A DNA stretch of 41,280 nt. Origin: Sulfurimonas sp. SAG-AH-194-C20. Its GTDB lineage: Bacteria > Campylobacterota > Campylobacteria > Campylobacterales > Sulfurimonadaceae. Numbering within the stretch: the stretch's first letter is position 1; each line of letters opens with the position of its first letter. The translations under genes and the position numbers were made by a program. The notes beneath the pieces are model-generated. The model did not search any database and was not told the origin of the DNA. It saw only the letters and a program-made list of their open reading frames with translations. The stretch covers positions 1 to 41,280 of the forward strand of contig NZ_JAEMVD010000009.1 in the NCBI RefSeq assembly GCF_029215975.1, written 5' to 3'. Positions 1-41,280 of this stretch are shown piece by piece.

Positions 1-917
1 GGGTTCGTTTTGGAACGTTTGAGTATTTTTATTATAACCGTGAATATGACAAGTTACATTCACTTGCTGAGTATGTCATAGAAGAATCTTTTCCTCACTT
101 ACAAAATGATGAAGAGAGACTGCTGAAGATGTTTTGTGAAGTGGTTGATAAAACGGCGATACTTATAGCACAGTGGCAAGGCATAGGCTTTAACCATGGA
201 GTAATGAATACTGATAATATGTCCATAGCAGGGCTTACAATAGACTATGGTCCTTTTGCAATGATGGATGACTTTAACTTTGGCTATATCTGTAACTGCT
301 CAGACACAGTGGGGCGTTACAGTTACGCAGAGCAACCTAATGTTGCATACTGGAACCTCACTATGCTCGCAAAAGCACTCTCTCCAATCATCTCTAAAGA
401 TAAAATGGATAAAAAGTTAGAAGAGTATGGTGATTCTTTGTATCCAAATGCTTACATAAAAGAAATGTGTGCAAAAATAGGCCTCTCTCAGAAGTTAGAT
501 AGTGAGGGAGAACTTGTAGAAGAACTAGTCATCGCCCTGCATGATGCTTTTGTAGACTACACACTCTTTTTTAGAACTCTGAGTCGTTATGATGGAAATA
601 GAGAAGATTTGTATGACATCGCTATGAATCCTGTTGCCATCGATAAGTGGTTAGTTCTTTATGATAAAAGACTTTTGTTAGAAGAATCAACTTATGCACA
701 GAGAACACAGACGATGCTACAAAAAAATCCAAAATATGTCTTAAAAAACCACATGATTCAAGAGGCTATCGTCTTAGCTGAAGAGGGTAACTTTTCTAAG
801 GTAGAAGAACTTTTATACATTGCAGCACACCCTTACGATGAACTCCCAGAGTACGAACACTTTGCAGGTGATACTCCAGAGGAGTATAAAAACATAGGAC
901 TTTCTTGTTCTTCATAA
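1..917 (+). CDS. selO: Protein adenylyltransferase SelO (YdiU), 5' end missing
   Basis: This is the C-terminal part, about 304 codons, of SelO, a pseudokinase-fold enzyme that transfers AMP from ATP to serine, threonine or tyrosine of target proteins. The frame is open from the window edge, where it reads VRFGTFEYF, matching the family's RVGTF segment. The start therefore lies upstream, and the ATG at 129 is internal. The metal-binding and catalytic segment is visible as NTDN (Asp at 213-215, Asn at 216-218) followed by DYGPF (Asp at 243-245). The protein ends in SCSS, the family's C-terminal redox cysteine motif, where some homologues carry selenocysteine. SelO is linked to oxidative stress in other bacteria. 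It converges on alkC with one base between the two stop codons. The full-length family protein is about 480 residues. Confidence 0.93.
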   Translation, partial: VRFGTFEYFYYNREYDKLHSLAEYVIEESFPHLQNDEERLLKMFCEVVDKTAILIAQWQGIGFNHGVMNTDNMSIAGLTIDYGPFAMMDDFNFGYICNCSDTVGRYSYAEQPNVAYWNLTMLAKALSPIISKDKMDKKLEEYGDSLYPNAYIKEMCAKIGLSQKLDSEGELVEELVIALHDAFVDYTLFFRTLSRYDGNREDLYDIAMNPVAIDKWLVLYDKRLLLEESTYAQRTQTMLQKNPKYVLKNHMIQEAIVLAEEGNFSKVEELLYIAAHPYDELPEYEHFAGDTPEEYKNIGLSCSS

Positions 918-918
918 T

Positions 919-2001
919 TTAGTCTAAGTTAAAAACAACTTCTTTAAAAATGACACCATTTATAAGAATAGAGAGTTTTTGCTCTCCTTCATAGTAAACG
1001 CGGGTGCTAATAGGTCTAAAAGAGTAAGACTTAGAGACTTTTTTCGATTTTTCTTTATAAATACCTTCACAGATTTTAAATACTTTTTTATTATGTTTTT
1101 TATTTTTTCTCAAAAAACCAAGAACAAACTCTATACGCAGTTTTCCAAGTGAAGCAGGATTTTTAATATCAAAAGAAAATTCTAACTCTTCTCCCATCTT
1201 TACACTTGTAGTAAGAGTGAAGTTTTCTAAAGATATATCTGTAGGTTGTGTAAATCCAAAAAGTGCTAAAACCTCACTGTCACTTGCTTTGAGTAGAGTT
1301 CTACAGCCATGTTTTAACAGAGCATCTCTATCTTTACTAAAGCCTATCCATTTTTTTGTAAGCTCTTTTACAAGTTGGGGATTATCTTTTGAGATGTCAT
1401 TAAGGTTATTTGCAACACTTTTACGAACATAAGCACTACTGTCATCTTTTAAAAGTTCTAAAATTTCTATAACACTTGTTGGATTAGCCTTAAACGCAGG
1501 AAGGGCGATAGCCCAAGGTAAACGCGAACGAGAGCCTTCTGAGGCTAGACGTCTGATATGTTCATCTTTATGTGTAGCCCATACAAGCATCTGTGACATG
1601 GTTTTATCTTCATACTTTAGTATAAACACTCGAATGGCAAACTCAGAAGAAGAGTTCACGGTAAAGATTTCAAGTGCTTTCATAGAAGTATCAAAAAAGT
1701 CTAAGCCATATATCTCAACAAAGTCTTGGTAAATCATGTTCTCAAGCCCATAAGCATAGTTCATTTTTTTAAATGCAAGACAGAGAATATCGATAGCTTT
1801 AGAATACTCTTTAGGAAGGTGTAAACCAAGAGTAGTAGCTATATGGTGCATCCTCTCTTTAAGTTCATACTCTTCCCATTGTGAGTTAAAGGTATCTTCT
1901 GTAAATGCAGCACTGTTGAAGTTAGAGTAAACAAGGCTTATGCTTTTACACAGCAGTTCTATATACTCAGTACTATATAAATTCTTTAAGGGCTCAGCCA
2001 T
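919..2001 (-). CDS. alkC: DNA alkylation repair protein, AlkC type
   Basis: This 360-residue protein belongs to the AlkC/AlkD DNA glycosylase superfamily, which excises alkylated bases such as 3-methyladenine. It opens with MAEPLKN, as AlkC proteins do. Helical HEAT-like repeats fill about residues 90-250, for example the DEHIRRLASEGSRSRLPWA segment and SSAYVRKSVANNLNDIS. The last 95 or so residues (about 265-360) are beta-rich and end with VFNLD. They match the immunoglobulin-like domain that distinguishes AlkC from AlkD. Its ATG overlaps the recO stop codon by one base (TAATG), so translation is probably coupled and the two repair genes are expressed together. It lies tail to tail with selO. 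Family assignment is firm from the motifs; the exact lesion specificity is inferred from the family. Confidence 0.88.
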   Translation of the reverse strand: MAEPLKNLYSTEYIELLCKSISLVYSNFNSAAFTEDTFNSQWEEYELKERMHHIATTLGLHLPKEYSKAIDILCLAFKKMNYAYGLENMIYQDFVEIYGLDFFDTSMKALEIFTVNSSSEFAIRVFILKYEDKTMSQMLVWATHKDEHIRRLASEGSRSRLPWAIALPAFKANPTSVIEILELLKDDSSAYVRKSVANNLNDISKDNPQLVKELTKKWIGFSKDRDALLKHGCRTLLKASDSEVLALFGFTQPTDISLENFTLTTSVKMGEELEFSFDIKNPASLGKLRIEFVLGFLRKNKKHNKKVFKICEGIYKEKSKKVSKSYSFRPISTRVYYEGEQKLSILINGVIFKEVVFNLD

Positions 2002-2618
2002 TAAAGTCCTTCCATAAGTACATTCCAGAGTCTATCAATCTCTTTATCACTTAAAAAAAGGCTTGATTTATTATTGTAGAGTTCATCTAAAGCACTGCGT
2101 TTAATCCCGTAAGTGTGTGTACAGTTAAAGTGTGTAGGTAAAAATGCACGGATAAGGGAGATGTCACCTTGTATCTCTTTAGAACATAAAAAACAGTAGT
2201 GCTCTTTATGCAGACGCCCCTCGTGTTCTAAAAGTTTTGCATATAGTTCTACAGCTACTCTTTTAGGATTTTGTTTATTCCACTGTTGTGAAGCACTTTG
2301 AAATAATTCAAAGTAAAAAGAACCTAATTCTTCAGCATCTTTGAGGTGTTTATAAAAAAGTCCAGTAAAATCTTGCCACAAACGTAGTAGCTTATAGTCG
2401 TTTATCCAAGGATAGCCGATGTGTATGACATCCTTGAGTCGCCCAATAGTACTCTTCGCAGATGGCTCAATCTCATAGTCAACCTTAAAACCGATGTTAA
2501 TAGTCCCATGACGAGCCCCATAAAACCTATAAAGGGTTTCCACATTTCCATCCGAGAGAATTGAGACAATGAGATCTTCTTCTTTAACTCTGTTAAGATT
2601 TATTATGTATCCTTGCAT
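2001..2618 (-). CDS. recO: DNA recombination and repair protein RecO
   Basis: RecO loads RecA onto single-stranded DNA coated with SSB during gap repair. The 205-residue product begins MQGYIINLNRVKEEDLIV, the usual OB-fold start in which the strand leads into a DE-L-V turn. A helical domain follows, then cysteines at 142, 145 and 166 (CFLC and FNC) in the C-terminal part where many RecO proteins have a zinc site. It is shorter than the roughly 240 residues of E. coli RecO, which is usual in Campylobacterota. The ATG has no Shine-Dalgarno sequence. An extended -10 box (TGCTATAAT) ends five bases before it, so the message may be leaderless. alkC follows with a one-base overlap. The sequence is divergent but the N-terminal pattern and length agree with the family. 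Confidence 0.82.
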   Translation of the reverse strand: MQGYIINLNRVKEEDLIVSILSDGNVETLYRFYGARHGTINIGFKVDYEIEPSAKSTIGRLKDVIHIGYPWINDYKLLRLWQDFTGLFYKHLKDAEELGSFYFELFQSASQQWNKQNPKRVAVELYAKLLEHEGRLHKEHYCFLCSKEIQGDISLIRAFLPTHFNCTHTYGIKRSALDELYNNKSSLFLSDKEIDRLWNVLMEGL

Positions 2619-2623
2619 GTAAT

Positions 2624-2632
2624 ATTATAGCA
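2624..2632 (-). promoter_or_regulatory. Extended -10 promoter for recO-alkC
   Basis: On the minus strand the sequence reads TGCTATAAT followed by ATTAC and then the recO ATG. This is a perfect extended -10 element (TGnTATAAT). Transcription would start about six bases after the box, which is the A of the start codon, so the transcript would have no leader. No ribosome binding site is present in this short gap. Confidence 0.6.
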
Positions 2633-2637
2633 TTATC

Positions 2638-2667
2638 TTGACAGGAGAGAAGTAAACTTAGTATAAT
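2638..2667 (+). promoter_or_regulatory. Consensus sigma-70 promoter for the chemoreceptor gene
   Basis: TTGACA at 2638-2643 and TATAAT at 2662-2667 are separated by 18 bases, so both hexamers match the sigma-70 consensus exactly. Transcription would begin near 2674, giving a leader of about 30 bases with an AAAGGGA ribosome binding site at 2690-2696 before the ATG at 2704. A clear -35 box is unusual for Campylobacterota, whose vegetative promoters mostly rely on the -10 box. The element lies back to back with the recO promoter. Confidence 0.7.
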
Positions 2668-2703
2668 AGAATCAAATATAGTAATCAAAAAAAGGGAAAC
2701 TAA

Positions 2704-4662
2704 ATGTTTAATCTTAAAAACTTTAATATTTCAGCAAAGATATTAATTGCTACGACAATAGTGTCGTTAATTTTAATAACAATAATATCAAGTTATATGC
2801 TTACTCAAGCGAAAAGTATTGAGCAGTCGGTTCAAAAAGAGCATATTCTAAATATGAAGCTTAGCTTAGACGAGATAATTAAAACCATAAAAAACATTGG
2901 ACTTACTAACGTTGTGAGTATTGCTAACGACACACGTTTAAGTGATGCTGTTGCCACAAATAATAGAGAACAAGCAATTAATATAGTTGTTCCAATTTCT
3001 GAAAAACTAAAGCAAAACACTCCATATAAAAACATAAAAATCCATATACATACTGATGATGTGCACTCTTTTGTTAGAGCATGGAAATTAAACAAATATG
3101 GCGATGACTTGTCTGGTTTTAGAAAAACACTGGTTAAAGTGAATAAAGACAAAAAAACATTTGTCGCTTTTGAAACGGGGCGTGTTGGATTAGTACTTCG
3201 TGGTATAGCACCTTTAATGAAAGATGGTAAGTATTATGGCTCAGTAGAGGTTATACAAGGTTTAAGTGGTGTTGCTAAAACCTTAGAAACAAAAGAGCAG
3301 TACTCTGTACTACTTATGCCACGTGCTGCCTCTTCAATAGCAGACTTTAATGACAATAGTAAGGCTATTGGAAACTATAACATTTCACAAAAGGATGTAA
3401 ACGAGGATTTTATAGAAGATGCAAAAACGATTAATATTGAAAGTCTTCTTAGCGATGGATTTTATAAGAATGAAAATTATCTATATACATTTACGAATGT
3501 ATATGATGTGAATGGTGATGAACTTGGACTATTCTTATTGGCTGAGAAGACACAGGATGTTTATAAAGCAGTAAATGCGTCAACAAAAATCGTGTATGCT
3601 TCAACAGTTGCCATGATTGTAATGATAGTGATTTTATCTTTAGTGATTTTTATTATTATTAGCAAGCTGATAGTAAGTGAAATTCAAGACTTAAATAGAA
3701 TTATTGATAATGTAGTTAACAATAAAGATTTAAGTACATCTATCGAAGTGACGACTAATGATGAAATAGGACATATTAAAGAAGCCTTTAATAAACTAAT
3801 ATCATATATGAATGAAGTAATAAACTTAGGAAAAGAGTCTAGTCTTGAAAATGTTGAATTATCAAAACAGTTAACAGTAAGTTCAGGTGATATTACACAA
3901 AAGGTAAATTCAACAACACAAATAGTTACTAATACAGTAGAAAAAAACACTCTTATAAAAGAAATCCTTGAGAATTCAATTACTATCTCAAAATCGACAG
4001 AAAACCACATTAGTAATACACAAGAAAAAATGGATTCTGCACGTCAAGAGATTGAAGTTCTGACTTCTAGTGTAGTGCAAAGTAATGACTCTCAGTTAGA
4101 GTTGAGTCAAAAGTTAGATGAGTTATCAAAAGAAGCAGATCAGGTTAAAGATGTTTTAAATGTTATTTCAGACATTGCTGATCAGACAAACCTATTGGCA
4201 CTAAATGCTGCGATTGAAGCTGCTAGAGCAGGTGAACATGGTAGAGGGTTTGCAGTTGTTGCTGATGAAGTTCGTAAGCTAGCAGAGGGCACACAAAAAA
4301 CCTTATTTGAGATAAATATTGCGGTTAACAGTATTGTTCAAGCGATTTCAGATGCTAGCAGTCAGATAATAGATAATACAAAAGAGTTTGAAAAACTAAT
4401 TGATATTTCTGAAGTGGTATCTAATACAATACTAGATTCAAATGAAATGATGAATAAAACTAGCTCGTCAGTACTCGAATCATCAAAAACCACTCTTGAA
4501 ATTGAAAAAACAGTTGTAAACTTTATGAAAGATATGGAGACTATAAAGCAGTCAATGACTGAAAATATTAGTTCATCGCAAAATATTGATTCTTTATCGC
4601 AACATCTTTTTGAATTAACTAATCAATTAAATGATATGCTGAGTCAATATAAAACAAAATAA
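2704..4662 (+). CDS. Methyl-accepting chemotaxis protein with periplasmic double-Cache-like sensor
   Basis: This is a membrane chemoreceptor of 652 residues that would signal to CheA/CheW. A first membrane helix lies at about residues 10-33. A periplasmic sensor of about 260 residues follows, then a second helix at about 297-320, a HAMP domain, and a long cytoplasmic coiled coil. The signalling hairpin tip is unmistakable near residue 490 ([19 protein letters not shown], then [16 protein letters not shown]). The sensor contains [14 protein letters not shown] and a later [16 protein letters not shown] segment, which resemble double-Cache sensors of the dCache_3 type; this subtype call is tentative and the ligand is unknown. 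The C-terminus (SQYKTK) has no NWETF-like CheR tether. It is a single-gene unit with its own strong promoter and a hairpin after the stop. Confidence 0.93.
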
Positions 4663-4664
4663 AC

Positions 4665-4697
4665 ACTTTAAGAGTTAATTTTTGTAACTCTTAAAGT
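4665..4697 (+). terminator. Perfect 13-bp hairpin after the chemoreceptor gene
   Basis: ACTTTAAGAGTTA (4665-4677) and its exact complement (4685-4697) enclose the 7-base loop ATTTTTG, three bases after the stop codon. The position fits a transcription terminator. The downstream flank on the plus strand is A-rich rather than T-rich, so it is not a classical intrinsic terminator in that direction. Read on the minus strand the hairpin is followed by a T-rich stretch, so it may stop antisense transcription instead. Confidence 0.45.
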
Positions 4698-4766
4698 AAA
4701 GAACTAGAAAAACTCCACAACTTAATCATTTGTTAAATAAAATAACTGTAAAATGTATCACTTATT

Positions 4767-4810
4767 GTCTTAAATAGACTAAAGTACTTTAAAAGTACCT
4801 TAAATTTAAG
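4767..4810. promoter_or_regulatory. Palindrome-rich leader before gltB
   Basis: Three palindromes follow one another: GTCT-TAAAT-AGAC at 4767-4779, the uninterrupted 10-base AAAGTACTTT at 4781-4790, and the uninterrupted 12-base CTTAAATTTAAG at 4799-4810. A second imperfect repeat joins AAAGTAC (4781-4787) to GTACCTT (4795-4801). They lie just before an AATAAT (4811-4816) that could serve as a -10 box, with the AGGAG ribosome binding site at 4838-4842. The layout suits operators for a dimeric regulator of nitrogen assimilation, but no regulator is identified. The rest of the 185-base gap (4663-4847) shows nothing else I can name. Confidence 0.4.
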
Positions 4811-4847
4811 AATAATTTATTGAAATTTAACAATTTTAGGAGTGAAG

Positions 4848-7800
4848 ATGACAAAACATCATGATTTATTACGATCATTTAAAGACAACTGTGGGTTTGG
4901 TCTTGTTGCCAACATCAAGAACAAGGCTTCTCATAAGGTTTTAGATGATGCAGTTACTGCACTAGAGCGTATGATGCACCGTGGAGCTGTTGCAGCTGAT
5001 GGTAAAACTGGTGATGGAAGTGGACTACTCCTTTCTATGCCAAAAGAGTTTATGGTTCAAAAAGCACATGAGGCAGGAGTTGAACTTTCAAAGCAGTTCG
5101 CAATAGCTTCAGTATTTACAAAAGATACAGAGGACTTAGACTTACTAGAGGCGGTTTGTGCAAACAATGACTTAAAAGTAGTTCTTCGTAGAGAAGTTCC
5201 AATAGATATAAATGCTCTAGGTGATCAAGCCATCGCTTCACTCCCTCTAATTACACAGATTTTTATAGTTCCTAATTCTATTATGGCTACAAATAGATTT
5301 GATGCACTTTTGTATCTTTCTCGTAAAGAGTGTGAGCATCAGTTAGTAGAAAAAAGAGACTTTTATATCTCTTCTATGAGTTCAACTGTACTTTCGTATA
5401 AGGGTCTTGTTATGCCAACACATATCAAAGAGTTTTATAAAGACTTCCAGGATGAATCATTTAAAATTAGTTTTTCACTTTTTCATCAACGTTTCTCAAC
5501 GAACACACTTCCGGAGTGGCGTTTAGCACAACCATTTCGTGCAGTTGCACACAATGGTGAGATTAACTCTGTAGAGGGTAACCGTATAAATGTAGAGATA
5601 AAATCAGAGTCTATTAAGTCTGATGTTTTTACAGATGAAGAGATACAAAGAATACTGCCTATCTTACAGCTTGACTCTTCTGACTCAGCAAGTGCAGATA
5701 ACTTTTTTGAGTTTTTAATTGTAAATGGTATGGACTTTTTTAAGGCTGTTCGTGCAGTTATTCCTTCAGCTTGGCAAAATGCTCCACATATGGATGCCGA
5801 ACTTCGTGCTTTTTATGAGTACCATTCAACTGTGTTTGAAGCATGGGATGGTCCTGCTGCGTTTAGTGTTACTGATGGTCGTTATATCGGTTGTGTTTTA
5901 GATAGAAATGGTCTTCGTCCTTCAAAGTACATCGTAACTAAAGATGATAATCTTCTGATTGCTTCAGAATATGGTGTTGTAGATATCGCTGAAGAGGACA
6001 TCAAAGAGAGAGGTCGCCTTCAGTCTGGTGAGATGATAGGACTTGACCTTAAGTTTGGTAAGTTACTAAAATCAGATGAGATAGACAACTATCTCAAAGG
6101 TTCTAACCCTTATATGAAGTGGTTAAATGAGCATATGATTTATCTACAAGAGCATGTTGAAGAGCAGTATGCAATTTGTAAAGACCTAGATGAAGACCAT
6201 TTAGTAAAACAGCAAAAGTTTTTTAATGTAACACAAGAAATTATAGAACAAGTAATCGAGCCTATGATTAAAGATGGGAAAGAAGCTGTTGGATCTATGG
6301 GTGATGATACTCCTTTAGCTGCATTTTCTGACAAACAGAGAAACTTTACTGACTACTTCAAACAGAAGTTTGCACAGGTAACAAACCCTCCTATTGACCC
6401 AATTAGAGAAAAAATAGTAATGAGTTTAAACACTGGTTTTGGTGAAGTACATAACATCTTAGATGAAATCCCTTCTCATGCACACCGTTTGAAATCTATA
6501 AGCCCTATTATTACAGGTGAAAAACTAGATGTATTAAAATCTTTTGGTGAGAAAGGCTCTCCTCGCTACCAAGCTTTTTATCATAACACTTCATTCTCAA
6601 CGGCATATACAAGTGATCTAAAAAAATCTCTCAATGCTTTAGTCGAAAAAGTGATAGATTCTGTTAAAAGTGAAGGTACACGTATAGTTATTTTAGATGA
6701 CAGAGCATTTGATAAACAAAACAGAGTAATTCCTATGGCTATGGTTGTTGGGCGTTTAAATAGTGCACTTTTAAAAGGGAAGATTCGTCACCTTGTTTCT
6801 ATGATAGCGGTAACTGGTGAGGTGATAGATTCTCACTCAGCTGCAGTTCTTTTGGGATATGGTGTTTCGGCTATTTTCCCTCATGTACTATTTGCTACCG
6901 TTTCATCTCAGTTAGATAAGTCACAATCAATGAAGATTACTTGCCATGAAGGATATAAAGCTGTTCATGTAGCACTTAATAATGGTCTTTTAAAGATTAT
7001 GTCAAAAATGGGTATCGCGACTATCGCTTCTTACCGAAACTCAGGTCTTTTCGATGTTATGGGTCTTAGTAATGAAATAGCACAAGATTGTTTTGAAATT
7101 TCGCATAGTACAATCCCTGGACTTACGTATGAAGATATTGATGAAAGAATTACTAAGTTTCATAAGTCTGCATTTAAAAATGATGGATTTAAGAAGATTT
7201 TCCCATTAAATATTGGTGGATTTTATAAGTTCTATACAGGTCAAGAACATCATGACTTTGGTCCAGCAGTTATTCATGCTATTCATGCAGTGGCAGCTAG
7301 TGGGAAAAAAGAAGATTACGACACACTTAAAGACTTAGTAAACAAGCGTGGTCTGAAGTACATTCGTGACTTTTTTGACCTTAAATCAGACAGAAAAGCT
7401 ATAGATATAAGTGAAGTAGAATCAAAAGAAGCTATCTTTAAACGTTTTGCATCTGCTGCTATGAGTTTAGGCTCTATTAGTCCTGAAGCACATGAGACTA
7501 TTGCCATTGCTATGAACCGTATCGGTGGACAGTCAAACTCTGGAGAGGGTGGAGAAGACAAGGCTCGTTTTGGAACTGAGAGAGTTTCAAAAATCAAGCA
7601 AGTTGCTTCTGGTCGCTTTGGTGTAACTCCAGCGTATTTACGTTCTGCTGAGGAGATTCAGATTAAAGTTGCTCAGGGTGCAAAACCAGGTGAAGGTGGA
7701 CAGCTTCCAGGACATAAAGTAAGTGAGCTTATCGGTAAACTTCGTCATACTGTTCCGGGTGTTACTCTTATTTCGCCACCACCGCATCACGATATTTACT

Positions 7801-9287
7801 CTATCGAAGATTTAGCACAGCTAATTTTCGACCTTAAGCAAGTAAATCCTAAGGCTCGTGTTGCAGTTAAACTTGTTTCAACTGTTGGTGTTGGAACTAT
7901 TGCTGCTGGTGTTGCAAAAGCGTACGCTGATAAAATTATCATCTCTGGTGGAGATGGAGGAACAGGTGCTGCACCTCTTACTTCACTCAAGTTTGCTGGT
8001 AACCCTTGGGAAATCGGTCTAAGTGAAGCACATAATGCACTTAAGGCAAATAATCTTCGTGGTTTAGTAGAACTGCAAACAGATGGTGGACTAAAATCAG
8101 GACTAGATGTAGTTAAAGCTGCACTTTTAGGTGCTGAGTCTTATGCCTTTGGTACGGGTGTTCTTACTATTGTTGGTTGTAAAATGCTCCGTATTTGTCA
8201 TGTAAATAAATGTTCTGTTGGAATTGCAACTCAAAATGAAAAACTTCGTAAAGAGTTCTTTAAAGGGCATGTTGACCAGATTATAAACTACTTTACTTTT
8301 TTAGCTGAAGACATACGTTCTATTATGGCAACTCTTGGTTATAAAACTATGGAGGAGATGATAGGTCAAGTTGATATTTTAAGAGTTAAAGATGAGCCAT
8401 TCGCTCAGAAGTTTGACTTCTCTTCAATTCTTCATAAAGAAGAGGGTGTAAATACTCATCAACAGCCATTTAATCATCCATTTGATGATAATAGTTTTGA
8501 AAAAGATGTTTTAAAAGAGGCAATGAGTGCTATTAAACATCCTGAACAGCCAATCCGAATCACTAGAGAGATTAAAAATATACATAGAAGTTTTGGTGCT
8601 TTAGTAAGTGGTGAGATCGCTGAGTATTATGGTGATGAAGGTCTTAAAGCTGACACTATCAAGATGAATCTAAAAGGTGTTGGTGGACAAGCTTTTGGAG
8701 CATTTTTAGCTCCAGGTGTTTCTCTTTATCTTGAGGGTGTAGCAAATGACTACATTGGGAAGGGTATGAATGGTGGAAAAATCATTATAACTTCAGATAA
8801 TGAGGGTGAAGAGTTTGCAGCTGGTGGAAATACTTGTCTATATGGTGCCACGGGTGGAAAACTTTATGTTTCAGGTGCAGTAGGTGAGCGTTTCGCTGTT
8901 CGTAACTCTGGTGCCCTTGCTATCGTTGAGGGAACTGGAGATAATGCTTGTGAGTATATGACTGGTGGTGTTGTAGTTATCCTTGGGTCTACTGGTATCA
9001 ACTTTGGTGCTGGTATGACAGGTGGAATTAGTTTTGTATATGACAAAGATCATAAGTTTGTTGAAAATGTAAACCATGAGCTTGTTGAAGCTGTTCGCAT
9101 TGATACTGATGATGGAGATGAAGCACGTCACTATCTTAAACGCCTCCTAAAGAACTATGTAGTAGAAACAGGTAGTAAAAAAGCAAAAGAGCTTTTAGAA
9201 AACTTTAGAGTAGAAGTAAGAAGTTTTTGGCTTGTAAAACCAAAAAACTTAACAAAATTACCACTTAATTTAGAGAACGGAGACTAA
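4848..9287 (+). CDS. gltB: Glutamate synthase (NADPH) large subunit
   Basis: GltB makes two glutamates from glutamine and 2-oxoglutarate using electrons passed through GltD. I place the start at the ATG at 4848, five bases after AGGAG (4838-4842). The GTG at 4842 overlaps that ribosome binding site and is unlikely. The product has 1479 residues, typical of bacterial GltB. Cys15 (in NCGFGLVA) is the amidotransferase nucleophile exposed after removal of a 14-residue propeptide. The class II amidotransferase domain covers about residues 15-420. The FMN domain follows, with GGQSNSGEGGED near residue 894, and the 3Fe-4S cysteines lie in GCKMLRICHVNKCSVG near 1111. The GXGXG repeat domain fills about 1260-1430. 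gltD follows two bases after the stop. All key residues are present. Confidence 0.97.
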   Translation: MTKHHDLLRSFKDNCGFGLVANIKNKASHKVLDDAVTALERMMHRGAVAADGKTGDGSGLLLSMPKEFMVQKAHEAGVELSKQFAIASVFTKDTEDLDLLEAVCANNDLKVVLRREVPIDINALGDQAIASLPLITQIFIVPNSIMATNRFDALLYLSRKECEHQLVEKRDFYISSMSSTVLSYKGLVMPTHIKEFYKDFQDESFKISFSLFHQRFSTNTLPEWRLAQPFRAVAHNGEINSVEGNRINVEIKSESIKSDVFTDEEIQRILPILQLDSSDSASADNFFEFLIVNGMDFFKAVRAVIPSAWQNAPHMDAELRAFYEYHSTVFEAWDGPAAFSVTDGRYIGCVLDRNGLRPSKYIVTKDDNLLIASEYGVVDIAEEDIKERGRLQSGEMIGLDLKFGKLLKSDEIDNYLKGSNPYMKWLNEHMIYLQEHVEEQYAICKDLDEDHLVKQQKFFNVTQEIIEQVIEPMIKDGKEAVGSMGDDTPLAAFSDKQRNFTDYFKQKFAQVTNPPIDPIREKIVMSLNTGFGEVHNILDEIPSHAHRLKSISPIITGEKLDVLKSFGEKGSPRYQAFYHNTSFSTAYTSDLKKSLNALVEKVIDSVKSEGTRIVILDDRAFDKQNRVIPMAMVVGRLNSALLKGKIRHLVSMIAVTGEVIDSHSAAVLLGYGVSAIFPHVLFATVSSQLDKSQSMKITCHEGYKAVHVALNNGLLKIMSKMGIATIASYRNSGLFDVMGLSNEIAQDCFEISHSTIPGLTYEDIDERITKFHKSAFKNDGFKKIFPLNIGGFYKFYTGQEHHDFGPAVIHAIHAVAASGKKEDYDTLKDLVNKRGLKYIRDFFDLKSDRKAIDISEVESKEAIFKRFASAAMSLGSISPEAHETIAIAMNRIGGQSNSGEGGEDKARFGTERVSKIKQVASGRFGVTPAYLRSAEEIQIKVAQGAKPGEGGQLPGHKVSELIGKLRHTVPGVTLISPPPHHDIYSIEDLAQLIFDLKQVNPKARVAVKLVSTVGVGTIAAGVAKAYADKIIISGGDGGTGAAPLTSLKFAGNPWEIGLSEAHNALKANNLRGLVELQTDGGLKSGLDVVKAALLGAESYAFGTGVLTIVGCKMLRICHVNKCSVGIATQNEKLRKEFFKGHVDQIINYFTFLAEDIRSIMATLGYKTMEEMIGQVDILRVKDEPFAQKFDFSSILHKEEGVNTHQQPFNHPFDDNSFEKDVLKEAMSAIKHPEQPIRITREIKNIHRSFGALVSGEIAEYYGDEGLKADTIKMNLKGVGGQAFGAFLAPGVSLYLEGVANDYIGKGMNGGKIIITSDNEGEEFAAGGNTCLYGATGGKLYVSGAVGERFAVRNSGALAIVEGTGDNACEYMTGGVVVILGSTGINFGAGMTGGISFVYDKDHKFVENVNHELVEAVRIDTDDGDEARHYLKRLLKNYVVETGSKKAKELLENFRVEVRSFWLVKPKNLTKLPLNLENGD

Positions 9288-9289
9288 TT

Positions 9290-10675
9290 ATGAGAGAATT
9301 TTTAACAACAGAAAGAATTGACCCTGCAAAAAGATTAGTCGTAGAAAGAACGAAAGACTTTGGTGAAATATATGAAATTTTTAATTTTAGTGATGCAAGT
9401 ACCCAAAGTGATAGATGTATTCAGTGTGGAGACCCATTTTGTCTCAACAAGTGTCCTCTACATAACTATATCCCACAATGGTTGAAGTCAATCGCTGAAA
9501 AAGATTTAGAGTTCGCCTTTAAACTCTCAAATGAGCCTTCTCCTTTTCCAGAGGTTATGGGTCGTATCTGCCCTCATGATAGACTTTGTGAAGGTGATTG
9601 TACTCTTAACGATGGTCATGGAGCTATTACTATTGGCTCTATTGAAACACACATTACAGAAGCAGGTTTTAAAGCTGGCCTTACTCCTGATTTTCCAGGT
9701 ATTACAAGTGATAAGAAAGTTGCAGTTATTGGTTCTGGTCCTGCTGGGCTCTCTGTTGCTACTTACCTCTTACGTTCAGGTTTAGGTGTTACTATGTATG
9801 AAAAAGCAGACCGTGCAGGTGGACTTTTAACATACGGTATCCCTAGTTTCAAGTTAGACAAAAAGATAGTTGAACGTCGTGTACAGCTTCTTCTTGATGC
9901 AGGTATGAAACTTGTGCTTAACTGTGAGATAGGTAAAGATAAGCCTTTTGAAGAGATAGCAAATGAACACGATGCGATGTTTATCGGTGTTGGTGCTACA
10001 AAATCTAAAAGTGCGGGACTTTCCGGCGAAAATGCTTCTAATGTTTACCGTGCTATGGATTATTTAACAAATATTCAAAGAAAAAACTTTAAAGAAGAGT
10101 ATGATAAAAAGTTTGACTTTAAAGATAAAAATGTTGTAGTTGTTGGTGGTGGAGATACTGCTATGGACTGTTTACGTACTGCAAAACGCGAGGGTGCTAA
10201 GTCTGTTACGTGTCTATACCGTCGTGATGAGTTAAATATGCCAGGAAGTAAAAAAGAGTATAAAAATGCTATGGAAGAGGGTGTAGACTTTACATTTTTA
10301 GCATCTCCAAAAGAGATTATACTTGATGAATCAGGTAATGCAATAGCCGTAGAGTATGTAAAAACTACTCTTGGTGCAAAAGGCACTGATGGCCGTCAGA
10401 AAATGGAAGAGATAAAGGGAAGTGAAGCTCGTGCTAACGCAGATGTTGTTATAATGTCACTAGGGTTTGATCCTCTTGTTCCTTCTTTCTTAGCAGAGAA
10501 TGGAATCGAGACTAACTCTTGGGGTGGGATAACTTTAAATGAAGATACACATGAGACATCTACTGCTGGTATTTATGCTGGTGGTGACTGTTTTCGTGGT
10601 GCTGATTTAGTTGTAACGGCTGCGTTTGATGGTCGTGAAGCTGCAAGAAGTATCGCTGAATCTTTACTAAAGTAA
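9290..10675 (+). CDS. gltD: Glutamate synthase (NADPH) small subunit
   Basis: GltD oxidises NADPH and passes electrons through FAD and iron-sulfur clusters to GltB. The 461-residue protein has the expected order. The N-terminal cysteines come as CIQCGDPFCLNKC (from about residue 43) and CPHDRLCEGDC (about 95). The FAD site is GSGPAGLS near residue 148, and the NADPH site is VVGGGDTAMD near 286. A C-terminal AGGDCFRGADLVV segment closes the FAD domain. It starts two bases after the gltB stop with GGAGA just upstream, so the two are one operon and are translated together. A hairpin terminator follows at 10688. The presence of this subunit shows that the enzyme is the NADPH type, not the ferredoxin type. 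Confidence 0.96.
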   Translation: MREFLTTERIDPAKRLVVERTKDFGEIYEIFNFSDASTQSDRCIQCGDPFCLNKCPLHNYIPQWLKSIAEKDLEFAFKLSNEPSPFPEVMGRICPHDRLCEGDCTLNDGHGAITIGSIETHITEAGFKAGLTPDFPGITSDKKVAVIGSGPAGLSVATYLLRSGLGVTMYEKADRAGGLLTYGIPSFKLDKKIVERRVQLLLDAGMKLVLNCEIGKDKPFEEIANEHDAMFIGVGATKSKSAGLSGENASNVYRAMDYLTNIQRKNFKEEYDKKFDFKDKNVVVVGGGDTAMDCLRTAKREGAKSVTCLYRRDELNMPGSKKEYKNAMEEGVDFTFLASPKEIILDESGNAIAVEYVKTTLGAKGTDGRQKMEEIKGSEARANADVVIMSLGFDPLVPSFLAENGIETNSWGGITLNEDTHETSTAGIYAGGDCFRGADLVVTAAFDGREAARSIAESLLK

Positions 10676-10687
10676 ACTTGCATTTTA

Positions 10688-10718
10688 TCAATTCATACAT
10701 TTAATATGTGTGAATTGA
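10688..10718 (+). terminator. Terminator after gltBD
   Basis: TCAATTCATACA (10688-10699) pairs with TGTGTGAATTGA (10707-10718) over 12 positions with one G-U wobble, around a 7-base loop. A pyrimidine-rich run (CTCTTCTTTC) follows shortly after. It lies 12 bases after the gltD stop and separates gltBD from the accD operon. Confidence 0.65.
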
Positions 10719-10773
10719 GACTCTTCTTTCATATAAAAACTACATTTGTTTCCTAAAATAAGTATAAATTAGT

Positions 10774-10796
10774 TATAATTATCACTATTATATAAT
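10774..10796 (+). promoter_or_regulatory. Probable promoter of the accD operon
   Basis: Two TATAAT boxes lie at 10774-10779 and 10791-10796, 17 bases apart. The first would start transcription near 10786 and keep the AAGG ribosome binding site at 10799-10802. The second would start at about 10803 and remove it. The first box is therefore the likelier one for translation from the TTG at 10811. Confidence 0.5.
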
Positions 10797-10810
10797 TTAA
10801 GGATTTTTTT

Positions 10811-11653
10811 TTGAACCTACTCGATTTATTTCATAAAACTTTTGATAACAAACTCGCTATAAAAGAAGAGGCATCTTCTCATTGGATTACATGTAAATCA
10901 TGCCACTCAACGATGTACTATAAAGAAGTTGAAAACCAAAATTATGTATGCCCAAAATGTGGTTACCATATTCGTATAGGTGTTAAAGAACGTATAGAAC
11001 TACTTGCTGATGAGGGAACATTTGTAGAGTTTGATGCTTCACTTGAACCTGTCGACCCATTAAAATTTGTAGATAAAAAACCTTATAAACAGAGAATCGA
11101 AGAAGGTTTTAAAAAGACAGGTCGTAAATCATCTGTTGTTGCAGGAAGCTGTAAAATGAATGGTGTATCTGCACAAGTAGTAATTTTTGATTTTGCTTTT
11201 ATGGGTGGAAGTTTAGGCTCTGTTGAGGGTGAAAAGATAGTTCGTGCTGTAAGTCGTGCTATTGAGAACCGCGAAGGACTTGTAATACTATCTGCTTCAG
11301 GTGGAGCTCGTATGCAAGAGTCAACTTTTTCTCTGCTTCAAATGAGTAAAACTTCAGCAGCTTTAGCAAAACTAGCAAAAAACAATCTTCCTTATATTTC
11401 TGTACTAACTGACCCTACTATGGGTGGTGTTTCTGCATCTTTTGCTACACTTGGAGATATTATTATCGCTGAGCCTGGTGCACTTATTGGTTTTGCTGGA
11501 CAGCGTGTTATTGAGCAGACTATTGGTTCAGCACTTCCTGATGGCTTTCAGCGTGCAGAGTTTTTACTAGAAAAAGGTTCTATTGACATGATTGTAAATA
11601 GAAATGAGCTTAAAAAAACTCTCTCAGACATCTTTACACTTTTAAAAGTATAA
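10811..11653 (+). CDS. accD: Acetyl-CoA carboxylase carboxyltransferase subunit beta
   Basis: AccD, with AccA, moves the carboxyl group from carboxybiotin to acetyl-CoA to give malonyl-CoA for fatty acid synthesis. The 280-residue product has the N-terminal four-cysteine zinc ribbon (Cys28, Cys31, Cys47, Cys50). The crotonase-like carboxyltransferase core follows, with the SASGGARMQES loop and the DPTMGGVSASFA segment. The start is a TTG at 10811 with AAGG eight bases upstream. No ATG occurs before the zinc ribbon, so the TTG is well supported. It heads a run of seven same-strand genes to 16180 with gaps of at most 11 bases. An accD, rlmH, dksA, dus order is remembered from Campylobacter. Confidence 0.96.
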   Translation: MNLLDLFHKTFDNKLAIKEEASSHWITCKSCHSTMYYKEVENQNYVCPKCGYHIRIGVKERIELLADEGTFVEFDASLEPVDPLKFVDKKPYKQRIEEGFKKTGRKSSVVAGSCKMNGVSAQVVIFDFAFMGGSLGSVEGEKIVRAVSRAIENREGLVILSASGGARMQESTFSLLQMSKTSAALAKLAKNNLPYISVLTDPTMGGVSASFATLGDIIIAEPGALIGFAGQRVIEQTIGSALPDGFQRAEFLLEKGSIDMIVNRNELKKTLSDIFTLLKV

Positions 11654-11656
11654 AAA

Positions 11657-12220
11657 GTGAGACTCTATGCCCTCTGTGATCAAGATATGCTTGATGCTAA
11701 AGGGGTAAGCCTTGATGAGTACATCACTTTAGCTAAAGAGCACAATGCTGAGATGCTTCAGTACCGCAATAAAAATGCCGACATGGAATTTATCAAACAA
11801 CAACTTATTTATATTCGAAAAATATATGACGGTTTCTTAATCGTTAATGATGCTTATGAACTTATTGAGTACTGTGATGGAGTACACCTTGGTCAAGAAG
11901 ATCTTTTAGCACTTGATACAGATATCTACAAGGCTGTTGCACTTATTCGAAGTGTAGTGACACAAGATAAGATTTTAGGTATATCGACACACAACAAAGA
12001 AGAAGTTCTTCAAGCCAATAGCCTTGACTTAAACTACATAGGTTTAGGTGCATATAGAAGTACTGAGACAAAAAAAGACATTACTGGGACTCTCGGTAAC
12101 TCCATAGAAGATATTGCACGAGAATCTAAGCATTTAGTTGCTGCAATTGGTGGTGTTAAACTTGATGATGAGTTTACTCATGTGACTTACAATGTTATAG
12201 GAAGTGGCCTTCTTAAATGA
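11657..12220 (+). CDS. Thiamine phosphate synthase family protein (ThiE/TenI)
   Basis: ThiE joins hydroxymethylpyrimidine diphosphate to thiazole phosphate; TenI relatives aromatise the thiazole. The 187-residue product shows the barrel motifs in order: LQYRNKN (about 34-40), LIVND (61-65), GVHLGQEDL (75-83), ILGISTH (106-112), [15 protein letters not shown] (127-141) and AIGGV (163-167). The TETKKD loop resembles the phosphate-binding TxTKxD loop of true ThiE, which favours synthase activity. The protein is about 20 residues shorter than usual, with a shortened N-terminus. The start is a GTG at 11657, three bases after the accD stop, and the end overlaps rlmH by four bases (ATGA). No other thiamine gene is nearby, so its presence here is unusual. 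ThiE and TenI cannot be separated with certainty by eye. Confidence 0.78.
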
Positions 12221-12675
12221 ACATAGAAATTATCAGTATTGCCAAAAAAGAGAAGAGTATTTACGATCCACTCTATAAAGAGCTCACAAAAATGATTTCT
12301 CGCTTCGCAAATGTTAAAGATATTGAAATCTTTAACAAAGATGTAACAAAAGCACACACTATTTCCCCAACATCGGCACAGAGGGCTTATACAAAGGTAC
12401 TAGAACCACATATTAACTCTTCTTATAGTGTTACTTTACACCCTGATGGCAAAATAATCGATAGTTTTGAATTTAGTAAGCTTTTAGATGGTAAAATGTC
12501 AGTTAAATTTTTCATAGGTGGAGCATATGGCTTCGAAGATGACTTTTTAAACAAAAGTGATGTCGTCATTAGCTTAGGAAAAATCACGATGAGCCATAAA
12601 ATTGCAAAAGCAGTCTTGTTGGAACAAATATATCGAGGTTTTTCTATTTTAACAAACCATCCATACCATAAGTAA
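12217..12675 (+). CDS. rlmH: 23S rRNA pseudouridine-1915 N3-methyltransferase RlmH
   Basis: RlmH is a SPOUT-family enzyme that methylates pseudouridine 1915 of 23S rRNA on assembled ribosomes. The 152-residue length is typical. The SAM-binding knot is visible as FIGGAYGF (about residues 98-105), then [20 protein letters not shown], and the protein ends NHPYHK, the characteristic C-terminus. It overlaps the preceding gene by four bases (ATGA), which suggests translational coupling, and dksA follows after 11 bases. Confidence 0.94.
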
Positions 12676-12686
12676 AAGGGATATAC

Positions 12687-13037
12687 GTGCAAGCAAGTGA
12701 GTTAAGTTATTTTAAAGAGATACTAGAGAGTAGAAAAGAGCAAATCAGTAGTAATATTAACGGTGTTAATAATGAACTAAGTCAATTAAGTGCCTTAGAA
12801 CTAAACGATGAAGGTGATCATGCCGCAGTTAACAACAGCTCAATGGTTGAAAGTGCTATAATTATACAGCAGACACAAGAGTTACATGAAATTGAAGTTA
12901 CTTTAGGTAAAATATCTAATGGTGATTATGGAACATGTGAAATGTGTGAAGACGACATAGGTTTTCAGCGTTTAAAAGTAAAACCACATGCGATATACTG
13001 CATAGATTGTAGAGAGATAGTCGAAAAAACTAAATAA
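12687..13037 (+). CDS. dksA: DksA-like RNA polymerase-binding regulator
   Basis: DksA proteins enter the secondary channel of RNA polymerase and, with ppGpp, adjust rRNA and stress gene transcription. The 116-residue protein has an N-terminal coiled coil with DEGDHA (residues 41-46) at its tip, matching the DxxDxA motif needed for activity. A C4 zinc finger follows with Cys84, Cys87, Cys105 and Cys108. It is shorter than the 151 residues of E. coli DksA and so close to the minimal DksA/TraR size, as I remember for the Campylobacter protein. The start is a GTG at 12687 with AAAAGGG just upstream. Its place between ribosome and tRNA modification genes suits a growth-control function. Confidence 0.88.
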   Translation: MQASELSYFKEILESRKEQISSNINGVNNELSQLSALELNDEGDHAAVNNSSMVESAIIIQQTQELHEIEVTLGKISNGDYGTCEMCEDDIGFQRLKVKPHAIYCIDCREIVEKTK

Positions 13038-13048
13038 GAGGAAAAAGA

Positions 13049-14068
13049 ATGTACATCAAAAGATATACAATAGCTGCACTCATTTTAATGGCTTCAGTTG
13101 GAGCATTTGTTTATACATATGTGACAGAGGAAACAACATCAATTGATCTTTTTGGTATACCTTTGCCTTCTTTATCCATAGCAGTATGGACAGTTGTTCC
13201 AGTTTTTGTACTTTATGTAGCTAGTGTACTTCATATGTCTTTTTACTCTCTTCTTGGAAGTATGAGTCTTCGTAAGTATGAAAAAGATTATGAAAAGATA
13301 ATAGATGCTATCGTTGAAGCCTATTTGGGCAAAAAAAGTAGAAGTCACAACTTTAAAACAGATAGATATTCACTTCTTGGAAAGTTACTTGAAAACACTA
13401 CGATGTTTCCAGCTGGTAATATTACAGGAATTACATCAAATAAAAAAATTGATGGTGTTCTAAAAATCCTTGAAGATATCAAAAATGGTGAAGTTGTTGA
13501 CCTTAAACCTTTTAATCTTTTAAAAGACAATGAACTTGTGATTCAAAATAAACGAAATAAGTATAAAAAAGGTCTTATAACAGCTGAAAGTATCATCTCA
13601 AATGACACTAAATATGCTGACATCCTCAGAGAGGAAGCTTACATAGAATATGTAAAAACTGCTTCAATCTCTAGTTTGTTAAAATACAAAGTACTTTTAA
13701 CTAAAGAGTCTTTATATGTAGTCTTAGCTCGTGTAAATGCAAATGAGTTTACTCTAGGAATCAACAATGAAGAGTTACTTTCTCTTATGAAGTCCTTAGA
13801 TTTAAGTTCTCAAGATTATATAAAACTCTCTTCTGTAATCGCTACTGGAGGGATGCTTCCTGAGCAACGTATACAACTTTTTGAGATGTTAAGTGATGAG
13901 AATGAAGATGCAATTGATGCTTATCTTTATACACTTTTTGACTTAGAGATGTTGGCTCCTGTTGATAGTATTTTAGACAACTCTCAAGCTGATGAATACC
14001 AAAACTTTAAGGCATACCGTGCTTTAAAATTATGTAACAAAAACTTTAGCATAGAACTATTTGTCTAG
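13049..14068 (+). CDS. Conserved membrane protein of unknown function
   Basis: I do not recognise a named domain in this 339-residue protein. It starts 11 bases after dksA with GAGGAAAA as ribosome binding site. Two membrane helices stand out, at about residues 7-25 (IAALILMASVGAFVY) and 37-58 (LSIAVWTVVPVFVLYVASV), separated by a short loop. The remaining 280 or so residues are charged, helical and probably cytoplasmic. They contain KYEKDYEKIIDAIVEAYLGKK and later LLSLMKSLDLSSQDYIKLS. Its position between dksA and dus matches a membrane protein I remember in the same place in Campylobacter, so it is probably a lineage-specific conserved gene co-expressed with them. Confidence 0.8.
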   Translation: MYIKRYTIAALILMASVGAFVYTYVTEETTSIDLFGIPLPSLSIAVWTVVPVFVLYVASVLHMSFYSLLGSMSLRKYEKDYEKIIDAIVEAYLGKKSRSHNFKTDRYSLLGKLLENTTMFPAGNITGITSNKKIDGVLKILEDIKNGEVVDLKPFNLLKDNELVIQNKRNKYKKGLITAESIISNDTKYADILREEAYIEYVKTASISSLLKYKVLLTKESLYVVLARVNANEFTLGINNEELLSLMKSLDLSSQDYIKLSSVIATGGMLPEQRIQLFEMLSDENEDAIDAYLYTLFDLEMLAPVDSILDNSQADEYQNFKAYRALKLCNKNFSIELFV

Positions 14069-14071
14069 TCT

Positions 14072-15022
14072 ATGCTAAATAAGCTCTCTTTTGATAACAC
14101 TCTATATGTATTAGCCCCGTTAGCGGGTTTTACTGATCTTCCTTTTCGTAGTGTAGTTAAAAAGTTTGGAGCAGATCTCACTATAAGTGAGATGCTGAGT
14201 TCAAATGCTCTAGCTCATGGTTCAAAAAAAACACTTCATATGCTAGAAAAATCAATCAACGAAGACCCTTATTCTGTACAAATTTCTGCGTCAGAAGTAG
14301 GTATGGCAAGACGTGCTGTTGAAGTTCTCAACGAACATGATGGTATCGATATTATAGACCTTAATTGTGGTTGTCCTGTACCTAAAGTAACAGGACATGG
14401 AAGCGGTAGTTCTCTTCTTTTGGATTTACCACTTATGGGTGATATTATTAAAACTATAAAAGAGACTTCAAACAAGTCTATGACATCTGTGAAGATTCGT
14501 CTAGGCTTTGAAGAGAAGAACCATGTAGATATAGCAAAAATGGTTGAAGATAGTGGGGCTGACTTTTTAGCTGTTCATGGTCGAACACGAGTAGGAAAGT
14601 TTAAAGCCCCTGTTGATTATGATGCTATACGAGAGATAAAAGAGGCTGTAAGTATTCCAGTGATTGCAAATGGTGATATCAACTCTTATGAGAAGGCACA
14701 GTGGGTAAAAGAGCATACTGGTGCTGATGGTATTATGATAGGTCGTGGTGCCGTTGGTGCTCCTTGGATTTTTCATCAACTACGTTGGGGTGAAGAACAT
14801 ATAGATTTTTCTTTAAAACATGAGATAATTATGGAACATTTCGATAAGATGATAGAGTTTTATGGTGCACATGGTGTACCGATGTTTAGAAAACACACTC
14901 ACACATACTCTAAGGGCTATAAAGGTGCTTCAGTTCTTAGAAATGATGTGAATTCGATTACCGATATACAAGAGTATAGAAACCTACTAGATGATTTTTT
15001 TAGAAATGGAGAGTTTGCATAA
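14072..15022 (+). CDS. dus: tRNA-dihydrouridine synthase, DusB-like
   Basis: Dus enzymes reduce uridines in the tRNA D-loop with FMN and NAD(P)H. The 316-residue protein opens with the flavin-site segment LAPLAGFTDLPFR (about 14-26). The catalytic cysteine segment is NCGCPVPKV (98-106), with Cys101 as the expected proton donor, and SVQISASE precedes it. FMN phosphate binding is seen in VHGRTR and in IANGDINS with the GADGIMIGRGA loop. The start lies three bases after the previous stop, and the next gene's ATG directly abuts its TAA. The PVPKV form differs slightly from the more common PAKKV or PVKKV. Specificity for a D-loop position cannot be read from the sequence. Confidence 0.92.
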   Translation: MLNKLSFDNTLYVLAPLAGFTDLPFRSVVKKFGADLTISEMLSSNALAHGSKKTLHMLEKSINEDPYSVQISASEVGMARRAVEVLNEHDGIDIIDLNCGCPVPKVTGHGSGSSLLLDLPLMGDIIKTIKETSNKSMTSVKIRLGFEEKNHVDIAKMVEDSGADFLAVHGRTRVGKFKAPVDYDAIREIKEAVSIPVIANGDINSYEKAQWVKEHTGADGIMIGRGAVGAPWIFHQLRWGEEHIDFSLKHEIIMEHFDKMIEFYGAHGVPMFRKHTHTYSKGYKGASVLRNDVNSITDIQEYRNLLDDFFRNGEFA

Positions 15023-16180
15023 ATGCGTGAAAAACACCCTTTAGATATGAGTGAATCGATTAGGCTCTTAGAAATTGCCGACATTGCTGATAACTTATAC
15101 CATTATGATTACAACACAAAACACTTACTCTCCCTCTTAGCTAAAAATATACAGGTAGATGACCCCGCTTATATGAGTTCTTTTCGTTCATTTGAAGGTG
15201 AAGTATTTGAGAACTTTATTTATGAGAAGTTACTACGTTATGCACAAAACAATGACTACATAGATAAGTTTATACTCAAAGGCTTTCATCAAAATAAACA
15301 TAAAGCCTATGCAAACACTCTCTCCATAAGTGAAAAAGAGCAGATAGTATATAGAACAAAATCACGAGAGATTAGTGAATTTGATGCGATGTTTGTGACT
15401 GTAAAAAATGAACTCTATTTTGTAGAGATGACACTTGTAAAGTCAGTACTTAAGCTTAGACGTCGTCTACGTAAGAAAAAAGCCCTACTAGAGATAATCT
15501 TTCCAAACTATGAGATTAAAGCTTTAATCATCTTAAACGATGGTGCAACAGGTGCAAAACAGTTTCCTGATTTTTGTAAGGTATGGTTTACTAAAGAGTT
15601 TTCAGCTGGCGATGTTTTAGATAACATTATTGAAAAAGGTAAACGCAAGCTTGCACCTAAAGAGATTATATCTGGTGGCTGTATGATAGAAGCACATGAA
15701 CTCAAACTTCATCCATTTAGATACTATAACACAATGTCGTGGATTACTAAAACTATAAGAAGTCATAAAAAACACATACTTGATATGACATTTTTGATGA
15801 ACTTTAAAGTACAACGGTATCATAACCTTTACAATAAGTTTTATGTAGGTTACTTAAATATAGAAAATGGAAAAAGTCTTTTAAAATTAGAGGGTGATTT
15901 CGAAGATACTCAACGGGTTATGGTGGCCTTAGAGAAAAAGCACTCTGATGAGATAGTTCTTACATACTACATTCAAACAGGTCGCAAGAAGTTATATCTC
16001 TATACTATTGAAAATGGAAAAATTACTAAAGAGAAAAAAGATCCGTATGGTATTACAGTGACAGAAGTTTTTCATATCAACAAGCAAATGGATAACTCGT
16101 ATGAAATGGACTTAACACATATTGGTCTTGTTAAAAAGCTTCTCAAAGAGAGTTTTACTTCTATCAAAAAAGAAGATTAA
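15023..16180 (+). CDS. Conserved hypothetical protein with PD-(D/E)XK nuclease-like core
   Basis: No named family is recognised in this 385-residue protein. The part at about residues 52-180 looks like a restriction-endonuclease fold. A helix carries FEGEVFENFIYEKL (Glu58, Glu60). Then SEFDAMF places Asp121 at the end of a strand, and the next strand has LYFVEMTLVK, giving Glu135, Thr137 and Lys140. The usual E-x-K is here E-x-T, with a lysine three positions later. A strongly basic helix (LKLRRRLRKKK, about 143-153) follows and could contact nucleic acid. The C-terminal half is beta-rich without clear motifs. The ATG directly abuts the dus TAA, so it is the last gene of the accD run. Its 3' end overlaps fliO by four bases, tail to tail. 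The nuclease call is inference from the motif pattern. Confidence 0.75.
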   Translation: MREKHPLDMSESIRLLEIADIADNLYHYDYNTKHLLSLLAKNIQVDDPAYMSSFRSFEGEVFENFIYEKLLRYAQNNDYIDKFILKGFHQNKHKAYANTLSISEKEQIVYRTKSREISEFDAMFVTVKNELYFVEMTLVKSVLKLRRRLRKKKALLEIIFPNYEIKALIILNDGATGAKQFPDFCKVWFTKEFSAGDVLDNIIEKGKRKLAPKEIISGGCMIEAHELKLHPFRYYNTMSWITKTIRSHKKHILDMTFLMNFKVQRYHNLYNKFYVGYLNIENGKSLLKLEGDFEDTQRVMVALEKKHSDEIVLTYYIQTGRKKLYLYTIENGKITKEKKDPYGITVTEVFHINKQMDNSYEMDLTHIGLVKKLLKESFTSIKKED

Positions 16181-17091
16181 CTTTCATCTGCATAAATAAG
16201 TGAAGCTGCTCTCTCTTTATAAGCTTGAAGAGGCTCTTTGTACTGAGGGTTAGAATCTACTCTCTTGTTCTCGCTAGTACCTAAAAAATCTTCTAACTCT
16301 TGGTTTCTCTCTTGGAGTATAGAATCAAACTCTTGTTGTGATGTTGGTTTATTATCTGTAAATTTATCAAGCAGTATATTACTGTTTCCCATTAAAACTA
16401 GATAGCTTTCATGTCCAAAGTCTAACATCACAACACTATTTTGATTGTCAATAGCTTTTTGAAAACGAATAGAAACCATAGAGTCTGTAACATTTAAAGG
16501 TGTTTGAATTGCTGTATCTGTTTGGGTCTTTGTGTCATTAGAATTAAATAACCATGAATCATTTTTCTTAGTCTTAGGTTGAGCAATCATTCTTTTCTTT
16601 AAAACAAGTAAAATAATAATTCCAAGAATTAAGATAGTAACTACAATGTAATAGCTAGAAGACATTTCACTATTTTTTTTAGTTGGAAGGTTAAGACTAT
16701 TATAAGACGTGGCTTGTGTAGCTTTTTGTTTTGTAACAACTGCATCTGTAAAACGAAGTCTAAGCCCATAAGCATCAGATGTTTTAGAAGCGATAAGTCT
16801 AACATTTGGAGAAATTGAAGCGACTATCTGTGTTTGACCTTTTAAGGGTGTTATTGTCAGTGCGTGTAGAAAATCAGAATTTACTTTTTTACTACGTGAT
16901 GATTCAATAGAAGCATTTTCTAGCTTTATAATGATTTTATTTGTACTTTTACTCTGTTTTATGACACCTTCAAATGGAGTGGCAAAAGTTATCATCACAT
17001 CAGCACGATTAGTTCTCTCATAAATATTGTAAGATAAAATCCTAGAAGCATAAAGAGAAAATGGAAGGAGAAAAAGAAGTAAGTACTTCAT
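16177..17091 (-). CDS. fliO: FliO-like flagellar export protein with periplasmic AMIN-like domain
   Basis: FliO helps assemble the FliPQR core of the flagellar export gate in the inner membrane. This 304-residue protein has a signal-like N-terminus (MKYLLLFLLPFSLYA) and a beta-rich segment at about residues 18-115 that resembles an AMIN domain. One strong membrane helix follows at about 146-165. The cytoplasmic part contains VSIRFQKAIDNQNSVVMLDF and SYLVLMGNSNILLDKF (about 206-244). That pattern matches the FliO signature, in which a short beta domain after the helix reads roughly like VVELDG-LLLG-I-LL. It directly follows fliN with a TAATG overlap. I remember the Helicobacter FliO, also beside fliN, as having an enlarged periplasmic part. 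The assignment rests on architecture and context. Confidence 0.75.
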   Translation of the reverse strand: MKYLLLFLLPFSLYASRILSYNIYERTNRADVMITFATPFEGVIKQSKSTNKIIIKLENASIESSRSKKVNSDFLHALTITPLKGQTQIVASISPNVRLIASKTSDAYGLRLRFTDAVVTKQKATQATSYNSLNLPTKKNSEMSSSYYIVVTILILGIIILLVLKKRMIAQPKTKKNDSWLFNSNDTKTQTDTAIQTPLNVTDSMVSIRFQKAIDNQNSVVMLDFGHESYLVLMGNSNILLDKFTDNKPTSQQEFDSILQERNQELEDFLGTSENKRVDSNPQYKEPLQAYKERAASLIYADES

Positions 17092-17429
17092 TAAAGGCGC
17101 TCTTTTGAGAGGTGGTAAAGTACAGCACTTGAATCAAGCACTTCATTTATACGAATAGCAAGGTTTTTTTCATAAACCATAACTTCACCTTTACCTAAAA
17201 TACGACCATTAACATAAGACTCAACAGATTCACCAGCTGGTTTTTTAAGATCGACGATGGACCCTTTCTCAAGTTTTAAAATTTCACCTACTGTAAGTTC
17301 AGTCTCACCCAAATCTGAAACGAATTCTACTTCCATGTCCAAAATTCCTGAGTAATCCATCCAGTCTAACTCCTCTGGGTTGAAAGGCTCTTCTTTTCCG
17401 GACTTGTACTGTCTACTTGCTTTAGTCAT
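17091..17429 (-). CDS. fliN: Flagellar motor switch protein FliN
   Basis: FliN forms part of the C-ring that sets the rotation direction and docks export cargo. The 112-residue product has the SpoA/FliN fold. It shows DMEVEFVSDLGETELTVGEIL and LEKGSIVDLKKPAGE, then VNGRILGKGEVMVYEKNLAIRI, a near-textbook match. The upstream gene overlaps it by eight bases and the stop overlaps the fliO start by one base, so the three are one tightly coupled operon. The acidic N-terminal tail (KEEPFNPEELDWMDYSG) is typical of FliN and may bind export partners. Confidence 0.95.
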   Translation of the reverse strand: MTKASRQYKSGKEEPFNPEELDWMDYSGILDMEVEFVSDLGETELTVGEILKLEKGSIVDLKKPAGESVESYVNGRILGKGEVMVYEKNLAIRINEVLDSSAVLYHLSKERL

Positions 17430-17850
17430 GTAGTTCCTTAATTGCTATAGTTATTTCATCATCCTTAATGCTTATAATATGTGCAGCATCATGTTCTAAG
17501 TCAAAATCACCAATTTTAATAAAGTGAGGTGTACTTATTGTGAATGGGTTTTCACCTAGTTCTTCTGCTATAACTTTTGCACTTCCCACTATAAGGTTAG
17601 TAGTTTCAAGTGTCATATCTACAAGTGTCTCTTCATCACTTTCTTGTTCTTCTAAAAAAAGATAAGCGACTCTTTGCATAAAAGCTTCATCAGAAGCGAT
17701 ATATACACGGTGAGAAGTTCCATCATTAGCATCTATATCTATGTAAGCAATAAGTGTTCTCTTTTTTGAAACCCCTTCATTAGTGCAATGTGTTTCTCTT
17801 ATTTGGTGTATACAGAAGTTTTCTGTCGCTTTTACAATGGTTGTTAGCAT
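17422..17850 (-). CDS. CheX-like chemotaxis phosphatase domain protein
   Basis: The 142-residue protein resembles the CheC/CheX/FliY family, which removes phosphate from CheY. The helix DMTLETTNLIVGSAKVIAEE (about residues 78-97) contains Glu82 and Asn85 in the E-x-x-N arrangement that is catalytic in this family, followed by the small-residue stretch VGSAK. The N-terminal half is beta-rich, as in CheX. The context supports the call, because fliN follows with an eight-base overlap and the phosphatase would act at the switch. A second E-x-x-N helix, as found in CheC, is not seen, which favours the CheX type. The ribosome binding site is AAAGG eight bases upstream of the ATG. Confidence 0.72.
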   Translation of the reverse strand: MLTTIVKATENFCIHQIRETHCTNEGVSKKRTLIAYIDIDANDGTSHRVYIASDEAFMQRVAYLFLEEQESDEETLVDMTLETTNLIVGSAKVIAEELGENPFTISTPHFIKIGDFDLEHDAAHIISIKDDEITIAIKELHD

Positions 17851-17878
17851 TTATGAAACCTTTAAAATATTCTAATTA

Positions 17879-17884
17879 ATTATA
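17879..17884 (-). promoter_or_regulatory. Candidate -10 box for the cheX-fliN-fliO operon
   Basis: The minus strand reads TATAAT at 17884-17879, predicting a start near 17872 and a leader of about 22 bases that contains AAAGG at 17862-17858. A second TATAAT on the same strand at 17901-17896 is an alternative. No sigma-28 or sigma-54 flagellar promoter pattern is obvious. Confidence 0.45.
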
Positions 17885-17929
17885 GTATCTAATTGATTAT
17901 ACTTTAACAAAACACAAAGCAAAATAAAA

Positions 17930-17938
17930 TGGTATAAT
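17930..17938 (+). promoter_or_regulatory. Extended -10 promoter for the TauE-type gene
   Basis: TGGTATAAT is a perfect extended -10 element. It predicts transcription from about 17945 and a leader of some 16 bases before the ATG at 17961. It is divergent from the flagellar operon promoter about 50 bases away. Confidence 0.6.
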
Positions 17939-17960
17939 TCCCCAAAAATATAGGTCGTAT

Positions 17961-18692
17961 ATGCTAGAGTTGAGCTTTATTGGGATTTTTGTCGGTACTT
18001 TATCTGGTTTTTTTGGTATTGGCGGTGGTACTGTACTTGTTCCATTACTACTTATCTTAGGATATGAAACAAAAATGGCCATTGGCATATCAGTTATTCA
18101 GATGGCGTTTAGCTCCATTTATGGCTCTTATCTTAACAACAAAAAAGGTTCCTTAGATGTTTCTATGGTTCTTTTTATCGGTATAGGTGGGTTTATTGGT
18201 GCACTTTTTAGTGGGCTAATTACGGCTGCGTTTAGTGCGAGTACTTTAGAGTTTATATTTTTAAGTTTTGCTATTTTTGCACTTCTACGACTCTTTTTTA
18301 AAACAAAGGAACATAAAGAACAAAAAGAGGTACATAAACTTCTTCTTTTGCTCATAGGTTTTTTACTCGGAGCACTGAGTATGACCATAGGAGTAGGGGG
18401 AAGTATCATTCTTGTACCTCTTTTAGTAGGCTTTTTACATGTACCTCTAAAAAAAGCAATCTCTGCAGGACTCTTTTTTGTAGTTTTTTCTTCAGTTTCG
18501 GGTGTTATATCTCACTCTATAGAAGAAAATGTTGACTATGAGAGTGGTATAATCATAGGATTTGCTTCTTTGGTAGGTGTCTATGTCGGAATACAATTAA
18601 AAGATACTGTAAGTGCCACACTACAAAAAAATCTACTAGTGGTTTTTTACCTGCTTGTGGTAGCATACTTAATACAAAGAATATTTATATAA
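17961..18692 (+). CDS. Sulfite exporter TauE/SafE family permease
   Basis: This 243-residue inner-membrane protein belongs to the TauE/SafE/YfcA permeases, which export sulfite, sulfoacetate or related organic anions, or sometimes act with other sulfur pathways. It has the family's internal repeat. The first half begins with LSGFFGIGGGTVLVP and the second with LLGALSMTIGVGGSIILVPLL, each followed by a conserved helix pair (KMAIGISVIQMAFSSIYGS and KKAISAGLFFVVFSSVSGV). About seven or eight hydrophobic helices can be counted. The substrate cannot be read from the sequence; sulfite is plausible in a sulfur-oxidising relative. uvrA begins 17 bases after the stop. Confidence 0.9.
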   Translation: MLELSFIGIFVGTLSGFFGIGGGTVLVPLLLILGYETKMAIGISVIQMAFSSIYGSYLNNKKGSLDVSMVLFIGIGGFIGALFSGLITAAFSASTLEFIFLSFAIFALLRLFFKTKEHKEQKEVHKLLLLLIGFLLGALSMTIGVGGSIILVPLLVGFLHVPLKKAISAGLFFVVFSSVSGVISHSIEENVDYESGIIIGFASLVGVYVGIQLKDTVSATLQKNLLVVFYLLVVAYLIQRIFI

Positions 18693-18708
18693 TTTTAGGA
18701 CAGATGAT

Positions 18709-21534
18709 TTGAAAAAACAAGATAGTATAGTTATAACGGGTGCAAGAGAAAATAATTTAAAAAATATTAATTTAACGATTCCAAAAAACAAGTTAGTTGT
18801 AATGACGGGAATAAGTGGTAGTGGTAAGTCTACTCTTGCGTTTGATACACTGTATGCTGAGGGACAGCGTCGTTACATGGAGTCTCTTTCTTCGTATGCT
18901 AGACAATTTCTTGACCGTGTTGGTAAACCTGATGTAGACAAGATAGAAGGCTTAACTCCGGCTATCGCGATAGACCAAAAAACCACATCTAAAAACCCGC
19001 GTTCAACTGTTGGAACTATTACCGAAATATATGACTATTTTAGACTACTTTATGCTCGTGTTGGTGTGCAACACTGCCATAAATGTAAAAAAGTTATCTC
19101 TCAAATGTCAGCAGCTGACATCATCGGTGAAGTTCACAAGCTTCCACAAAATGCCAAGTTAGTTCTTTTAGCTCCACTTGTTCGTGAGAAGAAAGGTTCT
19201 TATGCAGATATGCTTGAATCTCTTGTTCATAAAGGTTATGTACGAGCTATGATAGATGGTGTTATGGTGCGCCTTGATGAAGAGATAGAACTCTCTAAGA
19301 CAAAAAAACATACTATTAAAGTTGTAGTTGACCGTGTTGTTGTTAAACCTGAGAACAAAGAGAGAATCGCAGCAGATGTTGAAAAAGCTTTAAAAGAATC
19401 ATACGGTGAGCTTGAGATAGATATACTAAACCATAAAGAGCTTGATTGTAAGCCTCATATGCATTACTCTGAACACAATGCTTGCTTTGACTGTAAGATA
19501 AGTTTTGATCCACTTGAACCACTCTCGTTTTCGTTTAACTCACCTAAAGGTGCATGTTCTGAGTGTGATGGTCTAGGTCTGCGTTATGCACTTGACCAAG
19601 AAAAAATAATAGATAGTGATTTAAGTATAGAAAAAGGTGCTGTTAAAATCGTATATGGTTTTAACAAGGGTTACTACTTTACTTTCTTAAAAGGCTTTTG
19701 TGCACATAATGGTATAGATATAACTGTGCCATACTCTTCACTGCAAGAGCATCAGAAAAAAGCTATATTACATGGAAACATTGATGAAGTCACATTTTTG
19801 TGGAAAAAACATGAAGTTAAACGACTCTTCCCTGGAATCATCCGAATAGCTTACGATATGTTCAAAGATGAAAAAGAACTCCAAGACTACATGAGTGAAA
19901 AAATATGTAATATTTGTGACTCAAACCGTCTTAAACTTGAGAGTTTAGCTGTTAGAGTTGGAAAAAAAGGTATAGCAGAACTTCTTGAGATGCCTATTGC
20001 AAAGACATATGAGTGGTTTGCAAACGAAGAACACTTTGCAGACATGAATGCTCAAGATGCACAGATATCAGCTCCAATACTGAATGAAATTCGTGAACGT
20101 TTATACTTCCTTTTTGATGTTGGTTTAGGTTACATCACTCTAGGACGCGATGCTCGAACTATCTCTGGTGGTGAAGCACAGCGTATTCGAATAGCGAGTC
20201 AGATAGGTTCTGGTTTAACGGGTGTTTTATATGTTTTAGATGAGCCAAGTATTGGGCTTCATGAACGTGACACTCTTAAACTCATAAGAACACTGCGTTC
20301 ACTCCAAGAAAAGGGTAACAGTGTTATAGTTGTTGAGCATGACAAAGAGACTATTGAAAATGCAGACTTTATCATTGACATTGGTGAGGGCGCTGGAAAA
20401 TTTGGTGGTAATGTTGTCTTTGCTGGAACACTTGATAAACTTAAAAAAGCAAAAACTCTTACCGCTGACTATCTTTATGGTCGTAAGAAGATAGAGTACT
20501 TCTACAGACGTAAACAAGATAAACACATAGAGATAAAAAATGTAACCGTGAACAACATTGTAGACCTAAGTGTAAAAATCCCACTTAATAACTTTGTATG
20601 TATAACTGGAGTGAGTGGAAGTGGTAAGAGTTCGTTGATGCTTCAAACACTTCTTCCAACTGCACGAGAGCTTTTAAACCATGCAAGAAAGGTAAACAAA
20701 GTCGCGGGAGTTGAGATAACAGGTCTGCAACATGTAGACAAGGTTATCTACCTTGACCAAAGCCCGATAGGTCGAACACCTCGCTCAAACCCTGCTACAT
20801 ATACAGGTGTAATGGATGAAATCCGTAACTTATTTTCACAAACAAAAGAGTCCCAGATAAGAGGGTACACAACATCGCGTTTTTCTTTTAATGTTAAAGG
20901 TGGACGCTGTGAAAAGTGTCAAGGAGAAGGACAGATAAAAATTGAGATGCACTTTTTACCAGACATCCTAGTAAAGTGTGACACTTGTCATGGAACTCGT
21001 TACAACCAACAGACTTTAGAAGTTTTTTACAAGGGTAAAACAATCTCTGATGTTTTAAATATGTCAGTTGATGAAGCTTTTGAGTTTTTTGCTCCGATAC
21101 CTAAGATAAATCTCAAGATGAAAACACTTGTCGATGTTGGTCTAGGTTACATTACTCTAGGTCAAAATGCAGTAACACTCTCAGGTGGTGAAGCACAGAG
21201 AATTAAACTTAGTAAAGAGTTAAGTCGTAAAGATACAGGAAAAACACTCTATATCTTAGATGAGCCAACAACAGGACTCCATTTTGCTGATGTTGATAGA
21301 CTTACAAATGTTCTGCATAAGTTTGTAGAACTTGGTAACTCTATGCTTATCATCGAGCACAACTTAGACATGATAAAAAATGCTGATTATGTCATAGATA
21401 TGGGACCAGAAGGTGGTGCAGGTGGTGGACTTATCATCGCTGAGGGAAGCCCTGAAAAACTAGCAGAGGAACATGAAAAAACAGGCTCATTTACAGGTGA
21501 GTACCTTAAAAAAGAGTTAGCTTTACATAAATAA
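18709..21534 (+). CDS. uvrA: Excinuclease ABC subunit A
   Basis: UvrA is the damage-recognising ATPase of nucleotide excision repair. The 941-residue product has two ABC ATPase modules. The first has Walker A GISGSGKST near residue 34 and the second GVSGSGKSS, with signature loops SGGEAQRIRIA and SGGEAQRIKLS. Cysteine pairs for zinc occur in CFDC and CSEC before the first signature, and in CEKC and CDTC in the second half. The start is a TTG at 18709 with AGGA nine bases upstream. The nearby ATG at 18704 runs into an immediate stop, so the TTG is supported. It could be read through from the TauE-type gene. Confidence 0.97.
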   Translation: MKKQDSIVITGARENNLKNINLTIPKNKLVVMTGISGSGKSTLAFDTLYAEGQRRYMESLSSYARQFLDRVGKPDVDKIEGLTPAIAIDQKTTSKNPRSTVGTITEIYDYFRLLYARVGVQHCHKCKKVISQMSAADIIGEVHKLPQNAKLVLLAPLVREKKGSYADMLESLVHKGYVRAMIDGVMVRLDEEIELSKTKKHTIKVVVDRVVVKPENKERIAADVEKALKESYGELEIDILNHKELDCKPHMHYSEHNACFDCKISFDPLEPLSFSFNSPKGACSECDGLGLRYALDQEKIIDSDLSIEKGAVKIVYGFNKGYYFTFLKGFCAHNGIDITVPYSSLQEHQKKAILHGNIDEVTFLWKKHEVKRLFPGIIRIAYDMFKDEKELQDYMSEKICNICDSNRLKLESLAVRVGKKGIAELLEMPIAKTYEWFANEEHFADMNAQDAQISAPILNEIRERLYFLFDVGLGYITLGRDARTISGGEAQRIRIASQIGSGLTGVLYVLDEPSIGLHERDTLKLIRTLRSLQEKGNSVIVVEHDKETIENADFIIDIGEGAGKFGGNVVFAGTLDKLKKAKTLTADYLYGRKKIEYFYRRKQDKHIEIKNVTVNNIVDLSVKIPLNNFVCITGVSGSGKSSLMLQTLLPTARELLNHARKVNKVAGVEITGLQHVDKVIYLDQSPIGRTPRSNPATYTGVMDEIRNLFSQTKESQIRGYTTSRFSFNVKGGRCEKCQGEGQIKIEMHFLPDILVKCDTCHGTRYNQQTLEVFYKGKTISDVLNMSVDEAFEFFAPIPKINLKMKTLVDVGLGYITLGQNAVTLSGGEAQRIKLSKELSRKDTGKTLYILDEPTTGLHFADVDRLTNVLHKFVELGNSMLIIEHNLDMIKNADYVIDMGPEGGAGGGLIIAEGSPEKLAEEHEKTGSFTGEYLKKELALHK

Positions 21535-21538
21535 TACT

Positions 21539-21558
21539 ACTAGATAGAAATATCTAGT
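21539..21558 (+). terminator. Weak hairpin after uvrA
   Basis: ACTAGATA and TATCTAGT form a perfect 8-bp stem with the tetraloop GAAA, five bases after the uvrA stop. The T-rich TTTATATTTTT follows. The stem is AT-rich and so weak, but position, tetraloop and T-run fit an intrinsic terminator that isolates the metal cluster. Confidence 0.5.
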
Positions 21559-21568
21559 TTATATTTTT

Positions 21569-21603
21569 AAGTATGTATTAAATTAGAATATACTAATATA
21601 CTT
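21569..21603. promoter_or_regulatory. Candidate operator/promoter of the arsR-led metal cluster
   Basis: AAGTAT (21569-21574) and ATACTT (21598-21603) form the ends of an imperfect inverted repeat around an AT-rich centre that itself contains TTAG-AATATA-CTAA (21584-21597). Two TATACT boxes (21589-21594 and 21597-21602) could serve as -10 elements, so a bound ArsR-type repressor would cover the promoter. AAAGGAAG (21607-21614) is the ribosome binding site. The operator call is inference from position. Confidence 0.4.
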
Positions 21604-21617
21604 ATAAAGGAAGTAGC

Positions 21618-21965
21618 ATGGATAAAATGATTTCTTGTTTTAGAGTAGAAGTTGATGATAACTTAATCGTTAAAGCAAAAGAGACACTAAATCAGGACTT
21701 AACTGAGTTAGAGCAACAAGCAAAACTTTTTGCTCTCTTAGGAAATGAGGTGCGTTTAAAAATTATTCGCTTATTCTTATGTTACGAAAAAATGTGTGTT
21801 TGTGATTTAAGTGATGTTTTAGAAATGAACCAGTCTCCGATATCTCAACACTTACGTAAGCTAAAAGATGGTGGTCTTCTTGTAAATAAAAGAGATGGAA
21901 TGACAGTTTTTTATTCAGTTTCACCTCAGATGAGAGAGATACTTACAAAAATAGTTGAAGGATAA
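21618..21965 (+). CDS. ArsR/SmtB-family metal-sensing repressor
   Basis: This 115-residue winged-helix protein should repress its own operon and release DNA on metal binding. The recognition region is SDVLEMNQSPISQHLRKLK (about 65-83), and the wing follows (LVNKRDGMTVFYSV). Cys60 and Cys62 in MCVCDL are the alpha-3 metal site seen in ArsR and CadC. Further cysteines at 7 and 55 could complete a site for a soft metal such as Hg(II), As(III), Cd(II) or Pb(II). It is the first of five co-directional genes, and the lipoprotein gene starts three bases after its stop. The context (MerP-like and MerT-like proteins) points to a thiophilic metal; which one cannot be read from the sequence. Confidence 0.9.
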   Translation: MDKMISCFRVEVDDNLIVKAKETLNQDLTELEQQAKLFALLGNEVRLKIIRLFLCYEKMCVCDLSDVLEMNQSPISQHLRKLKDGGLLVNKRDGMTVFYSVSPQMREILTKIVEG

Positions 21966-21968
21966 ATT

Positions 21969-22286
21969 ATGATAAGTAAAAAGGTAATAAGTGGAATTTT
22001 AGTGAGTGTATCACTTGTGTTTATATCGTGTAGTGAACAAAATAAAAAGACTAAAACTATAGTAGTAAAAAAGTCTAATGTTGTTTTAAAAAAGATAGGT
22101 GTTGATGGTATGACTTGTATGGGTTGTGAAGTTACACTTGAGGGTGCGATATCCAAGATAGAAGGTGTTACAAAAGTTAAAGCATCTGCTGTAGATGGTA
22201 GTGCTCAAGTAGAGTTTGATAAAACTAAAACAGACTTAGACACGATAGTAAAAACTATCCAAGACTCAGGATACAAGGCGAAGTAA
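21969..22286 (+). CDS. Heavy-metal-associated (MerP-like) lipoprotein
   Basis: This 105-residue protein has a lipoprotein signal with the lipobox VFISC, so Cys21 would be lipidated and the protein anchored on the periplasmic side of a membrane. A linker rich in lysine follows, then one heavy-metal-associated domain from about residue 38. Its binding loop is GMTCMGC (Cys50, Cys53), and the C-terminal turn is DSGYKAK. By analogy with MerP it would capture a soft metal ion and hand it to the MerT-like protein encoded two genes on. MerP is normally soluble, so membrane anchoring is a difference. The stop overlaps the next ATG by one base (TAATG). Confidence 0.88.
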   Translation: MISKKVISGILVSVSLVFISCSEQNKKTKTIVVKKSNVVLKKIGVDGMTCMGCEVTLEGAISKIEGVTKVKASAVDGSAQVEFDKTKTDLDTIVKTIQDSGYKAK

Positions 22287-22918
22287 TGAGCCTCTTTTTT
22301 AACTTTGGGGAGAAAATACCGGAGTTTGATTTTAGAGTAATAAATGAGAGAGAAGCAAGAGCTAGTGCTGGCATTATGTTTTTACTGGGGATACTGAGCC
22401 TTTTTTCTGTCTTTACTCTACGAACACTTATCTGGGCAGAGTTTTTTTCCATAACTTTTATACTAGAGTTTATCGTTCGGATGTTTATAAATCCAAAGTA
22501 TGCACCTTATATGCTTTTAGGTTCTTTTTTTGTTACAAATCAAAAGCCGGAATGGGTTCAAGCAAAACCAAAAAAATTTGCTTGGTTTTTAGGACTGATT
22601 TTGGGTGCTACTATGACTTACTATATCATCTTTGATGTGATTTCTTTAGTGCGTTTGAGTATCTGTTTTGTCTGTTTGACATTACTCTTTTTAGAGTCAG
22701 CTTTTGGTATCTGTCTGGGATGTTTAATGTACAAGCAACTTCAAATCAAGTTAAATCGATGTCCAGGTGGTGTGTGTGAAGTTTTAAGAGATAAAAAACC
22801 TGTATTTAAAAGGTTTATGCTTCTTGGCTTTTTTATTATTTCATTTGTACTTATATATTTATTATTAGAATATGTAAAATATGCTGACATTATAAATGTA
22901 ATTATTGTTGATGAATAA
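22286..22918 (+). CDS. DUF4395 integral membrane protein, cysteine-rich
   Basis: This 210-residue protein matches the DUF4395 family, whose function is not established. About four hydrophobic helices are visible, near residues 30-50, 52-68, 100-130 and 170-195. The family hallmarks are the N-terminal DFRVINEREARASAGI and the Cys-rich region. Three cysteine pairs stand out: Cys127/Cys130 in a helix, Cys143/Cys146 (GICLGC) and Cys159/Cys164 (CPGGVC). CxxC pairs in a membrane protein within a metal operon suggest thiol redox chemistry or metal relay; that is inference. It is translationally coupled to the lipoprotein gene, and the MerT-like gene follows after 11 bases. Confidence 0.82.
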   Translation: MSLFFNFGEKIPEFDFRVINEREARASAGIMFLLGILSLFSVFTLRTLIWAEFFSITFILEFIVRMFINPKYAPYMLLGSFFVTNQKPEWVQAKPKKFAWFLGLILGATMTYYIIFDVISLVRLSICFVCLTLLFLESAFGICLGCLMYKQLQIKLNRCPGGVCEVLRDKKPVFKRFMLLGFFIISFVLIYLLLEYVKYADIINVIIVDE

Positions 22919-22929
22919 AGGAAACTATT

Positions 22930-23298
22930 ATGATAGATAAAAAAATTATTACAGGTGTAGTAGCCTCGGTTGGAGCTTCTTTATGTTGTATTACACCCAT
23001 TTTAGCACTAGTATCTGGCTCTAGTACCTTAGCATCTAGTTTTACATGGCTTGAGCCATTTCGTCCTTATTTGATACTTTTAACAGTAGTTGTTTTGGCT
23101 TATGCTTGGTGGGACAAACTTAGAGTTAAGAGTCAAGATATTGAGTGTAAGTGTGAGAGTGATGTTGAAAAAGTCTCTTTTTGGCATAGTAAACTTTTTT
23201 TAGCACTAGTAACGCTTTTCTCAATTATAATGCTTGCATTTCCTTACTATAATGCTGTTTTTGAAGATGATAAACCTAAAATCATCTATGTAGATTAG
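22930..23298 (+). CDS. MerT-like mercuric ion transporter
   Basis: MerT carries Hg(II) from periplasm to cytoplasm. The 122-residue protein has the MerT layout of three membrane helices. Helix 1 contains the cysteine pair Cys19-Cys20 followed by ITPILAL, helix 2 follows the LEPFRPY segment that is typical of MerT, and helix 3 is near the C-terminus. The cytoplasmic loop between helices 2 and 3 carries Cys73 and Cys75, matching MerT's second cysteine pair. Both pairs needed for ion transfer are thus present. The ribosome binding site is AAAGGAAA. No merA reductase gene is present in the window, so delivered metal must have another fate, perhaps the CopZ-type protein encoded next. Confidence 0.85.
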   Translation: MIDKKIITGVVASVGASLCCITPILALVSGSSTLASSFTWLEPFRPYLILLTVVVLAYAWWDKLRVKSQDIECKCESDVEKVSFWHSKLFLALVTLFSIIMLAFPYYNAVFEDDKPKIIYVD

Positions 23299-23307
23299 GA
23301 GTTCCTT

Positions 23308-23793
23308 ATGCAATTTTTTACAAAAAAAGAAGAAAACAATGAGGGTTGTTGTTCTGTGCAACCAAAAGGTAAGTTAGAATGTCCTGTGTGTGGAGAAAAA
23401 GCAAAGGGTGTTCTGAGTAAAACACTTGAGTACCTTTTAGTAGGTGAGAGTAGAGATAAACTAAAGTGTTTGGATGGGTTTTACTACTGTAAAACTTCCT
23501 CATGTAAAGTAGTTTATTTTCGCCACGAAGAGATACTTTTACAAAAAGACATAAGTGTTGTTGTTGGTTTAAAAGATGGGGCTTCTCCGGCTACGGTTTG
23601 TTACTGCTTTGAGTGGACTAAAGAGAAAATCAAAAAAGAACTTGAGCAAAATAGTGAAACTATCGCTCTTGAAGATATAAAAACTAAGATGCAAAATCCT
23701 GGTTGTTCTTGTGAAACACTCAATCCTAGTGGCGGATGTTGCCTAGGTGATGTTACCAAAGCTATAAAAGAGATACAAAATAACTTAAAATAA
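23308..23793 (+). CDS. CopZ-type iron-sulfur/zinc protein without a metal-chaperone domain
   Basis: This 161-residue protein resembles the N-terminal half of Archaeoglobus CopZ, which carries a zinc site and a [2Fe-2S] cluster and is thought to reduce copper. Thirteen cysteines are present. CPVCG (25, 28) with Cys54, Cys61 and Cys66 in GFYYCKTSSCKVVYF resembles the zinc-binding domain. VCYCF (98, 100), with CSC (133, 135) and GGCCLGDV (144, 145), resembles the BFD-like [2Fe-2S] domain. The C-terminal heavy-metal-associated domain of CopZ is missing here, but a separate lipoprotein in the operon provides one. It is the last gene of the cluster, nine bases after the MerT-like gene. The domain match is from memory of the family and is good; the function is inferred. 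Confidence 0.8.
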   Translation: MQFFTKKEENNEGCCSVQPKGKLECPVCGEKAKGVLSKTLEYLLVGESRDKLKCLDGFYYCKTSSCKVVYFRHEEILLQKDISVVVGLKDGASPATVCYCFEWTKEKIKKELEQNSETIALEDIKTKMQNPGCSCETLNPSGGCCLGDVTKAIKEIQNNLK

Positions 23794-23813
23794 TATAGTT
23801 GATAGTAAATAAG

Positions 23814-23840
23814 TGTATAATAAATGAAAGTTATTATACA
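23814..23840. promoter_or_regulatory. Perfect 10-7-10 palindrome covering the HD-GYP gene promoter
   Basis: TGTATAATAA (23814-23823) is repeated exactly inverted at 23831-23840 around the 7-base spacer ATGAAAG. The left arm contains TATAAT (23816-23821), a likely -10 box, and the right arm is the same box on the other strand. The GGTGG ribosome binding site at 23843-23847 and the ATG at 23852 follow directly. It may be an operator, a leader hairpin, or a symmetric two-way promoter. Confidence 0.55.
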
Positions 23841-23851
23841 TAGGTGGAAAG

Positions 23852-24910
23852 ATGGCATATAAGTACGAAATATTGATAGTAGATGATGTGAGTGAAAATA
23901 TTCAAGTTGCTATAAGTATACTCAAAAAGAAAGAGTATAACTTCTCCTTTGCTCTGAATGCAAAACAAGCTATAGAAATCATTAAAACTAAACGTTTTGA
24001 CCTTATGTTACTTGATGTAATGATGCCGGAAATTGATGGTTTTGCACTTGCTAAAATGATAAAAAATACAGATGCTATTAAAGATACTCCTATCATATTT
24101 TTAACTGCAAAAGTTGATATTGAGTCAGTAGAAGAGGGCTTTAATCTTGGTGCTGTTGATTATGTAACTAAACCTTTTCATCCTATAGAATTAAAATCAC
24201 GTGTGGCAAACCATCTTGAACTTTATAGATACAGAAGAGAGCTTTCATATAATAATAAAAAACTCACAAAAGATATAAGTACTGCTAGAACACAGTACCT
24301 TTCAGAATTAGATATCGCACAAAAAGAGATTATTTTCATACTAACAGACATATTAGAAGCAGATAGTGGCGAGACAGCTTGCCATGTCCGTCGTGTTGCA
24401 TATATATCTAGAAAAATAGCTCTACTCGATGGTTACTTAGGTGAAAGTGAGATAGAAATTCTTTCTTTAGCTGCTCCTTTACATGATATAGGCAAAATTT
24501 TAATAACAAATGAGATTCTACATAAACCGGGTAAGTTGACAGATGAAGAATTCACTATAATGAAAGAACATCCTGCACATGCAATAAAAATATTAAAAAA
24601 ATCTGATAGAGAAATTATTAAAGCTGCTAGAAGTATAGCTTATGAGCATCATGAAAACTATGATGGTAGTGGCTATCCACAAGGGCTTAAAGGTCAAGAT
24701 ATCCATATATATGCAAGAATCGTCGCAATTGCTGATGTTTTAGATGCTTTGACGCATGAACGATCATACAAAGATGCTTGGAGCTTTGAAGAAGCAGCTA
24801 GACATATCATCAAGCTTAGTGGCACAAAGTTTGACCCTCATCTAATTCAACTTTTTAGTAATAACTTAGAATCATTTAAAGAAATTATAGAAGGTGACTC
24901 ATGTCTTTAA
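23852..24910 (+). CDS. Response regulator with HD-GYP cyclic di-GMP phosphodiesterase domain
   Basis: This 352-residue cytoplasmic protein joins a receiver to an HD-GYP output domain that hydrolyses cyclic di-GMP. The receiver (about 1-125) has the acidic pair in VDDV, the phosphoacceptor Asp in LLDVMMPE, and the conserved T and K in FLTAK and YVTKPF. A coiled linker leads to HD-GYP (about 155-345). The metal and catalytic motifs are HDIGK near residue 211 and HHENYDGSGYP, followed by RIVAIADVLDALTH, all intact. Its end overlaps the start of the following kinase gene by 10 bases, so kinase and regulator are very probably partners. Low phosphodiesterase activity until phosphorylation is usual for such proteins. 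Confidence 0.95.
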   Translation: MAYKYEILIVDDVSENIQVAISILKKKEYNFSFALNAKQAIEIIKTKRFDLMLLDVMMPEIDGFALAKMIKNTDAIKDTPIIFLTAKVDIESVEEGFNLGAVDYVTKPFHPIELKSRVANHLELYRYRRELSYNNKKLTKDISTARTQYLSELDIAQKEIIFILTDILEADSGETACHVRRVAYISRKIALLDGYLGESEIEILSLAAPLHDIGKILITNEILHKPGKLTDEEFTIMKEHPAHAIKILKKSDREIIKAARSIAYEHHENYDGSGYPQGLKGQDIHIYARIVAIADVLDALTHERSYKDAWSFEEAARHIIKLSGTKFDPHLIQLFSNNLESFKEIIEGDSCL

Positions 24911-26607
24911 AAAGTATGTTCTTTGGTTCATCTGATGACATTCTCAAAGTAAAGAAAGAGAGAGATTCGTATAAAAACAAGGTAGAAAGTCTCACACAAG
25001 AAGTGTACGAATTACAAGCAATAATCTCTAAAGAGATAGATAGCACCAAAAAAACAAGTTTTGTAAGTGGAAAAATTCAAAGAATTGAAGAACTTGAAAA
25101 TGAACTAGTTGTACAAAAACAAAGAGTACAAGACGCTAAAAAAATAGCACAAGAAGCGAATCATGTAAAACAAGACTTTTTAGCAAATATGAGACATGAA
25201 GTACGAACTCCGATGAACTCTATAATAGCATTTTCAGATATGCTTGTTCATGAACTACAAAATAAAACACAACTATCTTATGCTAAAAATATCTTTGCAT
25301 CAGGACATAAGCTTCTCTCTTTAATGGACAATATTATAGAACTATCTCGACTAGAGTCAGGTATCTTTGAACTAAAAGACAAAGCTATCGATACTTCACT
25401 CTTTTTTAATACAATTGTCAAAGAGTATGAGTCTAAAGCATACAATAAAGGAATTTTACTCACACTAAAAATAGATGCGGGCATTCCAGAGTCTTTAGTC
25501 CTTGATGATCAAAAAGTTAGAGCTATTTTAGACAATCTTCTTGATAATGCAATAAAGTTTACAAAAAAAGGGACTGTTAGTGTTAAGGTAGTTGTTCAAG
25601 ACATAAATGCTGCCTTAAATAGAACAGATATTGCAATAATTGTCTCAGATACTGGCATCGGAATTGATTTAAGTAACCATAAAAAGATTTTTGAAATTTT
25701 TGAGAAGAGAGAAGAAAATATTACTACTGATTTTCAAGGAACAGGACTAGGTCTTTCGATTAACAAAAAAACTGCAAAGTTAATGCATGGGGATATTAAT
25801 GTCAGTAGTAAACTTGGAGAAGGGTCAATCTTTACATTTACCCTTACTGGACTTGAAATCATTCTTAGTAGTGCTCAAGATACTATGGATGAATCAGATA
25901 TTGATTTTAGTGTTGTAAAACCTGAAGGTGCTACAATAATGGTTATAGATGATGTGAAAAAATCTTGTGAAGTAATTATAGACTCCTTTAAGCAAACAAA
26001 CACAAGAGTACTGACTCATAGTAATCTGAATGAAGCCATTAGTGACTTAAAAGAGAAAAAACTTGACTTAATATTTATAGATATAAATATATTGAGTCTT
26101 GATGAAAATGCTGTTTCTAAGGTTATAGCAAAAATGAGTAAAGCCCCAGTAGTCTCTTTAACATCTACAAGTATAAAAGATGTGGATTTTGTTAAAGATG
26201 GAGTGAAAATAGTAGGACATCTGAAAAAACCAATTTCAAAAATGGAGTTGTTTAAAGTCTCTTTAAAAGTGTTAAACTCTTCTCCTAGACAAGATGGTTT
26301 TTCTTCAAAAAAGATACAAAATAAAAATGAGTTTATTCACTTGGATAAAAAAGCTGTTGAAGAATTTTTACTTAACCACAACAAGCATGTTCTACCTCAT
26401 TTTAACAAAGCAATTGCTACAAATGATTTAGACGTAATGGCTACTTTTGCACAAACCTTACAGCATTTAGCACAAGAGTATAAAATAAACATATTGGTAG
26501 AATTTTCACAAGAACTTTTACAAAAGATAGAGCTTTTCGATATTGAGACTATCAATAGTATGATGTTAGAGTACAAGGGACAGATAAAACGACTTCAAAA
26601 CCTCTAA
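24901..26607 (+). CDS. Soluble hybrid histidine kinase with receiver and degenerate HPt-like tail
   Basis: The 568-residue protein has no membrane helix or recognisable input domain and starts with a coiled coil (about 10-95). His99 in MRHEVRTPMNS is the phosphorylated histidine. The ATPase domain shows LDNLLDNAIKFT, DTGIGI and GTGLGLSI. A receiver (about 340-460) keeps the acidic pair (VIDDV), the Asp in FIDIN, a Thr, and the Lys in LKKP. The last 100 or so residues are helical and look like an HPt domain. However, the AHTLKG-type motif reads AQTLQH, with Gln in place of the phosphorylated His. It overlaps the HD-GYP regulator gene by 10 bases. Input may come through the coiled coil or an interacting sensor. 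Confidence 0.93.
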   Translation: MSLKSMFFGSSDDILKVKKERDSYKNKVESLTQEVYELQAIISKEIDSTKKTSFVSGKIQRIEELENELVVQKQRVQDAKKIAQEANHVKQDFLANMRHEVRTPMNSIIAFSDMLVHELQNKTQLSYAKNIFASGHKLLSLMDNIIELSRLESGIFELKDKAIDTSLFFNTIVKEYESKAYNKGILLTLKIDAGIPESLVLDDQKVRAILDNLLDNAIKFTKKGTVSVKVVVQDINAALNRTDIAIIVSDTGIGIDLSNHKKIFEIFEKREENITTDFQGTGLGLSINKKTAKLMHGDINVSSKLGEGSIFTFTLTGLEIILSSAQDTMDESDIDFSVVKPEGATIMVIDDVKKSCEVIIDSFKQTNTRVLTHSNLNEAISDLKEKKLDLIFIDINILSLDENAVSKVIAKMSKAPVVSLTSTSIKDVDFVKDGVKIVGHLKKPISKMELFKVSLKVLNSSPRQDGFSSKKIQNKNEFIHLDKKAVEEFLLNHNKHVLPHFNKAIATNDLDVMATFAQTLQHLAQEYKINILVEFSQELLQKIELFDIETINSMMLEYKGQIKRLQNL

Positions 26608-26614
26608 AGTATAG

Positions 26615-26620
26615 TATAAT
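26615..26620 (+). promoter_or_regulatory. -10 box for the pyrophosphatase gene
   Basis: TATAAT lies eight bases after the kinase stop and predicts a start near 26627. The AAAGG at 26635-26639 is the ribosome binding site for the ATG at 26646. This gives ppaC a promoter separate from the two-component operon. Confidence 0.5.
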
Positions 26621-26645
26621 TTCAAAAAAAATTTAAAGGCTATAT

Positions 26646-27569
26646 ATGTCAGTTTATGTTTTTGGACACAGAAATCCAGATAGTGACTCTATCGTAGGGG
26701 CTATCGCAATATCATACTTAAAAAATCAGTTAGAAGGTGAAGAGTATGTTGCTTGTCGTCAAGGTGAAATATCTGATGAGACAAAATTTATTTTAGATAC
26801 ATTTAAGGGTACTTTACCTATTCTTAAAACTTCAGTAGCAGGTGAGAAAGTTTATCTTGTTGACTCAACTGACAAAGTACACTTTCAAGATGACATAGAT
26901 GATGCAACTATTCTGGGTATCATAGATCACCATAAACTCGGTGACATTATGACTTCTACACCACTTGAGTGTTGGATACGTCCTATTGGCTGTTCTAACA
27001 CAGTTGTTAAAGAGGTCTATGATGCTTTAGGTGTAGAGATTCCTAAAGATATCGCTGGTATGATGATGATGGCGATTTTAAGTGATACGGTTATCTTTAA
27101 ATCACCTACATGTACAAAAGTAGATACTAAAGCAGTAAAAGAACTTGCAAAAATTGCAGAGATTGAAAACTATAAAGAACTTGCAATGGAGATGTTTATA
27201 GTAAAGTCTGCAACTGCTGGAGCTAGTGCTAGAGATCTTAACACTAAAGACTACAAACCTTTTGTTATGAACGGTGAAAAAGTCGGTGTAAACCAGCTTG
27301 AGATGATAGATATATCTGCACTTGATGACAGAATCGATGAAATTTATGCAGATATGGTGAAGATGAAAGAAGAAGAGGGCTTACATACAATGCTAGTTTT
27401 ACTTACTGACATCATGAAAGAGGGTTCTCAACTTTTATGTGTAAGTGATGATGCTAGTAAAATAGAAGCTGCGTTTGACAAGAAACTTGTAAACAATCAG
27501 ATGTGGTTAGAGGGTGTTCTTAGTCGTAAAAAGCAGGTTATCCCTTTCGTGCAACCCCAGTTTAACTAA
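26646..27569 (+). CDS. ppaC: Manganese-dependent (family II) inorganic pyrophosphatase
   Basis: The enzyme hydrolyses pyrophosphate from biosynthetic reactions. The 307-residue length and DHH-family motifs fit family II. FGHRNPDSDS (residues 6-15) provides metal-binding His8, Asp12 and Asp14, YLVDSTDK contributes another Asp, and IIDHHK is the DHH motif. AILSDTVIFKSPTCT and the C-terminal SRKKQVIPFVQ segment complete the active site. No CBS or DRTGG regulatory insert is present, so it is the simple unregulated form. The last 63 bases overlap the end of batD on the other strand. Confidence 0.97.
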   Translation: MSVYVFGHRNPDSDSIVGAIAISYLKNQLEGEEYVACRQGEISDETKFILDTFKGTLPILKTSVAGEKVYLVDSTDKVHFQDDIDDATILGIIDHHKLGDIMTSTPLECWIRPIGCSNTVVKEVYDALGVEIPKDIAGMMMMAILSDTVIFKSPTCTKVDTKAVKELAKIAEIENYKELAMEMFIVKSATAGASARDLNTKDYKPFVMNGEKVGVNQLEMIDISALDDRIDEIYADMVKMKEEEGLHTMLVLLTDIMKEGSQLLCVSDDASKIEAAFDKKLVNNQMWLEGVLSRKKQVIPFVQPQFN

Positions 27570-28637
27570 TCTTTTTATAGTCTCTTTTTTTATGCTTTTG
27601 AAGCTGAGTTCACTCTCACCTTCAAGTGCATATATCAAACTATCTAACTCTTTATCCTTCCCTAAGTAAACAACTACTTTTGTATATAAGTCATTTTTGG
27701 TACGAGATGATTTTATACTTTTTATAAATGTAGCCTCTTTTTTCTCTCTTTTTCTTGTAAGGATTTTATACAAAACGATAAGCAAGACAAGAGATATAAC
27801 ACCTGCTAAAAAGAAGAAGTACCTCTCCTTATCTTCTATGGTATCACTTGGTGGAGAGATATAGCCCTGTATACTCACTTTAATAGCCTCAGAGACACTC
27901 TTTTTAACAAGTCTATCCTCTTTGTCATAGTAGAGGAGTCTAAACGCAGGAACACAGTAGTCTTTGTCTGCAATGATTTCATACACCTTGGTTTGAAGCT
28001 GTTGGCGTTTACTTGAAGTCGTATACTGTAGGTAAGTAGTAGCATTTTGTATATCAGGCTGAAAAAAATCCAAGTTTAGGATATTTCCATCTCCATAGAG
28101 TGAAAGAGTTAGTGTAACTATCTCTCCTTTAGCTACATTCGTTTTATCTACTGTGCTACTGAGTCTATAGTCCCCAATTGCAGTTATGCCTTTTGGCAGT
28201 TTTTTTACTGCTAGATGAATCGTTTTGGCTATTACAGAAAACTTTTGTGTGTACTTACTTCTGTTGTCAAAGTTTTTGTACTGTCCATCGATTATTTCAG
28301 CTTGAACCTTTAAGTTAGAGAATGAAAAATTTCCCTCATTTTGTGGTGTAAGTGAGTAGTTGATTTCTTCAACACTGTAACCCTCTTTGTCGGTATAGTC
28401 GTTAGAATCTAACTCTTTGACGGTAATGTTAGAAAAAGATAGCTCTTGTATCTCATAATCTTCCAAGTCTTTATATCTAAAAGTGAGTTTGAGTTGTGTA
28501 GTCTCACCTAAGAGTATACTCGCATTTGAAAGTGTGGCATCTAAAGTATAAGCCTTTGGTGTAGCTATAGTTTGAGAAGCATAAAGTAAAGATGTGAAAA
28601 CAGATAAGAAAAATAAAGTACTAATCTTGTAAAACAT
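27507..28637 (-). CDS. batD: BatD-like oxygen tolerance protein
   Basis: This 376-residue protein is the last gene of the bat operon. It has a signal peptide (FFLSVFTSLLYA), and then two beta-rich immunoglobulin-like regions of the BatD type (LDATLSNASILLGETTQLKL, about 33-52; STVDKTNVAKGEIVTLTL, about 175-192). One membrane helix lies near residue 285 (FFLAGVISLVLLIVLY), followed by a cytoplasmic tail. Bat proteins are linked to aerotolerance and stress in other bacteria, but their chemistry is unsettled. The start overlaps the preceding gene by 17 bases. Its 3' end runs 63 bases into the complement of ppaC. Confidence 0.85.
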   Translation of the reverse strand: MFYKISTLFFLSVFTSLLYASQTIATPKAYTLDATLSNASILLGETTQLKLTFRYKDLEDYEIQELSFSNITVKELDSNDYTDKEGYSVEEINYSLTPQNEGNFSFSNLKVQAEIIDGQYKNFDNRSKYTQKFSVIAKTIHLAVKKLPKGITAIGDYRLSSTVDKTNVAKGEIVTLTLSLYGDGNILNLDFFQPDIQNATTYLQYTTSSKRQQLQTKVYEIIADKDYCVPAFRLLYYDKEDRLVKKSVSEAIKVSIQGYISPPSDTIEDKERYFFFLAGVISLVLLIVLYKILTRKREKKEATFIKSIKSSRTKNDLYTKVVVYLGKDKELDSLIYALEGESELSFKSIKKETIKRLVKLGLHERDNLLFTTKNTL

Positions 28638-30126
28638 TTTTGCTCCTTTTATGGGTATCTAGCTTTTGTAAAAATATAATTGGTTTTTGCTTTTTTAAAG
28701 CTTGCAAGATTTTTTCTTCTTCGCTCAAAACTATTTTACTCAAAGTAACTGTATAGTCTGAACTAAGACTCCCTTGCGGCTCTTTTTGCTCTATTGAAAT
28801 TCTTTGTGGTAGTTTATACTTATCTTCTTTATCTTTAGCTATTTTGTGCTTTTGATTGCTTAATATTCTTTTTACTTGCTCTAAATTCTCTTGTGTACTC
28901 TTTTGTTTAACTAAACGCAGCGATTTGAGGTAGTATTTTTTTGCTAGATGTAACTTCTTTATCCTAACATAAGCATTACCAATATTATAATAAACTCTAG
29001 CATTAAAAACATCATCTTTTTCAATACTTTTGAGGTAGCTTTTAATGGCTTCATCATAAAGCTCAAGTCTGTACTGAGTAGTCGCAATATTATAAAGTAC
29101 TACCTGCGTTTGGGGTAGTTTTTTGTATGAAACTAAGGCACTTTCATAGTTAGTCTGTGTATATGAACTTTTGGCGTTTGAGAGATGATAAAAGTCTAAA
29201 ATGGAAGCTCTACTTTGTGTGCTAAAACTCATTAGAGTTATAAATACTATAGTCTGCATGACGCTAGTTTTGAACTCTAGGTCAGAAGCATAAATAAAAA
29301 GAAGTAAACAAAGTGCGAGAAGTAAAGGCACATAAAAGAGTTGCACTTTGTTTAATCCCTTTACATCTGACTTTATAGCTAATGTATTTTGCTCAAGAGT
29401 ATTCATAATACTATTAATGTCATCTGAAGAGTAAGTATATGAAGTGACACTATCGTAAGTAGGCTCTTTTGTAATGCTTAAAATATTTATACTTATATTG
29501 TTATCTTTTGCAAAGTCTAACTCATCTCTAAAGCCTTGCAGAGAAGTTATATCGCTAAGTATAAGAAGGTTTTTATTATTGTAGCTTTTAAACATGATAC
29601 TTGCACCCTCAATGGCCGAAAAAAGATTAGTTTTATTCTCTATAATTTGTGAGTAATTTATACTCTTTGTTATAAACAAAAGGGACTTTTTATCTTCACT
29701 AAGCGGATGAGCTACATAAGCACTCTCTCCAAAGAGCAGTAGTCCAACTCTAAGTTTATACTTAGTGTTCATAAGAGTTTTAATTTTGGACAGAGCTAAC
29801 TCAAGCCTACTTGGATAAACATCATCTTTGAGCATCGACTTTGAGATGTCTAGGGCTATCATAAGGTTTATACTTTTCTCTTTTTCACTTGAGAGAGAGT
29901 GTTTGAGAACTGGTTGTGCTAAAGCTAAAACAAACAAAGTAATGACAAGTAAAAAAAGTCTATACTTTAAAGCGCTCTGTATGAGATGAGAGTTGACACT
30001 TATGGTTTTTAAAATATCTGGTGAAAAGATAGAAGTAAGGGTTTGCTTTTTTGAAGCAAAGGAGTAGAGTAGTAAAAGAAGAGGAAGAACTAAAAGAAAA
30101 AGGTTTAAAGGATGTGCAAAATACAT
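28621..30126 (-). CDS. BatB-BatC fusion: VWA domain membrane protein with TPR repeats
   Basis: This 501-residue protein combines two activities that are often separate. The N-terminal half is BatB-like, with membrane helices near residues 7-24 and 58-72. A von Willebrand A domain follows, whose MIDAS metal site starts with DISKS (Asp93, Ser95, Ser97). A third helix lies near 263-280 and possibly a fourth just after. The C-terminal half has TPR-like repeats at about 315-410 (LYNIATTQYRLELYDEAIKSYL, then VYYNIGNAYVRIKKLHLAKKYY), like BatC. Repeats facing the periplasm could bind partners; that is inference. It overlaps batA by one base (TAATG) and batD by 17 bases. Confidence 0.88.
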   Translation of the reverse strand: MYFAHPLNLFLLVLPLLLLLYSFASKKQTLTSIFSPDILKTISVNSHLIQSALKYRLFLLVITLFVLALAQPVLKHSLSSEKEKSINLMIALDISKSMLKDDVYPSRLELALSKIKTLMNTKYKLRVGLLLFGESAYVAHPLSEDKKSLLFITKSINYSQIIENKTNLFSAIEGASIMFKSYNNKNLLILSDITSLQGFRDELDFAKDNNISINILSITKEPTYDSVTSYTYSSDDINSIMNTLEQNTLAIKSDVKGLNKVQLFYVPLLLALCLLLFIYASDLEFKTSVMQTIVFITLMSFSTQSRASILDFYHLSNAKSSYTQTNYESALVSYKKLPQTQVVLYNIATTQYRLELYDEAIKSYLKSIEKDDVFNARVYYNIGNAYVRIKKLHLAKKYYLKSLRLVKQKSTQENLEQVKRILSNQKHKIAKDKEDKYKLPQRISIEQKEPQGSLSSDYTVTLSKIVLSEEEKILQALKKQKPIIFLQKLDTHKRSKNVLQD

Positions 30127-31037
30127 TATATCTTCTCATCCTCTTTTGATTTGTATGCAAGCGCTAGCGCCAAAAACAGACTTAAAGCAAGAGGATAAAA
30201 GTAGAGGTACTCGATAACTGTAATAGTAGAACGGTTATGAGTACTCGCCTCAAGTGAACTTATTTCTTTATATACTTCATGTAAATCTTTTTTATTGTTA
30301 GCTATAAAACTCTTGGCATTTGTTTTGTTAGAGATAAGCTCTAAGAGGTTGTTGTTACTCTCACCAATGGCTATAGTATATACTTTTATATGATGTTTAT
30401 ACAAGAGTTTTAGAACTATCTCAAGTGGGGTTTTACTAGCTGTATCATCGCCATCACTGAGAAGAATGATGAGTCTCGAAGAGCTAAGAGAGTTTTCTAA
30501 AAGGGTAGTCGCTGTGGCAAGTGAGTCTATGAGTGCCGTACTCCTACCGATAATGCCTATTCTAATGTTTTGTATACTACTCAAAGGAGCAGAGTTGTCA
30601 TAAGAGAGAGGCGAAGCGACAGCACTGCTATCTCCAAAAACAACTAAACCTATTCTGTCGTCGGAACGCTTTCTTATAAAGTCACTTGCTACATCTTGGA
30701 CTACACTCCATCGCGATTGATTATAGTCAAGTTCGTTAAAACCATTTAAACTCATAGAACCACTTGTATCTAAGCTTAGAACTATGTCTAAAGTGTGTCT
30801 ATTTTTATCGGCTATCTCTTGTGTAAAGATTGGGCTTGCGAGGGTTAGTAAAAAGCTAGTAAGTATAGAGTACTTTAAAACAGTGTTTAAAACTGAATTG
30901 CTTTTATTTGAGGGAAGTAGTGTAATGATACTTGGTATATAAAAAGAAGCGACTTTAGTTCTAAAAAACAGTTCAAATGCGATAAACACAAAAAGTACTA
31001 CAAGAGCATAAGGGTATTGACAACTAAACACTTGCAT
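30126..31037 (-). CDS. batA: BatA-like VWA domain membrane protein
   Basis: The 303-residue protein has N-terminal membrane helices near residues 9-24 and 56-70, then a von Willebrand A domain. Its complete MIDAS motif is DTSGSM (Asp90, Ser92, Ser94), with a Thr in GRSTALID and an Asp in LLSDGDD. A final helix lies near residue 280 (YLYFYPLALSLFLALALAY). This is the usual BatA layout, which is also seen in the MoxR-associated VWA proteins. It is coupled by one-base overlaps to the DUF58 gene before it and the batB-batC fusion after it. MoxR ATPases are thought to act on such VWA proteins. Confidence 0.9.
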   Translation of the reverse strand: MQVFSCQYPYALVVLFVFIAFELFFRTKVASFYIPSIITLLPSNKSNSVLNTVLKYSILTSFLLTLASPIFTQEIADKNRHTLDIVLSLDTSGSMSLNGFNELDYNQSRWSVVQDVASDFIRKRSDDRIGLVVFGDSSAVASPLSYDNSAPLSSIQNIRIGIIGRSTALIDSLATATTLLENSLSSSRLIILLSDGDDTASKTPLEIVLKLLYKHHIKVYTIAIGESNNNLLELISNKTNAKSFIANNKKDLHEVYKEISSLEASTHNRSTITVIEYLYFYPLALSLFLALALAYKSKEDEKI

Positions 31038-31891
31038 TATAGACTACTCATAAACACAAGTAGCTTAGTTAAAGGCTCTTCATCTGTATAGATTTTAAGA
31101 TATCTAACACCATTCTTATGGAGTGTATCAAACAAAATGGCATCATCTTCTAAACTTTTTTTCTTAATTTTTAAAACTGCAGACTTATCTATGTTTACAC
31201 TTGCGTTTAGACCTGTTTGAGGGTCGGTTATATTGATTTTACCTAGTGCCAAAGGCTCTTCTTCAAATCTATCTCGCACTATGATGAGTACTACATCATG
31301 TTTATATGCTAAAGAGCCAACATCAAGCATCTGCGTATCTAAAAAATCTCCTACTAAAAATACCAAAGACTTCTTTTGAAGTGTTTCGTTAAAAGCGGCA
31401 GATAAATCTTTATAGTTTATACTTGTACCAAGAAGGGGTAGGGCATGGATGTTCTCTAGCATCTCTCTGACACTAAAGATATGTTTAGACCTTTTTGTTG
31501 ATCGTTGGAGTGTTTGAGTATAGATATAACTCTCATAAGCATCTTGCTGTTTTACAGATGCAAATGCGAGTAGTGCCATAATCTCTTTTAATCTGTCGAT
31601 TTTTAATGTTTGTGTACCAAAGTTGAGTGAAGCATTCAAAAGAGACACTAGGACAATGTTAAGTGCTTTTTCCTCTTGAAAAACTTTGACATGGGGCTTG
31701 TTCATTTTAGCACTGATAATCCAGTCGATATGCTTGATGTCATCACCGGTAGTATACTCTCGAAGTTCTACAAAGTCAGAGCCAAGACCTTTAAAAAAAG
31801 TACTATTTTCTCCAATGTGTGAACTAAAAACACTTTTTTGTGCTTTGATAAGAAGAGGAGCTAAAGAGCTGTCTTTAAGGTACTGGTACAC
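31037..31891 (-). CDS. DUF58 domain protein of the moxR-bat operon
   Basis: DUF58 proteins accompany MoxR ATPases and VWA proteins throughout bacteria, but no reaction is assigned to them. The 284-residue protein contains the family signature GSDFVELREYTTGDDIKHIDW with SAKMNKPHVKVFQEE after it (about 36-75). The C-terminal region is a VWA-like fold without a clear MIDAS, ending with YLKIYTDEEPLTKLLVFMSSL. No membrane helix is seen. Its start overlaps the end of moxR by 17 bases and its stop overlaps batA by one base. Confidence 0.9.
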   Translation of the reverse strand: MYQYLKDSSLAPLLIKAQKSVFSSHIGENSTFFKGLGSDFVELREYTTGDDIKHIDWIISAKMNKPHVKVFQEEKALNIVLVSLLNASLNFGTQTLKIDRLKEIMALLAFASVKQQDAYESYIYTQTLQRSTKRSKHIFSVREMLENIHALPLLGTSINYKDLSAAFNETLQKKSLVFLVGDFLDTQMLDVGSLAYKHDVVLIIVRDRFEEEPLALGKINITDPQTGLNASVNIDKSAVLKIKKKSLEDDAILFDTLHKNGVRYLKIYTDEEPLTKLLVFMSSL

Positions 31892-32798
31892 TTTGTAAAA
31901 GAGCCTCTATAACTGTGTCTGGAGTCATTCCATCGGCTATGGCTTCATAAGAGAGTTTTATGCGGTGCCTAAGAATATCTTTAGCACATAAAACGATGTC
32001 AGAGGGTTTAACATACTCGTTTCCTCTTAAATAAGCTCTCGCTTTAACAGCCTTTAGCATGTCAATAGTAGCACGAGGAGAAGCACCATACTCTATGTAC
32101 TTATGTCTCTCTCTTGTAGCAAAGATAAGTGTAACTATATACTCTTTTAACTCAGTATCAATATGAATATTTTTCACTTCTTCTTTTATATTTGCTAAAT
32201 CTTCTTTAGTGAGTACTGCATTTATCTCTTGGAAACTTGCAGTAGCTGCTTTTTCGGCTATTTCTAACTCTTGTTCGGGTGAGTTATATCCTACTACTAC
32301 TTTAAACATAAACCTATCAAGTTGTGCTTCAGGAAGTGAATAAGCCCCCTCTTGTTCTATTGGGTTTTGTGTTGCTAAAACTAAAAAAGGCTTCTCTATG
32401 AGAAAACTCTCATCTCCGATAGTCACTTGCTTTTCTTGCATAACTTCAAGCAGAGCAGACTGTACTTTCGCAGGAGCACGGTTAATCTCATCTGCTAAAA
32501 GAAGGTTTGTAAAGACTGGTCCATGCTTGATTTTAAAGTCACCAGATTTAACATCATAAATCTCAGCTCCGATGATGTCTGATGGAAGTAAGTCAGGTGT
32601 AAATTGTACACGCTTAAAGTTGAGATTAAGTGCTTTAGCAAGTGCATTTACAGCTGTTGTTTTAGCAAGTCCAGGGACACCTTCGAGTAAAATGTGACCA
32701 TCTGTGAAGAGACCGATTAAAAGAGCATCAAGCATATCGCTATGCCCGATCAGCTGTTTTGAAATCTCTTCTTTAAGAAGTTTTAGCTTTGTTTTCAT
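31875..32798 (-). CDS. moxR: MoxR-family AAA+ ATPase
   Basis: This 307-residue ATPase is thought to act as a chaperone that activates or assembles VWA-domain partners. Walker A is GVPGLAKTT (residues 40-48), Walker B is LLLADEINRAP, and sensor 1 lies in ATQNPIEQEG. The arginine-finger region is PEAQLDRFMFK, all typical of MoxR. It heads the minus-strand operon moxR, DUF58, batA, batB-batC fusion, batD, in which every junction overlaps. It lies 42 bases after the acyl-CoA ligase gene. The ATG has no Shine-Dalgarno sequence, and a TATTAT box eight bases upstream may drive a leaderless message. Confidence 0.95.
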   Translation of the reverse strand: MKTKLKLLKEEISKQLIGHSDMLDALLIGLFTDGHILLEGVPGLAKTTAVNALAKALNLNFKRVQFTPDLLPSDIIGAEIYDVKSGDFKIKHGPVFTNLLLADEINRAPAKVQSALLEVMQEKQVTIGDESFLIEKPFLVLATQNPIEQEGAYSLPEAQLDRFMFKVVVGYNSPEQELEIAEKAATASFQEINAVLTKEDLANIKEEVKNIHIDTELKEYIVTLIFATRERHKYIEYGASPRATIDMLKAVKARAYLRGNEYVKPSDIVLCAKDILRHRIKLSYEAIADGMTPDTVIEALLQSVPVP

Positions 32799-32840
32799 AG
32801 TAGTTATAATAGCTGAGTTATGTTAAGTTTAAGTAAATTA

Positions 32841-34511
32841 TTACTCAACATATAAAAAGCGCTTTATCTTTTTAGTAGGTGTTTTTATAAATGGTTCTAT
32901 CTGTTCTACAAACTTAAGCATTTTTGCATATGAAGCGACTTTAGTGTTTACATCAGTACGCATCTCTTCGAGTAGTTCTTTGATTTTTTCTTTCACTTCG
33001 CTGTCGGGTGAGCTACTTGCACTAAACATTTTATCTATAAGCTCATAGTCTAAGTGTATCTTTGCGATGAGTCTATCATCTCTCATCATAACAAGTGAGT
33101 CAACAACTGCTTCATGCTGATTTATTGTTGCTTCTATCTGCTCCGGAAAGATATTTTCTCCACCACTACCGATAATGACATTTTTACTACGCCCATTGAT
33201 AAAGATGTATCCATCTTCGTCAACATAACCTAAGTCACCAGAGTGGAACCAACCATCACTATCTATAACTTCCCCACTCTGTTTTTCATCTTTATAGTAA
33301 CCAAGCATTAGACTAGGGGATTTAAAGAGGAGTTCCCCTGAACCAGTTTCATCATCTGGGTCTTTTACTTTGACCTCAACATATGGAAATACTGTTCCGG
33401 TAGACTTTAGTTTCACTTCACTTCCTAATACTGTTCCTGCAAGCAGAGGAGCAGTCTCAGTTAGACCATAACCGATGATGTATGGAAATTCAGCCTCTTT
33501 TAAAAACTCTTCAACATAAGGAGATATTCCAGCTCCACCAATTCCAAAGAAACGCAGTCGTCCACCAAAAGTCTCTATTAGCTTCTTACCTGCTATTTTA
33601 TTGAGTTTTTTTCTAAAGAAAGGTATGCCATAGAGTGTTCTCATTAAAAATGATCCTGTAAACTTTGGTAGAACCTTGTTTTTGTATATTTTTTCAATGA
33701 TAAGAGGAACACTTACCATCATTGTTGGCTTAACTACTTCAAAGGCTTTGAGTAACACACTAGGTGTTGGCACTTTGTCAATATAAACAACACTTGAACC
33801 GTGAAGTAGGGGCACTAAAAATCCAACTGTACACTCTAGTGTATGTGCAAGTGGTAAGATAGATAAGAAAACATCACTTGGAAGTATTTCTATCTTAGAG
33901 TAAGTAGAGAGTGCATTTGTAACAAGATTTTTATGACTTAGCATTACACCCTTTGAGTTTCCAGTAGTACCAGAAGTGTATAGTAGTGCTGCCATATCAT
34001 CTTCAAGAGGTACACTTAACTCTTTTGCCGATGTAAGTTTTTGTTTGATTTGTGATATATAACTATGGTTTGTTAGTGAATCTACTATCTCTAAGTCATC
34101 GAGTTTTATAACAAAGTGCAGTCGTGAATCATCAAGCTCTTCAATGGTAGAGAGATGTTTATCTGAAACAAAAATTGCCTTAGCTTCTGAATGATGGATA
34201 ATATGATGTACATCAGACTTATGAAAGTCAGGAAGTATGGGAACAGCAACAGCTCCAAAATATGTCACACTTAGATAAGCGACACCCCAATTTGGCATGT
34301 TTTCACTTAAAATGGCTACTTTATCGCCTTTTTGTATGCCGTTTTCATGAAGCATAACAATAGTCTCTTGAATTTTTTGTCTCAAATCATCATAAGTCAT
34401 TGCATCTTGCCCGACTTTTGCAAGTGCAGGTTCATTTTGGTACATAGTAACCGAGCGATCTATCAGACTCTTTAACGTAAAGTTTTCTAAGTTATCATAA
34501 GGGTAAGTCAT
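32841..34511 (-). CDS. Long-chain fatty acid CoA ligase-like AMP-forming enzyme
   Basis: The 556-residue protein activates a carboxylic acid, probably a fatty acid, with ATP and joins it to CoA. The AMP-binding P-loop is LYTSGTTGNSKGVMLSH (about residues 172-188). The adenine loop is GYGLTETAPL, and the hinge region has WFHSGDLGYVDEDGYIFINGR. The C-terminal lysine is expected in the KKIKRF segment. No membrane helix is evident. Specificity between long-chain fatty acids and other acids cannot be read from the motifs; the DxDGW and GRSKNVI patterns are those of FadD-like enzymes. It is monocistronic or leads into moxR, and it is divergent from the YgiQ-type gene. Confidence 0.87.
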   Translation of the reverse strand: MTYPYDNLENFTLKSLIDRSVTMYQNEPALAKVGQDAMTYDDLRQKIQETIVMLHENGIQKGDKVAILSENMPNWGVAYLSVTYFGAVAVPILPDFHKSDVHHIIHHSEAKAIFVSDKHLSTIEELDDSRLHFVIKLDDLEIVDSLTNHSYISQIKQKLTSAKELSVPLEDDMAALLYTSGTTGNSKGVMLSHKNLVTNALSTYSKIEILPSDVFLSILPLAHTLECTVGFLVPLLHGSSVVYIDKVPTPSVLLKAFEVVKPTMMVSVPLIIEKIYKNKVLPKFTGSFLMRTLYGIPFFRKKLNKIAGKKLIETFGGRLRFFGIGGAGISPYVEEFLKEAEFPYIIGYGLTETAPLLAGTVLGSEVKLKSTGTVFPYVEVKVKDPDDETGSGELLFKSPSLMLGYYKDEKQSGEVIDSDGWFHSGDLGYVDEDGYIFINGRSKNVIIGSGGENIFPEQIEATINQHEAVVDSLVMMRDDRLIAKIHLDYELIDKMFSASSSPDSEVKEKIKELLEEMRTDVNTKVASYAKMLKFVEQIEPFIKTPTKKIKRFLYVE

Positions 34512-34544
34512 AGCTAATCTCTTCTTTTGAATTTATTGTGTATT

Positions 34545-34550
34545 ATTATA
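34545..34550 (-). promoter_or_regulatory. -10 box for the acyl-CoA ligase gene
   Basis: TATAAT on the minus strand, within TGTATAATAA (34552-34543), is the same ten bases as each arm of the palindrome at 23814-23840. Transcription would begin near 34538, leaving a leader of about 27 bases. Confidence 0.5.
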
Positions 34551-34599
34551 CATATAAATAGTGTAGATACAACAATATAACACTTAAAAAGGCAAATTC

Positions 34600-36381
34600 T
34601 TGAGCAGACGTCACAAAAGCAATCAACCAAAGCATGATACTGTAAACTTTACACAAGCTGATTTTCTTCCAACAACCCGTGCTGACATGGATGCTAGAGG
34701 CTGGGACTATTGTGACATTATCCTAGTGAGTGGTGATGCCTACATCGACTCGCCTTTTATTGGTGTAGCGATGGTTGGTCGTATGCTTGAGAGAATGGGT
34801 TATAAAGTAGGGATGATAGGGCAGCCTGACATTAAAAGTCCTGATGACATACGGCGTTTGGGTGAGCCTAGACTGTACTGGGGTGTGAGTGGTGGAAGTG
34901 TTGATAGTATGGTTTCTAACTATACAGCAACTAAAAAGTTTAGAAACTCCGATGATTATACACCGGGTGGAAAAAATAACAAGCGCCCAGATAGGGCTAT
35001 AAATGTTTACTGTAATTTAATCCGTCAGCATTTTAAAAACACTGTGCCTTTAGTTCTTGGTGGGATAGAAGCAAGTCTTAGACGTGTCACACATTATGAC
35101 TACTGGTCAAACAAACTAAAAAAACCTATACTCTTTGATGCTAAAGCAGATGTTTTAATATACGGAATGGGTGAGACAGCCATAGAAGAGTTAACTAGAG
35201 CTATGGATGAAAAACGCGACTATCGAGATGTTAAAGGAATTTGCTATATCTCTAAAGAGCCAGTAGAGAGTTTTCATCAAATGCCTTCGCACCAAGACTG
35301 CTTAGATGATAAAGAGAAGTACATAGACCTCTTTGATCTCTTTTATGATAACAATGACCCTATCGCTGCAAATGGTTTATGTCAGGCAGTGGATAAACGC
35401 TACCTTATCCAAAACCCTCCGTGTAATCATCTCAATGAAAAAGAGATGGATGCAAACTCAAACCTTCCTTTTACAAGAGAGTTACACCCTCACTATGCTA
35501 AAGAGGGAAAAGTAAAATGTTTAGAGACTATTAAGTTTTCTATCATGACACACCACGGTTGTTGGGGAGAGTGTAATTTTTGTGCTATTGGTGTGCATCA
35601 AGGGCGTAGTATAAGAACTCGTAGTGAGGGTAACATTCTTGCAGAAGCAAATGACTTTAACAAGTATAAAGACTACAAAGGAATCATCTCTGATGTTGGT
35701 GGACCAACTGCTAATATGTACGGATATGAGTGTAATAAAAAAGAAAAACTAGGTACTTGTGATCATCAACGTTGTGTAGACGCCACTCACCTTTGTCAGT
35801 CAATGAAACCAGACCACTCTCGTAACATTAATCTACTTAGACAGATTCGTGAAGTTCCGGGTGTACGTAAGGCTTTTGTGGCATCTGGTGTTCGTTATGA
35901 CCTTATAACGGCTGATAAAGAGCATGGTTATTCTTACTTAAAAGAGATGGTAAAACACCATATATCTGGACAGATGAAAGTTGCACCTGAACATACACAG
36001 CAGCATGTTCTAGAACTTATGGGTAAACCAGGGAAACAGACACTTATAGACTTTAAAAAGTTATATGACAAGCTAAACGCAGAAGAGGGTAAAAAACAGT
36101 TCTTAACTTACTACCTTATCGCAGCTCATCCTGGCTGTGAAGAAAAAGATATGCATGAGCTAAAGCGTTTTACTACAGAAGAGTTGCAGATGAATCCTGA
36201 ACAGGCACAAGTCTTTACACCGACTCCGGGAACATACTCTGCTGTTATGTACTACACAGAGATGGACCCTAAAACTCGTCGTAAGATATTTGTAGAAAAA
36301 GACACTAAACGCAAAGAGAAACAGAAAAATATCGTTGTAAATAAAGAACATTTCTCTGCAAGTAGTGGATTTGCTTCTTAA
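34600..36381 (+). CDS. YgiQ family radical SAM protein
   Basis: This 593-residue protein belongs to the UPF0313/YgiQ family of radical SAM enzymes, whose reaction is unknown. The cluster cysteines are Cys321, Cys325 and Cys328 (CWGECNFC). The family's N-terminal segment, DMDARGWDYCDIILVSGDAYID, is well conserved, and the VLGGIEASLRR and DVGGPTANMYG segments are also typical. A second set of cysteines follows in GTCDHQRC. The start is a TTG at 34600 with AAAGG seven bases upstream; the N-terminus aligns with the family and no earlier ATG is in frame. E. coli YgiQ is longer at the C-terminus. It ends against the methyltransferase gene with a four-base overlap, tail to tail. Confidence 0.93.
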   Translation: MSRRHKSNQPKHDTVNFTQADFLPTTRADMDARGWDYCDIILVSGDAYIDSPFIGVAMVGRMLERMGYKVGMIGQPDIKSPDDIRRLGEPRLYWGVSGGSVDSMVSNYTATKKFRNSDDYTPGGKNNKRPDRAINVYCNLIRQHFKNTVPLVLGGIEASLRRVTHYDYWSNKLKKPILFDAKADVLIYGMGETAIEELTRAMDEKRDYRDVKGICYISKEPVESFHQMPSHQDCLDDKEKYIDLFDLFYDNNDPIAANGLCQAVDKRYLIQNPPCNHLNEKEMDANSNLPFTRELHPHYAKEGKVKCLETIKFSIMTHHGCWGECNFCAIGVHQGRSIRTRSEGNILAEANDFNKYKDYKGIISDVGGPTANMYGYECNKKEKLGTCDHQRCVDATHLCQSMKPDHSRNINLLRQIREVPGVRKAFVASGVRYDLITADKEHGYSYLKEMVKHHISGQMKVAPEHTQQHVLELMGKPGKQTLIDFKKLYDKLNAEEGKKQFLTYYLIAAHPGCEEKDMHELKRFTTEELQMNPEQAQVFTPTPGTYSAVMYYTEMDPKTRRKIFVEKDTKRKEKQKNIVVNKEHFSASSGFAS

Positions 36382-37319
36382 TCTTTTCGTATGGAAGTAG
36401 CACATATAAAGATATAGTCTTTACCTGTGATAGTTACACGGTATTTTTTTTGTTGAAGATATTTTTTAGAAAACATTACATCTTTATAGAGCAGTCCCAT
36501 CTCTGAGAATGGGTAGTTTTTAACTCTAGCCCCATAAATCATCTCCCCATCAATCCAACGACAATTTGGAAACCCGAGTATCATAGAACCATCCTTTTTG
36601 AGTTGATTTTGTACTATGGACATAAGAAGTTTGTTAAACTCTAAGTTTGAGCTCTGTAAGGTTCCTATGCTTATGATGAGGTCAAACTCGCCTATATTTA
36701 AAGCATTTAACTGGTTTATATCATGTGTATAAAAGGAGATATTTGTCTCATTTTTAAACTTCTCTTTGGCCAACTTTATAGCTGATGAACAGTAGTCTAT
36801 GCCTACTAGTTCTAAATTTTTAAAGTTTGATGAGTAGTGCATGATGGCTTCAAATTCATCACCACTATTAACTCCAAGGTTTAAGACTTTAATCCTCTGG
36901 TTTATATTGACATTTTTTAAAGCTTGTATGTAGTAGTAAATAAAAGAGCTCTCTTCATTTTTATGTATTTTAGAAAATATAGACCTACTACCATACTTTT
37001 CTTCTTTTGCTTGTGTGACTTGATGAAAACTATCATCACTGTTTAGTTTTTCAAATCGTATGAGAATAGTGTTTTCAGACATGGTTTTGGGAGTTAAAAT
37101 TCTGCTTTTGAGCTGTTGTGCTAAGTCTACCCATGTTTTATACCCACGGTAAATATAAGTGCTACTATCAACATTAATAAGTTCTCCCGCATAGGTAGAT
37201 TTTACATTATCAGGGTTAAACACTTCAAACTCAACTATTTCTTGTGCTTGCATTGAGTCTATATCTTCACTGAGTCTAGTAATTATCTCGTGCATACTTG
37301 TATTTGTAAAATTGTACAT
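36378..37319 (-). CDS. Class I SAM-dependent methyltransferase, substrate unknown
   Basis: The 313-residue protein has a Rossmann methyltransferase domain at about residues 140-290. Motif I is VLNLGVNSGDEFE, the acidic strand-2 end is LVGIDYCSSAIKLAKEKF, and motif IV lies in FDLIISIGTLQSS. The first 140 or so residues form a separate part I cannot assign. It contains VFNPDNVKSTYAGELINVDSS and a YRGYKTWVDLAQQLKSR helix. The VGIDYCSSAI order is usual for small-molecule or lipid methyltransferases, but the acceptor cannot be told. It is a single gene, divergent from the PAS-GGDEF-EAL gene. Confidence 0.82.
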   Translation of the reverse strand: MYNFTNTSMHEIITRLSEDIDSMQAQEIVEFEVFNPDNVKSTYAGELINVDSSTYIYRGYKTWVDLAQQLKSRILTPKTMSENTILIRFEKLNSDDSFHQVTQAKEEKYGSRSIFSKIHKNEESSFIYYYIQALKNVNINQRIKVLNLGVNSGDEFEAIMHYSSNFKNLELVGIDYCSSAIKLAKEKFKNETNISFYTHDINQLNALNIGEFDLIISIGTLQSSNLEFNKLLMSIVQNQLKKDGSMILGFPNCRWIDGEMIYGARVKNYPFSEMGLLYKDVMFSKKYLQQKKYRVTITGKDYIFICATSIRKD

Positions 37320-37366
37320 AATCAGATTGTACTCTTTTTATAGTCCTAAAACAAACTGTAAATAGT

Positions 37367-37394
37367 ATAGTTTATTAAACTATGTTATTATACT
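37367..37394. promoter_or_regulatory. Inverted repeat and -10 region before the GGDEF-EAL gene
   Basis: ATAGTTT-ATT-AAACTAT (37367-37383) is a perfect 7-3-7 repeat. It directly precedes overlapping -10-like boxes TATTAT (37386-37391) and TATACT (37389-37394), with AAAGGA at 37411-37416 as ribosome binding site. A repeat just upstream of a -10 box suits a regulator site, but none is identified. Confidence 0.4.
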
Positions 37395-37425
37395 GGTAAA
37401 TAATTATCCTAAAGGAAAATACTTG

Positions 37426-39774
37426 ATGAATAAAAGATATAAGCTATTCCCTTTGTTTGGACTTTTATTTGTTTTTTTTGTTAACTTCTTTTTAATAGTC
37501 TCAACACATAGAAGCTGGAATAGCTCCATGAACTCTATTTTACCTCTTCAAAAAGAGATTCAAAATCTAAAAAGTGACTTAAGTACTGCCCATTTATGGC
37601 TAGAAGAGATACTTTCTGGTGATATGTATGTTGATATACAAAAAGATGTGATGATTCCTTTAGCCCACAAACAATTTTTAAATTACTTAGTTTCGATGGA
37701 TAAAACTTTACAAGTAAACTTTATAGATACTCAACTTCTGTATGAATTAAATGAAAAACTAAACAATTTTGAGAGACTTGCTCAAGAGAGATGGAAAAAG
37801 AAACTCTATGATACAGTGGGAACTAAAATTGATCAGGACTTTGACAAACAATTTAGTGAAATTATAACTATACTTAATGCTATGTCTTTGAGTGTTGAAA
37901 ATAAACTCAAAAAAGAGGTGGCTAGTAGGAACCACTCCTTCTCGTTTATGATTTCATTTTTTTTATTTATTAATATAATAGTGTTTTTTATTTTATTTTT
38001 TTCAAAAAAGAAACAAGAAAAATATGAATCCTTACTGTATGATGAAAGAGAAAAACTCGCTACTACTCTTACTTGTATAGGTGATGCTGTGATAACCACA
38101 GACATAGAGGGAAGAGTTACCTTTATGAACACAACAGCTGAGCATCTAACAGAACGTAAAAATAAAGATGTTCTTGGACAATATGTAGACACGATTTTAG
38201 ATATTTCTGATTCTAAAACGGGGAACAAAAGCACAACTCCAATACATGATGTTATTTATAAAGGTGTTAGAAAGTTTATATCTAATGGAACAATTTTGAC
38301 AAGCTTATCTGGTAAAAAGTATATTATTAGTGATTCTGCTAGTCCTATACGAAATGTTGATGGAGACTTGTATGGAGCCGTTTTAGTTTTTCAAGATGAC
38401 ACTTCTAAACATGAGATGCAAGATCTTTTAGAGTACAAAGCACATTACGACTCTTTAACTGCTCTACCAAATAGAGAGCTCTTCATAGATAGACTAAAAC
38501 AGGCTATATCACTCTGCTCTCGAAATAGTTCTAGGGTTGCAGTTTTGTTTATAGACTTAGATCACTTTAAGTCTATAAATGACTCACTTGGACACCATGT
38601 TGGGGATCTTGTGTTACAAGAAGTGTCTATGCGTTTACTAAAAGTACTACGAAAAACAGATACCCTAGCAAGGCTAGGTGGTGATGAATTTACTGTAATT
38701 ATCACGGCTGTTGAAGAGATAAGTTATGTTACTTATGTTTTAGATAAACTCATGTCTACTTTCGAGGAACCTTTTATAATAGGAAAGCATAAGTTACATA
38801 TCTCTATGAGTGTTGGTATAACTATATCTCCAGATGATAGTAGTGATTATGCAACTCTTTTAAAAAATGCAGATTCTGCTATGTATAAAGCCAAAGACAA
38901 TGGAAGAAACTCTTATCAGTTTTATACACAGGATATGACTGAAAAAGCTACAAAAAGATTAGAACTTGAGTCCGAACTGCGTAGAGGTTTAAAAAATAAA
39001 GAGCTAGTAGTGTATTATCAGCCACAGATAAATGCAAAAGACAATAGTTTGGTTGGAATGGAAGCTTTAGTCCGTTGGATGCATCCTTCTCGAGGTTTAC
39101 TCTCACCCTTTGAGTTTATACCATTAGCAGAAGAGGTGGGGTTAATAGCAAAGTTGGATCTTTATGTAATGGAGATGTCAATTAAGCAGATACACATATG
39201 GCAAGAGTTAGATTTGTCTCCAGGTGTATTAAGTATTAACTTGTCTATGGGCTTACTCGATGATACAACATTCTTAGATTCACTTTTAAATATTTTACAA
39301 AAATATGATGTCTCACCAACATCTATCTCTTTGGAAGTTACTGAAACACAACTTATGAAAAACCCAGATATGGCGATTAAAACACTTAGTGAAATTTCAA
39401 GTAGAGGAATACAACTTGCAATAGATGACTTTGGAACAGGCTATTCTTCTTTAGCTTATCTAAAGCACCTTCCTATCAATAAACTAAAAATAGATAAATC
39501 TTTTGTAGATAACTTACCACATAATAGTGCTGATGTGGCGATTGCAAAATCTATCATTGCACTAGCAAAAGGATTGAACTTAAAGATAATTGCTGAGGGT
39601 GTAGAGAGACAAGAGCAACTAGACTTTTTTCTTAGCTGTGATTGTCGTTTTATTCAGGGTTATCTGTTTGACAAACCTTTATCATCACAAGTAATGCATA
39701 ATAAACTAGTTAAAATAAAAGAAAATGATATATCTACACCATTAGGTACTTATACAAAAAACTATACTATATAA
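37426..39774 (+). CDS. Membrane PAS-GGDEF-EAL cyclic di-GMP enzyme
   Basis: This inner-membrane protein can in principle both make and break cyclic di-GMP. I use the ATG at 37426 (782 residues); a TTG at 37423 is an equal alternative with slightly better spacing from AAAGGA. Membrane helices lie at about residues 8-28 and 174-194 and enclose a helical periplasmic sensor of some 145 residues. A PAS domain (about 205-330) follows, then GGDEF (about 340-500) with an intact GGDEF near residue 418 and an RKTD inhibitory site five residues before it. The EAL domain (about 520-770) is complete, with EALVRW, INLS, LEVTET, DDFGTGYSS, KIDKSFV, AEGVE and QGYLFDKP. Both activities therefore look intact. 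The periplasmic ligand is unknown. Confidence 0.95.
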   Translation: MNKRYKLFPLFGLLFVFFVNFFLIVSTHRSWNSSMNSILPLQKEIQNLKSDLSTAHLWLEEILSGDMYVDIQKDVMIPLAHKQFLNYLVSMDKTLQVNFIDTQLLYELNEKLNNFERLAQERWKKKLYDTVGTKIDQDFDKQFSEIITILNAMSLSVENKLKKEVASRNHSFSFMISFFLFINIIVFFILFFSKKKQEKYESLLYDEREKLATTLTCIGDAVITTDIEGRVTFMNTTAEHLTERKNKDVLGQYVDTILDISDSKTGNKSTTPIHDVIYKGVRKFISNGTILTSLSGKKYIISDSASPIRNVDGDLYGAVLVFQDDTSKHEMQDLLEYKAHYDSLTALPNRELFIDRLKQAISLCSRNSSRVAVLFIDLDHFKSINDSLGHHVGDLVLQEVSMRLLKVLRKTDTLARLGGDEFTVIITAVEEISYVTYVLDKLMSTFEEPFIIGKHKLHISMSVGITISPDDSSDYATLLKNADSAMYKAKDNGRNSYQFYTQDMTEKATKRLELESELRRGLKNKELVVYYQPQINAKDNSLVGMEALVRWMHPSRGLLSPFEFIPLAEEVGLIAKLDLYVMEMSIKQIHIWQELDLSPGVLSINLSMGLLDDTTFLDSLLNILQKYDVSPTSISLEVTETQLMKNPDMAIKTLSEISSRGIQLAIDDFGTGYSSLAYLKHLPINKLKIDKSFVDNLPHNSADVAIAKSIIALAKGLNLKIIAEGVERQEQLDFFLSCDCRFIQGYLFDKPLSSQVMHNKLVKIKENDISTPLGTYTKNYTI

Positions 39775-39848
39775 GTCATTTAATGCAAAAATCATTCCAA
39801 CTTTTCTATTTTTACTATTTTCTTACATTACTTTCAGTTTAATCACAC

Positions 39849-39854
39849 TACAAT
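39849..39854 (+). promoter_or_regulatory. Candidate -10 box for the S4-trpD-tsaE run
   Basis: TACAAT predicts transcription from about 39861 and a leader of about 23 bases to the ATG at 39884. The gap 39775-39883 otherwise holds only pyrimidine-rich sequence, with no hairpin terminator for the preceding gene. Confidence 0.35.
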
Positions 39855-39883
39855 AAATAAAAATTAATTTGAAAAGTCAAACA

Positions 39884-40129
39884 ATGAGAATAGATAAGTT
39901 TTTAAACTCGGTAAATATTACAAAGCGTCGTTCAGTAGCACAAGATATGCTTGCAAACAAAGTTGTAGAGATAAATGGTGTGCTTGTTAAGCCAAGTAAA
40001 AATGTAGAAATCGGTAACATCATCACTATAAACTACTTAGAAAGTACTAAAAAATATGAAGTACTACAACTCCCCACAACAAAATCAACACCAAAATCAC
40101 TTCAGCATGAATACATAAAGGAATTATGA
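39884..40129 (+). CDS. Small S4-domain RNA-binding protein (Hsp15-like)
   Basis: This 81-residue protein is essentially one S4 RNA-binding domain, as in Hsp15, which binds stalled 50S subunits, and related small proteins. It opens with MRIDKFLNSVNITKRRSVAQDML, the canonical S4 start, then VVEINGVLVKPSKNVEIGNIITI. The ATG at 39884 is chosen because family members begin with MRIDKFL. A TTG at 39869 would add five residues without a better ribosome binding site. Its stop TGA overlaps the first of the two trpD ATGs, so the two genes are translationally coupled. The target RNA is inferred only. Confidence 0.88.
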   Translation: MRIDKFLNSVNITKRRSVAQDMLANKVVEINGVLVKPSKNVEIGNIITINYLESTKKYEVLQLPTTKSTPKSLQHEYIKEL

Positions 40130-41115
40130 TGACTTATGAGAATGCAAAAGCAGACTTTACTTCACTTTTTCAACACGAGATGAGTGATGAGACGATGCGA
40201 GAGTTTTTACTTGGTATGACTCTTGATGAAAACACTTCAGTAAATGAAATTGCAGCAGCAGCAGAGGTGATGAGAAGTTTTGCTATCCCTCTACCAATAA
40301 AAGAAGAGACAAGAGTAAGAGCATTAGACATAGTTGGAACTGGTGGCGATAAGATAGGCTCTTTTAACATCTCTTCAACAGTAGCACTTTTAGTGGCTTC
40401 ATGTGGTGCAACAGTTGCAAAACATGGGAGTCGTTCTATCACTTCAAAGAGTGGAAGTGCTGATATGTTTGAGGCTTTAGGGGTTAGACTAGACCTTAGT
40501 ATAAACAAGAGCGCTAGACTCCTTGAAGAAGCTGGTTTTACTTTTATGTTTGCACAAAATCATCATCCTGCTATGAAATTTATAATGCCTGTTCGTAAAT
40601 CAATCCCCGATAAGACAATTTTTAATATTTTAGGGCCACTTACAAACCCAGCAGGTGTGGAAAAGTCAATGCTTGGTGTGTTTGATAAGGCATTTGTTCC
40701 CAAAATGCTCGAAGCACTCAAAATAAATGGTGCAACTGCAGCTATGGTTGTAAGCTCTCGAGAGGGAATGGATGAGATAAGTATAAGTGACATTACTTAT
40801 GCCTCGCGTTTACACAATGGTATTGTTCATGAGTTTGAGATAGACCCTATGTCGTGCGGTATTAAAACAATGCCACTTAAAGCAATAATGGGTGGAGAAG
40901 CTAAGGAAAATGCAAATATCCTTAGGAGTATTTTTGATGGGACTTCCACAGATGCTCAACGAGATATAGTACTTATAAACGCAGCAGCTTCGTTGATGGT
41001 AGATGGTTTAGCACGAGATATGCAAGATGGTATGGAAATGGGACGAGAAGCCCTTATGAACCATAGAGCAAAGAAAAAACTCAAACAAATTATAGAAGTG
41101 AGCAATAAATTATGA
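40126..41115 (+). CDS. trpD: Anthranilate phosphoribosyltransferase
   Basis: TrpD joins anthranilate to phosphoribosyl pyrophosphate in tryptophan synthesis. The 329-residue product has the PRPP loop GTGGD (71-75), NISST (81-85) and KHGSRSITSKSGSADMFEALG (from 99). Anthranilate and metal residues are in NILGPLTNP and in the REGMDEIS segment. Two ATGs are possible, at 40126 and 40129. The second has a better distance to AAAGGA (40117-40122). No other trp gene is in the window, so the pathway genes are dispersed. The end overlaps tsaE by four bases (ATGA). Confidence 0.96.
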   Translation: MMTYENAKADFTSLFQHEMSDETMREFLLGMTLDENTSVNEIAAAAEVMRSFAIPLPIKEETRVRALDIVGTGGDKIGSFNISSTVALLVASCGATVAKHGSRSITSKSGSADMFEALGVRLDLSINKSARLLEEAGFTFMFAQNHHPAMKFIMPVRKSIPDKTIFNILGPLTNPAGVEKSMLGVFDKAFVPKMLEALKINGATAAMVVSSREGMDEISISDITYASRLHNGIVHEFEIDPMSCGIKTMPLKAIMGGEAKENANILRSIFDGTSTDAQRDIVLINAAASLMVDGLARDMQDGMEMGREALMNHRAKKKLKQIIEVSNKL

Positions 41116-41280
41116 AAAAACATACACTGAGTGAAGAGAGACTTTTTGTTTTAACAAGAGAACTCCTTAGAAATGTCAAAGGCGGGGTAATAGTACTTCA
41201 AGGTGATTTAGCCGCTGGAAAGACTACACTTGTTCGGGCTGTTGTAAAAGCGATGGGTGTAGCTGACATAGTAACATCAC
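41112..41280 (+). CDS. tsaE: tRNA threonylcarbamoyladenosine biosynthesis ATPase TsaE, 3' end missing
   Basis: TsaE is the ATPase partner of TsaB and TsaD that makes the t6A modification of ANN-decoding tRNAs. Only the first 56 codons are in the window, and the frame stays open to the edge. The P-loop is GDLAAGKTTLVR (residues 31-42), preceded by a hydrophobic strand (GVIVLQ), which is the normal TsaE opening after a short N-terminal helix (SEERLFVLTREL). The usual GDLGAGKT has Ala in place of Gly at the fourth position. The start overlaps the trpD stop as ATGA. Confidence 0.9.
   Translation, partial: MKKHTLSEERLFVLTRELLRNVKGGVIVLQGDLAAGKTTLVRAVVKAMGVADIVTS

Follow-up and report, generated by a model that had tools for sequence, protein, structure and literature searches.

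The window analysed here, a stretch of 41,280 nt, belongs to the MAG of a Sulfurimonas-like, sulfur-oxidising bacterium, with 90 contigs and 65.8% completeness. Its segment from 21618 to 23793 is occupied by five intact open reading frames, all read from the + strand and separated by almost no gaps (Table 1). The initial annotation had assigned these co-directional genes to named families and had noted paired cysteines in every product. Both statements were confirmed: all five proteins match family profiles (Pfam and NCBIfam-type models) above the curated cut-offs, and the cysteine pairs are present throughout. The gene following the cluster, at position 23852, encodes a response regulator and is unrelated to it, as had also been stated.

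Table 1. Features of the cluster, in window coordinates
Feature	Position	Strand	Remarks
Putative operator, ATTAG-AATATA-CTAAT	21582..21597	+	36 nt 5′ of the ArsR start; right half extends to ATACTAATATACTT
ArsR/SmtB-family repressor, 115 aa	21618..21965	+	NF033788, 77.6 bits (cut-off 55 bits); PF01022; Cys7 and CVCDL (C60, C62)
Lipoprotein, MerP-type HMA protein, 105 aa	21969..22286	+	PF00403; NF033556 (MerP half); GMTCMGC
DUF4395 membrane protein, 210 aa	22286..22918	+	PF14340, 99.1 bits (gathering score 24.5 bits); 1 nt overlap with the preceding stop; C127/C130, C143/C146, C159/C164
MerT, 122 aa	22930..23298	+	PF02411, 56.6 bits (gathering score 32.9 bits); NF033556 (MerT half); Cys 19/20 and 73/75
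CopZN, CopZ-type Zn/[2Fe-2S] protein	23308..23793	+	NF047645, 108.9 bits (cut-off 100 bits); PF18423; N-terminal CC and further Cys; HMA domain absent

Mer-type proteins and their cysteine-rich partners

The model for fused MerTP, NF033556, is matched by two separate genes of the cluster, its positions 1-109 by MerT (157 bits) and its positions 103-185 by the lipoprotein (68.5 bits). With the score divided in this way, neither chain attains the 180-bit threshold set for a single fused protein. MerT is 69% identical to the MerT of a Sulfurovum locus (L140), and its C-terminal end, DKPKIIYVD, is the MerT-MerP linker of fused MerTP. The lipoprotein shares 51% identity with the MerP half of Sulfurovum MerTP, the KTIVVxKxN linker included, and its N-terminus, MISKKVISG, is closest to a MerT N-terminus (score 40, the best non-MerT scoring 26 among about 437 N-termini). 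In sequence, the lipoprotein resembles a MerTP lacking the MerT core, and it and MerT look like a MerTP that has been split in two. The simplest inference would be duplication of a fused MerTP, followed by loss of the opposite half from each copy. The same genome carries a second, divergent MerT and HMA pair behind a transglutaminase-like gene (L043 6753-7384, contig C17 of G000).

CopZN matches PDB entry 2hu9 (E 2e-12), which we take to be the N-terminal domain of Archaeoglobus fulgidus CopZ; Sazinsky is said to have described the function of that domain in 2007. The two proteins have the Zn and [2Fe-2S] domain family in common; unlike A. fulgidus CopZ, CopZN lacks an HMA domain and carries a CC pair at its N-terminus. 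Its cysteines are conserved, and binding of Zn, of a [2Fe-2S] cluster and of a soft metal is predicted from the family. In other Sulfurimonas, CopZN adjoins copper genes (CusA, a two-component sensor, a multicopper oxidase and a Cu-ATPase), a distribution that counts against a role in mercury handling. CopZN is also found within mer sets (L140, L142), and a Planctomycetota plasmid encodes CopZN, MerT and HMA in one chain. The latter protein (L136 3974-5209; CP036351.1, QDV81057.1) is annotated as "merA: Mercuric reductase", the reductase domain being absent. In a Cytobacillus plasmid (L135 4546-5924), a gene for a MerR1-type regulator lies directly 5′ of CopZN and a NUDIX gene, with no merA between.

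The six cysteines of the DUF4395 protein (ICFVC, CLGC, CPGGVC) are invariant in seven relatives. Its fold could not be assigned, as the single-sequence model was too poor (pLDDT 61.6) and the best PDB match had an E of 1.6. Sulfurimonas paralogues adjoin ArsR and ArsC, that is, they lie in ars operons, one of them on contig C25 of the window's own genome (L122 2772-4295; a further case is L121 9371-10505), and in Thiothrix a DUF4395 gene sits between GDCCVxC, a gene for a small cysteine-rich protein, and one for a thioredoxin-domain protein. The ArsC and ArsR neighbours suggest a role in arsenate reduction or thiol redox; from all these neighbours together, our guess is that DUF4395 gives thiol redox support.

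merA and the relatives of the cluster

The initial annotation had described a Mer-like cluster without merA and had named a distant merA under the same control as the finding that would turn it into an ordinary split operon. Mercuric reductase, which with MerT (both cysteine pairs) and a MerP-type HMA protein marks a mer operon, is encoded neither in the window nor in the available two thirds (66%) of the genome, as judged with the TIGR02053 profile and a Sulfurovum MerA query. The description of the cluster holds, and the MerT clade, operator, regulator and merA-bearing relatives presented below add to it. The best TIGR02053 match in the genome (66 bits, contig C60) is a thioredoxin reductase, and a 41.7-bit match at about 10 kb of the window lies within a 461-aa open reading frame behind a large glutamate-synthase-like one; neither is merA.

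A MerT alignment was scanned over about 85,000 species genomes and the best 80 loci, many of them near-copies, were retained. The nearest are from Campylobacterota, and here there are operons with merA as well as operons without it. The order is ArsR-MerTP-MerA-CopZN in L140, ArsR-MerTP-MerA in a single-contig genome (G264) and MerTP-MerA in L143. In L142 (G344) it is ArsR-MerTP-CopZN, CopZN directly following MerTP; the start of CopZN also follows MerTP at the contig end in L141 (G319) and probably in L144 (G285). In a close relative (G319/G374), merA lies on a contig other than that of ArsR-MerTP and encodes a 471-aa protein with no NmerA domain. The MerA proteins of L140 and G264 score above the TIGR02053 cut-off, and those of L140, L143, G264 and G374 have the C-terminal CC pair. 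No merA was found in G344 (94% complete), G285 or G359. G344 is the nearest well-assembled relative lacking merA, and its MerTP (L142 2508-3206) has an in-frame TGA at codon 48, which counts against the mercury reading. Selenocysteine is ruled out, relatives having Leu at this position; the TGA is a sequencing error or the mark of a pseudogene. The full five-gene order was seen in the window only, among the relatives compared, and this too counts against that reading.

In a MerT-domain tree, the window falls inside a set of 16 rows with 98% support that includes L140, L143 and G264, where MerA adjoins, together with merA-less Campylobacterota relatives and a branch of MerT-rhodanese proteins; with 121 usable columns, the inner order of the set is uncertain and the end branch of the window is long. 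No merA was found in eight Sulfurimonas genomes, two of them closed, that carry the MerT-rhodanese branch of this clade. A second MerT system of Sulfurimonas and Sulfurovum (L087, L247-L249, L251-L256) has a MerT of about 300 aa, usually fused to rhodanese; its neighbours are a double SAM-methyltransferase of ~455 aa, an ArsR of another type and often a separate rhodanese.

Among the best 80 loci, 17 carry a full MerA and 56 a GDCCVxC gene, and none has both. The remaining seven comprise three Campylobacterota loci with CopZN (two of these as a start only) and four that end too early. Classical MerA above the cut-off is absent from 26 of 27 tested genomes of the GDCCVxC type and present in all seven MerA-type controls. 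Thus, ArsR-MerTP without MerA is a common and stable arrangement. Homology between CopZN and GDCCVxC was considered and rejected, since their profiles agree only in the CPxC stretch, with 3% probability. In six of the 56 GDCCVxC loci we found a 448-aa flavoprotein that is no classical MerA, scoring below the cut-off and missing the CC pair; it is an ortholog of GbsMerA (PDB 8k40), which is encoded in a Gelidibacter ArsR-MerT/P operon and reported to reduce Hg(II) (PMC10587081). These orthologs support mercury as the theme of the operon family. The six operons (L187, L188, L191, L194, L197 and L201) read ArsR-MerTP-GbsMerA-type flavoprotein-GDCCVxC, and GDCCVxC may be the "hypothetical protein" gene downstream of GbsMerA in Gelidibacter.

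All seven Campylobacterota ArsR-MerT(P) operons checked, including two with an internal merA, carry an exact ATTAG-N6-CTAAT 5′ of ArsR; its distance to the start codon is 35-38 nt in six and 61 nt in L140. When the available genome was searched with a longer operator pattern, the window site was the only strong copy, and a single match with three mismatches (contig C9) lay within the range of the control. The available two thirds of the genome thus yielded neither the distant merA nor a second operator through which it might be co-regulated. The operator is absent from the solitary merA of G374. In Bacteroidota, operons with and without merA both have a site before ArsR ending in TTGCTTAAATA, as seen by eye in a few loci. 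Cysteines C7, C60 and C62 are invariant among 11 regulators from operons of either kind. The window ArsR is 52-65% identical to mer-linked Campylobacterota ArsR and 34% identical to an ars-linked one; by sequence comparison, its subfamily and operator are those of merA-containing operons.

Metal substrate and a possible route without mercuric reductase

We favour, with moderate confidence, a mer-derived operon of the mercury type that would import and handle its metal without mercuric reductase, CopZN being the putative cytosolic acceptor. The initial interpretation is thereby borne out in part: the Mer-like cluster lacking merA stands as first described; the metal, previously left open among Hg, Cu and Cd, is narrowed here to Hg(II), our best guess because ancestry, operator and sensor are common to merA operons. 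On this model, ArsR would sit on ATTAG-N6-CTAAT and be freed once C7, C60 and C62 are occupied by Hg(II) or a comparable thiophilic ion. The lipid-anchored MerP-type protein would capture the ion in the periplasm with its GMTCMGC motif and deliver it to the CC pair in the first membrane helix of MerT, whence it would move to the cytosolic C73/C75 pair. CopZN, with its N-terminal CC, Zn site and [2Fe-2S] site, would then accept the ion from MerT in place of the NmerA domain of MerA. DUF4395, with three cysteine pairs at the membrane or close to it, may hold the relay thiols reduced. Finally, instead of being given off as Hg(0), the ion would be retained or go on to thiols, sulfide or an efflux pump. 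A relay from periplasmic MerP through MerT to a cytosolic acceptor appears plausible, and is supported by the existence of one natural CopZN-MerT-HMA fusion. The substrate and the fate of the metal, which we infer, are the weakest links of this explanation. A bolder version, in which CopZN replaces MerA as a non-flavin enzyme, its [2Fe-2S] cluster and electrons relayed by DUF4395 serving to reduce or precipitate imported Hg(II), seems to us improbable. Cells that take up Hg(II) but have no reductase would be expected to become more sensitive to it, which counts against the mercury reading; in 1979 Nakahara reportedly obtained Hg hypersensitivity from cloned mer fragments. We know of no CopZN or DUF4395 partner in MerP/MerT-mediated Hg resistance.

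The genes next to CopZN in other Sulfurimonas, for a Cu-ATPase, CusA, a two-component sensor and multicopper oxidase, raise the question of copper or silver: MerT and the HMA protein might import or move Cu, with CopZN acting as a copper chaperone and perhaps as a reductant of Cu(II) as well. The HMA domain does score with CopZ and CopA domains as well, and the solved relative of CopZN is the A. fulgidus CopZ domain, but the cluster has no Cu-ATPase or cuproprotein gene, and it has the operator, sensor and MerT clade in common with merA operons; we regard copper as unlikely. Arsenic or antimony is the reading to which we give least credence. CVCDL is the usual metal motif of ArsR and DUF4395 paralogues do reside in ArsR-ArsC operons, contig C25 included, but an arsenite pump and ArsC are missing from the cluster, neither MerT nor HMA is a known arsenic protein, and the regulator is nearer to its mer-linked than to its ars-linked counterparts.

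That merA resides in the third of the genome that the MAG does not cover, making this an ordinary split mer operon, has a precedent in the merA of G319/G374, which is apart from ArsR-MerTP, and the MAG is incomplete enough to allow it. Nevertheless, the operator is present in one copy in the available genome, the solitary G374 merA lacks it, and the failure to find merA extends to G344, G285 and G359, so that we consider this improbable. Less probable still is a relic that lost merA and is now decaying or without current role: the TGA in MerTP of the G344 ArsR-MerTP-CopZN operon would fit, but in the window all five reading frames are intact, the cysteines conserved and the operator exact, and in Bacteroidota, arrangements without MerA are both widespread and stable. 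We retain mercury handling without MerA as the preferred reading.

Mer operons controlled by ArsR are known in Bacteroidetes (PMC3466566). With the ArsR-MerTP-MerA operons of Campylobacterota and Bacteroidota the window shares the regulator subfamily and the MerT and MerP domains, with those of Campylobacterota also the operator, and with L140 also CopZN; it differs from them in lacking MerA, in having separate MerT and MerP genes, with MerP a lipoprotein, and in the insertion of DUF4395. Bacteroidota ArsR-MerTP-GDCCVxC modules resemble it in combining ArsR and MerT/P with a small cysteine-rich protein at the place of merA, but their partner has no detectable homology to CopZN beyond the short CPxC stretch. 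The Gelidibacter operon (PMC10587081) likewise joins ArsR and MerT/P to a non-classical partner, there a flavoprotein reductase, of which the window has none. A reductase-free operon is a variant of what is already reported, as MerT/MerP-only Hg resistance was described by Zhang et al. (2020), according to the passage of PMC9283347 that cites them, which presents merT/merP, also found in the window, as an alternative path to Hg resistance and bioaccumulation.

A 2021 survey (PMC8261052) found MerA in one epsilonproteobacterial genome, the example being Campylobacter concisus, and MerA missing from about half of the genomes with MerB, the organomercury lyase. The mer operons of Sulfurimonas and Sulfurovum extend that single epsilonproteobacterial case. 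Handling of Hg(II) without MerA is an acknowledged gap, for which CopZN and GDCCVxC, at or near the place of merA in mer-like operons that otherwise keep operator and sensor, are two natural candidates for the cytosolic partner. If CopZN did replace MerA, mer operons lacking merA would be complete detoxification systems. As for metagenomes, the presence of merT and merP does not imply mercury volatilisation.
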